A stretch of DNA of 64,000 bases from NCBI RefSeq assembly GCF_001905665.1, contig NZ_LIVX01000015.1, positions 62,001-126,000 on the forward strand. Reading direction: 5' to 3'. The first letter of the stretch is position 1; each line of letters begins with the position of its first letter. Origin of the DNA: Streptomyces sp. CB02261 (GTDB lineage: Bacteria > Actinomycetota > Actinomycetes > Streptomycetales > Streptomycetaceae). Under the pieces are notes generated by a model, which was not told where the DNA came from, searched no databases, and worked only from the letters and a program-made list of their open reading frames with translations. The position numbers and the translations under genes were made by a program. This document shows, one piece after another, positions 1-64,000 of this stretch.

Positions 1-1
1 C

Positions 2-241
2 GAGGAGGTCGCCGCCCACGGCGAGGAGGCCGTCAAGGCGTGGCGCGGCGAGGTCGCCGAGGAGATCGTCGAGATCGCCGTCGTCGTCGAGCCCGAGCAG
101 AAGGCCGCCGAGGACACGGCCGACGCGTCGGTGACGGACCCCGCCGGCGACCCCGCCGAGGCCAGGAAGGCGCCCGCCCGGAAGCCCGCCGCCCGCAAGG
201 CCCCCGCCAAGAAGGCGCCCGTCGCCGCCGAGAAGGAATAG
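2..241 (+). CDS. C-terminal part of a Lys/Ala/Pro-rich protein (HbhA-like tail), 5' end outside window
   Basis: Only the last 79 codons are present; the frame is open from base 2 to a TAG at 239-241. The visible part is an acidic helical stretch (EEAVKAWRGEVAEEIVE-like) followed by a tail of Ala/Pro/Lys/Arg units with repeated RKPAARKAPAKKA-type blocks. Such basic tails are typical of actinobacterial heparin-binding-haemagglutinin-like or histone-like surface and nucleoid proteins, and an HbhA-like gene commonly sits just upstream of DUF2516 genes in Streptomyces. The family call rests on the tail and this neighbourhood alone, because the diagnostic N-terminal coiled coil lies outside the window. 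Confidence 0.6.
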   Translation, partial: EEVAAHGEEAVKAWRGEVAEEIVEIAVVVEPEQKAAEDTADASVTDPAGDPAEARKAPARKPAARKAPAKKAPVAAEKE

Positions 242-330
242 GACCGGGCACCAATACGGGTATCCGGGGCGTTGTAGCGGGTACCTTGACCGCGAGGCGC
301 TCTTCCCCTCTTCTCTAGGCGGTGCTCAGC

Positions 331-678
331 ATGTTGCGCGCGGGATTCGACTCCCTTCTCTTCCTGGTGACGTTCCTGGTCTTCACCGGCTTCGCCGTCG
401 CCGCGCTCGTCTTCGCCGCCATGGCGCGCGAGGACGCGTACCGCGCAGCCGAGAAGCAGACGAAGAAGTTCTGGCTGATCATCCTGGGCATCAACCTCGC
501 CCTGAACCTGCTGCTGCCGATGCTGTTCCTGCAGATCGCCGGTGTGATCGCCGCCATCGTCTTCATGGTGGACGTGCGCCCCGCACTCGCGCAGGTCTCC
601 GGCGGAGGCCGCGGCGGCCGCCGGGGCGGCGGCTCCAGCAGCGACGGACCGTACGGCCCCTACAACGGCGGCCGGTAG
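331..678 (+). CDS. DUF2516 family small membrane protein
   Basis: A 115-aa protein with an N-terminal hydrophobic segment (about residues 5-32), a charged loop (AREDAYRAAEKQTKKFW) and a second hydrophobic hairpin (about 50-85), ending in a Gly/Arg/Ser-rich low-complexity tail. This matches actinobacterial DUF2516 proteins, whose biochemical role is unknown. The ATG at 331 is preferred because AGGCGG lies 9 bases upstream; an in-frame GTG at 322 directly abuts that Shine-Dalgarno. It lies 90 bp after the HbhA-like gene and may be co-transcribed with it. The tail is probably cytoplasmic and disordered. Confidence 0.8.
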   Translation: MLRAGFDSLLFLVTFLVFTGFAVAALVFAAMAREDAYRAAEKQTKKFWLIILGINLALNLLLPMLFLQIAGVIAAIVFMVDVRPALAQVSGGGRGGRRGGGSSSDGPYGPYNGGR

Positions 679-724
679 CGACCACGGAGGATTCGGCCGG
701 AAACGCAGGCACAGGGCCCGGGGA

Positions 725-2014
725 CTATCCCCGGGTCCTGTCCCGTTCCAGGGCCAGGACCGCGACGTCGTCCGTCAGCTCGCCGCCGTTCAGCGAGCGG
801 ACCTCGGTGACCGCCGCCTCAAGGAGTTCCTCGCCCCGCAGGCCCGAGGCCAGCTGCCGGTTGATCATCCCGACCATTCCGTCCTGGCCGAGCCGAGGCG
901 AGCCGGGACCCGCCGAGCGGCCCTCGATCAGGCCGTCCGTGTACATGAGCAGGCTCCACGCCCCGCCCAGCTCGACCTGCCGGCGCGGCCAGCGGGCGCG
1001 CGGCAGCAGTCCGAGGGCCGGGCCGCCGTCCTCGTACGGGAGCAGCCGTGCCGCCCGGCCCTGCCGGGCGATCAGCGGCGAGGGGTGGCCGGCCAGGCAC
1101 ATGCCCGCCCGGCGTCCGTCGGGCGCGATGTCGACGGTGCAGAGGGTCGCGAAGATCTCGTCGCTCTCCCGCTCGTGCTCCAGGACCTGCTGCATCGTCG
1201 AGAGCAGCTCGTCCCCGCACAGGCCCGCGAAGGTCAGGGCCCGCCAGGCGATCCGCAGCTCGACGCCGAGGGCGGCCTCGTCGGGGCCGTGCCCGCAGAC
1301 GTCGCCGATCATGGCGTGGACCGTGCCGTCGGGCGTACGCACCGTGTCGTAGAAGTCGCCGCCGAGCAGGGCGCGGGAGCGGCCGGGCCGGTAGTGCGCC
1401 GCGAACCGCAGGTCGGAGCCCTCCAGGAGCGGTGTGGGGAGCAGCCCGCGCTCCAGGCGGGCGTTCTCCTGGGCGCGGAGCCGGGACTCGGCCAGCTTCA
1501 CCTGGACGGCGTCGGCCCGCTTGCGTTCGACGGCGTACCGGATGGCCCGGCTGAGCAGCCGCCCGTCGAGCTCCTCGCGGAAGAGGTGGTCCTGGGCCCC
1601 GACGCGTACCGCCTCGGCCGCGAGTTCCGCGTCGGCGGAGGCGGCGAGGGCGAGGACGGCGTGGCGCGGGGCGAGGCGGAGGATGTGCCGCAGGGGTGCG
1701 AGCGGGTCGTCGCCGGGGCCGGGCAGGGACAGGTCGACCAGGACGCAGTGGACGTCGTCGGTGAGGAGCCGCTCGGCCTCGGTGAGGTTGCGGGCGGTAC
1801 GGATGCGGACCCGGGTGCCGGCGGCGTCGGCCGCGTCGAGGAGTTCGGGCACGCCGAGGACACCCGCCGGGTCGTCCTCGACGACCAGGAGAGTGAGATC
1901 GGTGCGGTCGGTGCCTGTGACTGTGCCTGTCATAGCGGTGGCGTCCATAGGGGTGGCCTCGCCGGGTCCCGCAGCTGCAGAGACGATTCTCTGACGCGGT
2001 AGCGATACGGGCAT
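725..2014 (-). CDS. Response regulator-PP2C (RsbU/SpoIIE-type) serine phosphatase fusion
   Basis: A 429-aa cytoplasmic protein. An N-terminal receiver domain (VVEDDPAG acidic pocket, VDLSLPG phospho-acceptor region) is joined by a coiled linker (LRAQENARLERGLLP) to a SpoIIE/PP2C phosphatase with the metal-binding motifs GGDFYD and GDVCGHG. Proteins of this type dephosphorylate anti-sigma-factor antagonists in partner-switching stress pathways, so the receiver probably gates phosphatase output. The ATG at 2014 is chosen for a strong GGAAGG Shine-Dalgarno 8 bases upstream; a longer in-frame start at 2149 would add Arg/Pro-rich sequence with no conserved look. No cognate sensor kinase, anti-sigma factor or sigma factor gene is adjacent. 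Confidence 0.88.
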   Translation of the reverse strand: MPVSLPRQRIVSAAAGPGEATPMDATAMTGTVTGTDRTDLTLLVVEDDPAGVLGVPELLDAADAAGTRVRIRTARNLTEAERLLTDDVHCVLVDLSLPGPGDDPLAPLRHILRLAPRHAVLALAASADAELAAEAVRVGAQDHLFREELDGRLLSRAIRYAVERKRADAVQVKLAESRLRAQENARLERGLLPTPLLEGSDLRFAAHYRPGRSRALLGGDFYDTVRTPDGTVHAMIGDVCGHGPDEAALGVELRIAWRALTFAGLCGDELLSTMQQVLEHERESDEIFATLCTVDIAPDGRRAGMCLAGHPSPLIARQGRAARLLPYEDGGPALGLLPRARWPRRQVELGGAWSLLMYTDGLIEGRSAGPGSPRLGQDGMVGMINRQLASGLRGEELLEAAVTEVRSLNGGELTDDVAVLALERDRTRG

Positions 2015-2489
2015 CGGTCCGGCCTTCCTTCCCTCCCCCCGAGGGTGCGCAGGGCGCCGGGTGGCGCTCCGCCCGTCCCGGACCCTAGCGGTAGGGCGGT
2101 GCGCAGCGGAATGGTGATCAGGGGAGAGCCGCCGTGGCGGGATTGGCATATGCCGCGGAAAGGGAGGTACTTGCCGCCGTACGCTGCGCGGAAGCGCCCG
2201 GCGGCAATGAGAAAGGTCACGCGGGGGTGGCGTCCTGGGGCCCGGCGATGGGCGTGCACTCCGTCACGTCGGGACGGTGGTTCGCCGGTCGGGGCGGTTG
2301 ATTCGGAGTGGTTTGCCCGGTCTGTCCGGACCTGTCCGTGGCCGTCCGCCCGGGGCCGTCGCGGGTGAGCCCCGCCGTCGTCCGCCCCGGCCCCGTCGTC
2401 CCGCCCCGGGCTCTGTCGCGGGTGGACCCTGTCGTCGTCCCGCCCCCGGCCCCGTCGTGGCGCCCCCGGCCCCGTCGTGGCGCCTCGCC
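2015..2489. other. Intergenic region between NlpC/P60 and phosphatase genes
   Basis: This 475-bp stretch separates two genes on the minus strand. I see no convincing gene in it. It contains an exact two-copy tandem repeat at 2441-2480 and is otherwise GC-rich with short GTCGTC/CCCCGG runs. The part next to 2014 should carry the promoter of the phosphatase gene, but no clear -10/-35 pair could be assigned. Confidence 0.6.
2441..2480. repeat. Two-copy perfect 20-bp tandem repeat
   Basis: The 20-mer cgcccccggccccgtcgtgg occurs twice, back to back, at 2441-2460 and 2461-2480, just downstream of the stop codon of the NlpC/P60 gene (minus strand). It does not form an obvious terminator stem. Confidence 0.9.
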
Positions 2490-3539
2490 TCAGGCCGGGC
2501 GCACGACCCCCAGGATCTCCATCGAGCCCGCCCCCGCCAGCGTCAGGTTCCGTCCCGGGCGGGGGGCGTGCACGATCGTGCCGTTCCCGATGTACATCCC
2601 GATGTGGCTCGCGTCCGCGAAGTAGACGATCAGGTCGCCCGGCTGCATGTCCTTGATGTCCACGCGCGGCAGCAGGCGCCACTGCTCCTGCGAGGTGCGC
2701 GGGATCGGCCGGCCCGCCGCGCCCCAGGCGCTCTGGGTCAGCCCCGAGCAGTCGTACGAGTCCGGGCCCTCCGCCCCCCACACGTACGGCTTGCCGATCT
2801 GGGCCATCGCGAACGCGATCGCCTTCTTGGCGTCCGGCGTCGCGTCGGCCTTCAGCCCGGTGAGGACGCCGGTGCCGAGCCAGGTCGACTGGGCCCGCTG
2901 CCGCTCCTGCTCCTCCAGCCGCCGCAGCCGCTCCCGCTCCTCGGCGGCGAGCTCGGACTCCAGCTTCTTCGCCGCGGCGATCTTGTCGTTGATCTCCTTC
3001 TTCGCCTGGGCCTGCCGGACGCGGTTGGCCTCCAGCTTGGTCCAGTTGGTGCCCGCCTCCTTGGCGTAGACGTCCAACTGGGCCTGGGTGCGGGTCATCT
3101 CGCCGAGGAGGTCGGTGGTGGCCTTCGCGCCGGCCTTGAGCCGCCCCGCCGCGTCGAGGAAGAGCTGCGGGTCGTCGGTGAGGACGAGCTGAGCGCCGTC
3201 GGGGAGACCGCCGTTGCGGTACTGGGCGCGGGCGGACGCCCCGGCCTTGGCCTTGAGCGCCTCGATCTTCGCGCGGCCCGCCACGATCATCCGGGCGACC
3301 CGGACGATCTCGGCGGACTGCTCCTCGGTCTTCTCCTCCGCGAGGTTGTACGCGTCCGTGGCGACGGCGGCCTGTCGGTACAGGGCGTCGATCTCCTCGC
3401 GTACCTGCTCCAGGCTCTTCTTCGGCGGGGGAGGCGGGAGGGGTGCGGCGGCGGCCTGCAGGGTCAGTGCGGGAGAGGCCAGCACGGTCAAGGCGCAGAT
3501 CATGGTGATCGCGGCGGTGGCGTGGCGGCGTCGGTTCAC
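2490..3539 (-). CDS. Secreted NlpC/P60 peptidoglycan endopeptidase with coiled-coil N-terminus
   Basis: A 349-aa exported cell-wall hydrolase. It has a signal peptide (basic start, hydrophobic core about residues 12-33), a Pro-rich hinge, a long coiled-coil region (about 41-215) and a C-terminal NlpC/P60 domain (about 232-349). The catalytic Cys264 lies in YDCSGLTQSAW, with His312 in SHIGMYIGNG and His324 in IVHAP. The layout resembles RipA-like hydrolases, which cleave stem-peptide bonds during growth, division and spore germination. GTG at 3539 is preferred over an upstream ATG (3563) because AAGGGGGA precedes it at ideal spacing and the signal peptide then starts cleanly. Its 5' leader was examined for a ydaO riboswitch without a convincing match. 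Confidence 0.93.
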   Translation of the reverse strand: MNRRRHATAAITMICALTVLASPALTLQAAAAPLPPPPPKKSLEQVREEIDALYRQAAVATDAYNLAEEKTEEQSAEIVRVARMIVAGRAKIEALKAKAGASARAQYRNGGLPDGAQLVLTDDPQLFLDAAGRLKAGAKATTDLLGEMTRTQAQLDVYAKEAGTNWTKLEANRVRQAQAKKEINDKIAAAKKLESELAAEERERLRRLEEQERQRAQSTWLGTGVLTGLKADATPDAKKAIAFAMAQIGKPYVWGAEGPDSYDCSGLTQSAWGAAGRPIPRTSQEQWRLLPRVDIKDMQPGDLIVYFADASHIGMYIGNGTIVHAPRPGRNLTLAGAGSMEILGVVRPA

Positions 3540-3781
3540 TGGCTCCCCCTTGTAAGGCCACATCTGATTTACCGTCAGTAACTTGATGGCGACGATGGCG
3601 ATAGTGCCATGCGAAACCGTAAAGCGACAGGGGAAACCGGGGCCTGTCGGGCCCGCTCCCCCTCCTGGGGACGGGTGTGGCGGGCGTGGCGTTCCCGGCG
3701 TACCGGAAATTCAGCGGGAGTTGGGGAGGGAGCCGCAGGTGCCCGCGCCCTCCCGGGGCTGGTGCCTCCCACCCCCGGCCC

Positions 3782-4576
3782 TCACTCCCGGGGCGCCAGC
3801 GCCTCCCACCGCACCGTCACCTCGCCCTGGCGCCACCGCCGGGGACCGTCCGTCAGCGGCCAGTCCGCCGCCAGGTCGCGGACGGCTCGGATCCACCGCT
3901 GCCGGGCGCCGAGCGAGGCGTACGGGGCCGCCGCCGCCCATGCCCGGTCGAAGTCCCGCAGGAACGCGTGCACCGGCTCGCCCGGGACGTTGCGGTGGAT
4001 CAGAGCCTTCGGCAGGCGCTCCGCCAGGTCCGAAGGGCGCTCCAGCGAACCGAGCCGGGTCGCGAAGGTCACCGTGCGCGGCCCGCTCCGGTCGAGCGCC
4101 ACCCACACGTGCCTGCGGCCGATCTCGTCGCAGGTGCCCTCCACGAGCAGCCCGCCGGGTGCAAGCCGCTCGCACAGCCGCCGCCACACGGCCGTGACCT
4201 GCTCCTCGTCGTACTGGCGCAGCACGTTCGCCGCCCGGATCAGGGCGACCGGGCCGGGCACCGGCACCTCGAAGCCGCCGTGCACGAAGGAGAGGCCGTC
4301 GTGCTCGTACGGCTTCGCGGCCTCGACGCGGGCGGGTTCGATCTCGATGCCGTAGAGGCGGGTGCGGGGGTCGGCGGTGCGCAGCCGGGCGAGGAGCTCG
4401 ACGGCGGTCCACGGGGCGGCCCCGTATCCGAGGTCCACGGCGACGGGCGCCTCGGGGGAGCGGCGCAGGGCGGGTCCGTGGACGGCGGCGATCCAGCGGT
4501 CCATGCGGCGCAGCCGGTTGGGGTTGGTGGTCCCGCGGGTCGGGGTGCCGACGGGGCGGGTGGTGCGCGGGGCCAT
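3782..4576 (-). CDS. Class I SAM-dependent methyltransferase
   Basis: 264 aa, soluble. A Rossmann-fold methyltransferase motif I is visible as VAVDLGYGAAPWTAVELLARL, followed by an acidic strand-2 end (LYGIEIEPARVEAA), a motif-III-like LIRAANVLRQY and the post-I segment LAPGGLLVEGTCDEIGRRHVW. The substrate cannot be inferred. It stands alone on the minus strand between the hydrolase gene and a repeat-filled gap before mshA. The start is the only good ATG and is followed by a short basic, Thr-rich N-terminus. Annotated as a conserved Streptomyces methyltransferase of unknown substrate. Confidence 0.82.
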   Translation of the reverse strand: MAPRTTRPVGTPTRGTTNPNRLRRMDRWIAAVHGPALRRSPEAPVAVDLGYGAAPWTAVELLARLRTADPRTRLYGIEIEPARVEAAKPYEHDGLSFVHGGFEVPVPGPVALIRAANVLRQYDEEQVTAVWRRLCERLAPGGLLVEGTCDEIGRRHVWVALDRSGPRTVTFATRLGSLERPSDLAERLPKALIHRNVPGEPVHAFLRDFDRAWAAAAPYASLGARQRWIRAVRDLAADWPLTDGPRRWRQGEVTVRWEALAPRE

Positions 4577-5164
4577 GACACGAGCCTAGAGGAGCGGTAG
4601 GGGCCGCCCGGCGGGGAGGCCGGGGCGCGGCCCGGCCCCGGGCGCCGGATGCGACCGCCCCCGCTCTCGCCCGGGCCCCGCGCGCCACCGCCCCCGGGGT
4701 CCCGCGCCGGGCGCGACCGCCCCCGACCTCGCCCGGGTCCCGCGCGCCGCCCCTCCCGCGCCCGGGCCCCGCACCCCGGGCCCGGCCCCCCCGCCCGGGT
4801 CGCGCCCGGGCCCCGCGCCGGGCGCGATCGCCCTCGGGTCCCGTGCCGGGCGCGATCGCCCCCGGTTCCCGCGCCGGGCGCGACCGCCCCCCTGCCTCCC
4901 CGGGCCCCGCACCCCGGGCCCGGCCCCCCGCGCCCGGGTCGCGCCCGGGCCCCGCGCCCCGGGCGCCCCACCACCCTCCCCGGTTCCTCCTCCGGCCCTC
5001 CCCGCCTCCCCCCCCGGTAATGAATTGGCAAAACGCCCCCGTCGCCGGAAATGAAAGGTGTCATTCCGGTGTTGTCGCGGCTGGAGGACGGCCCCCGCCC
5101 TCCGACTGTCATGCCCGAACAGCTCAGCCCGCCCCCGAGGCCCCCGAGCGGAAGGACCGCCGAC
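4577..5164. other. Repeat-filled intergenic gap before mshA
   Basis: This 588-bp gap separates the methyltransferase (minus strand) from mshA (plus strand), so both promoters should lie in it. About 4620-4985 is low-complexity GC-rich repeat. Base composition drops around 5020-5060 (AATGAATTGGCAAAA and GAAATGAAAGG), the most likely promoter-proximal stretch for mshA. No gene is supported; open frames through the repeat are composition artefacts. Confidence 0.65.
4620..4985. repeat. GC-rich degenerate repeat block
   Basis: Variants of CGCGCCGGGCGCGAYCGCCC and CGCCCGGGTCGCGCCCGGGCC recur many times. A longer unit of about 59 bp at 4761-4819 reappears almost unchanged at 4899-4958, differing only in the central C-run. 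Many pieces are self-complementary (GGGCGCGAYCGCCC, CCCGGGCCCGG), so the block could form strong hairpins on either strand. Confidence 0.85.
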
Positions 5165-6532
5165 GTGAGCCAGTACGTGTCCCGGTTCGCCGGTACCCGG
5201 CACCGGCACCCGGCCCCCTCACGGCTCCGGCTCCCCGGCCGGAGCCGGACCCCGCGCCGCGTGGCCATGCTCAGCGTCCACACCTCCCCGCTGCACCAGC
5301 CGGGCACGGGCGACGCGGGCGGAATGAACGTCTACATCGTGGAGCTGGCGAAACGACTCGCCGCCATCGACATCGAGGTGGAGATCTTCACCCGCGCCAC
5401 GACCGGCGGTCTCCCCCCGGTCGTGGAGCTCACCCCCGGCGTGCTCGTACGGCATGTGGACGCCGGCCCGTACGAGGGCCTGGCCAAGGAGGAGCTGCCG
5501 GCCCAGCTCTGCGCCTTCACGCACGGCGTGATGCAGGCGTGGGCGGGCCACCGCCCCGGCCACTACGACCTGGTCCACTCCCACTACTGGCTCTCCGGCC
5601 ACGTCGGCTGGCTCGCCGCCGAGCGCTGGGGCGTGCCGCTGGTCCACGCCATGCACACCATGGCGAAGGTCAAGAACGCGGCGCTCGCCGAGGGCGACAC
5701 GCCCGAGCCCGCGGCGCGGGTGATCGGCGAGACGCAGATCGTCTCCGCCGCCGACCGGCTGATCGCGAACACGGCCGAGGAGGCCGACGAGCTCGCCCGG
5801 TTCTACGAGGCCGACCCCGGCAAGATCGCGGTCGTGCACCCGGGCGTCAACCTCGACCACTTCCGTCCCGCCGACGGCCGCGCCGCCGCCAGGGCCAGGC
5901 TCGGGCTGCCGCAGGACGCCTTCATCCCGGTCTTCGCCGGCCGCATACAGCCGCTGAAGGCCCCGGACATCCTGCTGCGGGCCGCCGCGGTGCTCCTGGA
6001 GCGGGACCCCTCGCTGCGCTCGCGCATGATCGTGCCCGTGGTCGGCGGTCCGAGCGGCAGCGGTCTCGCGAAGCCGGAGGGGCTGCAGAAGCTGGCCGCC
6101 CGGCTGGGCATCGCGGACATCGTGCGCTTCCACCCGCCGGTGGGCCAGGACCGGCTCGCCGACTGGTTCCGCGCGGCGAGCGTCCTCGTCATGCCCTCGT
6201 ACAGCGAGTCCTTCGGGCTGGTGGCGATCGAGGCGCAGGCGGCCGGCACCCCGGTCGTCGCGGCGGCGGTCGGCGGCCTGCCCGTGGCCGTACGGGACGA
6301 GACGACCGGCTTCCTCGTGCAGGGGCACGACCCGGCGGACTACGCCCGTGCGCTCGGCCGGTTCGTGGCGGACCCGTCCCTCACGGACCGGATGGGCGCG
6401 GCGGCGGCCCTGCACGCCGGGTCCTTCGGCTGGGACACGGCGGCCTCGGGTACGGCCGACGTGTACACGGCCGCCGTGCACGACCACCGGCTGCGTGAGA
6501 ACCGCCGTCGCGTACGCTCCCACCATGGCTGA
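5165..6532 (+). CDS. mshA: D-inositol-3-phosphate N-acetylglucosaminyltransferase MshA
   Basis: A 455-aa GT-B retaining glycosyltransferase (GT4) that transfers GlcNAc from UDP-GlcNAc to 1L-myo-inositol 1-phosphate, the first step of mycothiol synthesis. Family signatures are [20 protein letters not shown] with the GGMN loop, [60 protein letters not shown] and the donor-site [23 protein letters not shown]. The GTG at 5165 has GGAAGGA 8 bases upstream and gives the MSQYVSR-type N-terminus common in Streptomyces MshA; an ATG at 5051 would add a non-conserved Pro-rich extension. Its stop overlaps the start of the next gene by 8 bp, implying translational coupling. Confidence 0.96.
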
Positions 6533-7025
6533 GACCGAGGACGTCCGGCGGATCGTCGAGGACACATTCAAGGACGCGGAACTGGAGTGGGAGTCCCCCG
6601 AACCGGGCTCGTACGTGGTCAAGCTCCCCGGCACACGGAAGCTGTTCACGACGCTGTCCCTGCGGGTCGGCCGCCACTCGCTCTCGCTCAACGCGTTCGT
6701 CATCCGCCACCCGGACGAGAACGAGGCGGGCGTCCACCGCTGGCTGCTCGAACGCAACCTCAGGCTGTACGGGGTGAGTTACGCGGTCGACGGCCTCGGC
6801 GACATCTATCTCGCGGGCAAGCTGCCGCTGGCCGCCGTCACACCCGAGGAGCTGGACCGGTTGCTCGGCTCGGTCCTCGAAGCGGCGGACGGCGACTTCA
6901 ACACGCTCCTTGAGCTCGGGTTCGCGTCGGCGATCCGGCGCGAGTACGAGTGGCGGGTGTCGCGCGGCGAGTCGACCCGTAACCTCGACGCGTTCAAGAA
7001 CCTGACCCAGAAACCCGGCAACTGA
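6525..7025 (+). CDS. YbjN domain protein (type III secretion chaperone-like fold)
   Basis: 166 aa, soluble, acidic N-terminus ([23 protein letters not shown]). It belongs to the YbjN family, whose fold resembles type III secretion chaperones; characteristic stretches are [31 protein letters not shown] and [19 protein letters not shown]. The actinobacterial member next to mshA has no established biochemical function. The ATG at 6525 overlaps the last 8 bases of mshA, so the two are probably one operon; this positional link with mycothiol synthesis is conserved in Streptomyces as far as I recall. Confidence 0.88.
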
Positions 7026-7110
7026 CCTCTTCCCGCAAGGGCCTTCCAGTGCCATGCTCACCCCCGACGCAGACCTGAACGCCGTTCATATACATGAAAG
7101 GTTCCAGGGC

Positions 7111-8761
7111 ATGGCACTGAGCAGAAGGCAGTTCGTCGGCGGCGCGGTGGCGGTCGCGGGAGCCGCGACCGCGGCACTGGGCACCACCGGCTTCGCTCCC
7201 CCCGCCCGCCCCGCGGGGCTCTGGCGGGAGTTCGAGGCCGCCCCCTACACGCACCCCCAGATCCCGTACGTGGGCCGGGCCGGCGCCCACGGCGGCGCGC
7301 GCCGCGCACCCCGCCCCCGCGTCGTCGCGAACGTCCTCACCCACGGGGCCACCCCCGACGGCTCGACCGACTCGGCGCCCGCGATCAACCGAGCCCTCGC
7401 GGAGGCGGGGGAGCGCGGCGGCGGCACGGTCCTCCTCCCGCCGGGCACGTACCGGATCGACGACTACCTGCGGATCGGCCACAGCGGCGTCGTCCTGCGC
7501 GGCGCGGGCTCCGGCCGTACGAGACTGCTCGCCACCCGGCACCTCACCGAACTGATCGGCCCGTACGGCTCCCGCTACGGCGGCGACAAGTCCTCCTGGT
7601 CCTGGGCCGGCGGCCTCATCTGGCTCTCCCCGCAGGCCCGGCACGCCTCCCTCGTCACCGCGATACGGGACCGGGCCTGGCCCTTCGAGGGCTGGACCGG
7701 CAACAGGCGCGACGAGTGGAGCACCCTGACGACCGTCCGCCCGGGCCGCCGGGGCGACCGCACCGTCACGGTCGACGACCCCTCGGCCCTCCGGCGCGGC
7801 CAACTCGTCGTCCTCCGCCTCGCCGACGACGCCGGCCACACGCTCCTGGAGCACATGGCGGGCGACGGCGCCGGCCCGGAGGCGTACGTATGGGCCGACA
7901 AGACCAAGCTCACCAGCTACGTCCCCTACGAGTGGCCCGTGCGGATCACCGCCGTACGCGGCCGGACGGCCACCCTGGAGCGCCCGCTGCCGCTCGACGC
8001 CCGCCCGGAGTGGGACCCCCGGATCGTCTCCGGGGCGGAGGCGCTCACCGACTCCGGTGTGGTGGGCCTGACCCTGGAGGCGGTCGAGACCCCGCAGTCC
8101 CCGCACCTCCTCGACAAGGGCTACAACGGCGTCACCTTCCAGTGCGCGTACGACTGCTGGGCGGAGGACGTGGTGGTCCGGCACGTCGACAACGGCTTCG
8201 GGCTCGTCGCCGCCTCCGCCTGCACCCTGCGCCGTACCCGGGTGGAGGGCCGCGGCTCCCACCACCCGTACTTCTGCCGGGAGGGCGCGCACGACAACCT
8301 GGTCGAGGACTTCCGCATCGCGGCCCGTACGGTCCCGGCGCCCGCAGCTGCACGGCATCAACGTCGAGGGCCTGTCCAGCCACAACGTCTGGTCGCGCGG
8401 CGTGATGGAGATGGGCACCTTCGACACCCACCGGGGCATGCCCTTCGCGAACGTACGGACCGAGATCACGGTCGAGAACAACGGCCGCCACGGCGGCGAC
8501 GCCTCCGCCGGTCCCCTCTACGGGGCCCGGTTCGCCCACTGGAACGTGACGGTGACGAACGGCCGGGCCGGCCTGGTGAAGATCGACACCATCGCCCCGT
8601 ACAGCGCGACGGTGGGCATCAGCGAGGTCCGCGAATTCGACCAGATCGACGTCCCGGACTTCACGGGCGAGCTCCACGCGCGCGTGGAGGCCTACGGCAG
8701 CCCGGGTTCGGTGCGCCCCGCGAACCTGTACGAGGCGCAGCGCGCGCTCAGCCGACGGTAG
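7111..8761 (+). pseudogene. Frameshifted Tat-exported right-handed beta-helix (pectate lyase superfamily) protein
   Basis: The N-terminal 410 or so codons run in frame from an ATG at 7111: Tat signal (SRRQFVGG, then an Ala-rich core), then a Pectate_lyase_3-type beta-helix start (VLTHGATPDGSTDSAPAINRAL, GGTVLLPPGTYRIDDYLRIG, VVLRGAGSGRT). Near 8335-8345 the coding sense moves by one base: frame 1 turns into Arg/His/Pro-rich nonsense, while frame 2 continues with PQLHGINVEGLSSHNVWSRG and a plausible C-terminus to TGA at 8759-8761. Removing a single G from the CCGGCG at about 8336-8341 restores one reading frame of about 549 codons. Either the gene is broken or the base is a sequencing error. 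Its end overlaps the convergent AraC gene by 14 bp. Confidence 0.8.
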
Positions 8762-9779
8762 CCGCGGCCAGGGCCGTCCGGTACTGCCCCGGGGTCGTGC
8801 CGAACTCCCGGCGGAAGGCGTGCGAGAAGGCGTACGGCGTGCTGTAGCCGACGCGTCGGGCGACGGCGGCCAACGGGTCCCGGGTGTCGCGGAGCAGGGC
8901 GGCGGCGCGGGTCAGGCGCCACCAGGTGAGGTACGCCATCGGGGGTCGGCCGACGAGGGCGGTGAAACGGCGGGCCAGGGTGGGCCGGGAGACCCCGGCC
9001 TCGGCGGCGAGCAGCTCGATGGTCCAGGGGGCCGCCGGGTCGGTGTGCAGGGCCCGCAGGGCGGCGGCGGTCACCGGATCGCCGAGGGCGGCCGGCCAGG
9101 TTCCGGCCGTACCGGCCCGACTTCCCGGGGCGGCGTCCGCGGCCGTCCAGGAACGGATCATGTAGACGAGGAGCAGGTCGAGCAGGCTGGGCAGGGCGAC
9201 CCCGGAGCCGGGAAGCCGCTCGCCCACCTCGTGGCCGAGCAGGGCGATGGCGGAGCGGAGGCCGGGATCGGCGCCGCCCGCGCCGCCGGGGCCGTCGGCA
9301 CCCCCGGCGCCGCGGTCGTCCCGGTTCGGCAGATGGACGAGCGGGGGGAGCTCCGCGAGGAGCGGGTGGACGTGGCTGCGGTCGAGCCGGTACTTGCCGC
9401 ACAGCATCTCGACCACGGCGCCGTCCTCCACCGTGGTGCCGTCCTCGCAGGCGGTGCTCACTCCGACGACGGGCGGCCGCGACCCGGCCCCGGCCGACCA
9501 CCGCTCGAAGGACACGGCGCGCGCGAGCCGCGCCGCGTCGGCGGGCCCGTCGGCGATCACGTGCCCGGTCCCGTGCGGCAGCAGGACGGCGTCGCCCGGG
9601 CCGAGTTCGACCGGCTCGCCGCCGTCGGGCAGCAGCCAGCAGTGGCCCTCCAGGACGACGTGGAAGCCCGCCCCGTCGTACGGGGCGAGGCGGGTGCACC
9701 AGCTCCCGGCGACCCGGACCCGCTGGGAGGAGGGCCGCCCGATCCGTACGGCCGAGATCGCGTCGCTCACCACGTCCAT
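8748..9779 (-). CDS. AraC family transcriptional regulator (cupin N-terminal, AraC HTH C-terminal)
   Basis: 343 aa. The N-terminal half is a cupin-type sensor (WCTRLAPYDGAGFHVVLEGHCWLL, ELGPGDAVLLPHGTGHVI), like cupin_6/AraC-binding regulators. The C-terminal 100 residues carry a double helix-turn-helix (WTIELLAAEAGVSRPTLARRF and AAVARRVGYSTPYAFSHAFRREFG) ending in TPGQYR. It is divergent from the metallo-hydrolase gene with 114 bp between starts, the usual arrangement for a regulator controlling its neighbour and itself. The ligand is unknown. A Gly/Ala/Asp-rich linker around residues 155-170 is low complexity. Confidence 0.92.
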   Translation of the reverse strand: MDVVSDAISAVRIGRPSSQRVRVAGSWCTRLAPYDGAGFHVVLEGHCWLLPDGGEPVELGPGDAVLLPHGTGHVIADGPADAARLARAVSFERWSAGAGSRPPVVGVSTACEDGTTVEDGAVVEMLCGKYRLDRSHVHPLLAELPPLVHLPNRDDRGAGGADGPGGAGGADPGLRSAIALLGHEVGERLPGSGVALPSLLDLLLVYMIRSWTAADAAPGSRAGTAGTWPAALGDPVTAAALRALHTDPAAPWTIELLAAEAGVSRPTLARRFTALVGRPPMAYLTWWRLTRAAALLRDTRDPLAAVARRVGYSTPYAFSHAFRREFGTTPGQYRTALAAATVG

Positions 9780-9893
9780 CGCGCCAGCGTAGCCCCACGG
9801 GACCGCCCGGCGGCGCCACGGTGAGACGTACGCGTATCCGGTAGAGCCGTACGGGCATTGAGAGGCTCATCCGCGCTCCCTAACGTCGACGGC

Positions 9894-10847
9894 ATGACAC
9901 AGGACAGCGCACAGCGCGTGGTGGTGGGGGACGTCGAGGTCGTCCGGGTCGTCGAGTGGCAGGGGCCGTTCGCGACCGCCGGCGAGCTCGTCCCCTCGGC
10001 CGGCGGGGAGACCTGGAAGGACAACGAGGACTGGCTGGCACCGGACCACTGGGATCCGGAGAGCGACCGGGCGGTCATGGCGCTGCAGACATGGGTGCTG
10101 CGCAGCGGGGGACGGACGATCCTGGTCGACACCGGGGTGGGCAACGGGCGCGAGCGGCCCGGCTCGCCGCAGTTCCACCACTGGCAGGGGGACTTCCTCG
10201 GCGTCCTGGAGCGGGCCGGGGTCCGCCCCGAGGACGTGGACGTCGTCGTCAACACCCATCTGCACGCCGACCACGTCGGTTGGAACACCCGAGCCGCAGA
10301 CGGCGGTGACGGCAGCGGCCCCGTTTACGACCCGGGCGGCGGCGAGTGGGTACCGACCTTCCCGCACGCCGAGTACCTCGTACCGGCGGCGGACGACGCC
10401 CACTTCGGGCCGGACAACGCCTACGGCGGCGGCCGCAGCCAGAGCGACCGATTCGTCTACGAGGACAGCGTCGCGCCCCTCCACCGCGCGGGGCGGATCG
10501 TGCTCTGGGACGGCGTCCACCGCATCGACGAGCACCTCACCCTGGAGTCCGCGCCCGGTCACACGCCCGGGTCGGCCGTGCTGAGACTCGCTTCGGCGGG
10601 GGAGCGGGCGGTCTTCGTCGGGGACCTGCTGCACAGTCCCGTGCAGATCCTCGACCCCGCGCACAGCAGCTGCTTCTGCCTGGACGCGCGAGGGGCGTCG
10701 GTGAGCCGCCGCCGGATCCTGGAGCGGGCCGCCGACGAGCGGGAGCTGGTCGTGCCCGCGCACTTCGGCGGGTCGGGCATCGCCGAAGTGCGCAGGGAGG
10801 GGAGCGGGTTCAGGATCGCCGGGAGGGGGCCCCGGGTCAGGCGCTGA
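9894..10847 (+). CDS. MBL-fold metallo-hydrolase
   Basis: 317 aa. The metallo-beta-lactamase metal-binding motif is NTHLHADHVGWN (HxHxDH); ILVDTGVGNG precedes it and SAPGHTPGSAV plus FVGDLLHSPVQIL follow with the further His and Asp ligands, and VPAHFGG near the C-terminus supplies the last His. The fold covers lactonases, thiolesterases and glyoxalases, so the substrate is open; the W/P-rich insert (ETWKDNEDWLAPDHWD) suggests a lactonase-like group. ATG at 9894 is preferred to one 36 bp upstream because MTQDSAQRVVVGDVEV is the natural beginning of the fold. It is divergent from the AraC gene, which probably controls it. Its last 11 bp overlap the convergent MFS gene. Confidence 0.9.
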   Translation: MTQDSAQRVVVGDVEVVRVVEWQGPFATAGELVPSAGGETWKDNEDWLAPDHWDPESDRAVMALQTWVLRSGGRTILVDTGVGNGRERPGSPQFHHWQGDFLGVLERAGVRPEDVDVVVNTHLHADHVGWNTRAADGGDGSGPVYDPGGGEWVPTFPHAEYLVPAADDAHFGPDNAYGGGRSQSDRFVYEDSVAPLHRAGRIVLWDGVHRIDEHLTLESAPGHTPGSAVLRLASAGERAVFVGDLLHSPVQILDPAHSSCFCLDARGASVSRRRILERAADERELVVPAHFGGSGIAEVRREGSGFRIAGRGPRVRR

Positions 10848-12249
10848 CGGGGGACTTCCCGGCGGAGCCGACGCCGCCGACGCCCTCGCCGGGCCCGGCC
10901 TCGATGCCGACACCGGCCTCGGCGCCGGCACCGGCCTCGATGCCGACATGGGCGCCGGCCTCTGCATCGACGGCGTCGCGGGCCGCGTCGTCGTCGCGGG
11001 CGGCGCTGTCGGCGTCACGGCCACCGTCGCTGTCGTCGTCCAGGGCCTTGCGCAGCCGCACGGTGTAGCCGACGGCGGCGAGGACACCGATCGTGAAGGT
11101 CACGGCCCAGAGGACGTTCGGGCCGGGGCCGCCGACGAGGGCTCCGGCGCCGATCGGGGCGACGAACCCGGCGACCGCCCACGACATGCCCATCACGCCC
11201 TGGTAGCGGCCCCGGGCGTGCTCGGGGGAGAGGCGGGCGGTGGCCGCGGCGTTCGTCGGGACGTGGATCATCTCGCCGACGGTCCAGACGACGACGGTCG
11301 CGGCGAAGGCGGCCACGGAGGAGCCGGCGAGGGCGGTGGCGCCGGTGCCGAAGGCGAAGAGGAGGGAGGAGAGGCCCAGCAGGAGGACCGGCGAGCGCTT
11401 GTCGGTCAGCCGGTTGACGAGCAGCTGGAAGCCGACGATGACGATGCCGTTGACGGCGATGACCACGCCGTACGAGGAGGGGGAGAGGCCCTGGTCCGCC
11501 ATGGTGAGCGGGAGGCCGATCCAGGGGGCGGTGAAGACGAGGCAGACGAGCAGGTTGAGCAGGACGAGGGTGCGGAAGGGTGCGTCGCGCAGCACGGTGA
11601 GCATGCTGACCTTGGCCTCGACGACCGGTTCGCCCGCCGTGTCGACGCGGGCCTCGGGCCGGGTCTCGGGGAGCCGCAGGAAGACGATGACGGCGCACAG
11701 GACGGTGGCGACGGCGTCGACGACGAAGAGGGCGCGGTAGCCGAGGAAGATCGCGGCGCCGCCGCCGACGGAGGCGATGGCGAAGCCGAGGTTGAGGGCC
11801 CAGTAGTTCAGGGCGTAGGCCCGGCGCACGTCGTGGGCGGGGACCATGTCGGCGATCGTGGCGTTGATGGAGGGGCGCACGGCCTGCATGGCGACGCCCA
11901 TGAGGAGGACGACCGTGGCGATGGCCCAGGCGCTGGTGACGACGGCGAGGGCGGCCGCGCCGGCCGCGGCCGCGAGGTGCATCGTGACCATGGTGGGGCG
12001 CCGGCCCCAGCGGTCGGTGAGCGCGCCGCCGAGCGGCGAGCCGGCGACGCCGCCGAGCCCGTGGAGGGCGACGACGAGCCCGGCGAACCAGGCGGAGTGC
12101 CCGAGCTCCACCGTCAGGTAGAGCGAGAGGAACGTCAGGACGAAGGCCCCGGTCCTGTTGACCAGGGTCGACAGCCACAGCCACCAGAAGCCCTGCGGGA
12201 GCCCGGACACCGTCGCACGGGCCGATCGTCTGAGCGAATCGATGGACAT
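10837..12249 (-). CDS. MFS transporter (drug:H+ antiporter-like)
   Basis: 470 aa with about 12 predicted transmembrane helices; the MFS loop 2-3 signature is seen as GGALTDRWGRRPTMV and a second-half equivalent as NRLTDKRSP. The general architecture resembles MdtH/Bmr-type exporters, and the substrate is unknown. After the last helix there is an unusual about 65-residue tail: an Asp/Arg-rich part (DDDSDGGRDADSAARDDD), then an Ala/Gly/Glu repeat (AGAHVGIEAG, AGAEAGVGIEAG, GPGEGVG) encoded by an imperfect DNA repeat around 10870-10965. The start follows no strong Shine-Dalgarno; 124 bp separate it from divergent gpmA. Confidence 0.9.
   Translation of the reverse strand: MSIDSLRRSARATVSGLPQGFWWLWLSTLVNRTGAFVLTFLSLYLTVELGHSAWFAGLVVALHGLGGVAGSPLGGALTDRWGRRPTMVTMHLAAAAGAAALAVVTSAWAIATVVLLMGVAMQAVRPSINATIADMVPAHDVRRAYALNYWALNLGFAIASVGGGAAIFLGYRALFVVDAVATVLCAVIVFLRLPETRPEARVDTAGEPVVEAKVSMLTVLRDAPFRTLVLLNLLVCLVFTAPWIGLPLTMADQGLSPSSYGVVIAVNGIVIVGFQLLVNRLTDKRSPVLLLGLSSLLFAFGTGATALAGSSVAAFAATVVVWTVGEMIHVPTNAAATARLSPEHARGRYQGVMGMSWAVAGFVAPIGAGALVGGPGPNVLWAVTFTIGVLAAVGYTVRLRKALDDDSDGGRDADSAARDDDAARDAVDAEAGAHVGIEAGAGAEAGVGIEAGPGEGVGGVGSAGKSPVSA
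10870..10965. repeat. Imperfect in-frame repeat at the MFS C-terminus
   Basis: CCTCGATGCCGACA-type and GGCGCCGGCACCGGCCTC-type units alternate, encoding the Gly/Ala/Glu-rich tail of the transporter (GIEAG repeated). It lies in the extreme 3' end of the gene and looks like replication-slippage expansion. Confidence 0.7.
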
Positions 12250-12360
12250 GTGGGCGCCCCCCTGCTGTACGTAAGCCCTGCTTCAGGCTTCCGTAACTTA
12301 CGCATCTCACCCGTCGGACGCCAGCCAATTGACGACGCGCGTCAATCGTCAGCGGTCGAT

Positions 12361-12373
12361 TAGGCTCGTACGC
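12361..12373 (+). promoter_or_regulatory. Candidate -10 (TAGGCT) for a leaderless gpmA transcript
   Basis: TAGGCT at 12361-12366 is followed by 7 bases and then the gpmA ATG at 12374. There is no Shine-Dalgarno before this ATG. The spacing is what is expected if transcription starts on the A of the ATG, a frequent arrangement in Streptomyces. No ideal -35 was found; an inverted repeat TTGACG-N5-CGTCAA lies at 12329-12345, just upstream, and might be an operator. Confidence 0.45.
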
Positions 12374-13132
12374 ATGGCCGACGCACCGTACAAGCTGATC
12401 CTCCTCCGCCATGGCGAGAGCGAGTGGAACGAGAAGAATCTGTTCACCGGTTGGGTGGACGTGAACCTCACCGCCAAGGGCGAGAAGGAGGCGACGCGCG
12501 GCGGCGAGCTGCTCAAGGACGCCGGCCTGCTGCCCGACGTGCTCCACACCTCCCTCCAGAGGCGCGCCATCCGCACGGCCCAGCTCGCGCTGGAGTCCGC
12601 GGACCGCCACTGGATCCCCGTCCACCGCTCCTGGCGCCTCAACGAGCGCCACTACGGCGCCCTCCAGGGCAAGGACAAGGCCCAGACGCTCGCCGAGTTC
12701 GGCGAGGAGCAGTTCATGCTGTGGCGCCGCTCGTACGACACCCCGCCGCCGGAGCTGTCCGACGACAGCGAGTACTCGCAGGCGCACGACGCCCGTTACG
12801 CGACGATCCCGCCGGAGCTGCGCCCGCGGACCGAGTGCCTCAAGGACGTCGTCCAGCGGATGCTCCCGTACTGGTACGACGCGATCGTCCCGGACCTCCT
12901 GACCGGCCGCACGGTCCTCGTCGCCGCCCACGGCAACAGCCTGCGCGCTCTCGTCAAGCACCTCGACGGCATCTCGGACGCCGACATCGCGGGCCTCAAC
13001 ATCCCGACGGGCATCCCCCTGTCCTACGAGCTCGACGAGAACTTCAAGCCCCTCAACCCGGGCGGCACCTACCTCGACCCGGACGCGGCCGCCGCCGCCA
13101 TCGAGGCCGTGAAGAACCAGGGCAAGAAGTAG
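12374..13132 (+). CDS. gpmA: 2,3-bisphosphoglycerate-dependent phosphoglycerate mutase
   Basis: 252 aa, the family's usual length. It interconverts 3- and 2-phosphoglycerate in glycolysis and gluconeogenesis. Signature [20 protein letters not shown] contains the phosphorylated His11; [33 protein letters not shown], and [17 protein letters not shown] (second catalytic His) complete the active site. The C-terminal ELDENFKPL and [10 protein letters not shown] are typical of dPGM. The start at 12374 gives the [15 protein letters not shown]-terminus; the transcript is probably leaderless. A strong hairpin follows the stop within 50 bp. Confidence 0.97.
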
Positions 13133-13147
13133 CCCTGACGCGCCCTC

Positions 13148-13186
13148 AAGGCCCCTGCCGGCGGAGTCCCCACCGGCAGGGGCCTT
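13148..13186 (+). terminator. Rho-independent-type terminator after gpmA
   Basis: A perfect 14-bp stem: AAGGCCCCTGCCGG (13148-13161) pairs with CCGGCAGGGGCCTT (13173-13186) across an 11-base loop, starting 15 bp after the gpmA stop. A U-tract is absent, as is usual in Streptomyces. Confidence 0.85.
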
Positions 13187-13254
13187 GTGCTGGGCCGGGC
13201 GCGTGAGGGAAAGCCGGGCGCGTGAGGGGTGCCCCTACCGTTACCGTCCAGGCC

Positions 13255-13734
13255 ATGAGTACGCCCCCCAGCACCTCGTTGCGCCTGGAGCAGGTCACCC
13301 CGGCCAACGTCGACGCCGCCCTCGCCCTGCGCGTCCATCCCCATCAGGAGCACAACGTCGCCCCCGTCGTGCGCTCCCTCGCCCAGGCGTACGCCTTCGG
13401 GGAGGCCGCCTGGCCGCGGCTGGTCTTCGACGGCGACGAGCTCGTCGGCTTCCTGATGGCCTTCCTCGACATCCCCTGGGACGAGGAGAAGGGCACGGGA
13501 GAGCGGCGCAGCGGCCTCTGGCGGCTCAACATCTCCGCCGACGCCCAGGGCAAGGGGTACGGACGGTTCGCCGTCGACGCCGTACGCGACGAGCTCCGGC
13601 GGCGCGGAACGGCGCGGCTGTACGTGACGTGGGAGCCGGGCGTGAACGGGCCCGGCGCGTTCTACCGCCGGCTCGGCTTCCGTACCACCGGCGAGGTCAG
13701 CGGCGGCCAGACCGTCGGCGTACTCGACATCTGA
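13255..13734 (+). CDS. GNAT family N-acetyltransferase
   Basis: 159 aa. The GNAT acetyl-CoA binding core is visible as LWRLNISADAQGKGYGRFAVDAVRDELRRRG (the QGKGYG pyrophosphate loop), with ARLYVTWEPGVNGPGAFYRRLGFRTTGEV forming the C-terminal half. The middle contains FLMAFLDIPWDEEKGTGERRSG. Substrate unknown; similar actinobacterial proteins are often labelled spermine/spermidine acetyltransferase-like, but nothing here proves it. The ATG at 13255 agrees with a conserved-looking N-terminus SLRLEQVTPANVDAALAL. Confidence 0.88.
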   Translation: MSTPPSTSLRLEQVTPANVDAALALRVHPHQEHNVAPVVRSLAQAYAFGEAAWPRLVFDGDELVGFLMAFLDIPWDEEKGTGERRSGLWRLNISADAQGKGYGRFAVDAVRDELRRRGTARLYVTWEPGVNGPGAFYRRLGFRTTGEVSGGQTVGVLDI

Positions 13735-13806
13735 GGAGAAGGGGGCGGGGGCGGACCCGCCGCGGGGCGGAACCCGACCCGCGCGGAGCCCCCGCCCCCT
13801 CCCGCG

Positions 13807-13962
13807 TCAGCCCGAGCAGCCCCCGCACTGGCAGGGCGCGCCCGACTGGCAGCCGCAGCCGCAGCCCGAGCCGCAGCCACAGGCGCCGAGCACCGGCAGG
13901 AAGACCGCTTCGCGCGGCGCCTCCGCACCGGAGTCGGTCGTCGTCATCGGGGATTCGGCCAT
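13807..13962 (-). CDS. 51-aa Gly/Cys-rich small protein, metallothionein-like composition
   Basis: A 51-residue protein: a polar N-terminal half (MAESPMTTTDSGAEAPREAV), a short hydrophobic piece (FLPVLGA), then a 26-residue tail with eight cysteines spaced mostly as C-G-C and C-x3-C, with Gly, Ser and Gln between. GGGAGGG lies 5 bases before the ATG, a strong Shine-Dalgarno that makes expression credible. The density of CxC motifs suggests thiolate metal binding or a cyclised, modified peptide. I do not recognise it as any named metallothionein. It is close to phoU but 119 bp away, on the same strand, downstream of it. Confidence 0.7.
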   Translation of the reverse strand: MAESPMTTTDSGAEAPREAVFLPVLGACGCGSGCGCGCQSGAPCQCGGCSG

Positions 13963-14080
13963 GGGGTCCCTCCCTTTCGAGGCGTGCGTCGCCTCCCCCC
14001 ATTGCATGCCCACCCGGACCGGCGCATCAACGGCGCATCGGCGCCCGCACGCCTGTACGCCCCGCGCGCACCGGTCGGGG

Positions 14081-14761
14081 TTACGCGCCCTCCACCGGCG
14101 CGTCCGAGGCCTGCAGCTCGTCGGCGTGCTCGCCCGTCACCAGGTACACGACCCGCTTCGCCACCGACACCGCGTGGTCCGCGAACCGCTCGTAGTACCG
14201 GCCGAGCAGCGTCACGTCCACCGCCGTCTCGATGCCGTGCTTCCAGCGGTCGTCGATCAGGTGCTGGAACAGCGTCCGGTGCAGCAGGTCCATCTCGTCG
14301 TCGTCCTGCTCCAGCTGGAGCGCGAGGTCGACGTCCTTCGTGATGATGACCTCCGCCGCCTTCGCCATCAGGCGCTGCGCCAGCTGACCCATCTCCAGGA
14401 TGGTCGCGTGCAGGTCCCGCGGCACCGCCGAATCCGGGAACCGCAGCCGCGCCAGCTTCGCCACGTGCTGCGCCAGGTCACCCGAGCGCTCCAGGTCGGC
14501 GCTCATCCGCAGCGAGGTCACCACGATCCGCAGATCCGTCGCGACCGGCTGCTGCCGCGCGAGCAGCGCTATCGCGCGGGCCTCAAGATCGTGCTGGAGG
14601 TCGTCGACCTTCTGGTCCGCCGCGATCACGCTCTCCGCGAGCTTCAGATCCGCGTCGAGCATCGCCGTCGTGGCGCGCCCGACCGCCGACCCGACGAGTC
14701 GGGCCATCTCGACCAGGCTCTCGCCGATCGAGTCCAGTTCCTCGTGGTACGCGTCCCGCAT
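14081..14761 (-). CDS. phoU: Phosphate-specific signalling accessory protein PhoU
   Basis: 226 aa, all-alpha, two PhoU repeats (about residues 14-100 and 118-205) each with the conserved acidic/metal-binding helix (DLERSGDLAQHVAKLARL and YYERFADHAVSVAKRVVYLV). PhoU links the Pst phosphate transporter to the PhoR kinase and represses PHO signalling when phosphate is plentiful; no pst genes lie in this window. ATG at 14761 (MRDAYHEELDSIGESL) is preferred to one 57 bp upstream, because GAGAGGGA precedes it at proper spacing. It is divergent from phoR with PHO boxes in between, indicating PhoP control. Confidence 0.96.
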   Translation of the reverse strand: MRDAYHEELDSIGESLVEMARLVGSAVGRATTAMLDADLKLAESVIAADQKVDDLQHDLEARAIALLARQQPVATDLRIVVTSLRMSADLERSGDLAQHVAKLARLRFPDSAVPRDLHATILEMGQLAQRLMAKAAEVIITKDVDLALQLEQDDDEMDLLHRTLFQHLIDDRWKHGIETAVDVTLLGRYYERFADHAVSVAKRVVYLVTGEHADELQASDAPVEGA

Positions 14762-14879
14762 GTGGCTGTCCCTCTCTACGCAAAGCTCCGGGGTCCGGGT
14801 GGGGCTCGGAACCCCCACGCTCCCACGTTCGGTCCCCTACGCGTCCGATTCCACCCCCACCCATGAACCACCACCGTCT

Positions 14880-14954
14880 CCCAGGTGAACTCTGGGCTAC
14901 ACGCGCCACTGTCCGGTCCGGGGCAAATGAACCGCCCCCGTCTTCACAGTGAAC
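14880..14954. promoter_or_regulatory. PHO boxes (PhoP-binding direct repeats) between phoU and phoR
   Basis: Read on the minus strand, GTTCACTGTGA (14944-14954) and GTTCATTTGCC (14922-14932) are 11-nt repeat units exactly 22 bp apart, and a third, GTTCACCTGGG, lies at 14880-14890. They fit the Streptomyces PHO box, built of 11-nt direct repeats of GTTCA-plus-6. Their orientation faces phoU, and the site sits 74 bp or more upstream of phoR. Confidence 0.8.
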
Positions 14955-15027
14955 TCTGAGCGACGACTGTTCGAGGAGCCACTCGGACGGCTGGGAACGT
15001 GTCCCCGCCCCCGCATAACCTTGAGGC

Positions 15028-16257
15028 ATGGACGTGAACGCGGCAGTCGCCGCATTGGCCGCGATCGCCGGAGTGTGCACCGGCGTGATCGCCATGCTGG
15101 CGTTCCGCTGGAGCGAGCGCGACCAGGCGAGACCCACCCGCACCTCCCTGCACACCGACGCCGTGCTCCCGCCCGGCGTCGACACCGTCCTCTCCGTGCT
15201 GCGCTCCTCCGCGGTCGTCCTCGACGAGAGCGACTCCGTGGTCAAGGCCAGCTCGGCGGCGTACGCGCTCGGCCTGGTCCGGGGCGGCAAGCTGGCCATC
15301 GAGCCCATGCTCAACATGGCCCGCGACACGCGCCGGGACGGGGAGATACGACAGGTCGAGCTGGACCTGGCGCGACGCGGCGCGGGACGCGGCGAGGCCC
15401 TCGCCGTCTCCGCCCGGGTCGCCCCGCTGGGCTCGCGGCTCGTGCTGCTCCTGGTCGAGGACCTCACCGAGGCCCGCCGTATCGAAGCGGTACGGCGCGA
15501 CTTCGTCGCCAACGTGAGCCATGAGCTCAAGACCCCGACCGGCGCGCTCTCCCTGCTCTCCGAGGCGGTCATGGACGCCTCGGACGACCCCGAGGCGGTC
15601 ACCCGCTTCGCCGGCCGCATGCAGATAGAGGCCACGCGCCTCACCAACCTCGTACAGGAGCTGATCGACCTCTCCCGCGTGCAGAACGACGACCCGCTCG
15701 AAGACTCCGAGCCCGTGTCCGTCGACGAACTCGTCGCCGAGGCGATCGACCGCTCCCGGCACACCGCCTCCACCAAGCAGATCACCATGGTCTCGGGAGG
15801 CGCCGCCGACCTGTTCGTCTGGGGCAGCCGCGGCCAGCTCGCCGCCGCCCTCGGCAACCTCGTGGAGAACGCCGTCAACTACTCACCGGCCCGTACGCGG
15901 GTGGGCATCGCCGCCCGCCACATCGCGGCGCCCGGCGGCGACCTGATCGAGATAGCCGTGACCGACCAGGGCATCGGCATCTCCGAGAAGGACCGCGAGC
16001 GCATCTTCGAGCGCTTCTACCGGGTCGACCCGGCCCGCTCCCGTGCCACCGGCGGTACGGGACTCGGTCTGGCCATCGTCAAGCACGTGGCCGCCTCCCA
16101 CGGCGGCGAGGTCACCGTGTGGAGCACCGAAGGCCAGGGCTCCACCTTCACCCTGCGGCTGCCCGTGGCGGGCGCCGCACGGGACCGCCGGCCCGCCTCG
16201 TCCTCCACCCCTGATCTCATGACCGAACCGCTTCCTGCCCCGGAGGTCCTTCCGTGA
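15028..16257 (+). CDS. phoR: Phosphate-sensing membrane histidine kinase PhoR (SenX3-like)
   Basis: 409 aa. An N-terminal transmembrane segment (about residues 5-26), then a PAS-like input region (about 50-150), HisKA with phospho-His165 in FVANVSHELKTP, and HATPase with the N box (ALGNLVENAVNYSP), G1 (VTDQGIGIS), F box (IFERFYRV) and G2 (GGTGLGLAIVKH). With PhoP it activates the phosphate-starvation regulon, which in Streptomyces also represses antibiotic production. The stop overlaps the phoP start by 4 bp (GTGA). It is divergent from phoU across PHO boxes. The single N-terminal helix instead of a large periplasmic sensor matches actinobacterial PhoR/SenX3. Confidence 0.95.
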   Translation: MDVNAAVAALAAIAGVCTGVIAMLAFRWSERDQARPTRTSLHTDAVLPPGVDTVLSVLRSSAVVLDESDSVVKASSAAYALGLVRGGKLAIEPMLNMARDTRRDGEIRQVELDLARRGAGRGEALAVSARVAPLGSRLVLLLVEDLTEARRIEAVRRDFVANVSHELKTPTGALSLLSEAVMDASDDPEAVTRFAGRMQIEATRLTNLVQELIDLSRVQNDDPLEDSEPVSVDELVAEAIDRSRHTASTKQITMVSGGAADLFVWGSRGQLAAALGNLVENAVNYSPARTRVGIAARHIAAPGGDLIEIAVTDQGIGISEKDRERIFERFYRVDPARSRATGGTGLGLAIVKHVAASHGGEVTVWSTEGQGSTFTLRLPVAGAARDRRPASSSTPDLMTEPLPAPEVLP

Positions 16258-16934
16258 CCCGAGTGCTCGTCGTCGAGGATGAGGAATCCTTCAGCGACGC
16301 CCTGTCCTACATGCTTCGCAAGGAAGGCTTCGAGGTCGCCGTGGCGGCGACCGGGCCCGACGGTCTCGACGAGTTCGAGCGCAACGGGGCGGATCTGGTC
16401 CTCCTCGACCTGATGCTCCCCGGTCTGCCCGGTACCGAGGTGTGCCGGCAGCTGCGCGGCCGCTCCAACGTCCCGGTGATCATGGTGACCGCCAAGGACA
16501 GCGAGATCGACAAGGTCGTCGGGCTGGAGATAGGAGCCGACGACTACGTGACCAAGCCGTTCTCCTCGCGGGAGCTGGTGGCCCGCATCCGCGCGGTCCT
16601 GCGCCGCCGCGGCGAGCCGGAGGAGGTCACCCCGGCGGCCCTGGAGGCCGGACCGGTCCGCATGGACGTCGACCGCCACGTGGTGACGGTCGCGGGCGGC
16701 AAGGTCGACCTGCCGCTGAAGGAGTTCGACCTGCTGGAGATGCTCCTGCGCAACGCGGGCCGTGTGCTGACCCGTATGCAGCTGATCGACCGGGTGTGGG
16801 GCGCGGACTACGTCGGCGACACCAAGACCCTCGACGTCCACGTGAAGCGCCTCCGCGCCAAGATCGAACCGGACCCGGGCGCCCCGCGCTACCTGGTCAC
16901 GGTCCGCGGCCTGGGCTACAAGTTCGAGCCGTAG
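16254..16934 (+). CDS. phoP: Phosphate response regulator PhoP (OmpR family)
   Basis: 226 aa. Receiver domain with acidic pocket (VVEDEES), phospho-acceptor Asp52 in LVLLDLMLPG, Thr79 in IMVTAKDSE and Lys101 in YVTKPFSS; C-terminal winged helix (about 128-226) with VDLPLKEFDLLEMLLRN and LDVHVKRLRAKIE, ending YLVTVRGLGYKFEP. It binds PHO boxes such as those upstream of phoU. The GTG start overlaps the phoR stop (4 bp), so translation is coupled. The last 71 bases of the gene plus 10 bases after the stop are duplicated exactly 174 bp downstream. Confidence 0.97.
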   Translation: MTRVLVVEDEESFSDALSYMLRKEGFEVAVAATGPDGLDEFERNGADLVLLDLMLPGLPGTEVCRQLRGRSNVPVIMVTAKDSEIDKVVGLEIGADDYVTKPFSSRELVARIRAVLRRRGEPEEVTPAALEAGPVRMDVDRHVVTVAGGKVDLPLKEFDLLEMLLRNAGRVLTRMQLIDRVWGADYVGDTKTLDVHVKRLRAKIEPDPGAPRYLVTVRGLGYKFEP

Positions 16935-16944
16935 ACCGGACCGG
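16864..16944 (+). repeat. Copy 1 of an 81-bp exact duplication (phoP 3' end)
   Basis: The copy inside phoP spans the last codons through the stop to 10 bases beyond. It is identical base for base to 17038-17118; offset 174 bp. Confidence 0.95.
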
Positions 16945-17037
16945 ACCGGAGGATGCCGGGCGGAGTCCGGCGCAGCGTCCCGAAGCCCGGGAGGCCCTCC
17001 GGGGCCGAGCGGTGTGAGGGGCGCACGCGGGAGGGGT

Positions 17038-17118
17038 TCGAACCGGACCCGGGCGCCCCGCGCTACCTGGTCACGGTCCGCGGCCTGGGCTACAAGTTCG
17101 AGCCGTAGACCGGACCGG
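17038..17118 (+). repeat. Copy 2 of the phoP 3'-end duplication
   Basis: This exact 81-bp copy of 16864-16944 encodes the final about 23 residues of PhoP (PDPGAPRYLVTVRGLGYKF) and its stop. No mismatch is visible, suggesting a recent event or selection. Confidence 0.95.
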
Positions 17119-17120
17119 CC

Positions 17121-17140
17121 ACAAGTTCGAGCCGTAGACC
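17121..17140 (+). repeat. Copy 3 (20-bp fragment) of the phoP terminal sequence
   Basis: acaagttcgagccgtagacc repeats 16918-16937 and 17092-17111, immediately after copy 2. Confidence 0.9.
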
Positions 17141-17194
17141 TGACCCCGTCGGACCGCAGGTTCCCATCGGACCGTAGGTCCGCGACATGCGCGA

Positions 17195-17227
17195 AAGGGC
17201 GCCCCCCGGTCACCGGGGGGCGCCCTT
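17195..17227. terminator. Bidirectional terminator between phoP and the lipoprotein gene
   Basis: AAGGGCGCCCCCCGGT followed almost at once by its complement ACCGGGGGGCGCCCTT forms a near-perfect 16-bp stem with a one-base loop, so a few central pairs must open. It lies between converging genes (phoP on plus, lipoprotein on minus). Confidence 0.88.
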
Positions 17228-17239
17228 CACGTGGTCACG

Positions 17240-17875
17240 TCAGTGGCCGGCCGAGTCCGAGGACTCGCCGTGCTCGGCGCCGTGCTCCGCCTCGCCGCCG
17301 TGCTCCCCCTCGCCCGAGGGCGTCGCGGAGGCGCTGGGCGTGGCGCCCGGCGGGGCCGGGACGATGGACGGGCCGAAGTCCTTGAAGTAGCTGGACGCCG
17401 GGACGACGAAGGCGCGCAGGCCCACGTCGCCGGTCTTGCTCAGCTTGAAGACGACCTCCTGGGCGTCGCCCTTGCGCGCCGCCTCCGTGCCGTTCTCGAT
17501 GGTGGCGGTGGCGTTGCCCGCGCCGCCGATCACGACCGAGCCCATGGCCGGGACGGTGATCGGGCCGGTGCCCTCGGCCGCCTTCAGCTTCACCGTGGCG
17601 CTGGTGCCCGGCAGGCTGATGGACTCGAGGGTCTGCGCCGTGTCGCCGTTGTTGAAGACGGTGGCCGAGACGACGGCCGGGCCCTTGACACCGGCCTCGG
17701 GCTGGGTGATCACGAGCGCGTTCTGGATCTTGACGTCGTCCACGGTGACGGCGGCGTTGTCCGGCCGGACACCGAGCGTCTGCGCGTCGTTGCCCGCCCC
17801 ACAGGCGGAGAGCGCGGCGATGGAGAACACGAGGGCGGTGGCGGCGAGGGCGCCGCGTCGAAGGCTGCGGCTCAC
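17240..17875 (-). CDS. Exported lipoprotein, DUF461/PCuAC-like copper-chaperone fold, His-rich tail
   Basis: 211 aa. A lipoprotein signal (MSRSLRRGALAATALVFSIA) ends in the lipobox LSAC, Cys at about residue 25. The body (about 30-175) alternates beta-strand-like segments with Asn/Gly turns (VVSATVFNNGDTAQTLESISL), resembling the DUF461/PCuAC family of periplasmic copper chaperones. The MxM metal motif of PCuAC is not obvious. The C-terminal tail has several His (EGEHGGEAEHGAEHGE ending SAGH), plausible for metal binding. GTG start with AGGAG about 11 bases upstream. Converges on phoP across a terminator. Confidence 0.75.
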   Translation of the reverse strand: MSRSLRRGALAATALVFSIAALSACGAGNDAQTLGVRPDNAAVTVDDVKIQNALVITQPEAGVKGPAVVSATVFNNGDTAQTLESISLPGTSATVKLKAAEGTGPITVPAMGSVVIGGAGNATATIENGTEAARKGDAQEVVFKLSKTGDVGLRAFVVPASSYFKDFGPSIVPAPPGATPSASATPSGEGEHGGEAEHGAEHGESSDSAGH

Positions 17876-18540
17876 GGCGGCGGCATCTCCTAGGACGTAC
17901 GGACGGACTTACGGACGGGGTCTTGCGACGGGCTCGGGAGCTGAGGCCCCGACTAAAGGTGCGTCAGCGCGCTTAGGTTACCGAGCCGCACTCTCCGTCC
18001 CGCACCCGACCCGCCCCTAACCGGTCACGGCCCTCCCCGGGGTGCCGGGCGGGGAGCGGTCGCGGGGCCTCCGCCGACCGTCCCGCCCGTCGTCGGAAGT
18101 CAGCCGGTGTGGCCGGATCACGACCCATTGACCTGTTGTTCACATAACCGCCTTGATCAATTCGGGGGCGGCCCCGCATTCCGCGGAGCCGTGCCTCCGA
18201 AAATCCCGGACCCGCGTCGGCTGATCAATTACGGAATCACCCCGCGATGCATCCGTACGGGTGGACGATCCTCGAACGGAGTACGTGAAGAAGCCCACTC
18301 CGAACCAGACAAATCGGGGCATCACCCCTCCTCGACGGACCCCCGGGTAGGTGTAACGTGCGCGTTTCTCTCCGTCCGTGCAGCGGCTCCGACCTGCGAA
18401 TACCGCCTTCCGCAAGCCCTCCGCAGCACGTTCGTGTTGCTGTTGTCAAGCCCCGAGATATGCCCTGACCTGCGAAAACGCCATTCAGAAGAAGCCGTAT
18501 CCGTGTTACCCTGGATAGCCACGGAAGGGGTACCTGTCAC
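17876..18540. other. Long leader region upstream of carD
   Basis: These 665 bp hold no supported gene. GC content falls locally to levels unusual for this window, as expected for promoters. Direct repeats are visible: TGATCAATT at 18154-18162 and 18222-18230 (68 bp apart), and GACCTGCGAA at 18391-18400 and 18467-18476 (76 bp apart). The carD Shine-Dalgarno GGAAGGGG lies just before 18541. No -10/-35 pair could be fixed by eye. Confidence 0.6.
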
Positions 18541-19023
18541 ATGACGTTCAAGGTTGGCGACACCGTGGTCTATCCCCATCACGGGGCCGCGCTGATCGAG
18601 GCCATCGAAACTCGCCAGATCAAAGGCGTGGACAAGACCTACTTGGTGCTCAAGGTCGCGCAGGGCGACCTGACTGTTCGCGTACCGGCGGACAATGCGG
18701 AGTTCGTCGGAGTTCGCGACGTTGTCGGTCAGGATGGGCTGGACCGGGTCTTCGAGGTGCTGCGCGCGCCGTACGCCGAAGAGCCGACGAACTGGTCCCG
18801 TCGCTACAAGGCAAATCTCGAGAAGCTCGCCTCCGGCGATGTCATCAAGGTCGCCGAAGTAGTCCGCGACCTGTGGCGGCGCGAGCGCGAGCGGGGTCTC
18901 TCCGCAGGCGAGAAGCGCATGCTCGCCAAGGCGCGGCAGATCCTGGTCAGCGAGCTCGCGCTCGCGGAGAACACGAACGAGGACAAGGCCGAGGCTCTCC
19001 TCGACGAGGTCCTCGCGTCCTGA
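18541..19023 (+). CDS. carD: CarD family RNA polymerase-binding transcriptional regulator
   Basis: 160 aa. N-terminal RNAP-interacting domain ([38 protein letters not shown]) and C-terminal helical DNA-binding domain ([59 protein letters not shown]). CarD stabilises open complexes at sigma-A/HrdB promoters and is essential in mycobacteria. Length and motifs match. The long 5' region with lower GC and repeated motifs suggests complex regulation. ispD lies downstream, but after 332 bp with a possible terminator, so carD is likely its own transcription unit. Confidence 0.96.
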
Positions 19024-19355
19024 GCGTGCTCTGACGACATCCGAGCGCGTTCCCAAGTGAAGCGATGCCGCGGTGCCCGTTGGCGTGCTGTGATCCACAC
19101 AGTGCTGCCGCCGGGCGCTGCGGCATGTCCGCGTACGCATGCGGACGCACGCGCGGCCGCACGCACACGGTCACCTCGCACGTGTGCCCCTGCGCCGAGA
19201 AAGAAACCCCACCCCCTGTAACGTCCGAACCCCTGTGCTCGGGCGGCAACGCCTCGACCGTCGTCACGGAAAGGGCCCGGTCAAGGCGGAGCGTCCGGCA
19301 CGGTTGAGGCCATACCCATGTCGGCCGCGGAAACAAACCTGCCGGAGTGCAACCG
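19024..19355. other. Gap between carD and ispD
   Basis: 332 bp without a gene. The first part folds into a long hairpin (see terminator); the rest contains a CGCACGCGCGGCCGC-type purine/pyrimidine tract around 19140-19165 and should hold the ispD promoter. Confidence 0.6.
19065..19126 (+). terminator. Hairpin after carD
   Basis: ATGCCGCGGTGCCCG (19065-19079) pairs over 15 positions with CGGGCGCTGCGGCAT (19112-19126), using two G-U pairs, and encloses a smaller CTGTG/CACAG hairpin. No U-tract follows. It may be a terminator or a structured RNA. Confidence 0.6.
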
Positions 19356-20105
19356 ATGTCAGACGAAGCGCGTCCTTCTCGTACCGCCGTGGTGATCCCG
19401 GCGGCCGGCCGGGGCGTACGCCTCGGGCCGGGCGCCCCCAAGGCGCTGCGCACACTGAACGGCACCCCCATGCTCATCCACGCCGTCCGCGCGATGGCCG
19501 CCTCCCGCGCGGTCTCGCTCGTCGTCGTGGTCGCCCCGCCCGACGGCGCCGCCGAGGTCAAGAACCTCCTCGACGCCCACGCCCTCCCCGAGCGGACCGA
19601 CTACCTCGTCGTCCCCGGCGGGGAGACCCGCCAGGAGTCCGTGCGCCTCGGGCTCGACGCCCTCCCCGAGGGCATCACCACCGTCCTCGTCCACGACGCG
19701 GCCCGCCCGCTCGTCCCCGTCGACACCGTGGACGCCGTCATCGAGGCCGTACGCGACGGGGCCGTCGCCGTCGTCCCCGCGCTGCCCGTCGCCGACACCG
19801 TCAAGGAGGTCGAACCGGCCACGAAGCCGGGCGACCCCGAGCAGGTCGTCGCCACCCCGATCCGGGCCCGGCTCCGCGCCGTCCAGACCCCGCAGGGCTT
19901 CGACCACGACACGCTCGTCAACGCCCACGCCACCATCGCCCTCACCGGTGAGGGCGCCACCGACGACGCCGGCATGGTCGAGCGGCTCGGCGCGCCCGTC
20001 GTCGTCGTGCCCGGCCACGAAGAGGCCTTCAAGGTCACCCGTCCGCTCGACCTCGTCCTCGCCGAGGCCGTACTCGCCCGCAGGAGGGCCAACGATGGCT
20101 TCTGA
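19356..20105 (+). CDS. ispD: 2-C-methyl-D-erythritol 4-phosphate cytidylyltransferase
   Basis: 249 aa. Third step of the MEP isoprenoid pathway: CTP + MEP to CDP-ME. The CTP-binding signature [21 protein letters not shown], the family motif [14 protein letters not shown], and [19 protein letters not shown] and [11 protein letters not shown] are all present. ATG at 19356 has GGAG 8 bases upstream and is preferred over the GTG at 19347. Its 3' end overlaps ispF by 11 bp, so the pair is translationally coupled, a common arrangement. Confidence 0.97.
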
Positions 20106-20622
20106 GCCGACCCCGCAGCCGGTCATCCCCCGTACCGGCATCGGGACCGACGTCCACGCCTTCGAGAAGGGCCGCGAGCTGTGGTGCGCGGGCCTCCTCT
20201 GGGAGGGCGAGGAGTACGGCCTCGCCGGGCACTCCGACGGAGACGTCGCCGCCCACGCCGCCTGCGACGCCCTCTTCTCCGCCGCCGGCGTCGGCGACCT
20301 CGGCGCCCACTTCGGCACCTCACGGCCCGAGTGGTCCGGCGCCTCCGGCGTCACCCTCCTCGCCGAGGCCGCCCGGATCGTCCGCGCCGAGGGGTACGAG
20401 ATCGGCAACATCGCCGTCCAGGTCGTCGGCGTCCGCCCCAAGGTCGGCAAGCGGCGCGACGAGGCGCAGAAGGCGCTGAGCGAGGCGGCCGGCGCGCCGG
20501 TCTCCGTGTCCGGCACCACCACCGACGGGCTCGGGCTCACCGGCCGCGCCGAGGGACTCGCGGCGCTCGCGACCGCCCTCGTCTACTCCGTACGGCAGCA
20601 GGACCCGGACGGCGCCAGGTGA
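20095..20622 (+). CDS. ispF: 2-C-methyl-D-erythritol 2,4-cyclodiphosphate synthase
   Basis: 175 aa. Converts CDP-ME-2-phosphate to MEcPP in the MEP pathway; a zinc enzyme that forms trimers. Zn ligands are in GIGTDVHAF (Asp, His) and the later His of [13 protein letters not shown]; also [17 protein letters not shown] and [22 protein letters not shown]. The ATG overlaps the last 11 bases of ispD. ispE, the intermediate step, is not in this window. Confidence 0.97.
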
Positions 20623-20721
20623 GGGAACGGGTGCGGGATTCGTACCGGGACCGGTGAAAAACGTCGGGGGAGAAGGCCGACAGGTATCGGGGCACTACCA
20701 CACGCCCACTACCCTGGAGTG

Positions 20722-22122
20722 GTGACTATTCGCCTGTACGACACCAGCGCCCGGCAGATCCGTGACTTCACCCCGCTCACGCCGGGCTGTGTCTCGATCT
20801 ACCTCTGTGGCGCCACCGTCCAGGCGGCCCCGCACATCGGCCACATCCGGTCGGGGCTGAACTTCGACATCATGCGCCGCTGGTTCGCCTACCGCGGCTA
20901 CGACGTCACGTTCATCCGCAACGTCACCGACATCGACGACAAGATCATCGCCAAGGGCGCGGACCAGGGCCGCCCCTGGTGGTCCATCGGCTACGAGAAC
21001 GAGCGCGCGTTCAACTCCGGTTACGACGCGCTCGGTTGCCTCCCGCCGACGTACGAGCCCCGCGCCACCGGGCACGTCCCCGAGATGATCGAGATGATGC
21101 GCGGTCTCATCGAGCGCGGTCACGCCTACGAGGCCGACGGCAGCGTCTACTTCGACGTGCGGTCCTTCCCGGGCTACCTGGAGCTGTCCAACCAGGACAT
21201 CGACGACCTGCGTCAGCCCGCCGAGGACGGCATCACGGGCAAGCGCGACCCGCGCGACTTCGCGATGTGGAAGGCGACCAAGCCGGGCGAGCCCGACTGG
21301 GAGACCCCGTGGGGGCGCGGCCGGCCCGGCTGGCACCTGGAGTGCTCGGCCATGGCCCACAAGTACCTGGGCTCCGCCTTCGACATCCACGGCGGCGGCC
21401 TCGACCTGATCTTCCCCCACCACGAGAACGAGATCGCCCAGGCCAAGGCCTTCGGCGACGCCTTCGCCTCGTACTGGGTGCACAACGCCTGGGTCACCAT
21501 GGCCGGCGAGAAGATGTCGAAGTCGCTCGGCAACAGCGTGCTGGTGTCGGAGATGGTGAAGAACTGGCGGCCCATCGTCCTCCGCTACTACCTGGGCACC
21601 CCGCACTACCGGTCGATGATCGAGTACAGCGAGGAGTCCCTGCGCGAGGCCGAGTCGGCGTTCGCCCGCATCGAGGGCTTCGTCCAGCGCGCCACCGAGA
21701 AGGCCGGGGCGGCCGTCGCCCCCGCCGCCGAGGTGCCGCCGGCCTTCGCCGAGGCCATGGACGACGACCTGGGCGTGCCGCACGCGCTCGCGATCATCCA
21801 CACCACCGTCCGCCAGGGCAACAGCGCCCTCGCCGCGGACGACAAGGACGAGGCCGTCGCCCGCCTCGCCGAGGTCCGTGCCATGCTCGGCGTCCTCGGC
21901 CTGGACCCGCTCGACCCGCATTGGGCCGAGGAGTCCGGTGGCGGCGAAGAGCTCCACGGCGCCGTCGACACCCTCGTACGGCTCGTGCTCCAGCAGCGCG
22001 AGTCGGCCCGCGAGCGCAAGGACTGGGCGACCGCGGACGCAATCCGCGACCAGCTCAACCAGTCCGGCCTCGCCATCGAGGACAGCCCCGACGGCCCCCG
22101 CTGGACGCTGGGCAACCGTTAG
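20722..22122 (+). CDS. cysS: Cysteinyl-tRNA synthetase
   Basis: 466 aa, class I aminoacyl-tRNA synthetase. HIGH motif as [14 protein letters not shown] as [11 protein letters not shown], catalytic zinc ligands in [23 protein letters not shown] and [11 protein letters not shown], and an anticodon-binding helical C-terminus. This is the protein-synthesis enzyme, not the mycothiol ligase MshC, which is shorter. Two adjacent GTG codons (20719 and 20722) could start it; the second gives the usual [17 protein letters not shown] at 20716-20719 is too close to be an optimal Shine-Dalgarno. Followed 80 bp later by rlmB. Confidence 0.96.
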
Positions 22123-22127
22123 AAGAC

Positions 22128-22153
22128 GTGCCGCTCGGGCCCCCGGGCGGCAC
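22128..22153 (+). terminator. Possible weak hairpin between cysS and rlmB
   Basis: GTGCCGCTCGGG and CCCGGGCGGCAC can pair over 12 positions, one being G-U, with only two loop bases, so some pairs must open. It may attenuate rather than stop transcription into rlmB. Confidence 0.45.
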
Positions 22154-22202
22154 ACTTCACTTACAGACTTATGTACGCAGGCATCAGAGGAAACAGGTAG
22201 TC

Positions 22203-23162
22203 ATGGCCGGGAACAGCCAGCGCAGGAACCGTCGCACGTCGAACAAGAAGGGTGCGACGGTCGGCAGCGGTGGCCAGCGGCGCAAGGGCCTCGAAGGCAA
22301 GGGCCCGACGCCCAAGGCCGAGAACCGCAAGGGCCACAAGGCGTTCCGCGTCTCCAACGCGATGGCCCGGCAGGCGTCCAAGCGCAAGCCCGTCGCCCGC
22401 CGCGGCGGCAAGGGCCTGTCCGAGATGGTCGTCGGCCGCAACCCGGTCTTCGAGGCCCTGCGCGACGGCGTGCCCGCCTCGACGCTGTACGTGCAGCAGT
22501 TCATCGACAACGACGAGCGTGTGCGCGAGGCCCTGAACCTCGCCACCGGCCGCGGCAACATCAACATCATGGAGGCGCCGCGCCCCGAGCTCGACCGGAT
22601 GACGAACGGCCTGAACCACCAGGGTCTCGTCCTCCAGGTGCCGCCGTACGAGTACGCGCACCCCGAGGACCTCGTCACGGCCGCGTTCGACGACCACGAC
22701 GACCCGCTGATCGTCGCCCTCGACGGCGTCACCGACCCGCGCAACCTCGGTGCGGTCGTCCGCTCCGTCTCCGCCTTCGGCGGCCACGGCGTCGTCGTCC
22801 CCGAGCGCCGTGCCGCCGGCATGACCGCCGGTGCGTGGAAGACCTCGGCCGGCACCGCCGCCCGTACCCCGGTCGCCCGCGCCACCAACCTGACGCGCTG
22901 CCTGGAGCAGTACCAGAAGGCCGGCGTCACGGTCGTCGGCCTCGCCGCCGACGGTGACCGCGAGGTCCACGAGCTGGAGGAGCTGGGCGGCCCGGTCGTC
23001 ATCGTCGTCGGCTCCGAGGGCAAGGGCCTCTCCCGCCTCGTCGGCGAGACCTGCGACTTCCTCGTCCGCATCCCCATGCCGGGCGGCGCCGAGTCGCTCA
23101 ACGCCGGTGTCGCCGCCGGCGTCGTGCTCTACGAGGCGGCCCGCCGCCGGATGGCCCGCTGA
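22203..23162 (+). CDS. rlmB: 23S rRNA (guanosine-2'-O)-methyltransferase RlmB (SpoU/TrmH family)
   Basis: 319 aa. A very basic N-terminal extension ([20 protein letters not shown] to about residue 70) precedes the substrate-binding domain ([20 protein letters not shown]) and the SPOUT catalytic domain with the three SpoU motifs: [38 protein letters not shown], and [22 protein letters not shown]. It methylates a P-site-region guanosine of 23S rRNA (G2251 in E. coli numbering). Some Streptomyces paralogues give thiostrepton resistance by modifying A1067, but those are a different subgroup. Confidence 0.92.
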
Positions 23163-23271
23163 CGCCGGAGCCCTACGCCTCGCCGGACCCCGCCGGTCCG
23201 GACCCCGGCCCGTCCGGCACCCGTCGGACCTCGTCGGACCCCTCCGGTCCGGCACCCGCCGGTCCCGCCGT

Positions 23272-23317
23272 ACCCGTGCCCGCCTCAGGCCGTCAGGCCT
23301 GCCAGGCGGGCACGGGT
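23272..23317. terminator. Bidirectional terminator between rlmB and the Nudix gene
   Basis: ACCCGTGCCCGCCT (23272-23285) and AGGCGGGCACGGGT (23304-23317) form a perfect 14-bp stem whose loop holds a smaller AGGCC/GGCCT-like stem. It overlaps the last codons of the minus-strand Nudix gene. Confidence 0.8.
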
Positions 23318-23917
23318 CATGGCGGCGATGGTGAAACCGTCCGTGATGCGCCCGTCGGCGATCATGGACTCGGCCTCCGCGAAGGGCAGCGTCATCGAGC
23401 CGCGGATGCCCTCGCCGGTCTCCAGGCTCCCCACCGCGTCGATCCGGGCGGCGAACAGCAGCACGAGGTCGGCGCTCACTCCCGAATCGGGATGCAGGGA
23501 GCCGAGCGGCAGCAGCTCCCGCACCCGCGCCCCGATCTCCTCCGCCAGCTCCTTCGCCGCGTTCGCCTCGCCCGTGAGCCGCGCCGTGCCGAAACCGCGG
23601 GGGATCTCCCAGTGCCAGGACCGCGTGGCGTGCCGGTAGTGCTCGATCAGCACCATCCGGTCGCCCAGGAGCGGCAGGATCACGCATCCCGGCGCGGCGG
23701 TCGCGCTCACCGAGCGCGTGTACGTACCGGTGCGGCCGTCGGGGAAGCGCACCGCGTCCCGTACGAGCAGCACGTACGGGTCCTGGTACACCACCCCGCC
23801 GGCGGCCTCGACGGCGGCCGGGTCCGTCAGGATCTCGATCCCGCCCGGCTCGTTGCGGAACAGCTCCGGCCGCTCGCTACGCAGCACGTCGTACCGCCCC
23901 ACCGGATCCCCGGTCAT
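23285..23917 (-). CDS. Nudix hydrolase (ADP-ribose pyrophosphatase-like)
   Basis: 210 aa. The Nudix box is readable as GFGTARLTGEANAAKELAEEIGA, with the catalytic EExG glutamates conserved, although the usual Arg of the REUxEE core is Lys. Upstream strands include VILPLLGDRMVLIEHYRHATRSWHWEIPRG, the typical Nudix lead-in seen in ADP-sugar pyrophosphatases. Likely a housekeeping NDP-sugar hydrolase; substrate not provable. The gene ends inside a bidirectional terminator shared with rlmB and lies 44 bp after the minus-strand unknown gene, so the two may be co-transcribed. Confidence 0.85.
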   Translation of the reverse strand: MTGDPVGRYDVLRSERPELFRNEPGGIEILTDPAAVEAAGGVVYQDPYVLLVRDAVRFPDGRTGTYTRSVSATAAPGCVILPLLGDRMVLIEHYRHATRSWHWEIPRGFGTARLTGEANAAKELAEEIGARVRELLPLGSLHPDSGVSADLVLLFAARIDAVGSLETGEGIRGSMTLPFAEAESMIADGRITDGFTIAAMTRARLAGLTA

Positions 23918-23961
23918 GGTTCTCCCTCTCAGGCCCGGCGGGCCGCGCCGCCGGGTGCGTA

Positions 23962-25551
23962 CTAGTCGTTCCGTGCCTGCTGGTCGGCCTGACCGCCCCG
24001 GCGCGGAGCCTCCCGGGCGTCGACGGAGGACAGACCGGACGCGGCCAGGATGGTCTGCCAGTCCCTCTTCAGGTTGCCCAGCCGGAGCGTCGGCAATGTC
24101 AGCGAGTGCCCGAGGCCCGAGCGGCGGTCCCGGGCGCCCCGGTCCCAGAACTCCAGCCGTACGGTCAGCGCCCCGCCCACGGCCGTCAGCGCCTGGATCG
24201 CCGCCGTGGACACGGACAACGGCTCCCCGCTCACGACCTGGAGCGCAGCGGCTCCCGACTGCAGCACGAGGACCGTGGTGATGTCCCGGGCGAAGCCCTC
24301 ACCCGAGCGGCTGGACCGGCGCGCCGTCCTCAGCATGCGGGCGTGGTCCCGGGCGATCGTGGCCGTGCGCTCGGAGAACTCGTCCGGATCGGGGATGCGT
24401 CCGCCCCGGAAGCTGTCGTGGAGGAACGCCTCCAACGACCCCACGTACGTGTTCCACTCGCCGGTCTCGCGCAGGGCGATGATGTCGGCGAGCGACAGCG
24501 CCGCGTACGAGTTGGGGCCGTCGACCGCCCGGTGCAGGGAGTCGGCGACCAGGTTCCGGATCAGCAGGCCGACCGCCTCCGGGTCCTGCTCCCGGGCGTG
24601 CGGCGAGACGTCCTCCTGGAGCGTGCGGCGCGGGGGAGAGCCCGGCGGCGTCAGCGCCACGAGTCCGCTCGCGTCGGCCAGGCCCAGGCTGTACATGAGG
24701 TCGATCAGCTGCTTCGTCGGCACGATCTCGTCGCCGTCCCGCAGCAGGCACTGGTGCGGATCGGTGCCGGGGCGGGTGAGGAACTCCTGGTAGACCGCGT
24801 TCCGGGCGATGTTGGTCGTGTGGTCCTGCGCACCCGCCCAGGTGTAGATGGACTGCAGGATGCCGCTGCCCATCGAGGTGGCCAGCTCCACCGGGATCCC
24901 GAGGTCCTTCGCGAGCTCCTGGGGGTTCAGCCACCTCAGCCCGGGAAGCTGCCGCGTGAAGCGCTGGCCGATGCGCTCGGCGACCGCCCGGTTCCCCTGC
25001 TCGTCCCAGTCCAGGCGTACGAAACCCGGGTCCGACTCCTCCGTGATCAGCCGCCGCCAGGCACGTCCGGCGACCGCGTCGTGCGCGAAGGCGAAGTCCT
25101 CGGTGCCGTCCCGCTCCGTGAGCAGGTACGGGACGATCGCCCGGTCGTTCAGGAGCCGCGCGAACGCGTTGCGGTCGGCCGCCTCGGCCTGCGGGACGAA
25201 GTTCGCGTACAGGGCCTCGTTGTTGACGAAGAAGGCCCGGTTGACCACCAGGGTCCCGCTGTTGACCAGTGAGCGGCGCAGCTCCGCGGAGGCGGCGGCG
25301 ACCACCCCGGGCGCCTTGCGCGGGGCGTTCGCGTCCTGCCGCCCCCCGGCCAGCTCGGACGGCAGCCACTGGTTGTCGAGGGCCTGGGCCACGACCGGGT
25401 AGTGGTCCAGGTCCGAGAAGACGAGCTGGTTGTCCCGCCGTGCCGGCTCCGGGGCGGGTACCGCCGGTCGCGGTTCCCGCTGCCGCGGGATCTGCTCCTG
25501 GGCCGCCGGACCGGTGTGACCGTCCGGGCCGGGCTGAACAGGGTGGGCCAT
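23962..25551 (-). CDS. Unrecognised 529-aa soluble protein
   Basis: I do not recognise this family. The N-terminal about 50 residues are Pro/Gln/Arg-rich and probably disordered; the rest is a mixed alpha/beta, Leu/Asp/Arg-rich globular region without transmembrane helices or a signal peptide. Noticeable segments are VVNRAFFVNNEALYANFVPQ, WLNPQELAKDLGIPVELATS, IYTWAGAQDHTTNIARNAVY and SYAALSLADIIALRETGEW, suggesting an all-helical core. ATG at 25551 is chosen for the GGGGAG 7 bases upstream; a longer frame reaches 25617. It is divergent from the DoxX gene (168-bp gap). Codon use is typical for the chromosome, so it need not be recently acquired. Confidence 0.75.
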   Translation of the reverse strand: MAHPVQPGPDGHTGPAAQEQIPRQREPRPAVPAPEPARRDNQLVFSDLDHYPVVAQALDNQWLPSELAGGRQDANAPRKAPGVVAAASAELRRSLVNSGTLVVNRAFFVNNEALYANFVPQAEAADRNAFARLLNDRAIVPYLLTERDGTEDFAFAHDAVAGRAWRRLITEESDPGFVRLDWDEQGNRAVAERIGQRFTRQLPGLRWLNPQELAKDLGIPVELATSMGSGILQSIYTWAGAQDHTTNIARNAVYQEFLTRPGTDPHQCLLRDGDEIVPTKQLIDLMYSLGLADASGLVALTPPGSPPRRTLQEDVSPHAREQDPEAVGLLIRNLVADSLHRAVDGPNSYAALSLADIIALRETGEWNTYVGSLEAFLHDSFRGGRIPDPDEFSERTATIARDHARMLRTARRSSRSGEGFARDITTVLVLQSGAAALQVVSGEPLSVSTAAIQALTAVGGALTVRLEFWDRGARDRRSGLGHSLTLPTLRLGNLKRDWQTILAASGLSSVDAREAPRRGGQADQQARND

Positions 25552-25719
25552 GGTGTCGCTCCCCTCGACTCGCATCGCGCGGACCTCAAAGTAAACTGAC
25601 GCCCCGCCAGCGAACAACAGTTCCCGGTCCGCCGGGCCTTCCGGCGCCGTTGATCTTGACGGGTCTCGGACATTTGCGAGCCGTCAAGGCAGTGTCCTAA
25701 ACCCAGATCACTCGGTTAG

Positions 25720-27303
25720 ATGAGTGTGGACACCAGAACGCCCCGGCCGGGGTTCGACGATCAGCCCGCGTTGAGCATGGTCAAGGTGGATTCCGATCCC
25801 GCCCAGGTGATCGTGAACCACGCCAGCTTCCGTGTGCGGCTCGCGCCGGCTCAGCCGAAGTTCGGCGCCGGCGCCCGTACCGCAGCCCTGTCCGGGGCCA
25901 CGGCCGGAGCGGGCGGGCCGCGCCGCCGTCCCGTCGTGTGGACCGGAAAGTCCTCACCGGGAGCGACCGGCCTCCTCCAGGCCGTCCGCGAGTCCTCCGT
26001 CTCCACCCTGGAGCCGGGCATGGGCCACCCCGGTCTCGACGCGGGCGCCACCCAGGCCATCCCGCGCATCGACGACACCATGCCCACCCCCGTGGTTCCC
26101 GCCGGCTCCGGACCGCTGCTGCCGCCGATGCGCCGAGCCGAGGGCGCGTACGACGAGCTGTACGCCCTCCGGCCCGAGACCGAGGGGCCCGGACCGTACG
26201 AGGACGAGGAGGCGCACGGCCGGCCCGCGCAGCGCCACGGGCAGGACAGCGTCCGGCACGCCTACTATCCCGGCCGCCGGATGAACCTCGGCGTCGTCCT
26301 CCTCCCGCTCCGCGTCTTCCTCGGCTTCATCTCCATCTACGCGGGCATGGGCAAGCTCTGCGACCCCGTCTACTTCGACGGCGGCGAGCGCGGCTCCATG
26401 GTGAAGTGGCTCAACTCCCTCCACCCGTGGGCCCTCGCCGAACCCCTCCGTGACTTCGCCCTCCAGCACCCGGTCGGCGCCGGACTCACCGTCGCCTTCC
26501 TCCAGGTCGTCGTCGGCGTCCTCACCGTCCTCGGCCTCTGGCAGCGCGTCGCCGCCGTCGTCGGCGCCCTGCTCTCCGCCGCGCTCCTGCTGACCGTCAG
26601 CTGGAGGACCGTCCCGGTCTACGACTCCGCCGACATCATCTACCTGGCCGCCTGGTCCCCGCTGATCATCGCCGGTGCCCCCGTCTACTCCCTCGACGGC
26701 CGCCTCGCCGGGGAGGCCTGGCGCACCCTCGGCCCCCGCGCCGACCTCTGGGACCTCCGCCGCCGCGTCATGCGGCGCAGCATCCTCGTCGCCTCCGTCG
26801 TCGTCGGTCTCACCCTCCTCGTCGGCTCCGTCCTCGGCGGCGCCGTCCGCTCCACCGAGATGATCACCGTCCCGGGCCCGAACGACGACCCGATCAACCA
26901 CCTCCCCGGTCAGCCGCTCCCGGCCGAGCCGACGCGCCGCGCGCCCTCCAAGACCGTGTCCACCGAGCCCGAGCCGTCCGCGACGAGCGAGGCCCCGGCG
27001 GAGCGCGAGGAGACGCAGGAGGCGACCCGGCCCACCGAGACGACCCGTGAGTCGACCCGGACCCAGGAGGAGCGGCGCCCGACCGCCACGCAGGGCAGCA
27101 GCACCGGCGGCAGCCGCACCCCGACCCGCTCCGAGCCGGAGCCCCCGCCGTCCACCACCGACACGCCGACCACCACCGGCGGCACGACGGGCGGCGGTTC
27201 GACGGGCGGCTCGACCGGCTCCACCGGTTCGACCGGCACCCCGTCCGAGAGCGGCTCGTCGACGGGCGGCGCGAGGAACCCGATCGGCGGGCTGTTGGGC
27301 TAG
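25720..27303 (+). CDS. DoxX family membrane protein with long Ser/Thr/Pro-rich C-terminal tail
   Basis: 527 aa. A disordered N-terminal region (about 1-185), a four-helix DoxX-type membrane core (about 188-345: LGVVLLPLRVFLGFISIYAGMGKLCDP, VAFLQVVVGVLTVLGLWQRV, VGALLSAALLLTVSW, IIYLAAWSPLIIAGA), another helix (SILVASVVVGLTLLVGSVLG, about 358-378), then about 145 residues dominated by Thr, Ser, Glu, Arg and Gly (TTGGTTGGGSTGGSTGSTGS-like), probably extracytoplasmic and a candidate for O-glycosylation. DoxX proteins are linked to membrane redox and oxidative-stress complexes. A TTAGAT motif overlaps the assumed ATG at 25720, so an in-frame GTG at 25726 may be the true, possibly leaderless, start. 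Confidence 0.82.
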   Translation: MSVDTRTPRPGFDDQPALSMVKVDSDPAQVIVNHASFRVRLAPAQPKFGAGARTAALSGATAGAGGPRRRPVVWTGKSSPGATGLLQAVRESSVSTLEPGMGHPGLDAGATQAIPRIDDTMPTPVVPAGSGPLLPPMRRAEGAYDELYALRPETEGPGPYEDEEAHGRPAQRHGQDSVRHAYYPGRRMNLGVVLLPLRVFLGFISIYAGMGKLCDPVYFDGGERGSMVKWLNSLHPWALAEPLRDFALQHPVGAGLTVAFLQVVVGVLTVLGLWQRVAAVVGALLSAALLLTVSWRTVPVYDSADIIYLAAWSPLIIAGAPVYSLDGRLAGEAWRTLGPRADLWDLRRRVMRRSILVASVVVGLTLLVGSVLGGAVRSTEMITVPGPNDDPINHLPGQPLPAEPTRRAPSKTVSTEPEPSATSEAPAEREETQEATRPTETTRESTRTQEERRPTATQGSSTGGSRTPTRSEPEPPPSTTDTPTTTGGTTGGGSTGGSTGSTGSTGTPSESGSSTGGARNPIGGLLG

Positions 27304-27315
27304 GTCTCGTACGGA

Positions 27316-27367
27316 GGAACAGCAGGAGGGCGGCACCGCGGATGCGGTGCCGCCCTCCTGCTGTTCC
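27316..27367. terminator. Very strong bidirectional terminator
   Basis: A perfect 24-bp inverted repeat, GGAACAGCAGGAGGGCGGCA-plus-4 at 27316-27339 and its complement at 27344-27367, with a GGAT tetraloop (27340-27343). It separates convergent DoxX (plus) and nucleotidyltransferase (minus) genes. Confidence 0.95.
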
Positions 27368-27382
27368 CGGTCCCGCCCGGCC

Positions 27383-28102
27383 TCAGCCCCTCTGCGAGGC
27401 GAGCTCCTTCGCGGCCTCGGTGAGGTCCTTGGCGGTGTCGATGGCCCTCCAGTACGCCCCCTGGGGCAGCGGGAAGCCCGCCAGGCGCCGCTCGCGCGCG
27501 AGCCGGGGGAACGTGGTGCGCTCGTGGTCGCCCACCTCCGGGAGGAGCTCCGTGAAGGCGGCGGAGAAGACGTACACGCCGGCGTTGATGAGGAACGGCG
27601 ACGGCGGCGACTCGACGAAGTCGGTGATGTGCCCGAAGGTGTCGGTCTCGACGGCGCCCCACGGGATCCGGGGGCGGGCCAGGGCGAGTGTGGCGAGGGC
27701 GTCGCGCTCCGCGTGGAAGGCGGCCATCTCGCGCAGCGAGAAGCGGGTCCAGATGTCGCCGTTGGTGGCGTACCAGGGCTGGTCCGGCGCGGGCAGGTGC
27801 GCGGCGGCGTACTTGAGCCCGCCGCCGCGGCCCAGGGGCTCGCTCTCGACGACCGTGGTCACCTTGAGCGGCAGGTCGGCGCCCGCCAGCCACTCCTGGA
27901 GCACCTCGGCCAGATGGCCGCAGGAGATGACCGCGTCGGTCACGCCCTCGGCGGCGAGCCAGGAAAGCTGATGGCCGATGATCGGGATCCCGGTGCCCGG
28001 GATCTCGACCATCGGCTTGGGGCGGTCGTCGGTGTACGGGCGGAGCCGTGAGCCCTGGCCGCCCGCCAGGACCACGGCCTGCGTCGGAGAGGTGTTGTGC
28101 AT
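27383..28102 (-). CDS. Sugar-phosphate nucleotidyltransferase (NTP_transferase family)
   Basis: 239 aa. The nucleotidyl-transferase signature is VVLAGGQGSRLRPYTDDRPKPMVEI, followed by PIIGHQLSWLAAEGVTDAVI, ATNGDIWTRF (Asp of the metal site) and INAGVYVF. This is the GlmU/RmlA/HddC-like fold that activates a sugar 1-phosphate with an NTP. It is short, with no C-terminal left-handed helix, as in mannose-1-phosphate guanylyl- or heptose-phosphate transferases. The sugar is unknown. It lies 53 bp downstream of the small secreted-protein gene on the same strand. Confidence 0.88.
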   Translation of the reverse strand: MHNTSPTQAVVLAGGQGSRLRPYTDDRPKPMVEIPGTGIPIIGHQLSWLAAEGVTDAVISCGHLAEVLQEWLAGADLPLKVTTVVESEPLGRGGGLKYAAAHLPAPDQPWYATNGDIWTRFSLREMAAFHAERDALATLALARPRIPWGAVETDTFGHITDFVESPPSPFLINAGVYVFSAAFTELLPEVGDHERTTFPRLARERRLAGFPLPQGAYWRAIDTAKDLTEAAKELASQRG

Positions 28103-28155
28103 ACGGGGAACGATAGGCGCCCCGTACGGCCGACTGCCGGACGTGCGACGGCGCC

Positions 28156-28566
28156 TCAGCTCGCGCGCATCACGCCGGTGGCGTACGAGGTGTCACAGAC
28201 CGGGCGGGAGAAGGACTGGGCGCGGGAGGGGCCGTACTGCTCGACGGCGGCGCGGCCGAGGGAGCGGGCGATGGACATGCAGTGCTTGGCGAGGGAGGGC
28301 CGGTTCTCCACCTCACGCTGGAGGTGGGTGAGAGCCGTGCCGGGATCCTTCTCCTGGAGCTCCGCGAGGAGCTGGTCGCGCAGGATGTCCTGCGGGGCGC
28401 GGGACTTGGCGCGGACGGAGACCTCGGAGGAGGATGCCGTGAGCTGGGTCCCGGCGTCCTGGCCGGCCCACGGAACGGCGGACACCGCGAGCGTTCCCGA
28501 GAGCACCAGGACGACGGGCAGGACGAGGGCGAGAGAGCGGCCGATTCGGCGGGCAGTGTGCGTCAC
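28156..28566 (-). CDS. Small secreted protein of unknown function
   Basis: 136 aa. A clear signal peptide (MTHTARRIGRSLALVLPVVLVLSGTLAVSA) is followed by a helical body (LRDQLLAELQEKDPGTALTHLQREVENRPSLAKHCMSIARSL) and a C-terminal segment with a second Cys (RPVCDTSYATGVMRAS). The two Cys could form a disulphide outside the cell. I do not recognise the family; it may be a conserved Streptomyces secreted protein. Confidence 0.75.
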   Translation of the reverse strand: MTHTARRIGRSLALVLPVVLVLSGTLAVSAVPWAGQDAGTQLTASSSEVSVRAKSRAPQDILRDQLLAELQEKDPGTALTHLQREVENRPSLAKHCMSIARSLGRAAVEQYGPSRAQSFSRPVCDTSYATGVMRAS

Positions 28567-28751
28567 GCACGAGAGCGTAGCGGCCGGTAGTGAAATGGCG
28601 ACATTTAGTCACTCTCGCGAGGGATGGTTCGAAGCGGCTTTTCGAATCCCGTGTTGACGCGGGAGGTGGATACGGGCTCCGAATGACGGGTTCTGCCGCG
28701 ATCTGCCGGGGTCTGCCGGGGTTTCGCGAAGTAAACCACCACTTAGACCAA

Positions 28752-28782
28752 CGGCCCCGTATCTGCAAGAGACACGGGGCCG
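28752..28782 (-). terminator. Terminator after msiK
   Basis: CGGCCCCGT (28752-28760) and ACGGGGCCG (28774-28782) form a 9-bp stem with a 13-base loop, 35 bp beyond the msiK stop on the minus strand. Confidence 0.75.
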
Positions 28783-28816
28783 AGGAGAGGTCGTCGTCGC
28801 ACCGACCGGTCGCGGG

Positions 28817-29914
<1,098 letters not shown>

Positions 29915-29971
29915 GGTGATGTGTCCCTTCACCGGCAGGAACGTGCCGGACGATCCGAGTAAAGGAAGGAT

Positions 29972-29987
29972 TGAGGTCTAGTCCACC
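29972..29987. promoter_or_regulatory. DasR-like operator (dre) upstream of msiK
   Basis: TGAGGTCTAGTCCACC matches the core of the dre consensus ACTGGTCTAGACCAGT and is nearly the same as the site upstream of nagK (AAAGGTCTAGTCCACT). It lies 58-73 bp upstream of the msiK ATG. DasR is the GntR/HutC-type repressor released by glucosamine-6-phosphate; the dasR gene itself is not in the window. Confidence 0.7.
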
Positions 29988-29997
29988 AGGGTGAACT

Positions 29998-30015
29998 CCA
30001 GGTGACGCTACCTGG
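29998..30015. promoter_or_regulatory. Inverted repeat CCAGGT-N6-ACCTGG upstream of msiK
   Basis: Perfect 6-bp arms, 11 bp beyond the dre-like site. It is a possible operator for a second sugar regulator; no family can be named. Confidence 0.4.
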
Positions 30016-30096
30016 CGATCCGGGATCTGTCAGTACTCCCGGGGCCGTGAGATTTCCGACCGCCCGACGGACGACGTTGGATACACTGCACTCGCT

Positions 30097-30173
30097 GCCT
30101 CCTTAGCTCAGCTGGCCAGAGCACCGCTCTTGTAAAGCGGGGGTCGTCGGTTCGAACCCGACAGGGGGCTCCA
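30097..30173 (+). tRNA. tRNA-Thr (anticodon TGT)
   Basis: The acceptor stem GCCTCCT pairs with AGGGGGC; D-arm TAGCTCAGCTGGCCAGAGCA; anticodon loop CTTGTAA gives TGT (Thr, ACA codons); the TpsiC arm carries GGTTCGAACC; the CCA end is encoded (30171-30173). A clear hairpin terminator with a T-run follows. It marks the left edge of the accessory stretch. Confidence 0.95.
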
Positions 30174-30186
30174 GGCAGGACGTGCG

Positions 30187-30219
30187 AAGACCCCCGACCG
30201 ATCTTGGTCGGGGGTCTTT
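30187..30219 (+). terminator. Terminator after tRNA-Thr
   Basis: AAGACCCCCGACC (30187-30199) pairs with GGTCGGGGGTCTT (30206-30218), followed by T. A perfect 13-bp stem with a 6-base loop. Confidence 0.92.
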
Positions 30220-30309
30220 GGCATCTACGGGTGACGTCAACGGCTCCGGTCGGCCGAGGAGCGAAACGCGGAGGTGCCGGCTCCCGGGCCTGGCAGGCAG
30301 GATCGTGCC

Positions 30310-30762
30310 ATGTCGACCGATGTCAGCGGAATGATCGAGTGCCGGCCGGGGGCTCGGCTGTGGGGTCCGGATGATGAGGACACGGTCTGGGAAGCGGGCA
30401 TCGACCTCTTCCTGCTGAACAGGGGCAACGCCTACGACGGCCTGGCCTGTCTCTTCGGGATCCGCAACTCCTTCGGCTTCCGTCCGCTTGCTGAGGACCG
30501 AGGCTTTCCGGATGACGCGTCGGAAGGGCTGCGCCGTGAGTTCGCCGGCTACGGCGGCCCTCACTCCGTGTACGGGACGACATGGGTGACCTGGGCCGAG
30601 CTGTCCGCCACCGACTGGCAGGAGACGAACGCCTCCGGAACACGAAGTCGCGCATCGGCCGCAGGGCCCGACACCGACTGGGGTCGCGTCTGGAGCGTCA
30701 TGCGGATCCTCGGCGAAGTCCACGGCGCGGAGAACGTGCGTCTCGTCGTCTGGTTCCACTGA
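30310..30762 (+). CDS. Unrecognised 150-aa protein, first gene of the accessory stretch
   Basis: I do not recognise the family. A compact acidic, aromatic-rich protein without a signal peptide or membrane segments: MIECRPGARLWGPDDEDTVW, IDLFLLNRGNAYDGLACLFG, HSVYGTTWVTWAELSATDW and a C-terminal VMRILGEVHGAENVRLVVWF. Such Trp/Phe-rich single-domain proteins are common in immunity-protein-like and other poorly characterised accessory cassettes. ATG at 30310 is preferred (METs upstream are in poor context). It starts 90 bp after the tRNA terminator and is followed by other small orphan genes. Confidence 0.65.
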   Translation: MSTDVSGMIECRPGARLWGPDDEDTVWEAGIDLFLLNRGNAYDGLACLFGIRNSFGFRPLAEDRGFPDDASEGLRREFAGYGGPHSVYGTTWVTWAELSATDWQETNASGTRSRASAAGPDTDWGRVWSVMRILGEVHGAENVRLVVWFH

Positions 30763-30919
30763 CTCGACCCTCTGACGCATCCGATGCCGACGCAGGGGAG
30801 CCAGGCAGATGGCGGGGAGCGGGATCGGGCGTGAGCGACCATCCCTTGGTGTCGTCGTTGTTCGTCGAGGGACCACGGGCTGAGGTCGCGCACGTCGGCT
30901 CGTCGGGGGCGCGCCTACC

Positions 30920-31126
30920 ATGGCGCGCATGACGGATGGGCAGGACCGTGATCGTCTCAGTGACGAAGAGGTCGCGCAGATGATGAATTTGTGGCGGCGG
31001 TACTGCGCTCACGAGCTGGATCAGTGGGAGGCTCTCCAAACGGAGACGCCGTACGGGCCAGTCTTCGTCTTCATGACCCGGTCCCTTCCCCAAGGGTGGG
31101 AGCCCTCAATGTTCCGGGAGTTCTGA
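30920..31126 (+). CDS. Small protein of unknown function (68 aa)
   Basis: The protein has a charged helical start (RDRLSDEEVAQMMNLWRRYCAHELDQWEALQTE) and a short C-terminal part (PYGPVFVFMTRSLPQGWEP). No membrane segment. Two in-frame ATGs (30920, 30929) are possible and neither has a good Shine-Dalgarno. The amino-acid composition is protein-like, which favours a real gene, but support is modest. Confidence 0.5.
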   Translation: MARMTDGQDRDRLSDEEVAQMMNLWRRYCAHELDQWEALQTETPYGPVFVFMTRSLPQGWEPSMFREF

Positions 31127-31423
31127 GCAACCCTGATGCTCCCCGACGCCCAGCCTGTGCTTCCACCGACGTGCTCTGCGCCCTCCGCCGGGAGCCGGCC
31201 CTTCGGGCAGCGTGGGGAAGGGGTCCACGGTGGGCCCTGAGGGGGCGCGTTTTCCCAGCGCCGGCCCTTTTCGCGTGATCACGGTCGCTCCGTGCCAGAT
31301 GTGCGAGTTCTTGGGTAGGGGCACTGTCAGCACTGTCATCATGCGATCGACGACGGCTGGTCCTCAGACAGGGTCCAGCCGGTCCAGTAGGTCTTGACGT
31401 GGTTCGGCAGTGTCCGGGAGACC

Positions 31424-32134
31424 ATGGAAGGGACTGCGACCTTGACGCACGCTGACTCACTCACCGAGACCCTGGCGAACGCCCGGGTCATCCTCTTCGA
31501 CTTCGACGGGCCCGTGTGTGACGTGTTCGCGGGACTTCCGGCGCCCGAGGTCGCGCGGGAGCTGGCCGCGCTCCTCGCCGTCGAGGACGAAGCCGCGGGC
31601 GTGGCTGCAGCCCGGACGGACGATCCGATCGAGGTTCTGCGCATCGCGCACGATGCCGACTCCGAGCTCGGCCAGAAGATCGAGCAGGCCCTGACGGGCG
31701 CCGAGGTGCGAGCCGTCGCGGTGGCCGGGCAGCCGACACCAGGTGCCGTCGAGGCACTCCAGGCGGCCCGTGCGGCCGGTCGGGGGGTCGCGGTGGTGAG
31801 CAACAACTCCGCCGAGTGCGTACGGGTCTTCCTGGAACTCCACGGCTTGGAGGAGTACGTCACGAAGATCGTGGGCCGCCCTGCCGAGCAGCCGCACCTG
31901 ATGAAGCCGAACCCGTTCCCGCTCATCACGGCAGCCGAGCAGATGCACATCGACGTCACGAGCTGCACCCTGATCGGCGACTCCCTCACGGACGTCCAGG
32001 CCGCGCACGCGGCCGGGGCAACGGTCATCGGCTACGCCGACAAGCCCCACAAGGCGGACCTCTTCGCCGAGGCGCAGGCAGACGCCATCACCGAAGACAT
32101 GCACGCCGTCGCCGACGTACTCACCGCGACGTAG
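31424..32134 (+). CDS. HAD-superfamily hydrolase (phosphatase)
   Basis: 236 aa. HAD motif I ILFDFDGPVCDVFAG (nucleophile Asp and general acid Asp), motif II VAVVSNNSAE, motif III Lys in HLMKPNPFPL, motif IV TLIGDSLTDVQAA. A helical cap sits between motifs I and II, as in subfamily IA phosphatases (phosphoglycolate phosphatase-like). Substrate unknown. ATG at 31424 follows GGGAG and gives a short N-terminal extension. Unlike many HAD proteins, motif I has PVCD rather than TLxD, which is seen in several Streptomyces HAD proteins of unknown role. Confidence 0.87.
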   Translation: MEGTATLTHADSLTETLANARVILFDFDGPVCDVFAGLPAPEVARELAALLAVEDEAAGVAAARTDDPIEVLRIAHDADSELGQKIEQALTGAEVRAVAVAGQPTPGAVEALQAARAAGRGVAVVSNNSAECVRVFLELHGLEEYVTKIVGRPAEQPHLMKPNPFPLITAAEQMHIDVTSCTLIGDSLTDVQAAHAAGATVIGYADKPHKADLFAEAQADAITEDMHAVADVLTAT

Positions 32135-32324
32135 GAAGCTCACGGACAACTGGCGCGGTTGGCAGGTGCTCCCCCTCGGCATCCACCGGTGCCTTCGACG
32201 GCGACGCTTCCGTCAGGGTGACGAGCGCCGCGCAGCCGGATGACCCGTAGCCCGGCGGTCTCGCTGACACGGACCGAGGAACGGTGGGTGTTGCGGCGCT
32301 CGACGTTCGGAGCCAGGCATCCAC

Positions 32325-32681
32325 ATGACGAAGGCGAATCCCATGGACGGCTTCCGGAACGTCTACGACCTGCTGGACCAGGTCCGCCTCCGCCCCGGCA
32401 TGTGGGTTCCCGGCAGCTCGCTGACGCACCTGGACACCATGCTGATCGGCTACAGCGTGGCCTTGACCGTGCACGACGCCGAGGAGGACTTCCCCTTCTG
32501 GACTCCCGGCCGCGAGTCGCCCTTCGACACCTGGCTCCGCAAGCGCAACGGGTACGAGAGCTCCCTGCGCTGGTCCGCGCAGATCGAGCGGGAGGCCGCC
32601 GCCGTGGGCATGCCTGCCATCGAGCTCTTCTTCACCCTCCTCGACCAGTTCCGAGCCGAGTGCGGTCAGCCGACGCGGTGA
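32325..32681 (+). CDS. Unrecognised 118-aa protein, immunity-protein-like composition
   Basis: A single compact domain: MDGFRNVYDLLDQVRLRPGMWVPG, then SLTHLDTMLIGYSVALTVHD, FPFWTPGRESPFDTWLRKRN, and a C-terminal helix IELFFTLLDQFRAE. The RLRPGMW(V/I)PG followed by a helix and an acidic, aromatic loop recurs, as far as I recall, in small orphan proteins found near polymorphic-toxin immunity genes, but I cannot assign a named family. It has no Shine-Dalgarno better than a GAAGGC. It lies 54 bp from the convergent SUKH gene. Confidence 0.6.
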   Translation: MTKANPMDGFRNVYDLLDQVRLRPGMWVPGSSLTHLDTMLIGYSVALTVHDAEEDFPFWTPGRESPFDTWLRKRNGYESSLRWSAQIEREAAAVGMPAIELFFTLLDQFRAECGQPTR

Positions 32682-32735
32682 GGGTTTCTCTCGTAGACGC
32701 CCACGGTGTCTGTCAGCACCCCAAATCGGCCCATG

Positions 32736-33302
32736 TCAGCATCCACGGGCCGTTCCCTCCCCGATCCGGGCGGCAGCCCTCTCCCATGGGGTCGGTTCTG
32801 CCACGTCCGGGTGCTCGTCGGCGTCTTCCTCGTACCACCCTGTTCCGGTGAGCCAGGTCTCGAGCCAGGCGGTCAGGCTGTCGGCGTCGAGGAACCAGGC
32901 GGTGGCTCCGTCGTCCGTCATCGCGTTCGGTTCGAAGAGGAGGACCTGGGCGGTCTCGCTGTGGCAGTCCACCGCGGCGTACATGGCGCAGCCCCAGTCG
33001 AGGATCGGCAGCACGCCCGCCGGCCAGTACGGTGTCTCGCCCTCGGCCGAGGCCGAGCGTTCGGAGCGGTACTCGCTCAGTACCGTGCGGCCCGTTCCCA
33101 CCAGCGGGAGGAGCTGGTAGTCGGGGCCGAAGCCGCCGTTGGCCACCTCTCGGTACAGGCTCGCCAGCAGGGGTGGGAGCGGGAAGCCGAGGGCCGCCTC
33201 CGCCGATGCCACCTCCTCGGCGCCGGCGACGGGAGGCAAGGTCCGCGACGTGGCCCTGGCCTTCGCCGCCACGCGTCGCACGAGGTCTTCGCTGGTCTTC
33301 AC
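32736..33302 (-). CDS. SMI1/KNR4 (SUKH) family protein, probable immunity protein
   Basis: 188 aa. The SUKH signature is visible: VASAEAALGFPLPPLLASLYREVANGG, then FGPDYQLLPL, ending in a Trp-rich C-terminal part (LTAWLETWLTGTGWYEE). SUKH proteins commonly act as immunity proteins against contact-dependent or polymorphic toxins, often as orphans arrayed in accessory regions. No toxin gene is adjacent, although the secreted PA14/FnIII gene follows divergently. GTG start at 33302. The tail after residue 160 is acidic and Pro/Glu-rich, then Arg/Gly. Confidence 0.85.
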   Translation of the reverse strand: MKTSEDLVRRVAAKARATSRTLPPVAGAEEVASAEAALGFPLPPLLASLYREVANGGFGPDYQLLPLVGTGRTVLSEYRSERSASAEGETPYWPAGVLPILDWGCAMYAAVDCHSETAQVLLFEPNAMTDDGATAWFLDADSLTAWLETWLTGTGWYEEDADEHPDVAEPTPWERAAARIGEGTARGC

Positions 33303-33404
33303 GTCCGTGATCCTGGCAGGCGCCTATGACAGCGGTGCAGGGCAACCTTTCGGCGCCGGCGGGAGTCTTGGTGCTGCACATTCGCTGATGCGTGAAGGAT
33401 CCCC

Positions 33405-34838
33405 GTGTATCTGAAGAGTCTCGTCGCCACCTCCGTCGGTGGCGCCATGTCGGCCGTCGTCCTCGGCGGGCTGCTCGCCGCCGCCCCGCAGGCTGCCGCC
33501 GCCGGAACCAGCTGTTCGGCCGGCGTCTTCATGCGGACGTTCTACAAGAACACCTCGTTCACCGGCACCCCCGTGAAGACCGACTGCGACAGCGCCGTCA
33601 GCGAGAGCTGGGCCGGCAGCCCCGTCGCCGGAGTGCCGGTGAACAACTTCGGCGTCCGCTGGTGGATGGCGCGCGACTTCGGCTCCGGCGGGCCCTTCAC
33701 GTTCGCCGTCCTGGCCACCGACGGCGTCCGTGTCTACGTGGACGGTGTCCGCAAGATCGACCTGTGGGCCGGCACCGGCGACACCGCCCGCGGCAGGAAC
33801 GTCCATCTCGTCGTCCCCCCGGGCCGCCACACCGTGCGCGTCGACTACGCCAACTGGACCGGCGCCGCGAAGGTCAAGTTCGCCTACGCGCCCCGGACCG
33901 CCGCCGTGTACGACAAGGTGAAGCCGCTCGCGCCCGTCGGCGTGCGGACGACCTACAACACCACCACGCGGAAGACCACCGTCTCCTGGACGGCCAACAA
34001 GGAGATGGACCTCGCGGGGTACTCGCTCCACCGGCGGCCCGTCGGCGGCACCACCTGGACGACCGTCACCTCCTCCACCACCGCCCGCAGCCACACCGAC
34101 CCCCTCGTGAACCCCGGCGACCGCACGCCGTACTACTACGAGGTGCGCGCCAAGGACAGGGCGGGCAACATCTCCGCGGGCAGCGCGGACGCCCTCGTGC
34201 GTCCCCTGCCCATCGTCACCTCCCTGACCGGCACCTTCGACAAGGTGACCCGCAAGGTCACCCTGAAGTGGCCCCTGAACACCGAGCCGCACTTCGACCA
34301 CTACACGGTCCTGAGCAACGACAAGGTGGACGGCTCCTACGTCTGGGTCCCGCTGGGCACCACCAGGGGCAACACCTGGACCACCGCCCCCATCGCCGCC
34401 GACGGCGAGACGCGCCACTACCGCGTCCTCGTGACCAACGACGGCGGCACCACCACCCCCAGCCCCGTGGGGCTCGACGCCCTCGCCCCCCACGAGCTCT
34501 GGCTGGAGATCCCCGACGGCATCGCCCCCGGCTACGCCCCCGACCTGACCCTGGGTTCCTGCGCGGGCGGTGTCCAGGCCACCGCCACCGACTACACGCC
34601 GGCCCCGATCCGCGACTTCGTCGGCCTGGAGATCGAGCGCCGGGCGCCGGGGGCGACCGCCTGGTCGGTCGTCGTGAGCAAGACCTACGACCCGCGCCGC
34701 GAACCGGCCACCGTCACCGTCTGCGCCGCCCAGGCCGCCGACGGGAGCAGCCACGAGTACCGGGCCCGTACGTATGACGCGGCGGGGAACTACTCGCCGT
34801 ACAGCGAGATCCGGTCCGTGGCCCTGCCGGTGGGCTGA
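33405..34838 (+). CDS. Secreted protein with PA14-like and fibronectin type III-like domains
   Basis: 477 aa. A signal peptide (MYLKSLVATSVGGAMSAVVL to about residue 33, AQAAAA cleavage context), a PA14-like module (about 38-165: FYKNTSFTGTPVKTDCDSAV, WWMARDFGSGGPFTFAVLATDGVRVYVDG), then at least two fibronectin-III-like repeats (about 175-265 and 270-360: TTRKTTVSWTANKEMDLAGYSLHR, TRKVTLKWPLNTEPHFDHYTV) and a C-terminal beta-rich segment. No catalytic motif is seen, so it may bind carbohydrate or surfaces. GTG at 33405 with GAAGGA at good spacing. Divergent from the SUKH gene. Confidence 0.82.
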   Translation: MYLKSLVATSVGGAMSAVVLGGLLAAAPQAAAAGTSCSAGVFMRTFYKNTSFTGTPVKTDCDSAVSESWAGSPVAGVPVNNFGVRWWMARDFGSGGPFTFAVLATDGVRVYVDGVRKIDLWAGTGDTARGRNVHLVVPPGRHTVRVDYANWTGAAKVKFAYAPRTAAVYDKVKPLAPVGVRTTYNTTTRKTTVSWTANKEMDLAGYSLHRRPVGGTTWTTVTSSTTARSHTDPLVNPGDRTPYYYEVRAKDRAGNISAGSADALVRPLPIVTSLTGTFDKVTRKVTLKWPLNTEPHFDHYTVLSNDKVDGSYVWVPLGTTRGNTWTTAPIAADGETRHYRVLVTNDGGTTTPSPVGLDALAPHELWLEIPDGIAPGYAPDLTLGSCAGGVQATATDYTPAPIRDFVGLEIERRAPGATAWSVVVSKTYDPRREPATVTVCAAQAADGSSHEYRARTYDAAGNYSPYSEIRSVALPVG

Positions 34839-34975
34839 CGTCGATCCGTCCGTTCCTGACGTCCCGGGCCACCTTGGTGCGGGACGTACCGGCCGAGTCA
34901 CTCATGCGTTCGGGATTTCAGTCGGACGCAGCAGCTCGGCGTGCACATGGCGGGCCGGCCGGTGAGGCTGGCGTC

Positions 34976-36448
34976 ATGGGCATACGACCTTGGGTGGTCG
35001 TCGAGCCACCTGACCGGCGCGGTCTGCGCCGGATCACCATCCATGGCAAGACGGTCGGCAGCGCCTGGTCCCTTCGCGAGCTGCGGAAGGTCCTCCGCCG
35101 CCTGGGTTACCCCGACGACATGGACCTCGACGACCGCTCGCGCGTCCACTGGCGGGGCGGCGACAGCGACGTCTGGCCCGACGACCGGGGCTGGAGGCGG
35201 CGGCTGGTCATCGCCCTCATGCTCGTGGGGCTGCTCGGGTCGCTGGGTCTCCACGCCGTCATCGGCTGGGCGGACGCCCTGGGGGCGCTGACGTTCGCGC
35301 AGCGGCTCGTCGGCGTCCTGTTCCTCCTCGCGGGAGTGGTGCAGGCCAGCGCGCTGCCCGCCGTCGTCGACCACTGGGGCCGGCGACAGGTCAAGGTGTC
35401 CGGAGCGCTGGTCCTCCTCGGTGTGCTCATGGCACTCGCCACCACGTCCCTTCTTCTGTTCCTGTGGTCGCAGGAGCGGGAGTTCATAGCCGCTGTCCTG
35501 ATCTTTCTCGCCCTGTGGCTGTGGTCTCTGTGGGCCCTCCACGTCCTCGTCCGCGAAAAGGTATGGAGAGGGATCCCGCACCCGAAGAAGTTCGCCGCAG
35601 GCGTCACCGTCACGGCGATCCTGACTTCCGTCAGTCTGGGGTACTCGATTCTCTACCAACCCATCGTCGCACCCATGCACTTCGTCCTAAAGGCAGAATT
35701 CGGGAAACCTTACGCGGACGCCGATGCGCCCTATTTTCACGTCCCTCTCAAGCTCTACGCCAAGAACGACGGAGGAATCCCGGTGTACCTCGTCGTTGAC
35801 GACTACACGGTCTTCGGGTACGTATCCGAGTTCTCCAAGTCCGGTGACGGCTTGGCGAGATGGAAGGGCGAGGAGGAGGGATGGTACGCGGAGGCGCAGG
35901 CCTTCGAGGGTGAGACCGACGGCGAGATCATCGCGTCAGGTCAGTTCCAGGGGCCTGGTTCCACGCTGGCCGTCGGGGAGGAGTTCAGGATGGAACAGAT
36001 GATCATGGTGCCCAAGGGGACGAAGTACGAGGTGCTCGAGGCATCGCTGCAGTTCGCCATCATGAGGCAGGACCGCGGGAAGCTCGACGATGACTTCTCC
36101 TACGGCAGGCCCTCCTGGGACGAGTCGGAAGGGCGGTATTACTGCCCTCCCGACGATTGTGGTGAGCATGTGATCTATCACGGCAGGGTGCGCTACAACA
36201 CGAACCTGATCAACGTGACGCGCAAGCCGCGATACGTGGCGGCTTTCTGGTCGCCGGAAGAGGCTACGGATGTCTTCATCTCCTCGTTCAACTTCGAGAA
36301 GTACAAGAAGAGTGAGTCGATCTACGCCATCTATGAAGCTCTCGACGAGGAAGAAGTGCAGCGGGAGAATGCCCGCTACGGCCTCGGCTGGGTCACCGTC
36401 AACTCGGAAGTGTCCGTCAAGGGGCTGCTGAAACAGGCCCAGTCCTGA
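34976..36448 (+). CDS. Five-helix membrane protein with large C-terminal extracytoplasmic domain, unknown
   Basis: 490 aa. A conserved-looking N-terminal cytoplasmic piece (ITIHGKTVGSAWSLRELRKVLRRLGYPDD, about 20-70), transmembrane helices at about 77-97, 109-131, 141-164, 170-192 and 205-228, then about 260 residues of beta-rich sequence outside (FHVPLKLYAKNDGGIPVYLV, YYCPPDDCGEHVIYHGRV), with an odd number of helices placing it outside. I do not recognise the family. Base composition is visibly lower in GC than its neighbours, especially 35.7-36.4 kb, which fits horizontal acquisition. ATG at 34976 is favoured over an earlier in-frame GTG/ATG by the sense of the protein. Confidence 0.75.
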   Translation: MGIRPWVVVEPPDRRGLRRITIHGKTVGSAWSLRELRKVLRRLGYPDDMDLDDRSRVHWRGGDSDVWPDDRGWRRRLVIALMLVGLLGSLGLHAVIGWADALGALTFAQRLVGVLFLLAGVVQASALPAVVDHWGRRQVKVSGALVLLGVLMALATTSLLLFLWSQEREFIAAVLIFLALWLWSLWALHVLVREKVWRGIPHPKKFAAGVTVTAILTSVSLGYSILYQPIVAPMHFVLKAEFGKPYADADAPYFHVPLKLYAKNDGGIPVYLVVDDYTVFGYVSEFSKSGDGLARWKGEEEGWYAEAQAFEGETDGEIIASGQFQGPGSTLAVGEEFRMEQMIMVPKGTKYEVLEASLQFAIMRQDRGKLDDDFSYGRPSWDESEGRYYCPPDDCGEHVIYHGRVRYNTNLINVTRKPRYVAAFWSPEEATDVFISSFNFEKYKKSESIYAIYEALDEEEVQRENARYGLGWVTVNSEVSVKGLLKQAQS

Positions 36449-36528
36449 GCCGTACCCGCCGACGGTCATGCGGCCCTGCGTTAGGCCGGGTCGCGCCCGG
36501 CGAGTCCACGAGGTCTCGTCCCGTTCCT

Positions 36529-36557
36529 GTGTCCCGGACCAGCCCGGTCCGGGACAC
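36529..36557 (+). terminator. Terminator after the five-helix protein
   Basis: GTGTCCCGGACC (36529-36540) and GGTCCGGGACAC (36546-36557) form a perfect 12-bp stem with a 5-base loop, 80 bp after the stop codon. Confidence 0.85.
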
Positions 36558-36615
36558 TTGGGTGTTACGGGGGTGTACCGGTGGTGTGGGGTGTTGTTCG
36601 GGAGGGGTGGGGCTG

Positions 36616-38715
36616 ATGGTGCGGCGGTCCGGGGGGCTGATCGGTGTGTGGGCCGAGCAGCAGCGGGTGGCGCAACGGCAGCGGGAGGGGCAGCACCAGG
36701 CGGTGCTGCGGGAGCAGCGGGACGCCGAGCGGGCGCAGCGGGCGTACGCGCGGGATGTCGCCCGGATGCAGCGGGAGCAGCGGGTCGCCTATCGGCAGCA
36801 GCGGGAGGCGGACGCGCTGGGCCGGACAAGGGAGTTGGAGGAGCGTGTCGCCCTGCTGGAGGGGCTGCTGGCGGCCGGGTGCCGGGCGCCCGCGTTCTCC
36901 GTGGGGTCGCTGCGGCGGGAGGAGACCGTCGAGCCGTTCTCGCCGGGGCGCCTCGGGGAGCCCGTCGCCATGCCCGACCAGCGGTTCTACCAGCCCGAGA
37001 GCGCCTGGACCGCGTCCGGGCGGGCGCAGGCCGAGCGGGACGCGCGCGCCCGGTTCGAGCGGGACTGGTACGCGGCGCAGGCCGCCGAGGCCCGGCGTGT
37101 GGAGCAACTGGCCGCGTACCGGCGGGAGTACGACACCTGGGCCGCCGCCCGGCTCGCCGAGGTCCGCGCGCACAACAGCGGTGTCGCCGGGACGGAGGCG
37201 GCGCTGCGCGACGGTGACGCCGAGACCGTCGTGGAGTTCTTCTCCGCCGTCCTCTTCGCGTCCACCGGCTGGCCCGAGGGCTTCCCCCGGGAGGTGTCCG
37301 CCGCCTACGCGCGCGGCGGGCGGACGCTCGTCCTCGACTGGGGCCTGCCCGGGTACGAGGTCGTTCCCGAGGCCAAGGGGGTCAAGTACCTGCCCAGCAC
37401 CGACCAGGAGAAGGAGGTGCCCAGGCCCGTCACCCAGCGGCGCGCCCTCTACCGCGACGTCATCGCGCAGAGCGTCCTCCTCGCCGTGCGCGAGCTGTTC
37501 GCCGCCGACCGGTTCGGTGCCCTGGAGACCGTCACCCTCAACGGGTACGTCGGTGGGGTCGATCCCGCGACCGGGCTCGCCGGGAGGGTCTGCGTGGCCT
37601 CCGTCGCCGTCGAGCGGAGCGTCTTCGACCGTCTGAACCTGGAGTTCGTCGGGGCCGTCGAGTGCCTGACCGGGGCCCTCGGCGGGCGGCTCGCGGCCAA
37701 GCCCGACGAGCGGGCGGCCGTCGTCCCGCTGCGGACCCCCGGCCAGGTCGGCCCGGACGTCGTCGTCCAGGGGGACGGCGAGGAGCCCGATCTGCTGGCC
37801 ATGGACCCCATCGCCTTCGAGGGGCTCGTCGCCGAACTCTTCCGGGCCCGTGGGCTCCAGGCCGTCACCACCCGCCGCTCCAACGACGGCGGGGTGGACG
37901 TCGAAGCCCTCGATCCCGACCCCATCAGCGGCGGTTCCATCGTCGTCCAGGTGAAGCGGTACCGGAACACCGTGCCCCCGTCCGCCGTACGGGATCTGTA
38001 CGGGACCGTGCAGGGCGCCGGCGCGAACAAGGGCGTCCTCGTCACCACCTCCAGGTTCGGGCCCGGCTCGTACACCTTCGCCAACGGCAAGCCCCTGACC
38101 CTCATCGCCGGGACCGAACTCGTGGACCTGCTCCACCAGCACGGGCTCCGGGGGCGGCTGGGGCCAGGGTCCTCGCCCTCGGCCACCGTCGCCGACACCC
38201 CCGCCGTGGACGCGCCCGTCGAGGCCGACGCCGGCTTCAACCTGCTCGGCATGGTGTGGGCCGGCTCGGCCGCGCTCGACGTGTGCGCGCTGGTCTGCTC
38301 CGGCAACCAGGTCCTCGGTGACGAGTGGTTCGTCTTCTTCAACAACCCTTCCACGCCGGACGGTTCGGTGTCGATGGCGGCCGCGGCGCCCGGCGACCGG
38401 GTCGCCGTACGCGTCGGCTTCGACGCGCTGCCGTCCCGGGCCGACCGCCTCGTCCTCGTCGCGGCCGTCGACCCGGAGGTGAACCCCGAGGCGGATCTCG
38501 GGGGGTTCACCGATGCCGGTATCCGGCTGCGCGACGACTCCGGGGCCGAGCTCGACCGGCTCGTCGTCTCGGACGGCCGGCCCGGCGAGACGGCCCTCGT
38601 CCTCGGCTCGTTCCGGCGTCGCGCCGGGGGTGACTGGGACTTCGTCCTCGGCGGGAAGGGGTACCGGGGCGGTCTGGAGGAGCTCGTGGGGGACTTCGGC
38701 ATCCAGGTGGAGTGA
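36616..38715 (+). CDS. Coiled coil-Mrr nuclease-TerD fusion protein
   Basis: 699 aa, soluble. Residues about 12-85 and 135-185 form Arg/Gln/Glu-rich coiled coils; about 200-380 is an uncharacterised alpha/beta middle. At about 393-510 lies an Mrr-type PD-(D/E)xK nuclease: MDPIAFEGLVAELFRARG (Glu402), RSNDGGVDVEAL (Asp428), VVQVKRYR (Gln445-x-Lys447, the QxK form of Mrr enzymes). A C-terminal TerD domain spans about 545-699 (WFVFFNNPSTPDGSV, YRGGLEELVGDFGIQVE). Mrr nucleases cut modified or foreign DNA; TerD domains belong to stress and phage-resistance Ter systems. ATG at 36616 has GGAGGGG upstream. It stands alone, 50 bp before a convergent oxidoreductase gene. Confidence 0.88.
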   Translation: MVRRSGGLIGVWAEQQRVAQRQREGQHQAVLREQRDAERAQRAYARDVARMQREQRVAYRQQREADALGRTRELEERVALLEGLLAAGCRAPAFSVGSLRREETVEPFSPGRLGEPVAMPDQRFYQPESAWTASGRAQAERDARARFERDWYAAQAAEARRVEQLAAYRREYDTWAAARLAEVRAHNSGVAGTEAALRDGDAETVVEFFSAVLFASTGWPEGFPREVSAAYARGGRTLVLDWGLPGYEVVPEAKGVKYLPSTDQEKEVPRPVTQRRALYRDVIAQSVLLAVRELFAADRFGALETVTLNGYVGGVDPATGLAGRVCVASVAVERSVFDRLNLEFVGAVECLTGALGGRLAAKPDERAAVVPLRTPGQVGPDVVVQGDGEEPDLLAMDPIAFEGLVAELFRARGLQAVTTRRSNDGGVDVEALDPDPISGGSIVVQVKRYRNTVPPSAVRDLYGTVQGAGANKGVLVTTSRFGPGSYTFANGKPLTLIAGTELVDLLHQHGLRGRLGPGSSPSATVADTPAVDAPVEADAGFNLLGMVWAGSAALDVCALVCSGNQVLGDEWFVFFNNPSTPDGSVSMAAAAPGDRVAVRVGFDALPSRADRLVLVAAVDPEVNPEADLGGFTDAGIRLRDDSGAELDRLVVSDGRPGETALVLGSFRRRAGGDWDFVLGGKGYRGGLEELVGDFGIQVE

Positions 38716-38764
38716 GACCCCGAGGCCCCTTGAGACCCCGAGACCCCTTCCCCCCGCTCCCGGC

Positions 38765-40153
38765 TCAGCGTCCGCTCAAGCGGTTCGCCAGCACCGCCAC
38801 CCGGTCCGTCGTCGCCGCGTGCCCCGTGGCCTCGCGGTGGTCCGCGCCACGGAAGGCCGCGTACATCGTCTGGACTCCGAGCCAGCGCAGCGGCTCCGGT
38901 TCCCACTTGCGGACCTTGTGGTTCACCCAGGGGAGGGCGGTGAGGTCCGTGGGGCCCGACTGGCCCGAGTCCTCCTTGATGAGGTCGCGGAGGGTGCGGG
39001 CCGCGAGGTTGGCGGTGGCGACGCCGGAGCCGACGTAGCCGCCCGCCCAGCCGAGGCCCGTGGAGCGGTCGAGGGTGACCGTGGCGCACCAGTCGCGCGG
39101 GACGCCGAGGACACCGGACCAGGCGTGGTCGACCCGTACGCCCGCGAGCTGCGGGAAGAAGCGGACCAGGATGTCGCGGAGGGCCTCGATCGTCTGCGGC
39201 TGGGTGCGTCCGTCGTTGTCCGTCTTCGAACCGAAGCGGTACGGGACGCCCCGGCCGCCCAGCGCGATGCGGCCGTCGGCGGTGCGCTGTGCGTACACGT
39301 AGGCGTGGGCCATGTCGCCGAGGGTCTCGCGGCCTTCCCAGCCGATGGACTCCCACTGGGCGTCCGTGAGGGGCTCGGTGGCGATCATCGAGGAGTTCAT
39401 GGGGAGCCAGGTGCGGCGCTGGCCGGCGAGGGTGGCGGTGAAGCCCTCGGTGCAGCGCAGGACGTAGGGGGCGCGGACCGTGCCGTACGGGGTGACCGCG
39501 TGCTTCGGCCGGATCTCGGTGACGGGTGTCGACTCGTGGATCACGACGCCCAGGGCCTCGACGGCGGCCGCGAGGCCCTTCACGAGCTTCACGGGGTGCA
39601 GTCGGGCCCCGTGGGGTGTCCAGGAGGAGCCGACGGCGCCGGTGACGCGGATGCGGTCGGCGGTCTCGCGGGCCCCGTACAGGGCGCGGTCGGTCTCGCC
39701 GAAGGCGACCTCCGCGGCGTGGAAGGCCTTGAGGCGGGCGAGCTGGGCGGGGGAGAGGGCGACCTCCAGGACGCCGCCGCGGTGCTGGTCGGCCTCGATC
39801 TTCTCGGTCTCGCAGACGTCGAGGACCTCGGCGACGGTGGCGTTCATGGCCTGCTGGAGGCGGACGGCGGCCTCGTGGCCGTGGAGCTTGGCGTAGCGGT
39901 CGCGGCCGGCGATGCCGTTGTAGAGCCAGCCGCCGTTGCGTCCGGAGGCGCCGTAACCGCAGAACTTCGCTTCGAGGACGGTGATGTTGAGGAAGGGGAC
40001 GGCCTTCTTGAGGTAGTAGGCGGTCCACAGGCCTGTGTAGCCGCCGCCGACGATGCAGACGTCCGCGGTGGTGTCGCCGGGGAGCGGTTCGCGGGGAGCG
40101 GGGGTGCCGTCCTGCGCGTACCAGAACGAGATGCCGCCGTTGACCGTACTCAT
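38765..40153 (-). CDS. FAD-dependent amine/amino-acid oxidoreductase (DAO family)
   Basis: 462 aa. N-terminal FAD-binding Rossmann motif ADVCIVGGGYTGLWTAYYLKK, then TVLEAKFCGYGASGRNGGW, the family substrate-loop GRNGG, and a C-terminal GWAGGYVGSGVATANLAAR that completes FAD binding. It looks like the PuuB/glycine-oxidase (DadA-like) group oxidising amines such as gamma-glutamylputrescine. The neighbouring genes do not identify the substrate. The stop is 50 bp from the convergent Mrr-TerD gene. ATG at 40153. Confidence 0.9.
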   Translation of the reverse strand: MSTVNGGISFWYAQDGTPAPREPLPGDTTADVCIVGGGYTGLWTAYYLKKAVPFLNITVLEAKFCGYGASGRNGGWLYNGIAGRDRYAKLHGHEAAVRLQQAMNATVAEVLDVCETEKIEADQHRGGVLEVALSPAQLARLKAFHAAEVAFGETDRALYGARETADRIRVTGAVGSSWTPHGARLHPVKLVKGLAAAVEALGVVIHESTPVTEIRPKHAVTPYGTVRAPYVLRCTEGFTATLAGQRRTWLPMNSSMIATEPLTDAQWESIGWEGRETLGDMAHAYVYAQRTADGRIALGGRGVPYRFGSKTDNDGRTQPQTIEALRDILVRFFPQLAGVRVDHAWSGVLGVPRDWCATVTLDRSTGLGWAGGYVGSGVATANLAARTLRDLIKEDSGQSGPTDLTALPWVNHKVRKWEPEPLRWLGVQTMYAAFRGADHREATGHAATTDRVAVLANRLSGR

Positions 40154-40639
40154 GTGTATCCCTCTTCCGGGTGCGTGGGCGGGAGGTTACCGGGGGCGTA
40201 GGCCCCCTGGATACGGGCCCTTCGGCGCCGATGTCCGGGCGTCGGGCGGCTTGGGTTCGAGGGTGCTCGTCCCGCGCGTGGGCGGTACGGATTCCGTTGC
40301 GGCAGCGTGCGGATTCCGTCGCTCCGGAAGGACTCTTCCGTGCCCGTGCGCAGTTCCGGGCACGCCGTCGTCGCGGTCGCCTCGGCGGTGCTCATCGGGC
40401 CTTCTGCGGTGGGGTGTTCGGGGCGGGGGCGCGGTGGTCGGGGCGCCGGTGGCGGTCCTTCTCACGGAGCACGCGTCCGTGCCCGCCGGGCGCGCGGAGG
40501 TGCTGGTGCGGCCTCCGCCGGACGTAAACGGTACGAGGATCGTCGTCGCCCGCGGACGGCCCTGACGGTCGCGGGTGCGCCGTGTGGCGCGACGGGATTA
40601 TCGGAGGCGCCGGCCGAGGCGGGTGTCTAGGGTCGGGGG
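40154..40639. other. Gap with a possible remnant of a small lipoprotein gene
   Basis: In plus-strand frame 2 a GTG at 40340 (MPVRSSGHAVVAVASAVLIG) reads a convincing signal with lipobox AVGC, but it runs on into Arg/Gly-rich nonsense. In frame 3 the stretch ending at 40565 looks protein-like (VAVLLTEHASVPAGRAEVLV, VNGTRIVVARGRP). One net frameshift between about 40420 and 40450 would join them. Nothing else is supported in this 486-bp region; the promoters of the oxidoreductase and the kinase should lie here. Confidence 0.4.
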
Positions 40640-41527
40640 ATGGTTCACGTACCCGAGGAGCTCGCGGCGTCGCAGGCCAGGTACAACGGGGACGCCGGGC
40701 GGGCGTTCGTCGCCGGGCTGCCCGGTCTCGCCGAGGAGTTCCTCGGCCGGTGGGGACTGCGGGTCACGGGTCCTTCGATGCATGGGGTGGCCTCGCTGGT
40801 GCTGCCCGTCGAACGGGTCGCGGACGGCACGCGCGCGGCGCTGAAGATGCAGCTCCTCGACGAGGAGTCGGAGGGCGAGCCGGTCGGCCTGCGCGCCTGG
40901 GGCGGAGACGGCGTCGTACGGCTCCTCGACCACGACCAGGGCACCGGGACGATGCTCCTGGAGCGGCTCGACGAGGGCCGGCCGCTGACGTCCGTCGCCG
41001 ACACCCGGGAGGCGCTCGGCGTCGTCGCCGGGTTGCTCGCGCGCCTGACGGCGGTCCCGGCGCCGCCGGGGTTGCGCACGCTCGGGGACGTCGCGGCCGG
41101 GATGCTCGCCGAGGTCCCCGGCGCGGTCGTACGCCTCGGTGCGCGGGACGCGGCGGTCCTGCGGGACTGCGCGGCGGCGGTTCGGGAGGTGGCGGGTGAA
41201 CCGGGCGACCGGCTGCTGCACTGGGACCTGCACCTGGGGAACGTCCTGGCGGGCGGGCGTGAACCGTGGCTGGCGATCGACCCGAAGCCGCTCGCCGGTG
41301 ACCCGGGCTTCGACCTGCTCCCGGCGCTGCTGGACCGCTTCGACCCTGACGACGTGCTGTGGAGGTTCGACCTCCTCGCGGACGTCGTCGGCGACCGGGC
41401 GCGCGCGGTGGCGTGGACGCTGGGCCGCATCCTGCAGAACGGCCTCTGGGACGTCGCGGACGGTGAACCGGGGCTGGATCAGGAGCAGGTGGCGGTCGCC
41501 CGGATCCTGATGGCCGGGCGGACGTGA
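40640..41527 (+). CDS. Aminoglycoside 6-phosphotransferase-like kinase (APH(6)/hydroxyurea family)
   Basis: 295 aa. Kinase-like fold with catalytic loop LLHWDLHLGNVLAGG (His-x-Asp-x4-Asn) and Mg-binding LAIDPKPLAGDPGFDLLPAL, the characteristic wording of APH(6)/streptomycin 6-kinase-type enzymes (PF04655). The N-terminal half has SLVLPVERVADGTRAALKMQ (Lys of the ATP site) and MLLERLDEGRPL. Relatives phosphorylate streptomycin or hydroxyurea, but many genomic copies have no known resistance role. ATG/GTG start at 40640 near MVHVPEELAASQARY. Confidence 0.85.
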   Translation: MVHVPEELAASQARYNGDAGRAFVAGLPGLAEEFLGRWGLRVTGPSMHGVASLVLPVERVADGTRAALKMQLLDEESEGEPVGLRAWGGDGVVRLLDHDQGTGTMLLERLDEGRPLTSVADTREALGVVAGLLARLTAVPAPPGLRTLGDVAAGMLAEVPGAVVRLGARDAAVLRDCAAAVREVAGEPGDRLLHWDLHLGNVLAGGREPWLAIDPKPLAGDPGFDLLPALLDRFDPDDVLWRFDLLADVVGDRARAVAWTLGRILQNGLWDVADGEPGLDQEQVAVARILMAGRT

Positions 41528-41633
41528 GGCGGGGGCGAGTCGTTCGTGCCGGGCGGGCGTGAGGCGGGGGCGGATCGCTAGTGCCGGGCGGGCGTGAGGC
41601 GAGGCGGGGCGCCCGTGCCGGGAGGCGGTGAGG
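41516..41633. repeat. Imperfect 34-35-bp tandem repeat between kinase and GNAT genes
   Basis: GTGCCGGGCGGGCGTGAGGC begins units at 41546 and 41581; a degenerate unit precedes (from 41516, overlapping the kinase stop) and a shortened one follows (from 41615). Each unit contains a TGA. Confidence 0.8.
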
Positions 41634-41676
41634 AACCCGTTCGCCAGGCCGGGGCCCTTCCCGGCAGGCTGGGGCC

Positions 41677-42156
41677 ATGATTCGTACAGCCACTCCCGCC
41701 GACGTCCCCGTCCTCCACGCCCTGGTCCGTGACCTCGCGGAGTACGAGAAGGCCCTCCACGAGGTCCGTACGACCCCCGAGCAGCTCCACGAGGCCCTCT
41801 TCGGCGCCCGACCCGCCGCCTTCGCCCACGTCGCGGAGACGGAGGCCGGCGAGGTGGTCGGCTTCGCGCTCTGGTTCCTCAACTTCTCGACCTGGCGCGG
41901 GGTCCACGGCATCTACCTGGAGGACCTGTACGTCCGTCCGGAGGCGCGGGGCGGCGGCCACGGCAAGGCGTTGCTGCGCGAACTGGCCCGGATCTGCGTG
42001 GAGCGCGGCTACGAGCGCCTGGAGTGGTCCGTACTCGACTGGAACACGCCCTCGATCGATTTCTACGAGTCCCTCGGCGCCCGCCCGCAGGACGAGTGGA
42101 CGGTCTACCGGCTGACGGACGGGGCCCTGGCGGAGCTCGGTGCGCCGGGGGTGTAG
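41677..42156 (+). CDS. GNAT family N-acetyltransferase (diamine acetyltransferase-like)
   Basis: 159 aa. Close to the SSAT-like group: MIRTATPADVPVLHALVRDLAEYEKAL, VVGFALWFLNFSTWRGVHGIYLEDLYVRPEARGGGHGKALLRELARICVERG (acetyl-CoA loop RGGGHGKAL), and LEWSVLDWNTPSIDFYESLGA. Members acetylate polyamines or thialysine, but the substrate is not proven here. It overlaps nothing and is followed 10 bp later by a small helical protein gene, probably one transcript. Confidence 0.9.
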   Translation: MIRTATPADVPVLHALVRDLAEYEKALHEVRTTPEQLHEALFGARPAAFAHVAETEAGEVVGFALWFLNFSTWRGVHGIYLEDLYVRPEARGGGHGKALLRELARICVERGYERLEWSVLDWNTPSIDFYESLGARPQDEWTVYRLTDGALAELGAPGV

Positions 42157-42166
42157 GAAAGGGGGC

Positions 42167-42499
42167 ATGGATACGGACATCGAGCAGCGCTTCCAGCGGA
42201 TCACGGCCTTCATCGAGGCGCGGTTGACTCCGCTCTTCGACCCCGCGAACGGGAGCGACCACGGGTTCGGGATGGACGACACGTCCCGGGCCCTGCGGGC
42301 CACGCGCTACACCGTGCAGGCCGCGGCGGCCGTCGGCGGGCTCGTGGAGAAGCGGGAGTCGCCGGAACTGCGGCCCGTGGTGGACCAGGCGCTCGAACAG
42401 AACTGGGACGTGCTGCGTTCCATCGCCCGGATGTGGGAGGACCACCCCGACTTCCAGAAGGAGTTCAAGGCCCACTCCTGGGACGTCGTCGGGGTCTGA
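42167..42499 (+). CDS. Small helical protein of unknown function (110 aa)
   Basis: Amphipathic helices with an Asp/Glu-rich start: MDTDIEQRFQRITAFIEARL, MDDTSRALRATRYTVQAAAAVGG, and a Trp-containing C-terminus (VLRSIARMWEDHPDFQKEF). No signal peptide or membrane helix. The 10-bp spacing from the GNAT gene and the GAAAGGGGG before the ATG imply co-expression. I do not recognise the family; similar short proteins accompany GNAT genes in Streptomyces, as I recall. Confidence 0.75.
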   Translation: MDTDIEQRFQRITAFIEARLTPLFDPANGSDHGFGMDDTSRALRATRYTVQAAAAVGGLVEKRESPELRPVVDQALEQNWDVLRSIARMWEDHPDFQKEFKAHSWDVVGV

Positions 42500-42631
42500 G
42501 CCCGGGGACGGGAGACGCCACCGGCGCCCGGTGGCCCGGGGGCCGGTGGCATCCGGGCGGCCCCGGTGCCGGGGGGCGGTGACGTCCCGGCGGCCCCGTT
42601 GCGGGGAGCCGGTGACGTCTCTCGCCTGTTC

Positions 42632-43630
42632 CTACGGCACCAGCACCACCTTGCCCACCGTGCCCCTGGTCTCCAGCGCGCGGTGGGCGCCCGCCGCGTC
42701 CGCGAGCGGGAAGCGGTGGACCGCCGGGCGGAGGGTGCCGGTGGCCGCCGCGTCGAGGGCGGCGAGTTCCAGCGCGCGGACGTCGCCGCCCGCCTTCTGG
42801 ATCATGACGGGGCCGAGGACGGACTCCGAGGTGATGCCGCGCGCGGCGAGTTCCTCCGGGGTGAAGGTGAGCGCCTCGCCGTCGTGGAGGCCGGCGCCGG
42901 ACCAGCCGAAGACGATGTGCCGTCCGCCCTTGCCGAGGAGGCCGACGGCGGCCCGGCCGGTGTCACCGCCGACCGAGTCGTAGACGACGGTGGCGGTCCG
43001 GTCGCCCAGGTACGCGCGGACCTTCTCCGGCCAGTCGGGCTCCTTGTAGTCGACGGCCAGGTCGGCGCCGTTCTCCTGGACGAGGGCGACCTTCGCGGGA
43101 CCGCCGGCCAGGCCGATGACGGTGGCGCCGGCGTTCTTGGCGAACTGGACGAGCAGGGTGCCGATGCCGCCGGCGGCGGCGGGCACGATCGCCACGGATT
43201 CGGGGCCGAGTTCGGTGAACTGGAGGATGCCCAGGGTGGTGCGGCCGGTGCCGATCATGGCGACGGCCTCCGCCTCGCCGAGGTGGTCGGGCAGGGCGTG
43301 CAGGCGGGCGGCGTCGGTGACGGCGAGTTCGGCGTACCCGCCGGGGTTCATGCCGAGGTGGGCCACGACCCGCTTGCCGAGCCACGCCGGGTCGGTGCCC
43401 TCGCCGAGGGCGTCGACGGTGCCGGCGACCTCGCGGCCCGGGACGGTCGGCAGGGCGGCGGGCGCCGGGAACGGGCCCGTCATCCCCTCGCGGAGCGCGG
43501 TGTCGAGGAGGTGCACGCCGGCCGCCGCGACCCGGACGCGGACCTGGCCGGGGCCCGGCACGGGGTCGGGCGTCTCCTCGTACGTGAGGTTCTCGGCGGG
43601 GCCGAAGGCGTGGAGGCGGATGGCGTGCAT
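42632..43630 (-). CDS. Zinc-independent MDR quinone oxidoreductase, SoxR-regulon candidate
   Basis: 332 aa. Medium-chain dehydrogenase/reductase: GroES-like N-terminus (VRVAAAGVHLLDTALREG), VPGREVAGTVDALG, and nucleotide-binding AAAGGIGTLLVQFAKNAGATVIGLAGG. It lacks the catalytic and structural zinc Cys, like NADPH:quinone reductases that detoxify quinones. In the upstream region a perfect SoxR-type inverted repeat sits in a 19-bp promoter spacer. From memory an orthologue (SCO4266) belongs to the S. coelicolor SoxR regulon induced by redox-active antibiotics such as actinorhodin. Confidence 0.92.
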   Translation of the reverse strand: MHAIRLHAFGPAENLTYEETPDPVPGPGQVRVRVAAAGVHLLDTALREGMTGPFPAPAALPTVPGREVAGTVDALGEGTDPAWLGKRVVAHLGMNPGGYAELAVTDAARLHALPDHLGEAEAVAMIGTGRTTLGILQFTELGPESVAIVPAAAGGIGTLLVQFAKNAGATVIGLAGGPAKVALVQENGADLAVDYKEPDWPEKVRAYLGDRTATVVYDSVGGDTGRAAVGLLGKGGRHIVFGWSGAGLHDGEALTFTPEELAARGITSESVLGPVMIQKAGGDVRALELAALDAAATGTLRPAVHRFPLADAAGAHRALETRGTVGKVVLVP

Positions 43631-43712
43631 GGCGGATCCCCTGTCGTCGTACGGATGGGTGTGCGCGGTCGTGCGGTGACGGTGTCCGCGCGGGTCGTGC
43701 GGTGACAGGGCA

Positions 43713-43743
43713 AGCCTCTGACCTCAAGCATGGTTGAGGTCAA
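43713..43743 (-). promoter_or_regulatory. SoxR box within a promoter of 19-bp spacing
   Basis: TGACCTCAA (43719-43727) and TTGAGGTCA (43734-43742) are perfect 9-bp arms around 6 bases. On the minus strand -35 TTGACC (43738-43743) and -10 GAGGCT (43713-43718) are separated by 19 bp, as in SoxR/MerR-controlled promoters, and CCTCAA/TTGAGG is the core SoxR recognition sequence. It lies about 85-115 bp upstream of the quinone oxidoreductase start. Confidence 0.85.
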
Positions 43744-43778
43744 GGGGGTGGTGGGGAGACCCGCCGTGCACGCCCCGA

Positions 43779-43842
43779 GTCACGCCCGCCACGCGCCCCG
43801 CGTCACGCCCGCCGCGCGCCCCGCGTCACGCCCGCCGCACGG
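43779..43842. repeat. Short 23-bp tandem repeat downstream of the FAD oxidoreductase gene
   Basis: GTCACGCCCGCC-type units begin at 43779, 43802 and 43825; the last one covers the stop codon of the minus-strand oxidoreductase gene (ending at 43826). Confidence 0.75.
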
Positions 43843-44998
43843 CCAAGTGGTCCGCGCGCAGCGCCAGCGACACCGCCTCGACCGCGCTCGTGAACGACAC
43901 CTCCGACAGCACGCCCGGCGCCGCCACCTGGTCGCCCACCAGGTACACGCCGTCGCCCCGGTCGACGGCCGGCCGGTCGCGCCAGGTCGTGCCCGGGCGG
44001 TCGACCGCCCCCGTACGCCCCTGGGACATCGCCTCCCGCCGCCACACCGTCCGCTCGCGCCAGCCGGGGAAGCCCAGGTCGAGGAGGCGTTCGGCGTGGG
44101 CGACGCCGTCCGCCTTGGCCGCGTCCGGGCCGACGGGCAGCTGTGCCTGGATCAGCTGCTGCCCTGCCGGGGCGAGTGAGGGGTCCTGGGCCGTGAACCG
44201 TTCGATCCAGCCGGGCTCGTCCAGGTCGGAGATCACGAACGGGTCCCCCTTGCGGCTCCGCAGCGCCAGGTCGAGCAGGACCGTACGGCCGCTCTCCCAG
44301 GTCAGCGACGGGTCGTCGAGGAGCCGGGCGGCGGCGGGCAGGGAGGTGGCGACGATCACCGGTCCCTCGCCCCCCGGAAGGTCGTCGAGGCGCTCGACGC
44401 GCGACGACGTCTCGATCCGTACGCCCGCCTCCCACGCGCGCGCGACCATCCGCTCGATCAGCTCGCCCCAGCCGCCGCGCACGTAGTGCGCCTCGGGCGG
44501 TACGGCGGCGGCCCGGTGCAGCCGTTCCTGCACGAAGCGGGCGGAGAGCGCGCCCGGGTCGTGGTGGAAGAGCGCGACCCCGGCGTACGCGGCGGCCACC
44601 CGCGCCGCCCGCTCGCCCGCGAGCCCGGTGGCCCAGGTGCGGAAGTCGAGGTCCACGGGGGCCTTGTCGGCGGTCCGCAGGGACTGCCGCAGCAGGCCGA
44701 GCGGGGGGGTGCGGCGCAGGGCGCCGCCGCGGTGGAATCGGAACCGGAGGCCTTCGGCGGGCGGCAGCGGGGCCAGCGGCCCCAGGAGACCGCGCTGCTT
44801 GAGCCAGGTCCAGTGCGGGCCGCCGGCGTAGAGCGCGTGCGGACCCTCGTTGGTGCGGTAGGTGCCCTCGGCCGTACGGGCCCGGCCGCCGGGGGTCCGG
44901 TGCGCCTCGTGCACGGTCACCCTGGTGCCGGCCTCGGCGGCGGTGATGGCCGCGGTCAGTCCCGCGAATCCGCCGCCGATGATCGTGAGCTTCCGCAT
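43826..44998 (-). CDS. FAD-dependent oxidoreductase (phytoene dehydrogenase-like)
   Basis: 390 aa. FAD-binding LTIIGGGFAGLTAAITAAEAG and VHEAHRTPGGRARTAEG at the N-terminus, and GVYLVGDQVAAPGVLSEVSFTSAVEAVSLAL at the C-terminus, the frame of amine-oxidase/carotenoid-dehydrogenase-type flavoproteins. The middle has a helical substrate domain with Arg/Leu-rich segments. There is no carotenoid gene cluster here, so the substrate is open. It lies 196 bp upstream of the quinone oxidoreductase gene, on the same strand, and is divergent from the pentapeptide gene (107 bp). Confidence 0.85.
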   Translation of the reverse strand: MRKLTIIGGGFAGLTAAITAAEAGTRVTVHEAHRTPGGRARTAEGTYRTNEGPHALYAGGPHWTWLKQRGLLGPLAPLPPAEGLRFRFHRGGALRRTPPLGLLRQSLRTADKAPVDLDFRTWATGLAGERAARVAAAYAGVALFHHDPGALSARFVQERLHRAAAVPPEAHYVRGGWGELIERMVARAWEAGVRIETSSRVERLDDLPGGEGPVIVATSLPAAARLLDDPSLTWESGRTVLLDLALRSRKGDPFVISDLDEPGWIERFTAQDPSLAPAGQQLIQAQLPVGPDAAKADGVAHAERLLDLGFPGWRERTVWRREAMSQGRTGAVDRPGTTWRDRPAVDRGDGVYLVGDQVAAPGVLSEVSFTSAVEAVSLALRADHLAVRRA

Positions 44999-45105
44999 GT
45001 CCGTCTCCCTCGTGTCGGGCTCGTGACCTTCTGAACGGGGACGGGGGACGGGGGCGCGTTCGTGACATCGGAGGCGTTGTCAGTGGCGTACATCACCATG
45101 GGGGC

Positions 45106-45780
45106 ATGGCGACGACGCGGAAGAAGAAGGCGGCGGTGGTGGGCGCCCGGCGGCCGGAGGTGCGGCTTCCTCCCCTGGAGGTGTACGAGGGCGGCCTCGC
45201 GCCGGACGGGGACTACGACGGCCTCGAACTGGCCGGGCTCGATCTGGCGGGGCAGTCGGGGGAGGGCGCCCGGTTCCTGGACTGCGCGCTCCGCGAGTGC
45301 GGGCTCGACGAGGCGCGCCTGACGGGGGCGCGGTTCCTCGACTCGGTGCTGACGGGCGTACGGGGCGTGGGGACGGTCCTGGCCGGGGCGCAGCTGCGGG
45401 ACGTGGAGGTCGTGGACGCGCGGCTCGGCGGGGCGCAGCTGCACGGGGCGGTGCTGGAGCGGGTCGTGGTGCGGGGAGGGAAGAGCGACTATCTGAACCT
45501 GAGGGCGGCGAAGCTGAAGGACGTCGTCTTCGAGAGCTGCGTGCTGAGCGAGCCCGACTTCGGGGGCGCGGTGCTGGAGCGGGTGGAGTTCGTGGACTGC
45601 GTGCTCACGGGCGTGGACTTCAGCGGGGCCCGGCTCAAGGACGTGGACCTGAGAGGGGTGCAGCGCCTGGAGATCGAGCGCGGGGTGGAGTCGCTGGCGG
45701 GCGCCGTGATCTCGACGGCCCAGCTCTTCGACCTGGCACCGCTGCTCGCGGCGAAGCTGGGGGTGCGGGTGGAGGGGTGA
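45106..45780 (+). CDS. Pentapeptide repeat protein
   Basis: 224 aa. A right-handed quadrilateral beta-helix of pentapeptide repeats (A/C-D/N-L/F-x-x type) runs from about residue 35 to 205: LELAGLDLAGQSGEGARFLDCALRECG, AQLRDVEVVDARLGGAQLHGAVLERV, KLKDVVFESCVLSEPDFGGAVLERVEFVDCVLTGVDFSGARLKDVDLRGV. The N-terminus is basic (ATTRKKKAAVVGARR). Some pentapeptide proteins (MfpA, Qnr) protect DNA gyrase from quinolones; others are structural. The role of this one is unknown. Confidence 0.9.
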   Translation: MATTRKKKAAVVGARRPEVRLPPLEVYEGGLAPDGDYDGLELAGLDLAGQSGEGARFLDCALRECGLDEARLTGARFLDSVLTGVRGVGTVLAGAQLRDVEVVDARLGGAQLHGAVLERVVVRGGKSDYLNLRAAKLKDVVFESCVLSEPDFGGAVLERVEFVDCVLTGVDFSGARLKDVDLRGVQRLEIERGVESLAGAVISTAQLFDLAPLLAAKLGVRVEG

Positions 45781-45973
45781 GGCCCGTCACCGGGGCCTGC
45801 GGCGGGGCGGGGGGGGCGGGGGTTCGCAGGGGGTCTGCGGGGGAGCGGGGGCTCGCCCGGTGGTCTGGGGCATGCGAGGGGGCGGCCCGCTGGGCCCGGT
45901 GGTCCTACGACTGGCGGGGGCCCGGCGCCCGGGGGCCAGACCCGGCATCGGGGAGGCGGCCGGCCCGATGGTC

Positions 45974-46474
45974 CTACGGCAGGCGGGGGAAGCGGGCCTG
46001 GAGGGTCCAGACGGCCGGGTTGTCGGCGAGGCCGTCGTGCATGTCGGTGAGGTCGGCGATCAGGTCGTGCAGGAAGTCGCGGGCCTCGCGGCGCAGCGCG
46101 GAGTGGTTGAAGGTGAGCGGCGGCTCGTCGCCCGGCATCCAGTCGGCCTCGACGTCCACCCAGCCGAAGCGGCGCTCGAAGAGCATCCGGTCCGAGGACT
46201 CGGTGAAGTCGAGCTCCGCGTACTGCGGCCGGGAGGAGCGGTTGCCGCGCGGGTCCTGGTCGAGCTGCTCGACGATGTCGCACAGCGCCCACGCGAAGTC
46301 GAGCACCGGCACCCATCCCCAGGCTGTGGACACCTCCCGGTCCGCCTTGGTGTCGGCGAGGTACACGTCCCCGCAGAACAGGTCGTGGCGCAGCGCGTGG
46401 ACGTCCGCGTGGCGGTAGTCGGTCTGCGGCGGGTCGGGGAAGCGACGCGAGAGGGAGTAGCCGATGTCGAGCAC
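45974..46474 (-). CDS. Unrecognised 166-aa acidic protein
   Basis: A Trp- and Asp-rich soluble protein with no signal peptide: LDIGYSLSRRFPDPPQTDYR, HADVHALRHDLFCGDVYLAD, VPVLDFAWALCDIVEQLDQD, DFTESSDRMLFERRFGWVDV, FNHSALRREARDFLHDLIADLTD. The compact acidic/aromatic composition recalls immunity or uncharacterised accessory proteins; I cannot name a family. GTG at 46474 is assumed as the start (no Shine-Dalgarno); a longer frame reaches 46537. Downstream of the flavin monooxygenase gene on the same strand, 72 bp away. Confidence 0.6.
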   Translation of the reverse strand: MLDIGYSLSRRFPDPPQTDYRHADVHALRHDLFCGDVYLADTKADREVSTAWGWVPVLDFAWALCDIVEQLDQDPRGNRSSRPQYAELDFTESSDRMLFERRFGWVDVEADWMPGDEPPLTFNHSALRREARDFLHDLIADLTDMHDGLADNPAVWTLQARFPRLP

Positions 46475-46546
46475 GGAACCGATGGTGTCACGGCGCCGGG
46501 CCGGCCTCGTACGCGAGGACGAACGGCCGCACCCCACCCGTGGCGC

Positions 46547-47752
46547 TCAGCGGCGGCCCTGGGTCGCGCGGGCCAGGCGGGGGCCCAGCCAGCGCTTGAG
46601 GCGGCGGAGGGGTTCCAGTTGCTCGGCGGCGCGGTCGAGGCGGTAGTACAGCTGCGGCGGGACGTGGGGGAGCAGCGGCGAGTGGCGCTGGCCGAGGAGG
46701 GCGAACATGTGGGCCGGCTCCAGGCGCATGTAGCGGGGCAGGTTCTCGTACCACCGGGCGCTGTAGCGGGCCGCGCTCTGGGCGGAGAGGAGCTCGGCGC
46801 GGCGCCGCTTCCCGTACGTGGTGAGGGCCGTGTCGAGGTCGGTGTGCGCGCGCAGGGCGTCCGCGAGGGCGAGCGCGTCCTCCAGGGCCAGGGTGGTGCC
46901 GGCGCCGATCGAGTAGTGCGTGGTGTGGGCGGCGTCGCCGAGGAGGACCAGGTTGCCCCGGTGCCAGACCCGGTTGGTGAGCGTGCGGAAGGTGAGCCAC
47001 TGGGCGGCGCCGTCGGCGCGGTCGCGGCCGATCAGCTCGTGCCCGTCGAGGAGGTCGTGGAAGAGCTTCTCCAGGAACCGGAGGCTGTCGGTCTCGCCGC
47101 GCGTGTCGAGACCGAGGCCCGTCCACGTCTCCGGGGAGCACTCGACGACACAGGTGGAGCGCTCGCCGCTGAAGCCGTAGGCGTAGCACCAGATCCAGCC
47201 GTGCTCGGTCTCCTTGAACGCGAAGCTGAAGGAGTCGAAGACCTTGGTGGTGCCGAGCCAGATGTACGGGTTGCGGCCGCTCACGACCTCGCTGCCGAAG
47301 TGGTCGGCGTGCGCCTCGCGGAGCACGCTGTTCACCCCGTCGGCGGCCACGACCAGATCCGCGCCGGCCAGTTCGGGCGCGTCCGCGCCGGGGATGTCGT
47401 GCTCGAACTCGACCCGTACGCCGAGCTCCCGGGCCCGGTCGGCGAGCAGCGCGAGCATCCGCCGCCGTCCGATGCCGAAGCCGGCGTCGCCGCGGTGGAC
47501 GGTCCGCTCGTCACGGACGATCGCGACCCCGTCGTTCCAGGTCACGGAGGCCTCCGCGACGGCCGCCGCGGACTCCGGGTCGCCCGCGCGCAGCTTGTCG
47601 AGCAGCCCGGCCCAGTACGTCACGCCCCAGCCGTACGTGGAACCCGCCGGGTTCCGCTCGTACACGGCGACGTCGTGCGCCGGGTCCTGCCGCTTCAGCA
47701 GGATCGAGAGGTAGAGGCCGGCGGGACCGCCGCCGACGATCGCGAGCTTCAC
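46547..47752 (-). CDS. FAD-dependent aromatic monooxygenase
   Basis: 401 aa. FAD/NAD(P)H hydroxylase fold: LAIVGGGPAGLYLSILLKRQD, VYERNPAGSTYGWGVTYW, the GD motif VLLGDAAHTTHYSIGAGTTLALEDALALADAL, and DG motif in LVVAADGVNSVLREAH. This sequence style is close to the N-terminal half of 2-aminobenzoyl-CoA/salicylyl-CoA hydroxylase and tryptophan-hydroxylase-like monooxygenases. Substrate unknown. GTG at 47752 follows GGGAG. It precedes the Asp-rich unknown gene on the same strand. Confidence 0.88.
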   Translation of the reverse strand: MKLAIVGGGPAGLYLSILLKRQDPAHDVAVYERNPAGSTYGWGVTYWAGLLDKLRAGDPESAAAVAEASVTWNDGVAIVRDERTVHRGDAGFGIGRRRMLALLADRARELGVRVEFEHDIPGADAPELAGADLVVAADGVNSVLREAHADHFGSEVVSGRNPYIWLGTTKVFDSFSFAFKETEHGWIWCYAYGFSGERSTCVVECSPETWTGLGLDTRGETDSLRFLEKLFHDLLDGHELIGRDRADGAAQWLTFRTLTNRVWHRGNLVLLGDAAHTTHYSIGAGTTLALEDALALADALRAHTDLDTALTTYGKRRRAELLSAQSAARYSARWYENLPRYMRLEPAHMFALLGQRHSPLLPHVPPQLYYRLDRAAEQLEPLRRLKRWLGPRLARATQGRR

Positions 47753-47914
47753 GTGCGCTCCCACTGGACTGACCGAGTCTCAAGACATGACACCGTGCGA
47801 TGGAACAGCAACGCACGGTAGCAGTGGTGGGGCTTCGCGCACGTACGGGCGCGGAGCACGACACGGCTGAGGGGGTGTGTCTGGTGCAGTCCGGCCGGAC
47901 TGGCAGGGCACCCC

Positions 47915-48535
47915 CTACGGCAGCAGGCGCCGCTCCTTCGCCACGGCCACCGCGCCCGCCCGCGTGTCGACGCCGAGCTTCGCGTAGATCCGGCCGAGGT
48001 GCGTCTTGACCGTCGCCTCGCTGATGAACAGGGCCCGCGCGATCTCGCGGTTGCCGAGGCCCCGCCCGAGCTGGCCCAGGATGTCCCGCTCCCGGTCCGT
48101 GAGGCTCGGCCCCGCCGCGCCCCGCATCCGGTCCATGACCCGGCTGGCGACCGGCGGGGAGAGGGCGGTGCGGCCCTGCGCGGCCGCGTGGATGGCGGCG
48201 AACAGCTCCTCGGGCCGTTCGGCCTTCAGGAGGTAGCCGGTGGCGCCCGCCTCGATCGCCCGGGTGATGTCGGCGTCCGTGTCGTACGTGGTGAGGACGA
48301 GGACGTGGACGCCGGTGGGCGCGATCCGGCGCGTCGCCTCCACGCCGTCGATGCCCGCGCCCAGCTGGAGGTCCATCAGGACGACGTCGGGCGTCAGTTT
48401 CGCCGCCATGGCGACGGCCTCCTCCCCGCTGCCCGCCTCGCCGACGACCTCGATGTCGGGGGTGCTGCCGAGCAGCGCGAGCAGCCCGGCGCGGACGACG
48501 ACGTGATCGTCGCAGAGGAGGATCCGTACGGACAT
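47915..48535 (-). CDS. senR: NarL/LuxR-type response regulator (SenR-like)
   Basis: 206 aa. Receiver with phospho-acceptor Asp55 in VVLMDLQLGA and Lys in YLLKAERPEEL; C-terminal GerE/LuxR helix-turn-helix (LTDRERDILGQLGRGLGNREIARALFISEATVKTHLGRIYAKLG). The start overlaps the stop of the kinase gene by one base, so it is the cognate regulator. The trio HbpS-kinase-regulator matches the redox-sensing HbpS-SenS-SenR system of Streptomyces; symbols are assigned by that context. SenR-type regulators control catalase-peroxidase and hbpS itself. Confidence 0.85.
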   Translation of the reverse strand: MSVRILLCDDHVVVRAGLLALLGSTPDIEVVGEAGSGEEAVAMAAKLTPDVVLMDLQLGAGIDGVEATRRIAPTGVHVLVLTTYDTDADITRAIEAGATGYLLKAERPEELFAAIHAAAQGRTALSPPVASRVMDRMRGAAGPSLTDRERDILGQLGRGLGNREIARALFISEATVKTHLGRIYAKLGVDTRAGAVAVAKERRLLP

Positions 48536-49827
48536 CACGACTCCAGGGACAGCGGGATCGCGGCCGAGAGCACGGTGCCCTCGCCGGGGGTGGACTCGAC
48601 CGTCAGGGTGCCGCCGAGCTGCCGGGCCCGCACGCGCATCGCGGGCAGTCCGTGGCCGCGTACCCCGCCCGGCGTCTCGACGGGGTCGAAGCCGCGGCCG
48701 TCGTCGGCGATGTCCAGGACCACCTGGTCGTCGAGGTACGTCAGGGTCAGGGCGGCGGAGTCGGCGGCGGCGTGCTCGCGGATGTTCGCGAGGGCGCCCT
48801 GCGCGATCCGCAGCAGCGCCGTCTGCACCCGTTCGGGCAGCGGTACGGGCGCCCCGTCCACCCGGAAGGCCGCCGACTCGCGGGCGGCCAGACCGCGCAG
48901 GGCCTCTTCGAGTCCGCCCCCCTCGGCGAGGTCGGCGGGCGCGAGGTCGTGCACGAACCGGCGGGCCTCGGCGAGGTTGCGTTCGGCGATCGCCTCGGCG
49001 GTACGGACATGGCGGCGGGCGGTCGCCGGGTCGCCGTCCCAGGTGCGGTCGGCCGCCTGCAGCAGCATCTGCTGACTCGACAGGCCCTGGGCCAGCGTGT
49101 CGTGGATCTCCATCGACAGCCGCTGGCGCTCCGCGAGGGTGCCCTCGCGGCGCTCGATCGCGGCCAGCTCCCGCCGGGTGCGGATCAGGTCGTCGATGAG
49201 GGCCCGCTGGCGCGCCGCCTGCCGGTCGGAGTACACGAAGACCCCGGTGGCGATGGCGGCGACGGCAGGCGGCGCCACGATCAGGTTGGGGTCCCAGCCG
49301 CCGTGCGCGAGCTGGACCTGCGCGAACACCACGAACACGGTGAGCAGGGCGACCAGGCCGAGGGCCGCACGCGCCGGGAGGGTGCGGAGCCCCGTGTAGA
49401 AGAGCGGCACCGCGCACCAGGCGAAGCTGGGCGCGAGGACGACGAGGAGGATCCAGACCGCGACGACCGTGCCCAGCCAGGCGATCCGGCGCGGGGCGGC
49501 GCGGGTGCCGACGACGGGGCCGAGGAGGTACAGGGAGGCGAGGGCGCCGGAGAGGGCGATGATCCAGGGACTGCGGTCCTCCCAGGGGTGGCGCAGCAGG
49601 AAGCGGGCGAGCGAGGCGCCGAGGAGGAGGAAGAAGGCGATGTGCATGACCCGCGCCAGCCAGGGCGCGTCGGGGTCCCGCTCGGCCTCCGCCGGCAGCG
49701 GCCCGGCACCACCCTCGCCCCGCTGCCCGGTGGCCGCCGGGCGGGGGGTGCGTCCGGCTCGCCGTCCGGGTGTCGCCGGGCGGGTGGCGTTCTCGTCCTG
49801 CCCTCCGGTCTCCTCCGACCGTGTCAC
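48535..49827 (-). CDS. senS: HisKA_3 sensor histidine kinase (SenS-like)
   Basis: 430 aa. A Pro/Gly/Arg-rich cytoplasmic start (about 1-55), five or six transmembrane helices (about 60-200) without a large extracellular loop, then dimerisation/phosphoacceptor with His242 in RLSMEIHDTLAQGLSSQ and HATPase_c (LLRIAQGALANIREHA, DDGRGFDP, GHGLPAMRVRARQLGGTLTVES). SenS of S. reticuli has the same layout and is governed by extracellular HbpS. GTG/ATG start at 49827. It is divergent from the hbpS-like gene across 241 bp with a palindromic operator candidate. Confidence 0.85.
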   Translation of the reverse strand: MTRSEETGGQDENATRPATPGRRAGRTPRPAATGQRGEGGAGPLPAEAERDPDAPWLARVMHIAFFLLLGASLARFLLRHPWEDRSPWIIALSGALASLYLLGPVVGTRAAPRRIAWLGTVVAVWILLVVLAPSFAWCAVPLFYTGLRTLPARAALGLVALLTVFVVFAQVQLAHGGWDPNLIVAPPAVAAIATGVFVYSDRQAARQRALIDDLIRTRRELAAIERREGTLAERQRLSMEIHDTLAQGLSSQQMLLQAADRTWDGDPATARRHVRTAEAIAERNLAEARRFVHDLAPADLAEGGGLEEALRGLAARESAAFRVDGAPVPLPERVQTALLRIAQGALANIREHAAADSAALTLTYLDDQVVLDIADDGRGFDPVETPGGVRGHGLPAMRVRARQLGGTLTVESTPGEGTVLSAAIPLSLES

Positions 49828-49896
49828 GTTCCCGCCCTCCTGCCCTTCCGACCTGGGGATATCGGTCCATCCTGGCCCGGTGGGACCACGGCGGCA

Positions 49897-49912
49897 TCAG
49901 CCGATCGGCTGA
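49897..49912. promoter_or_regulatory. Perfect 16-bp palindrome in the senS-hbpS divergent promoter region
   Basis: TCAGCCGATCGGCTGA lies between the starts of the kinase (49827) and the hbpS-like gene (50069). A likely operator for SenR or another local regulator; the family consensus is not known to me. Confidence 0.55.
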
Positions 49913-50068
49913 CCCGGCCGTCCTCCAGTGTGCGCGCGCGGGGCAGCCGGACCGTGGACCGGACGGCCCGGGTTGCGGCCACAGGATGGATCGCAGAGCG
50001 AAGGAACGGCACACCGCCCCGCCGCTCGGCCGACTTCCCCGTACGCACCCCACCTCACGGAGTTCCCC

Positions 50069-50608
50069 ATGAAGAAGATCCTCTTCGGTGCCACCGCCGC
50101 CGCCGTCATCGCCGCCGGTACCTTCGGCGTGGTCTCCGCGAACGCCTCCGCCCCGGCCGCCGCCCCCGCCGCCGCGGTCCGCGCCGACGCCGGCAACGAC
50201 AACCTCCAGCAGTCGACGCACCTGACGATCGAGGCCGCCACGAAGGCCGCCCAGGCCACCCTGGACGCCGCCGAGAAGGAGAACCAGCGCGTCTCCGTCG
50301 CCGTCGTCGACCGCAACGGCAACACCCTCGTCACCCTGCGCGGCGACGGCGCCGGCCCGCAGTCCTACGAGTCCGCCGAGAAGAAGGCGTTCACCGCCGT
50401 CTCCTGGAACGCCCCCACCTCCGAGCTCGCCAAGCGCCTCACCAACGCCCCCAACCTCAAGGACATCCCCGGCACCCTCTTCCTCGCGGGCGGCGCCCCG
50501 GTCACCGCCAAGGGTGCCCCCATCGCCGGCATCGGCGTCGCCGGCGCCCCCTCCGGCGACTTCGACGAGAAGTTCGCCCAGGCGGGCGTCGCCGCCCTCG
50601 GCAAGTAA
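50069..50608 (+). CDS. hbpS: Secreted haem-binding protein HbpS-like (GlcG/PF03928 family)
   Basis: 179 aa. Signal peptide MKKILFGATAAAVIAAGTFG with cleavage near VSANASA; a flexible Ala/Pro linker; then the GlcG/HbpS domain (about 52-178: LTIEAATKAAQATLDAAEKENQRVSVAVVDRNGNTLVTLRGDGA, SYESAEKKAFTAVSW, GAPIAGIGVAGAPSGDFDEKFAQAGVAAL). HbpS binds haem/iron outside the cell and acts on the kinase SenS to signal oxidative stress. It is divergent from the kinase gene, as in the known system. The 3'-UTR holds a striking tandem repeat and then a terminator. Confidence 0.9.
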   Translation: MKKILFGATAAAVIAAGTFGVVSANASAPAAAPAAAVRADAGNDNLQQSTHLTIEAATKAAQATLDAAEKENQRVSVAVVDRNGNTLVTLRGDGAGPQSYESAEKKAFTAVSWNAPTSELAKRLTNAPNLKDIPGTLFLAGGAPVTAKGAPIAGIGVAGAPSGDFDEKFAQAGVAALGK

Positions 50609-50609
50609 G

Positions 50610-50765
50610 ACCGACAAGCAAGCAAGGCCGACGAGCCAAGCAAGGCCGACGAGCCAAGCACGGCCGACGAGCCAAGCACGGCCGACAAGCAAGCACGGCC
50701 GACAAGCAAGCACGGCCGACAAGCCAAGCAAGGCCGACAAGCGAGTAAGGCCGACAAGGCCGACG
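50610..50765 (+). repeat. Tandem 17-18-bp repeat in the 3' region of hbpS
   Basis: About nine units of GCCGAC(A/G)AGC(C)AAGCA(A/C)G type follow the stop codon without a break. All three plus frames give low-complexity basic peptides, so it is read as non-coding. Some units differ by a single base, suggesting slippage. Confidence 0.92.
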
Positions 50766-50776
50766 GCCCCGCAGCC

Positions 50777-50817
50777 GGTGACGGCGCCCGGATCCCCCGC
50801 CGGGCGCCGTCACCTTT
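50777..50817 (+). terminator. Terminator after hbpS repeats
   Basis: GGTGACGGCGCCCGG (50777-50791) and CCGGGCGCCGTCACC (50800-50814) form a perfect 15-bp stem with an 8-base loop, then a run of T. One of the few classic U-tract terminators in the window. Confidence 0.93.
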
Positions 50818-50846
50818 TCCGTATCCGTCCTGCTTAGGATCGGTAC

Positions 50847-52253
50847 GTGAACCACAGCCGGACCCGAGCGGCGGCCACGGCCCTCGCCACCGCCCTCACC
50901 ACCCTCGCTCTGCTCGCGGGCGGCTGCACCACGGCCCTGAGCGGTGTCCGGGGCACCCCCGGGGCCGCCGGGCTGCGCGACCCGTACTTCCCGAAGCTCG
51001 GCAACGGCGGCTACGACGTACGGCACTACGCCCTGACCCTCGCCTACGACCCGCGCACCGGGAAGCTCGACGGCACCGCGGAGATCACCGCCCGCGCCGG
51101 CCAGGACCTCAGCGCCTTCAACCTCGACCTGGCCGGCCTCACGGTCGGTCGCGCCTCGGTCGACGGCGAGCCCGCCGCGGTCAACCGGGCGGGGAACGAG
51201 CTGACGCTCCGGCCGCGCGAGGAGATCCGCGAGGGCGCGGAGTTCCGCACCACCGTCACGTACGAGGGCGTGCCCGAGGCGGTCACCGACGCGGACGGCA
51301 CCCGGGAGGGCTGGCTGCGCACCGACGACGGGGCCGTCGCGGTCGGGCAGCCCGTGGGCTCCATGACCTGGTTCCCCGGCAACCACCACCCCTCGGACAA
51401 GGCCGGGTACGAGATCACCCTCACCGTCCCGGCCGGCCTCGAAGCCGTCTCCAACGGCGTCAGGACCGCCCGCCGCACGGCGCCGGACGGCCGTGTCACC
51501 ACCGTGTGGAAGGCGCCCGAGCCGATGGCGAGCTACCTGGCGACGGTCGCGATCGGCCGGTACCGGACGGACACGGCGACCGCCCTCGGCTCCGTGCCCG
51601 TGCTGACCGCCGCCGACCCGGCGGTCGCGGCGAACAGCGCCGCGCTCCTCGACGAGATCCCGAAGATCCTCGACCGGCAGACCCGGCGCTTCGGCCCGTA
51701 CCCCTTCACGGCCGCCGGGGCGGTCGTCACCGAGGACGGCACCCTCGGCTACGCCCTGGAGACCCAGACCCGGCCCGTGTTCCCCGCGTCCTCCTTCGAC
51801 CGGACGATCCTCGTCCACGAGCTGGCCCACCAGTGGTTCGGCAACTCCGTCACCCCCGCCACCTGGCGCGACCTCTGGCTGAACGAGGGTTTCGCGACGT
51901 ACGCGGAATGGCTGTACGCGGAGGAGTTCGGGCACGTCCCCGCGCGCACCAGCTTCGCCCGTGCCTTCGCCAAGGACATCAACTGGACCTTCCCGCCGGC
52001 CGATCCGCCCGCCGCCGAGAACCTCTTCGACCCGCCCGTGTACCAGCGGGGCGCGATGGTCCTCCACAAGCTGCGCGAGACCGTCGGGGACGAGGTCTTC
52101 GGCGAGATCCTGCGCGGCTGGCCCGCGAAGTACCGGCACGCCAACGCGTCCACGGCCGACTTCACCTCCTACGTCGAGGCCGTCGCCGGACGGGACCTCG
52201 ACGGCCTGTGGGACGTCTGGCTGTACGGCGACGGGAAGCCGGACCGGCCGTAG
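50847..52253 (+). CDS. M1 family metallopeptidase, lipoprotein
   Basis: 468 aa. Lipobox LAGGC (Cys27). The gluzincin motif HELAHQWFGNSVTP (His324, Glu325, His328) with Glu347 in LNEGFATYAEW binds zinc, and GTLGYALET takes the place of the aminopeptidase-N GAMEN loop. The N-terminal beta domain is visible (YDVRHYALTLAYDPRTGKLDGTAEITA). The C-terminal helical domain of large APN is missing, as in short actinobacterial lipoprotein M1 peptidases. The GTG start at 50847 gives a basic signal (MNHSRTRAAATALAT). It probably degrades extracellular peptides at the cell surface. Confidence 0.92.
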   Translation: MNHSRTRAAATALATALTTLALLAGGCTTALSGVRGTPGAAGLRDPYFPKLGNGGYDVRHYALTLAYDPRTGKLDGTAEITARAGQDLSAFNLDLAGLTVGRASVDGEPAAVNRAGNELTLRPREEIREGAEFRTTVTYEGVPEAVTDADGTREGWLRTDDGAVAVGQPVGSMTWFPGNHHPSDKAGYEITLTVPAGLEAVSNGVRTARRTAPDGRVTTVWKAPEPMASYLATVAIGRYRTDTATALGSVPVLTAADPAVAANSAALLDEIPKILDRQTRRFGPYPFTAAGAVVTEDGTLGYALETQTRPVFPASSFDRTILVHELAHQWFGNSVTPATWRDLWLNEGFATYAEWLYAEEFGHVPARTSFARAFAKDINWTFPPADPPAAENLFDPPVYQRGAMVLHKLRETVGDEVFGEILRGWPAKYRHANASTADFTSYVEAVAGRDLDGLWDVWLYGDGKPDRP

Positions 52254-52262
52254 CCGCCGGGT

Positions 52263-52790
52263 TCAGGAGGCCAGGCCCTTGCGCAGCACCACGCACGGGC
52301 GGCCGTGGACGCGGTCCGGGCGCCGGTCGGTCTCCTCGTAGCCGAGGGAGGTCCAGAAGGCCAGCGCGTCCGGGTTGTTCTCCAGGACGGCGAGCCGGAG
52401 GCCGGTGCGGCCCTCGGCGCGGAAGCGGTCCTCGACGTACGCGGCGAGCCGGCTCCCGTGGCCGGCGCGCCGCTCGTCCGCGTGGACCAGGAGGAGCCCG
52501 AGCCACGGCTCCGGTTCCGCCGGGTCGGGGTGGCGGCCGAGCGTCACGGCGACGGCGACGAGCCGGCCCTCGGAGCGGGCCAGGAGGACTTCGGCGGTGG
52601 GCTCGGCGAGCTCGTCGGCGAGGGCGGCTGCGACCTGCTCGGGGCGGATGTCGGACGGGTCCGGGACGTCACCGCTGAGCTGCTGGAACCTCTCGTCGGA
52701 CGCGTAGAGCGCGGTGAGTTCGGTGAGCAGCGGAGCGGGGAGGGCCGCACCGTCCTCCAGGGCCTTGGGCACGAGGGCTTCGACGATCAC
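52263..52790 (-). CDS. GNAT family N-acetyltransferase
   Basis: 175 aa. GNAT core: AEVLLARSEGRLVAVAVTLG, EPWLGLLLVHADERRAGHGSRLAAYVEDRFRAEG (acetyl-CoA loop RRAGHGSRLA), and LAVLENNPDALAFWTSLGYEETDRRP. GTG at 52790 gives MIVEALVPKALEDG; a longer frame reaches 52838. It converges on the M1 gene with 9 bp between stops. Substrate unknown. Confidence 0.86.
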   Translation of the reverse strand: MIVEALVPKALEDGAALPAPLLTELTALYASDERFQQLSGDVPDPSDIRPEQVAAALADELAEPTAEVLLARSEGRLVAVAVTLGRHPDPAEPEPWLGLLLVHADERRAGHGSRLAAYVEDRFRAEGRTGLRLAVLENNPDALAFWTSLGYEETDRRPDRVHGRPCVVLRKGLAS

Positions 52791-52903
52791 GCGGGCAAGG
52801 GTAGAGCCCCGGCCGGGAATCCGGACCGGGGCTCTCACCGTGTCGACGCGTCAGGGGCCGACGGGATACGCCGGGGACGGCGCGGGGGGCGAGGCCTCCT
52901 GGG

Positions 52904-53479
52904 TCAGAGGTTGACGCCGAAGTCGCGGGCGATGCCCTCAAGGCCCGAGGCGTAGCCCTGGCCGACCGCGCGGAACTTCCACTCGGCGCCGTTGCGGTAG
53001 AGCTCGCCGAAGACCATGGCGGTCTCGACGGCGGCGTCCTCGGAGAGGTCGTAGCGGGCGATCTCGGCGCCGCCGGCCTGGTTGATGATGCGGATGTACG
53101 CGTTCCGCACCTGGCCGAAGTTCTGCGAGCGGTTCACCGCGTCGTAGATGGAGACCGGGAACACGATCTTGTCGACGTTCGCCGGGAGGCCCGCGAGGTT
53201 GACGTTGATCTGCTCGTCGTCGCCGCCGCCCTCGCCGGTGCGGTTGTCACCGGTGTGCACGATGGTCTGGTCCGGCGTCGACTTGTTGTTGAAGAACACG
53301 AAGTGCGCGTCGGAGGCGACCTTCCCGGCGGCGTCCACACCGATCGCGGAGGCGTCGAGGTCGAAGTCGGTGCCGGTGGTCGTACGGACGTCCCAGCCGA
53401 GGCCCACGGTGACAGCGGTGAGGCCCGGGGCCTCCTTGGTCAGAGAGACGTTGCCGCCCTTGGACAGGCTCACAGCCAT
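52904..53479 (-). CDS. terD: TerD family calcium-binding stress protein
   Basis: 191 aa, a stand-alone Ter[42 protein letters not shown] (Ca2+-binding DxDLD), [57 protein letters not shown], and [18 protein letters not shown]. TerD proteins contribute to tellurite/oxidative-stress and phage resistance and, in Streptomyces, to development. The TerD part of the Mrr fusion at 36.6-38.7 kb is a divergent relative in the same window that has lost this DxDLD wording. Confidence 0.96.
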
Positions 53480-53603
53480 GGAAAGTCCCTTTCATCGTGA
53501 TGTCGTCGCCTGGAGAAACGCGTGCGCGCCTCCGGCGGTTCCCGGAGGCCTCCCGGCGAAAACAGGATGACTCCGATGGCCCCCTGCGGGGAACATGGGG
53601 GGC

Positions 53604-54032
53604 ATGTCCGGTCCGTATCCCATCCGCGGCTCCGTCTCGCTCCCCGAGGCCGAGCTCCAGTGGCGTTTCTCGCGTTCGTCGGGTCCGGGCGGACAGCATG
53701 TGAACACCAGCGACTCCCAGGTCGAGCTGCGCTTCGATCTCGCGGCCACCGAGTCGCTGCCCGAGGTGTGGAAGGCCCGCGCCCTGGAGCGACTGGCCAC
53801 CCGCCTCGTCAACGGGGTCGTGACGGTCCGCGCCTCGGAGCACCGCTCCCAGTGGCGCAACCGCGAGACGGCGGCGGTCCGGCTGGCCGCGCTCCTCGCC
53901 GAGGCGACGGCCCCGCCGCCGAAGCCCCGCAGGCCGACGAAGATCCCGCGCGGGATCAACGAGCGGCGGCTGCGGGAGAAGAAGCAGCGCTCGGAGACCA
54001 AGCGCACCCGCCAGTCGCGCGACTGGGGCTGA
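53604..54032 (+). CDS. arfB: Alternative ribosome-rescue factor ArfB (YaeJ/ICT1 family)
   Basis: 142 aa. A release-factor-like GGQ domain with SSGPGGQHVNTSDSQVELRFDL and a basic C-terminal tail (RPTKIPRGINERRLREKKQRSETKRTRQSRDWG) that enters the mRNA channel of stalled ribosomes. Rescues ribosomes lacking a stop codon by hydrolysing peptidyl-tRNA. ATG at 53604 is preferred over 53595 because GGGGAA then has normal spacing. It is divergent from terD. Confidence 0.92.
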   Translation: MSGPYPIRGSVSLPEAELQWRFSRSSGPGGQHVNTSDSQVELRFDLAATESLPEVWKARALERLATRLVNGVVTVRASEHRSQWRNRETAAVRLAALLAEATAPPPKPRRPTKIPRGINERRLREKKQRSETKRTRQSRDWG

Positions 54033-54148
54033 GCACGGCCGGCCCCGCCGGAAACCCGGCCCGCGCCCGCAGGAGCCCGGCCGGCGTCCACGGAAGCCCG
54101 GCCCGCGCCCACCGGATCGCGGCCCGCGCCCACCGGAGCCCGGGGCCG

Positions 54149-54721
54149 TCAGGACAGGTGCCGGTACTTCCCCTGGTAGTACGTGAGCGGCCCGCCCTCC
54201 GCGGCCACCGCGCCGACCTCCAGGACCCGGCCCACGACGAGCGTGTGGTCACCGGCCACGACACGGCTCTCCGTACGGCACTCCAGCGTCGCCAGCGCGC
54301 CGCCCATCAGCGGGGCGCCGCTCGTCCCGCCGCGGGTGTACGGCAGGTCGGCGAAGAGGAGCCGGTCGCTGACGCGGTTCTTCATCGCGAAGCGCCCGGC
54401 GATGTGCCGCTGGTTCTCGGAGAGGATCGACACCGCCCACACAGGGACGTCGGTGAGCAGGTCGTCCATGCGGGAGCCGTTGCGGAGGCTCACCAGGACC
54501 AGGGGCGGATCGAGGGAGACCGACACGAAGGCGGTGGCCGTCATGCCGACGTCCTCGCCGCGCGGGCCGTCGTCGGGGTCGTGCGCGGTCACGAGGACCA
54601 CGCCCGCCGCGAGGCGGGACATCGCCGCCCGGAAGTCGTCGTTGCTCACCCCCTCAGCATGAGGGATGGCCAGATCGGACACGGGGGGCGAGGCGGGCGT
54701 CTTCTGCAGCACACCTCGCAC
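54149..54721 (-). CDS. Flavin reductase family protein (FMN-binding split barrel)
   Basis: 190 aa. Typical of the DIM6/NTAB family: RAAMSRLAAGVVLVTAHDPDD, MTATAFVSVSLDPPLVLVSLRNGSRM, VSILSENQRHIAGRFA, TLECRTESRVVAGDHTLVVGRVLEVG, and a C-terminal LTYYQGKYRHL. Supplies reduced FMN/FAD to partner monooxygenases; the flavin monooxygenase at 46.5 kb is too far to be a certain partner. The start is uncertain (GTG at 54721 or an internal GTG at 54649). Confidence 0.88.
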   Translation of the reverse strand: MRGVLQKTPASPPVSDLAIPHAEGVSNDDFRAAMSRLAAGVVLVTAHDPDDGPRGEDVGMTATAFVSVSLDPPLVLVSLRNGSRMDDLLTDVPVWAVSILSENQRHIAGRFAMKNRVSDRLLFADLPYTRGGTSGAPLMGGALATLECRTESRVVAGDHTLVVGRVLEVGAVAAEGGPLTYYQGKYRHLS

Positions 54722-54826
54722 GCTAGTCCGGGCGGTCCGGGGGCCGCATCGGGCGGGGGGACCAGTCCGGCACCCCCGCCGGTCCTAGGACCCGGGGCGG
54801 CGCCGGCCCGACCCGCGATGACCTGC

Positions 54827-54842
54827 TGTGACTTGAGTCACA
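54827..54842. promoter_or_regulatory. CRP-like palindrome upstream of the diguanylate cyclase gene
   Basis: TGTGACTTGAGTCACA matches the TGTGA-N6-TCACA form used by CRP proteins and the GTG-N6-GNCAC consensus of Streptomyces Crp. It is 127 bp before the assumed ATG of the cyclase. Confidence 0.65.
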
Positions 54843-54857
54843 GAGGCGAGTATTTGC

Positions 54858-54870
54858 TGACCCTGTGTAC
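54858..54870. promoter_or_regulatory. BldD-like half-matching site upstream of the diguanylate cyclase gene
   Basis: TGACCCTGTGTAC fits BldD consensus TNAC-N5-GTNA except at the final base. BldD is known to control cdgB-type genes in Streptomyces, which makes the weak match worth listing. Confidence 0.4.
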
Positions 54871-54968
54871 CGGCTACGCAGCTCGCTGTGATTCAGTGGC
54901 GGGGACAGTGCAACACGAAGCCGATGAGAACCCTGGAGTTGCTGTCGAGGTCTCGGGGAGAGCGAGCG

Positions 54969-56663
54969 ATGGAGACCGAGTCGGAGCCGTACGTCCGTCT
55001 CTCGACCCTGCGGCAGCTGCATCAGGTCGTGGCGGACCTCAACACTGCGCGCAGCCTGGCGGACACCCTGCAGACCGTCGCCGACGGTGTCGTCGCCGGT
55101 CTCAACTACGAGCTGGCCTGCGTCAACCTCGTACGCCCCGACGGTGACCTCGTCGTCGCCGCCTTCGCCGGAAGCTCCGCCGCCGAGGCCCTGATCACCG
55201 GCCGGGTCGGCTCCCGCGCCTCCTGGGAGCGACGCCTCGCCATGGCGGACGCCTGGGGCGACCTGCGGTTCATCCCGCACACCGAGGGCTGGGTGCTCAT
55301 GGAGGACGACGTCCCCCAGTGGCACACCGACGGCCCCGCGCCCCGCTTCGAGGACGAGTGGCACCCGCACGACCGCCTCTACGCCCCCATGTACGCGTCG
55401 GGCTCCGGCCGCGAGCTCCTCGGCGTCATATCCGTCGACCGCCCGCGCAACGGCCGGCACCCCGGCCCCTGGGGCCAGGAGGCGCTCCAGATGTACGCCT
55501 CCCAGTCGGCGATAGCCATCAGCAACGCCCGCCTCCGCTCCAACATGCAGCGCGCCCTGGTCCGCCTGGAGCGGGAGCAGCAGGCCCTCCGCGCCAGCGA
55601 GGAGTCCTTCCGCCAGGCCTTCGAGTACGCCCCCTCCGGCATGGCCATCGCCGAGATGGGTGGCGACCAGCACGGCCGGCTCCTCCGGACCAACGACGCC
55701 CTGTGCCGGCTCCTCGGCCGGCCCGCCTCCGTGATGCGGCGCTACTCCTTCGCCGACCTCGTCCATCCCGAGGACATAGGCACCCTGCTCCGGACCTCCG
55801 CCGAGGGCGGCCGGGCCGAGCTGCGGCTCGGGCGGCGCGACGGCACGTACGTATGGGTGTCCCTCCGCAACTCGGTCGTCGCCGACACCGCCGACGGGCC
55901 CCGCTTCCTCCTCACCCACGTCGAGGACATCGAGGAGCGCAAGCGCCACGAGCTCCAGCTCGCCCACCGCGCCTCGCACGACGCCCTCACCGGCCTCCCC
56001 AACAGCGCCGAGCTGCGCTCCCGGCTCTCCGCCCGGCTCTGCGAGCGCCCGGCGGCACCGGCCGTGGCGGCGCAGGCCGGCGGGTACGACTCCGCTCGCG
56101 ACGGGGGCTACGAGACCTTCGGCGCCCCGGGCCCCTCCGGATACGAGGTGCCGTACGAGCACGAACACGAGCACGGCTTCGGCTTCGAGCCGGCCGGGGG
56201 CGTGGGGCCGTACGACCACCACGTCCACCTCGTCGCCCCTTCGGGCGGTGAGACCGACGACGGCACCAAGGGCCTCGCCGTCCTCTTCTGCGACCTCGAC
56301 GGCTTCAAGTCGATCAACGACCGCTTCGGTCACCACACCGGTGACGCCGTCCTCATCGAGGTCGCGCGGAGGCTCACCACCGGCGTGCGGGACGGGGACA
56401 CCGTCGCCCGGCTCGGGGGTGACGAATTCGTCGTCCTCGCCGACGGCCTCGGCGCGGCCGACGCCGCCGACCTGGCCGTACGCCTCCGCAACGCGATCAT
56501 TCCGCCGATCCGGGTGGACGGCCGGGCGGTCCGCGTGGGGGCGAGTTTCGGCATCGGCTGGGCCGAATGCGGCATGTCCGTGGAAGAGGTCCTGAACTCC
56601 GCCGACCAGCGGATGTACGTGGAGAAACGCTCCCGCGCCAAGCTCCACCGGCGCGCGGGCTGA
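54969..56663 (+). CDS. cdgB: GAF-PAS-GGDEF diguanylate cyclase, CdgB-like
   Basis: 564 aa, soluble. GAF (about 27-187: ADTLQTVADGVVAGLNYELACVNLV, QMYASQSAIAISNARL), PAS/PAC (about 208-320: EESFRQAFEYAPSGMAIAEM, RFLLTHVEDIEERKRHE), GGDEF (about 330-560). Active site VARLGGDEFVVLAD (GGDEF 483-487), so it can make c-di-GMP; RxxD I-site Arg474-Asp477 five residues before implies product inhibition. An about 70-residue insert (360-433) with a His/Glu patch (YEHEHEHGFG, DHHVHL) separates DALTGLPN from VLFCDLDGFKSIND. ATG at 54969 has GGGGAGAG upstream. In S. coelicolor CdgB (SCO4281, from memory) this domain order is the same. Confidence 0.93.
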   Translation: METESEPYVRLSTLRQLHQVVADLNTARSLADTLQTVADGVVAGLNYELACVNLVRPDGDLVVAAFAGSSAAEALITGRVGSRASWERRLAMADAWGDLRFIPHTEGWVLMEDDVPQWHTDGPAPRFEDEWHPHDRLYAPMYASGSGRELLGVISVDRPRNGRHPGPWGQEALQMYASQSAIAISNARLRSNMQRALVRLEREQQALRASEESFRQAFEYAPSGMAIAEMGGDQHGRLLRTNDALCRLLGRPASVMRRYSFADLVHPEDIGTLLRTSAEGGRAELRLGRRDGTYVWVSLRNSVVADTADGPRFLLTHVEDIEERKRHELQLAHRASHDALTGLPNSAELRSRLSARLCERPAAPAVAAQAGGYDSARDGGYETFGAPGPSGYEVPYEHEHEHGFGFEPAGGVGPYDHHVHLVAPSGGETDDGTKGLAVLFCDLDGFKSINDRFGHHTGDAVLIEVARRLTTGVRDGDTVARLGGDEFVVLADGLGAADAADLAVRLRNAIIPPIRVDGRAVRVGASFGIGWAECGMSVEEVLNSADQRMYVEKRSRAKLHRRAG

Positions 56664-56780
56664 GGCGCGGAACACACCCTCGGCATGCCCCCGGCGACGC
56701 TGGGGCCGCTTCGGGGGTAGGTCCGTTCGGGGTAGGCTCGGCCGGTCGGCGACGGCTGGCGAGCATGGAGAGGAACCCGG

Positions 56781-57758
56781 ATGGCTGCCGGTAACGACGG
56801 CGCGAACAAGCCCGAGAACGACGACCCGTTCGGCTACCTGTACGCGGACGGTCAGGCAGCGGGCGCACAGCCCCCGCAGGGTGGTGGCTACGGCTACCCC
56901 GGCCCCGCGGCGGCTCAGCCCGGCGTGCCCCGGACCTCGTACAACCAGGTCAGAACGGTCGGCGAGCGTCAGTACGGCGGGCCGACCCAGGGGCACGGGC
57001 AGGCCTACGTCCCGCCGCAGCAGCAGGCCCCGTACGGCCAGCCCCAGGCGCAGTACGCCGCCCCCGAGACGTACGGCGGCCCGCCGCGACAGTCCCCGCC
57101 GCCGCAGCAGCAGCGCGGTGGCTCCGGCCGTGGCCCCAACACCAAGGGGCTCCTCGTCGGTGCCGTCGCGGTCGTCGCGGTCGTGGTGATCGGCATCGCG
57201 GCCGCCGTGATCAGCAACAGCGGCGACAAGGACGACAAGGGCAACCAGGCCGGCGGCGGCACGACCGCGACCGCCCCCGCCCAGGTCTCCGAGAAGCCCA
57301 CCCCGGAACCGAGCGCGGACAAGACCCCGGCGGAGCTGCCGAAGCAGGACGCGGCGATCCTCAAGCTGGGTGGCCCGGCGAGCCTCGACAAGACCATAAA
57401 GGGAGCGAAGGGCGCTGACGGCGCCTACGTGAGCTTCAACGGGGTGGGCGGCTCGGCCAGCTGGTCGGTCGACGTGCCGGAGTCCGGCGAGTACACGCTC
57501 CGCATCACCTACAGCGTGCCGGGCAAGGACGCCAAGACCTCGTTGACGGTCAACAGCGAACAGCCCCGAGGGCTGAACATGTCCAACTTCGCGAAGGCCG
57601 CCGAGGGCGACTGGGAGAAGAGCTGGACCTACACGTACGCCTACGTGAACCTGAACAAGGGCACGAACGCGCTCAAGATCTCGTGCGAGGCGGGCGATAC
57701 CTGCGAGGCGGTCCTCGACCAGGTCTACCTGGAAGCCGGTCACACCGGAAAGGGCTGA
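56781..57758 (+). CDS. Membrane-anchored protein with disordered N-terminus and carbohydrate-binding-like C-terminal domain
   Basis: 325 aa. A Gln/Pro/Gly/Tyr-rich cytoplasmic region (about 1-120: YGQPQAQYAAPETYGG), one transmembrane helix (about 123-149: GLLVGAVAVVAVVVIGIAAAVIS), a Thr/Pro-rich linker, then an about 130-residue beta domain (AAILKLGGPASLDKTIKGAK, ADGAYVSFNGVGGSASWSVDVPESGEYTLRITY, AVLDQVYLEAG) like CBM35/CBM6 carbohydrate-binding modules. GGAGAGG precedes the ATG. It follows cdgB on the same strand after 117 bp and may be co-transcribed. Confidence 0.88.
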   Translation: MAAGNDGANKPENDDPFGYLYADGQAAGAQPPQGGGYGYPGPAAAQPGVPRTSYNQVRTVGERQYGGPTQGHGQAYVPPQQQAPYGQPQAQYAAPETYGGPPRQSPPPQQQRGGSGRGPNTKGLLVGAVAVVAVVVIGIAAAVISNSGDKDDKGNQAGGGTTATAPAQVSEKPTPEPSADKTPAELPKQDAAILKLGGPASLDKTIKGAKGADGAYVSFNGVGGSASWSVDVPESGEYTLRITYSVPGKDAKTSLTVNSEQPRGLNMSNFAKAAEGDWEKSWTYTYAYVNLNKGTNALKISCEAGDTCEAVLDQVYLEAGHTGKG

Positions 57759-57790
57759 GAAATCGCCTTCATCGGAGGCGATACGGAGTC

Positions 57791-57827
57791 GACCTGTGGG
57801 CGGCGCGATGTGCGCCGCCCACAGGTC
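57791..57827. terminator. Bidirectional terminator
   Basis: GACCTGTGGGCGGCGC (57791-57806) and GCGCCGCCCACAGGTC (57812-57827): perfect 16-bp stem with a 5-base loop, between the convergent membrane-anchored (plus) and secreted (minus) protein genes. A small ATCGCC/GGCGAT stem precedes it at 57762-57782. Confidence 0.93.
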
Positions 57828-57863
57828 CTTCGCTCGGCGTGATCAATCTGGCGGGTTTGCGGC

Positions 57864-58280
57864 CTACCAGCCGATGCAGCTGTTGACGATGGTGCCCGCG
57901 CTGTTGGCACGGGCCACCTGCACCCCGATGTTGAAGAGCCCGTTGGGGTGGGAGGCCGTGGTGTCCCACGTGCTGCGCGTCCCGTAGCCCTGGGTGTTCG
58001 TGCGCCAGGGCCAGTAGTGCGTCTTTCCCCAGACGTCGGTGGACACCAGCCGCAGCCGTACCCCGTAACCATCGGCCTGGACGTCGTCCAGGGCGAAGTG
58101 GATCTTCACGTTGGCATCGGGGCCGTGGTAGTTCGAGTAGGTCATCTCACCGTGGGCGCCCGTGGTTTTGCACGATGCGTCCCCGGTGTACTCCGCGGCG
58201 TGGGCCGTACCCGTCATCGACACGGACAGGGTCACGGCTGTGGCGAGGAGCCCGGCGGTGGTGGCGATGTGACGGCGCAT
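57864..58280 (-). CDS. Small secreted protein of unknown function
   Basis: 138 aa. Signal peptide MRRHIATTAGLLATAVTLSV ending TAHA; the mature part (about 110 aa) has two Cys near the ends (DASCKTTG and VNSCIGW), suggesting a disulphide-linked beta fold: EMTYSNYHGPDANVKIHFAL, VRLRLVSTDVWGKTHYWPW. No catalytic motif. Possibly a secreted binding protein or small inhibitor-like fold; I do not recognise the family. Confidence 0.8.
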   Translation of the reverse strand: MRRHIATTAGLLATAVTLSVSMTGTAHAAEYTGDASCKTTGAHGEMTYSNYHGPDANVKIHFALDDVQADGYGVRLRLVSTDVWGKTHYWPWRTNTQGYGTRSTWDTTASHPNGLFNIGVQVARANSAGTIVNSCIGW

Positions 58281-58435
58281 GAGATTCCCCCTGAGCGGTG
58301 ACTGATTGCGGTCGCGACATTATCGCTCGCTAGTTCGAAGCGCGTCCACGGGGATTGTCTGTTGTGGCCGGTATTCGATCATGAGGCGCCTGCCTGAATG
58401 AGAGCGAGAGTCGGTGATGGGCCGTCAGCCGGACG

Positions 58436-59362
58436 TTACGCGGAGTCGCTGAGCTGTTCCGGCGTCACCTGCGGCAGCAGCTCCTCGTAAGCCGGCGCGT
58501 CGAAGTCGCCGGCCGTCGGGGACAGGACCGTCGCCGCTGACAGGGCGACTGCTCGGGCGAGGCGGTCGGGCCAGGGGGTGGCGTCCACCAGGCCTGAGAG
58601 GAGGCTGGCGACGGCTGAGTCGCCGGCGCCTGTGGGGTTGCCCTTGACCGGGGCCGGCGGGGTCGCGCGCCAGAGGCCCTCGGGGGTGGCGGCGAGCAGG
58701 CCCTCGGGGCCGAGCGAGGAGACGACCGCGTGGGCGCCCCGGCGTCGGGCGTCGCGGGTCGCGCGCAGCGGGTCGCGGGAGCCGGTGAGCTGGGCCAGCT
58801 CCTCGGCGTTGGGCTTGACCAGGTCCGGGCGGGCGGCGATGCCGCGCCGCAGGGGTTCGCCGCTGGTGTCGAGGAGGACGGGCACGGCGGCCGCGCGGGC
58901 GAGCCGGACGAGTTCCGCGTACGCCCCGACGTGGATGCCCGGCGGGAGGCTGCCGCAGAGGGCGACCGCCTCGGCGCCGTCCAGGAGCGCGGTGAAGCGG
59001 ACGCGGAACGCGGCCCACTCGGCGGGCGTGACCGTCGGCCCGGGCTCGTTGAGCTGCGTGGTGTCGCCGCTCGCGGAATCGACGACGGCGACGGTGCGGC
59101 GGGTGGGGCCGGCGGTCCCGACCAGCTCGTCCCGGACCGGCGTCGCGGCGAGCAGGTCCCGGAGCACGGCACCGGTCGCGCCGCCCGCGAAGCCGGTGGC
59201 GACGGTCTCGTGGCCGAGGGCGGCGAGGACGCGGGCCACGTTGAGGCCCTTGCCGCCGGGGCGTTCGACGACCTGGGTGACCCGGTGCGAGGCGTGCGGG
59301 GTGAGGGCGGGGACCCGGTAGGTCAGGTCGAGCGCCGTGTTGAGGGTGACCGTGAGAATCAC
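58436..59362 (-). CDS. PfkB-family 1-phosphofructokinase-like hexose kinase
   Basis: 308 aa. Ribokinase/PfkB fold: VILTVTLNTALDLTYRVP, GGKGLNVARVLAALGHETVATGFAGG (first signature) and KGNPTGAGDSAVASLLSGL (second signature, catalytic Asp in GAGDS). Resembles FruK/tagatose-6-phosphate kinases that phosphorylate a hexose phosphate. In the context of nagA and nagK it may act in amino-sugar or related hexose catabolism. GTG at 59362 has a GGGGG run at good spacing; a longer frame to 59428 lacks the conserved start. Downstream of nagA, after a hairpin. Confidence 0.88.
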   Translation of the reverse strand: MILTVTLNTALDLTYRVPALTPHASHRVTQVVERPGGKGLNVARVLAALGHETVATGFAGGATGAVLRDLLAATPVRDELVGTAGPTRRTVAVVDSASGDTTQLNEPGPTVTPAEWAAFRVRFTALLDGAEAVALCGSLPPGIHVGAYAELVRLARAAAVPVLLDTSGEPLRRGIAARPDLVKPNAEELAQLTGSRDPLRATRDARRRGAHAVVSSLGPEGLLAATPEGLWRATPPAPVKGNPTGAGDSAVASLLSGLVDATPWPDRLARAVALSAATVLSPTAGDFDAPAYEELLPQVTPEQLSDSA

Positions 59363-59442
59363 CTGTTCGACCCCCGTGCTCCGTGTACTCCGTGTGAAGT
59401 CCTGCGGAACACACGTTCCGACGGGCACTGATCATGCCAAAC

Positions 59443-59483
59443 GAAAGGCGGTTGGCCCAGACCCCCGGCCGACCGCCTCTCGT
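59443..59483 (-). terminator. Hairpin after nagA
   Basis: CGAAAGGCGGTTGGCC (59443-59458) faces GGCCGACCGCCTCTCG (59468-59483): a 16-position stem with one mismatch and one G-U when read on the minus strand. Confidence 0.65.
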
Positions 59484-59514
59484 ATGACCCCTGATCAGAC
59501 GGCCCGTACCCCGC

Positions 59515-60660
59515 TCAGGCCGCCGTCGGGTCCACGATCCACTGGCCCTTGCGCATGACGCCCTTGAGGTTGAACTCGGCGTCGAGGACCGCGATGTCGG
59601 CGTCCTTGCCGGGCTCCAGCGAGCCGACGCGGTCGTACACGCCGAGGAGCCGGGCGGGGTTGGCGGAGATCGCCTCGACGATCGCCGGGACGGGGAGGCG
59701 GTCGATGGTGGCGGCGCGCTTGAACGCGCGGTCCAGGGTGAGGGTCGAGCCGGCGATGGAGTCGCCTTCGACGAGGCGGGCGACGCTGTCCTTCACCTCG
59801 ACCTCGAGCGTGCCGAGCATGTACCGGCCGTCGCCGAAGCCCGCCGCGTCCATCGCGTCGGTGATGAAGGCGACGCGCGCGGGGCCCGCGTGGTGGAACG
59901 CGAACTCCAGGGCGGCGGGGTGGAGGTGGGTGCCGTCGTTGATGAGCTCGACGGTGATCCGCTCGTCCTCCAGGAGGGCGGCGATGGGGCCCGGCGCGCG
60001 GTGACCGAGGCCGGGCATCGCGTTGTAGAGGTGGGTGGCGACGGTCGCGCCCGCGTCGATGGCCTGGACGGTCTGCTCGTACGTCGCGTCGGTGTGGCCG
60101 ATGGCGGCGATCACGCCGTGCTCGGCGAGGAGGCGTACGGAGTCGATGCCGCCGGGCAGCTCGGTGGCGAGGGTGACCATCTTGGCCTGGCCCCGGGCGG
60201 CGTCGACCAGCTTGCGCACCTCGGCCGGGTCGGGGTGGCGCAGCAGCGTCTCGTCGTGGGCGCCCTTGCGGCAGGGGGAGATGAACGGGCCCTCGAAGTG
60301 GAGGCCGGCGATCTCGCCCTGCTCGGCGAGCTCGGAGAGCATCCCGGCCCGGTGGGTGAGGAAGTCCATCTCGCCGGTGACGAAGGAGGCGACGACGGTG
60401 GTGGCGCCGTGCAGCCGGTGGGTGTGGACGCCCTTGAGGACCTCGTCGACGGTGCCGGAGGTGAAGGAGGCGCCGCCGCCGCCGTGGTTGTGCATGTCGA
60501 CGAAGCCGGGGACGAGCCAGTGGCCGGTCAGGTCCACGACGGGCGCGCCCTCGGGAGCTGCGCCGGTGATGCGGTCACCCGTGACGATCACGCGTCCGTT
60601 CTCGACGATCCCGGTGGGCAGCACGACGTGTGCGCCGGCGAGAACCTTGTGATCGGCCAT
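59515..60660 (-). CDS. nagA: N-acetylglucosamine-6-phosphate deacetylase
   Basis: 381 aa amidohydrolase. Metal-site motifs VPGFVDMHNHGGGGASFTSG, GLHFEGPFISPCRKGAH (Glu), IGHTDATYEQ and HLYNAMPGLGHR, FITDAMDAAG (catalytic Asp). Converts GlcNAc-6-P to GlcN-6-P, the DasR effector. Its ATG shares one base with the nagK stop (TGATG), so the two are translationally coupled, nagK first. The operon is under a dre-like site. Confidence 0.96.
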   Translation of the reverse strand: MADHKVLAGAHVVLPTGIVENGRVIVTGDRITGAAPEGAPVVDLTGHWLVPGFVDMHNHGGGGASFTSGTVDEVLKGVHTHRLHGATTVVASFVTGEMDFLTHRAGMLSELAEQGEIAGLHFEGPFISPCRKGAHDETLLRHPDPAEVRKLVDAARGQAKMVTLATELPGGIDSVRLLAEHGVIAAIGHTDATYEQTVQAIDAGATVATHLYNAMPGLGHRAPGPIAALLEDERITVELINDGTHLHPAALEFAFHHAGPARVAFITDAMDAAGFGDGRYMLGTLEVEVKDSVARLVEGDSIAGSTLTLDRAFKRAATIDRLPVPAIVEAISANPARLLGVYDRVGSLEPGKDADIAVLDAEFNLKGVMRKGQWIVDPTAA

Positions 60661-61610
60661 CAGGTGGAAACCTCCGAGTCGGTGGAGTGCTGGTCGGCGA
60701 GCAGGTCCCAGGCGAGAAGGCCCGCGCCCAGGCATCCGGCGGTGTCCCCGAGGGCTGCCGGGACGATGGCGGGCAGCTTCTGGAACGTGACTCGCTCCTC
60801 CACCGCGGCCCGGAGTGGTGTGAACAAGGTTTCCCCCGCCTCGGCCAGACCGCCACCGATGACGAGCGTGCGCGGGTCCAGCAGGGTGAGCGCGGTGACG
60901 AGGCCGTCGGCGAGGGCGTCGACGGCGTCCTGCCAGATCCGGAGGGCGGCGGTGTCGCCGGACTCGACGGCCTTGGCGCAGCCGGCGGCGTCGGCGTCCG
61001 GGTCGCCACTGGCCTCGGCCCAGGCCTGCGAGACGGCGGAGGCGGAGGCGTACCGCTCCAGGCAGCCGCGCTGGCCGCAGGGGCAGGCGGTGCCGCCGGG
61101 CCGGACGACGATGTGGCCGATCTCGCCGGCGTAGCCGTGGGCGCCGGCCTCGATGCGGTCGCCGATGCCGATGGCGCCCGCGATGCCGGTGCCGAGGGGC
61201 ACGAAGAGGAAGCGGTCGGCGCCGTTGCCCGCGCCGATGCGGCCTTCGGCGAGGCCGCCGGTGCGGACGTCGTGGCCGAGGGCGACGGGGATGCCGTCGA
61301 GGCGGCCGCTGAGGAGTTCGCGGAGGGGAACGTCGCGCCAGCCGAGGTTGGCGGCGTAGACGGCGATGCCGTTCTCGGCGTCGACGATTCCGGGGACGGC
61401 GACTCCGGCGGCCGCGGCGGGCTGTCCGAACCGCTCCGCGCCGAGGGTGCGGAGGTCTTCGGCGAAGCCGAGGATCGTCTCCACGACCGCCTCGGGGCCG
61501 CGGTCGCGTCCGGTGGCGCGGCGGGCCTCGTGGAGGAGTGTGCCGTCCGCCCCGACGAGGGCGGCCTTCATGCCGGTGCCGCCCACATCCAGGGCGATGA
61601 CGTGTCTCAC
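60660..61610 (-). CDS. nagK: ROK-family N-acetylglucosamine kinase
   Basis: 316 aa. ROK kinase: ATP loop IALDVGGTGMKAALVG, GIVDAENGIAVYAANLGW, LGHDVRTGGLAEG (catalytic Asp), GHIVVRPGGTACPCGQRGCLERYAS (zinc-binding CxCGxxGCxE) and VIGGGLAEAG. Phosphorylates GlcNAc to GlcNAc-6-P for the coupled NagA. The GTG at 61610 has no Shine-Dalgarno and lies 7 bases after CAGACT, so the mRNA may be leaderless. A dre-like site (61639-61654) overlaps the -35 region. Confidence 0.94.
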   Translation of the reverse strand: MRHVIALDVGGTGMKAALVGADGTLLHEARRATGRDRGPEAVVETILGFAEDLRTLGAERFGQPAAAAGVAVPGIVDAENGIAVYAANLGWRDVPLRELLSGRLDGIPVALGHDVRTGGLAEGRIGAGNGADRFLFVPLGTGIAGAIGIGDRIEAGAHGYAGEIGHIVVRPGGTACPCGQRGCLERYASASAVSQAWAEASGDPDADAAGCAKAVESGDTAALRIWQDAVDALADGLVTALTLLDPRTLVIGGGLAEAGETLFTPLRAAVEERVTFQKLPAIVPAALGDTAGCLGAGLLAWDLLADQHSTDSEVST

Positions 61611-61638
61611 GGGGGACAGTCTGGCGCGCGGGTACCCA

Positions 61639-61654
61639 AAAGGTCTAGTCCACT
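61639..61654. promoter_or_regulatory. DasR-like dre at the nagK promoter
   Basis: AAAGGTCTAGTCCACT (reverse AGTGGACTAGACCTTT) differs at about three positions from a perfect dre. On the minus strand TAGACC inside the site is 18 bp before CAGACT, a possible -10 placed 7 bases before the GTG start, so repressor binding would block the promoter. Confidence 0.75.
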
Positions 61655-61736
61655 GCCGAGGATTGTTGCGTACGGATACAAAATCGGGGCCCGTCATACG
61701 GCCATGCTCCCGCCGGTGTTGCGGAAGTGACACCCC

Positions 61737-61752
61737 AGTGGTGTAGACCTCA
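61737..61752. promoter_or_regulatory. DasR-like dre upstream of the solute-binding protein gene
   Basis: AGTGGTGTAGACCTCA keeps the AGTGGT-N-TAGACC core of dre. It lies 89-104 bp upstream of the lipoprotein start and 82 bp from the nagK dre, so both divergent genes could be controlled together. Confidence 0.65.
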
Positions 61753-61840
61753 GTCGGCCGCCGGGAGAGAATTGCGGCCCTGCGCAGGGCGAACAAGACG
61801 CTCGGAGCAGCTCAACGACGAGCAAAAGGTGGATGAAGCC

Positions 61841-63112
61841 GTGGAGCGGCGACGATTCCTTGGACTGACCGCGGCCGCCGCCGCACTCGGCCTGACCGCC
61901 ACGGTCGCCGGCTGCGGCTCCCTCGGGGGCGACTCCGGCGACGTGACCCTGAGACTGGTCGCCGCCGACTACGACCTCACCGGCGGAGACACCACCAAGA
62001 AGTACTGGTCCGACCTCGTCGCCGCCTTCGAGGCCAAGCACCCCGGAGTCACCGTCGAGGTACAGGTCGAGTCGTGGGACGACGTCGACCGCAAGGTCGC
62101 CGAGATGGTCGAGGCCGACCAGGCCCCCGACATCGCGCAGATCGGCGCCTACGCCGACTACGCGGCCGCCGGCGAGCTCTATGCCGCCGACGAGCTGCTC
62201 TCCATACCCGTACAGGCCAACTTCCTCGCCCCGCTCGTCGCCGCCGGCGAGCACAAGCGCACCCAGTACGGCATGCCGTTCGTGGCCTCCACCCGGCCCC
62301 TCTTCTACAACAAGGCCCTCTTCGAGGACGCCGGCGCCGAGGCCCCCACCACCTGGGCCGGGCTCGCCGCCGCCGCCGAGAAGCTGAAGGACAACGGTGT
62401 CGCCACCCCGTTCGCGCTGCCGCTCGGCCCCGAGGAGGCGCAGGCCGAGGCCCTGATGTGGCTGCTCAGCGGCGGCGGCGGCTGGACCGACGGCGCCGAC
62501 CGGTACGCCATCGACTCCGACGCCAACGTCCACACCTTCGACTGGCTCAAGAAGAACCTGGTCGGCAAGGGCCTCACCGGGCCCGTCGCCCCCGCCAAGC
62601 TCAACCGCAAGGCCGCCTTCGCCGCCTTCGCGAACGGCGACGTCGGCATGCTCAACGGCCACCCCTCGCTCCTGAAGGAGGCCGCCAAGAAGGGCGTCGA
62701 GGTCGGGCAGGTACCGCTCCCCGGCGTCGACGGTCCGGCGAAGGCCGCCATGGGCGTCGCCGACTGGATCATGGGCTTCAAGCAGAACGGTCACCGCAAG
62801 GAGATCGGCGACTTCCTGAACTTCGTCTTCAGCGACGAGAACGTGCTGAAGTTCGCCGGCGACAACGACCTCCTGCCGGTCACCGTCAGCGCCTCCACCC
62901 GCATGGAGACCGACGCCGAGCACGCCAACCTCCGGGTCTTCCTGAAGACGCTCCCGGACAGCCAGCTCCCGCCGGTCGGCAAGACCTCCTGGGCCAAGGT
63001 CAGCGAGAACATCAAGCAGAACATCGGCAAGGCCGTCACCCCGGCCGGACGCCCCGCCGACGTCCTCGGCTCCATCGGCCGACTGGCGACGGCGGCGGAG
63101 AACGCCGAGTAG
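61841..63112 (+). CDS. Extracellular solute-binding lipoprotein (sugar ABC importer)
   Basis: 423 aa. Tat-type lipoprotein signal (ERRRFLGLTAAAAALGL, lipobox VAGC), then a SBP_bac_1 fold: VTLRLVAADYDLTGGD, HPGVTVEVQVESWDDVDRKVAEMVEADQAPDIAQIG, YGMPFVASTRPLFYNKALFEDAGAEAPTTWAGLAAAAEKL, and WIMGFKQNGHRKEIGDFLNFVFSDENV. Like the DasA/NgcE-type binding proteins it probably binds an (amino-)sugar or oligosaccharide. No permease or ATPase genes adjoin it; MsiK at 28.8 kb could serve. GTG at 61841 is chosen for AAGGTGGA upstream. Divergent from nagK across dre sites. Confidence 0.9.
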   Translation: MERRRFLGLTAAAAALGLTATVAGCGSLGGDSGDVTLRLVAADYDLTGGDTTKKYWSDLVAAFEAKHPGVTVEVQVESWDDVDRKVAEMVEADQAPDIAQIGAYADYAAAGELYAADELLSIPVQANFLAPLVAAGEHKRTQYGMPFVASTRPLFYNKALFEDAGAEAPTTWAGLAAAAEKLKDNGVATPFALPLGPEEAQAEALMWLLSGGGGWTDGADRYAIDSDANVHTFDWLKKNLVGKGLTGPVAPAKLNRKAAFAAFANGDVGMLNGHPSLLKEAAKKGVEVGQVPLPGVDGPAKAAMGVADWIMGFKQNGHRKEIGDFLNFVFSDENVLKFAGDNDLLPVTVSASTRMETDAEHANLRVFLKTLPDSQLPPVGKTSWAKVSENIKQNIGKAVTPAGRPADVLGSIGRLATAAENAE

Positions 63113-63130
63113 GGGTAATAGGTTGGTCCT

Positions 63131-63400
63131 ATGACCGACGACCGGGAAGCGGCGCACGCCGCCCACGACGACGAGAGCGGGCTCGGTGAGCGCGAACGGG
63201 CCCTCCTCGCCGTCGAGCGGCGCTCCTGGCCCGGGCCCGGCGCCAAGGAGCGGGCGGTACGCGAGCGGCTCGGGCTCTCCCCGACCCGCTACTACCAGCT
63301 CCTCAACGCGCTCCTCGACGATCCGCGCGCCCTCGCCCACGACCCGGTGACCGTCAACCGCCTGCGCCGGGTCCGGGCCGAGCGGCAGCAGCGGCGCTGA
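63131..63400 (+). CDS. DUF3263 family protein (helix-turn-helix-like)
   Basis: 89 aa. The core LGERERALLAVERRSWPGPGAKERAVRERLGLSPTRYYQLLNALLDDPRAL matches DUF3263, a short actinobacterial family with a helix-turn-helix-like look, probably DNA binding. Acidic Asp/His-rich N-terminus. Begins 18 bp after the binding-protein gene and ends 58 bp before otsB, with which it is commonly linked in Streptomyces. Confidence 0.9.
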   Translation: MTDDREAAHAAHDDESGLGERERALLAVERRSWPGPGAKERAVRERLGLSPTRYYQLLNALLDDPRALAHDPVTVNRLRRVRAERQQRR

Positions 63401-63458
63401 GGCCGCCGAGGAGGACGCCCCGCTGACGACGGGCGGCTCGCGTGGGTAGGGTCGGGGC

Positions 63459-64000
63459 ATGGTCAGCAGCCTTCCGCACCCGACCACATCCGCCGGTCGC
63501 GACGGTCTGGCCGCGTTTCTCGCGCGGCCCGAGGAGGCCGTCGTCGCCCTTGACTTCGACGGCACCCTCGCCGAGATCGTCCCCGACCCCGAACAGGCCC
63601 GCGCCCACCCCGGCGCCGTCGCCGCGCTCGCCGCCCTCGCCCCCCGGGTCGCCTCCGTCGCCGTGGTGACAGGACGCCCCGCCGGGGTCGCCGTCCGCTA
63701 CGGCGGCTTCGCCGGTGTGGCCGGCCTGGAGCACCTGGTGGTCCTCGGCCACTACGGCGCCGAACGCTGGGACGCCGTCACCGGCACCGTCCAGGCCGCC
63801 GCCCCGCACCCCGGAGTGGCCTCCGTCCGCGCCGAACTCCCCGGCTTCCTGGACCGGGCCGGCGCCTGGCCCGGCGTCTGGATCGAGGAGAAGGGCCGCG
63901 CGGTCGCCGTCCACACCCGCCGCGCCTCCGACCCCGAGCGGGCCTTCGAGGCGCTGAAGGGCCCGCTGGGCGAGCTCGCCACCCACCACGGCCTGATGCT
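63459..64000 (+). CDS. otsB: Trehalose-6-phosphate phosphatase OtsB (N-terminal part, runs off the window)
   Basis: At least 180 aa, open to the end of the window. HAD motif I VVALDFDGTLAEIVPDPEQARAHP, then SVAVVTGRPAG (motif II), LVVLGHYGAERWDA (YGAE substrate motif of OtsB) and WIEEKGRAVAVHTR (KG(x)AVHxR motif). Hydrolyses trehalose-6-phosphate in the OtsA-OtsB route. Motifs III and IV of the HAD fold lie beyond the window end. ATG at 63459; only 58 bp from the DUF3263 gene. Confidence 0.95.
   Translation, partial: MVSSLPHPTTSAGRDGLAAFLARPEEAVVALDFDGTLAEIVPDPEQARAHPGAVAALAALAPRVASVAVVTGRPAGVAVRYGGFAGVAGLEHLVVLGHYGAERWDAVTGTVQAAAPHPGVASVRAELPGFLDRAGAWPGVWIEEKGRAVAVHTRRASDPERAFEALKGPLGELATHHGLM

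Follow-up and report, generated by a model that had tools for sequence, protein, structure and literature searches.

A TerD domain lacking calcium loops fused to a putative mREase_IV-type nuclease in Streptomycetaceae

The described systems closest to the protein studied here are DNA-cleaving enzymes and the TerD family. The PADLOC family mREase_IV (PDLC03663, about 540 aa) is named "Type IV methyl-directed", a name that is an annotation and not an experimental result. MspJI and AspBHI are modification-dependent enzymes with Mrr-like nucleases, and methyl-specific restriction is a known trait of Streptomyces, as in ScoMcrA (PMC3009677). PD-Lambda-1, since renamed SNIPE, has been proven by experiment to cleave phage DNA as it is injected, and its DUF4041 domain binds DNA and the tape measure protein (PMC13190303, PMC9519451); in Escherichia coli, it is membrane-anchored (PMC13190303). 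Solved members of the TerD family include 3ibz from Streptomyces coelicolor and 2kxt from Klebsiella. In the literature searched, we found no paper on a TerD–Mrr fusion or on the gene pair described below, although a TerD–nuclease fusion may have been mentioned earlier in a 2012 paper on Ter comparative genomics.

The DNA analyzed (hereafter the window) is a stretch of 64,000 nucleotides from Streptomyces sp. CB02261. The gene of interest occupies positions 36616–38715 on the forward strand and encodes 699 aa, from an ATG at 36616, with which the starts of the homologues agree, to the stop codon at 38713–38715; it contains no TTA codon. An AlphaFold2 model of the full protein, built with 33 homologues (mean pLDDT 84), showed two long helices, a confident middle domain, an alpha/beta nuclease core, a disordered linker (residues 518–539), and a beta-sandwich TerD domain. 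The helices (residues 8–82, positions 36637–36861, pLDDT mostly >85; and residues 133–198, positions 37012–37209) form an N-terminal coiled-coil hairpin. They are followed by the middle domain (residues 203–378, positions 37222–37749), the Mrr_cat nuclease (residues 394–510, positions 37795–38145), a variable linker of low pLDDT (residues 516–542, positions 38161–38241), and the TerD domain (residues 543–699, positions 38242–38712), all on the forward strand. Pfam recognized Mrr_cat (394–506, E 4e-30) and TerD (552–694, E 1e-21) and had no match in the coil or middle part, and an NCBIfam search of the protein returned no match. The best Foldseek matches in the PDB were TerD structures (3ibz, E 2.6e-12; 2kxt, E 1.2e-10). 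The union of an Mrr nuclease, a C-terminal TerD domain, and an N-terminal coiled coil in one protein, as originally predicted, is thus confirmed by the reading frame, Pfam, AlphaFold2, and Foldseek. The Mrr core, on whose presence in a predicted structure that proposal depended, was recovered, with the lowest confidence of any part of the model (pLDDT about 57–86).

The proposed active site was also correct. Residues E402 (37819–37821), D428 (37897–37899), Q445 (37948–37950), and K447 (37954–37956) are invariant across 85 aligned sequences, which corresponds to an intact PD-(D/E)xK site of the QxK type. The PADLOC model PDLC03663 matched residues 16–510 of the protein (model positions 24–527 of 544, E 4.5e-56), with an identical domain order and identical catalytic residues. 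Because this match spans the coil, the middle part, and the nuclease, the middle domain is to be grouped with the nuclease, and TerD is an addition. As judged from sequence comparison, the coil, middle, and Mrr parts constitute one known and widespread family and not a new combination; the novelty of the Streptomycetaceae protein is the TerD tail, carried by an enzyme of the mREase_IV type with putative modification dependence. Members of this family without TerD are present in Streptomyces, other actinobacteria, proteobacterial plasmids, and viral contigs.

The middle domain had been described as a further region of about 180 residues that could not be named, and this description holds. Its approximately 176 residues gave a pLDDT of 92 and a pTM of 0.87 when modeled separately, and the predicted order of elements is helix, four strands, long helix, two strands, helix; the signatures RPxxxRR..Y and NGx..DPATG are characteristic of it. 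A Pfam scan of 33 members assigned it to no family, and the domain modeled alone had no PDB match with E <0.001 in Foldseek, so that an SRA, an EVE, or another known reader was rejected as its identity. One match in BFVD, to an uncharacterized phage protein, was weak (E 2.4e-4, TM 0.45). In the model, it is therefore a well-defined domain with no solved relative among the structures searched.

The TerD tail shares with its family the beta-sandwich fold and differs in the calcium loops, in two cysteines, and in its fusion to a nuclease. Compared with the canonical stand-alone TerD encoded in the window at 52904–53479 on the reverse strand (191 aa, with the DxDLD loop; 14 kb away and outside the unit), both calcium loops, DxDLD and GDDE, are shortened in all 87 of the fused tails aligned. 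The loss of DxDLD relative to that protein, noticed originally in a single sequence, is hence universal among them. Only the final Asp of the motif is retained (D555), and two new cysteines, C557 (38284–38286) and C561 (38296–38298), are invariant. The fused TerD domain is probably calcium-independent.

The coil and middle parts are also encoded without Mrr. In some actinobacteria, they form frames of about 385–480 aa. Ten loci of this kind were read, and 8 of them have a DUF4041-T5orf172 gene, or a fragment of one, directly downstream (L158:5368–7988, and likewise L193, L194, L197, L198, L199, and L201; L200 with the fragment). The start codon of the second gene was within a few bases of the stop codon of the first in all seven pairs measured. 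Two of the downstream proteins were compared with PADLOC, and both matched PD-Lambda-1 (E 1e-96 and 1e-101). DUF4041 was detected in 25 of the 346 genomes sampled across the class, and in 7 of these 25 genomes it adjoins a middle-domain match on the same strand, adjacency being judged from coordinates. The pairs are possibly a two-gene variant of SNIPE; the passages of PMC13190303 on operon, Mrr, and N-terminal regions mention no upstream partner of this kind. The coil plus middle module is thus common to two unrelated nucleases, Mrr and DUF4041/GIY-YIG, suggesting that it serves as an adapter or in recognition and takes part in conflict with foreign DNA. Both the 699-aa protein and SNIPE may be adapter-guided DNA nucleases, but the former has no DUF4041, GIY-YIG, or predicted membrane anchor. 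The coil region showed no transmembrane stretch in a hydropathy scan (the maximum of the whole protein, 1.89, is at a TerD strand), so the membrane anchoring of SNIPE is not transferable. DUF4041 is absent from the whole CB02261 genome, and hhalign did not convincingly relate DUF4041 proteins to the coil or middle parts; the middle domain as a distant DUF4041 was rejected (probability 0.1 percent).

Other loci add to the contexts of the module. At L195 (G671:C1), the coil plus middle gene has no detectable DUF4041 partner, and a transposase-like frame is on the same 8.6-kb stretch. The Kocuria locus also adjoins GmrSD-like and HEPN genes. On Xanthomonas and Agrobacterium plasmids (L160:3960–9059 and L161:3703–8972), a TerD-less Mrr relative lies 66–76 bases behind an SF1 helicase that matches PADLOC MkoC (E about 2e-57), perhaps another two-gene unit.

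Sequence and predicted structure show the architecture, the intact active-site residues, the loss of the calcium loops, purifying selection acting on both the nuclease and the tail, and a coil plus middle module that is used again with another nuclease. We consider it reasonably probable that the protein is a stand-alone, single-protein DNA-cleaving defense against phage or foreign DNA, with a calcium-independent TerD as regulator or localizer. In this reading, hairpin and middle domain would form a recognition or adapter module that recognizes the target, the Mrr domain would cut DNA, presumably foreign, through its metal-dependent PD-(D/E)xK (QxK) site, and the TerD domain specific to Streptomycetaceae may tether the enzyme to some cellular site or restrain it. 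This reading is favored because of the Mrr_cat match with its invariant catalytic residues, the PADLOC family match, the Foldseek matches to MspJI and AspBHI given below, the plasmid and viral relatives, some of them near defense-like genes, and the pairing with nucleases of the PD-Lambda-1/SNIPE type. A classical type IV enzyme, in which the middle domain would read a modified base on incoming DNA, Mrr would cut, and TerD would be a secondary folding or oligomerization element, is rather unlikely. The PADLOC family name agrees with it, as does the methyl-specific restriction known in Streptomyces, but the former is annotation and not a test. The best Foldseek matches of the whole model beyond TerD are MspJI and AspBHI, both cutters of modified DNA, and they are significant (E 9e-7 to 6e-5), with an RMSD of 14–21 A over the whole alignment and matched residues that were not listed. 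Against it, no base-reader fold was recognized in the middle domain among PDB structures at E <0.001, although the domain might be a reader of a new kind, and the coil plus middle module also pairs with PD-Lambda-1-type nucleases, of which the member studied in E. coli, SNIPE, cuts phage DNA at injection and not by modification.

The distribution of the gene is patchy. The middle domain is encoded in 131 of 296 Streptomyces genomes, mainly in frames of about 700 aa, and the fusion type, judged by frame length and score, in about 115 of the 296 (about four in ten). The TerD-less type of 530 aa accounts for about 19 genes in the same genomes, five of which have both types. The middle domain was found in 11 of 296 genomes phylum-wide and in 49 of 346 class-wide. 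A scan of species genomes gave 80 loci, all in Streptomyces, Actinacidiphila, or other actinobacteria, and nearly all full length. Among all the loci fetched, some of which are one gene counted twice, 134 frames have middle, Mrr, and TerD, and 35 have middle and Mrr only. The TerD-tailed form was seen solely in Streptomycetaceae, including a divergent copy on a Kitasatospora plasmid (45 percent identity); elsewhere TerD-less forms alone were found, with relatives on Methylobacterium, Xanthomonas, and Agrobacterium plasmids and on six viral contigs. Several copies are decayed, with frameshifts (L221), loss of the N terminus (L218), or only the tail left (L143). The last one, L143:3975–4466 (G013; also L010), was considered as an independent gene and rejected: it shares 93 percent identity with the tail of one fusion, has lost coil, middle, and Mrr, and is most likely a relic. 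The patchy presence and the decayed copies fit an accessory gene. Clean in-frame losses were also seen: L213, L214, and L215, from Streptomyces, lack about 80 residues of the hairpin (around 99–178), with the rest about 70–80 percent identical (the L215 alignment overlaps), and can be regarded as natural variants, and L217 (G467:C2) lacks about 80 residues of the middle domain and is otherwise 82–86 percent identical to a relative.

The fused gene is found at several sites in the chromosome, each of them characteristic of a single clade. In the clade of CB02261, it adjoins genes for an MsiK-like ABC ATPase and an FAD oxidoreductase, and in other clades an M16-like peptidase gene and other genes. 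On a tree of 90 proteins, the site tracked the clade (19 changes, against 57 with shuffled labels), and the fused genes were mainly inherited vertically. No defense gene cluster was found around the fused copies, whose neighbors are ordinary genes; PADLOC had no match in six neighbors within the window. This ordinary chromosomal context is the main evidence against a defense role. The idea of a single-gene defense device thus stands in part: it is plausible, with a single-copy gene, no conserved partner, and the mREase_IV match, but the fused genes lie outside defense islands.

The same observations would suit a host enzyme for stress-linked DNA processing (repair, chromosome handling, or differentiation), tied by TerD to the Ter stress response. 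Ordinary neighborhoods, stable clade-specific positions, mainly vertical inheritance, and strong purifying selection are as expected for such an enzyme. We nevertheless regard it as improbable, as most of the Streptomyces sampled lack the gene and the copies in others have repeatedly been wrecked, plasmids and viral contigs carry relatives, in some cases beside defense-like genes, the calcium loops are gone, and no Ter family gene was detected among the ten neighbors scanned around the fused gene. The original prediction was to be given up if homologues were always housekeeping genes outside any defense context and with an intact calcium site; their positions are indeed ordinary and clade-specific and their inheritance mostly vertical, but the calcium site is not intact, and that refutation therefore fails.

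Among close relatives, pairwise dN/dS rose from 0.06 (Mrr) and 0.10 (TerD) through 0.18 (middle domain) and 0.22 (coil) to 0.71 (linker); the difference between TerD and the linker indicates that the tail is kept by selection. That the tail is a passive, functionless leftover of a chance fusion is very improbable, since, although the wider family is TerD-less and should work without it, the tail is present in all the full-length copies aligned and has a value near the one for Mrr, in contrast to the almost freely evolving linker. The assignment of TerD as the sensor and Mrr as the effector found no support here: the TerD-less members are the wider family, TerD therefore cannot be the sole sensor, and the coil plus middle module is a better candidate for this role. 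Long frames from other Streptomyces were considered as parallel TerD fusions and rejected; those read were canonical TerD or other TerD proteins that differ in their C-terminal parts, and Mrr was absent from all of them.

The protein turns the vague link between Ter and phage resistance into one testable object, a selectively maintained nuclease carrying a TerD tail that has lost its calcium loops. The domain with no Pfam name or known fold that is common to supposed type IV enzymes and SNIPE-type operons also offers a handle on how foreign and self DNA are discriminated. A bolder and rather speculative extension, which we doubt, is that the coil plus middle module is a general adapter borrowed by unrelated nucleases (Mrr by fusion, GIY-YIG of the PD-Lambda-1/SNIPE type by operon) that finds incoming DNA without reading sequence or modification, to which Streptomycetaceae added the calcium-independent TerD as a localizer. 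If true, TerD would serve a direct-acting immune nuclease as its targeting part, and a new adapter family would be defined.

Some neighbors of the fused gene deserve mention in their own right. The stretch between the ABC ATPase gene and the fused gene is variable in the clade of CB02261. In the window, this variable stretch upstream of the fused gene contains a gene for an SMI1/KNR4 (SUKH-1) protein at 32736–33302 on the reverse strand, a fold common in toxin immunity, and one for a predicted secreted protein with a weak PA14 match at 33405–34838 on the forward strand. At 40640–41527, also on the forward strand, there is a gene of the APH(6)/hydroxyurea-type antibiotic kinase family, whose place next to the nuclease is conserved within this clade.

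Follow-up and report, generated by a model that had tools for sequence, protein, structure and literature searches.

A probable SoxR-controlled promoter of an oxidoreductase gene lies at 43713-43743 on the minus strand of the window, the 64,000-nucleotide stretch of Streptomyces sp. CB02261 DNA analyzed here, and this promoter is real and strongly conserved. With a probability of roughly 0.93, we interpret it as a SoxR operator set in an over-long, 19-base promoter, through which oxidized SoxR would switch on an ecaD-type reductase gene. The features of the promoter and its target are as follows.

43738..43743, minus strand: -35 element TTGACC, overlapping the left half-site of the operator
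43719..43742, minus strand: SoxR operator (soxbox), a perfect 9-6-9 palindrome; exact match, none in shuffles
43713..43718, minus strand: -10 element GAGGCT, 19 bases from the -35 element
43704..43708, minus strand: probable transcription start zone, 5-9 bases past the -10 element
43637..43642, minus strand: AGGGGA, probable ribosome-binding site from sequence reading, 5 bases ahead of the ATG
42632..43630, minus strand: target gene, 332 aa, zinc-less MDR-type NADPH reductase (quinone-reductase/ActVI-ORF2-like; class from Pfam), probable ecaD (SCO4266) orthologue

An earlier note on this DNA had claimed a perfect SoxR-box palindrome within a -35 TTGACC/-10 GAGGCT promoter of MerR-type 19-bp spacing. 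The palindrome was exact at 43719-43742, where the operator reads TGACCTCAAGCATGGTTGAGGTCA with 0 mismatches; its half-sites form TGACCTCAA-N6-TTGAGGTCA, and the core CCTCAA-N6-TTGAGG within it is likewise exact. A search for the palindrome with up to 3 mismatches gave 0 matches across 100 shuffles of the window. The coordinates of both promoter elements were also confirmed: read from 43743, the minus strand gives TTGACCTCAACCATGCTTGAGGTCAGAGGCT, and the spacer between TTGACC and GAGGCT measures 19 bases, with the operator within. GAGGCT is without the initial T of a -10 element, and the ATG of the 332-aa gene lies 82 bases beyond its end. The start zone was placed at 43704-43708 because the distance from the -10 element to the transcription start in S. 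lividans averages 6.3 bases, with a range of 4-9 (PMC8079986). Overall, the analysis supports the earlier note as correct in its observation and essentially right in its interpretation. A divergent promoter on the plus strand was considered and rejected, since CTGACC resembles TTGACC but AGGGGG stands at the matching position, leaving no -10 element. A 23-base repeat occurs in three copies (43771-43838; 95% alike) that lie over the 3' end of the FAD-oxidoreductase gene upstream, immediately ahead of the SoxR promoter.

Distortion of the spacer by a bound activator is the established mechanism of the MerR family. In the mechanism proposed here, the operator would be occupied by dimeric SoxR, a [2Fe-2S] protein whose gene lies elsewhere in the genome, and its cluster would be oxidized by redox-cycling compounds, namely quinone or phenazine antibiotics of the strain itself or of a neighbour. 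Oxidized SoxR would then distort the spacer and shorten the effective spacing, so that the -35 and -10 elements align for RNA polymerase; the ecaD-type reductase would be transcribed, and the enzyme would probably reduce, modify or tailor the compound. The E. coli soxS promoter has the same CCTCAA-N6-TTGAGG operator and 19-base spacing, but its -10 element is TATACT-like, compared with GAGGCT here, and in the present promoter SoxR would act directly on the enzyme gene, with no SoxS step. An alignment of the soxS promoter with S. coelicolor promoters has been published (PMC4146615, Fig. 3C).

Conservation among relatives and rarity in the genome

Relatives of the target protein in named genomes were collected by protein similarity, and the best 80 of 171 were used. 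All 80 carried the box within 400 bp upstream at no more than 4/19 mismatches (0, 1, 2, 3, and 4 mismatches at 6, 28, 29, 14, and 3 loci, respectively). Neither of the controls, 318 windows taken from these loci and 400 upstream regions after first-order resampling, gave a match with fewer than 6/19 mismatches. The promoters of these 80 relatives were aligned together with the window promoter (n = 81). The TTGACC -35 element was present in 81/81, its columns having belonged to the alignment pattern. The columns of the -10 element lay outside that pattern, and xAnnnT occurred at exactly 19 bases from the -35 element in 79/81 promoters; position 2 was A in 79 promoters and position 6 was T in all 81, whereas alternative spacings of 15-23 bases gave no -10 signal. 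The geometry described by the earlier note is thus conserved beyond this strain.

The right half-site departed from exact TTGAGG in 17 of the 80 relatives. Among the relatives, L028, L030, and L035-L040 have a right half-site of TCGAGG or similar rather than TTGAGG. To judge from these half-sites, the SoxR site may be decaying in part of the genus, with this group possibly included.

A whole-genome pattern search located perfect CCTCAA-N6-TTGAGG at 3 places in the 7.7-Mb genome. The longer TTGACCTCAA-N6-TTGAGGTCA, at up to 3 mismatches, returned the same 3 places (5 strand-wise matches), and its backwards control gave 1 match in the genome. The second perfect site (L001) lies upstream of an ABM-type monooxygenase-like gene, ecaB-like as named from sequence, for which no NCBIfam match was obtained, and the third (L002) is upstream of an FMN-reductase-like gene, SCO2478-like. 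The three sites correspond to three gene kinds of the published S. coelicolor SoxR regulon (PMC4146615). Across the genus, oriented TTGACCTCAA-N6-TTGAGG was present in 320 of 392 Streptomyces genomes, with 0 backwards-control hits among the matches listed, and MDR-type oxidoreductases with a soxbox are widespread in Streptomyces.

SoxR as the probable regulator and competing explanations

The genome encodes one SoxR above the cut-off (236 bits vs. 116.9), and this protein carries the CX2CXCX5C cluster motif. We then considered 148 genomes of the class, in which SoxR above the cut-off was found in 72 and an exact box in 39. SoxR above the cut-off accompanied the box in 38 of the 39 box genomes (Fisher p 4e-14, a statistic that ignores kinship and genome size), and 34 of the 72 SoxR genomes were without an exact box. 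The box is also physically linked to soxR: in 10 of the 72 SoxR genomes, it lies 12-60 bases ahead of the SoxR-coding match and is oriented away from SoxR. In another family of the class (L170, 1380-1680), a box lies between soxR and a divergently transcribed gene that is 58% identical to the target, and L183 shows the same divergent layout with a 49%-identical relative. Co-occurrence and linkage support the earlier proposal of SoxR as the regulator, and, as far as sequence comparison indicates, the protein acting at 43719-43742 is almost certainly SoxR.

The box might instead be owned by another MerR-family activator with SoxR-like half-sites. Apart from SoxR itself, the genome encodes 14 MerR-type proteins that match the SoxR model, each under the cut-off, and another genome, G427, a 470-contig assembly, has two exact boxes (C16:7766 and C91:2295) with no SoxR above the cut-off, its best MerR match reaching 63.9 bits. 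However, the 8 MerR-type genes adjoining the 58 box loci all encoded Fe-S SoxR; the lack of non-Fe-S MerR genes beside the boxes is meaningful because the same search recovered 7/7 such genes supplied as a positive control. With SoxR in nearly every box genome and the S. coelicolor ecaD promoter bound by SoxR itself (PMC4146615), we regard another activator as very unlikely. A touch less probable still is a relic box, with the ecaD-type gene read by readthrough or from another promoter and SoxR control being weak. The same-strand gene upstream ends at 43826, only about 83 bases ahead of the box, no terminator-like site was found in 43500-44000, and the missing first T of the -10 element points the same way. 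Nevertheless, neither half of the palindrome carries a mismatch, and across relatives the -10 element is fixed at positions 2 and 6; decay would not have preserved these, which disfavours a relic.

The probability that the palindrome arose by chance in G+C-rich DNA is practically nil. Chance is refuted by the conservation of the box in 80/80 of the best relatives (of 171) and is excluded by the presence of only three perfect sites in a genome of this size, which stand at genes of the published SoxR regulon; the shuffles also yielded none.

The target gene and its probable orthology with ecaD

The gene call at 42632-43630 was sound (GC3 0.98, ATG start), and nearly all relatives of the 332-aa protein among the matches listed align from residue 1. 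The Pfam domains ADH_N and ADH_zinc_N scored above cut-off, placing the protein in the zinc-binding-dehydrogenase (MDR) superfamily. The earlier label of quinone oxidoreductase held at this superfamily level, whereas the curated cut-offs of TIGR02824 (PIG3 quinone oxidoreductase; 163 bits vs. 296.8) and PRK10754 (NADPH:quinone reductase; 122.2 bits vs. 348) were missed. Quinone reductase activity is accordingly a putative, superfamily-level homology label. Zinc-containing MDR enzymes have the motif GHE; at this position the 332-aa protein reads GRE and would therefore lack the catalytic zinc ligand. The closest solved structure is 9vxk_A, 'Oxidoreductase' (E 2.7e-52).

In S. coelicolor, ecaD (SCO4266) likewise has a SoxR box within the promoter of an oxidoreductase gene, and its product resembles ActVI-ORF2 (PMC4146615). 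SoxR binds this promoter at about 5 nM; expression of ecaD is strong in the wild type but slight when soxR is mutated, and the SoxR regulon, which comprises six genes, responds to actinorhodin (PMC4146615). Counterparts of ecaD with boxes occur in 5/6 other species, namely S. avermitilis, S. clavuligerus, S. griseus, S. lividans, and S. venezuelae (PMC4146615, Table 4). We found no difference between the ecaD system, as described in that paper, and the window gene. A second type of SoxR-controlled quinone-oxidoreductase-like gene is represented by S. coelicolor SCO0320ext, S. lividans SLI_0274, and S. avermitilis SAV_4018, but only 23 percent of SCO0320ext homologues have a box (PMC4146615), compared with 80/80 of the best relatives (of 171) of the window gene. 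The window gene is for this reason more likely of the ecaD than of the SCO0320ext type, and we infer that it is the probable ecaD orthologue. By analogy with ecaD, SoxR binding and SoxR- and actinorhodin-dependent expression would be expected in the present strain. The more distant MDR genes behind boxes (L152, L198, L134, and L206; 41-54% identity) may be of the SCO0320ext type.

The surroundings of the gene were also compared. A TerD gene at 52904-53479 is about ten genes from the target gene, a distance that fits the spacing from SCO4266 to SCO4277, the tellurium-resistance gene of S. coelicolor (PMC7244524), while the contractile-injection cluster sits on another contig. In S. coelicolor, this cluster (sco4242-4263) is beside SCO4266 (PMC10020575, PMC10066040). 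The sheath gene was found here on contig C14; it was present in 12 of 15 genomes searched and was far from the ecaD-type gene where positions were compared (e.g., G247), and the S. venezuelae cluster has very different locus tags (vnz_28865-28935; PMC10020575, PMC10066040). The cluster was therefore dropped as a synteny marker for SCO4266, and it speaks neither for nor against orthology. Elsewhere in the window, an open frame at 36529-38715 combines an Mrr-type restriction-endonuclease domain with a TerD domain. As a sign of quinone production, we considered the type II polyketide cyclase PF04673; its one match above cut-off (G000:C14:363390-363701) was set aside, as it could equally be a spore-pigment gene.

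Leader lengths of SoxR targets and biological meaning

We surveyed leader lengths at 90 Streptomyces box sites (L126-L155 and L196-L255), which are related by descent and 89 of which had a recognizable gene. The start codon stood 6-7 bases past the -10 element at 48 sites (40 at 7 and 8 at 6); at the remaining offsets between 3 and 12, an ATG was seen only 4 times. Outside the ecaD-like cluster, the 6-7-base position was found in 47/61 sites, spanning at least 7 protein clusters, and it recurred in clusters unrelated to one another, named from sequence as ABC transporter, FMN reductase, transketolase-like, and MarR/PadR-like. In the ecaD-like cluster, to which a few MDR genes of lower similarity also belong, it was found in 1/28, and in the best 80 named relatives (of 171) in 1/80. 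Other families of the class showed it in 11/24 sites. An ATG so close to the -10 element leads to the prediction of leaderless mRNAs, which make up 21% of mRNAs in S. coelicolor (PMC4895711) and 17% in S. lividans (PMC8079986). The first -10 position was T in only 2/81 ecaD-type promoters, and in S. lividans it is T in 42.9% of leadered promoters (PMC8079986). The main texts of three start-site papers mentioned neither SoxR nor the SCO numbers; such targets would be expected in supplementary tables.

These patterns raise the tentative possibility, to which we would give somewhat less than even odds, that box, -35 element, 19-base spacer, -10 element, and ATG of SoxR promoters are locked together as a compact cassette across the genus and that most targets are leaderless. 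The leadered ecaD-type gene, with the first T of its -10 element nearly lost, would then be the exception.

The present instance is ordinary, being the Streptomyces form of a well-studied switch, and the SoxR-promoter system has already been described. The analysis adds the reductase gene of one more strain to the SoxR response to redox-active antibiotics, and it demonstrates the tight conservation of the ecaD-type SoxR promoter; in this strain, the enzyme is predicted to serve self-protection or tailoring and to be induced by quinones from the strain itself or from a neighbour. If start-site maps bear it out, the leaderless pattern of the other targets would be the more interesting point, linking redox-drug sensing to translation without a ribosome-binding site. 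The SoxR response of antibiotic producers would then be split into a leaderless part, translatable under drug attack on ribosomes, and one leadered, more tightly SoxR-dependent enzyme.
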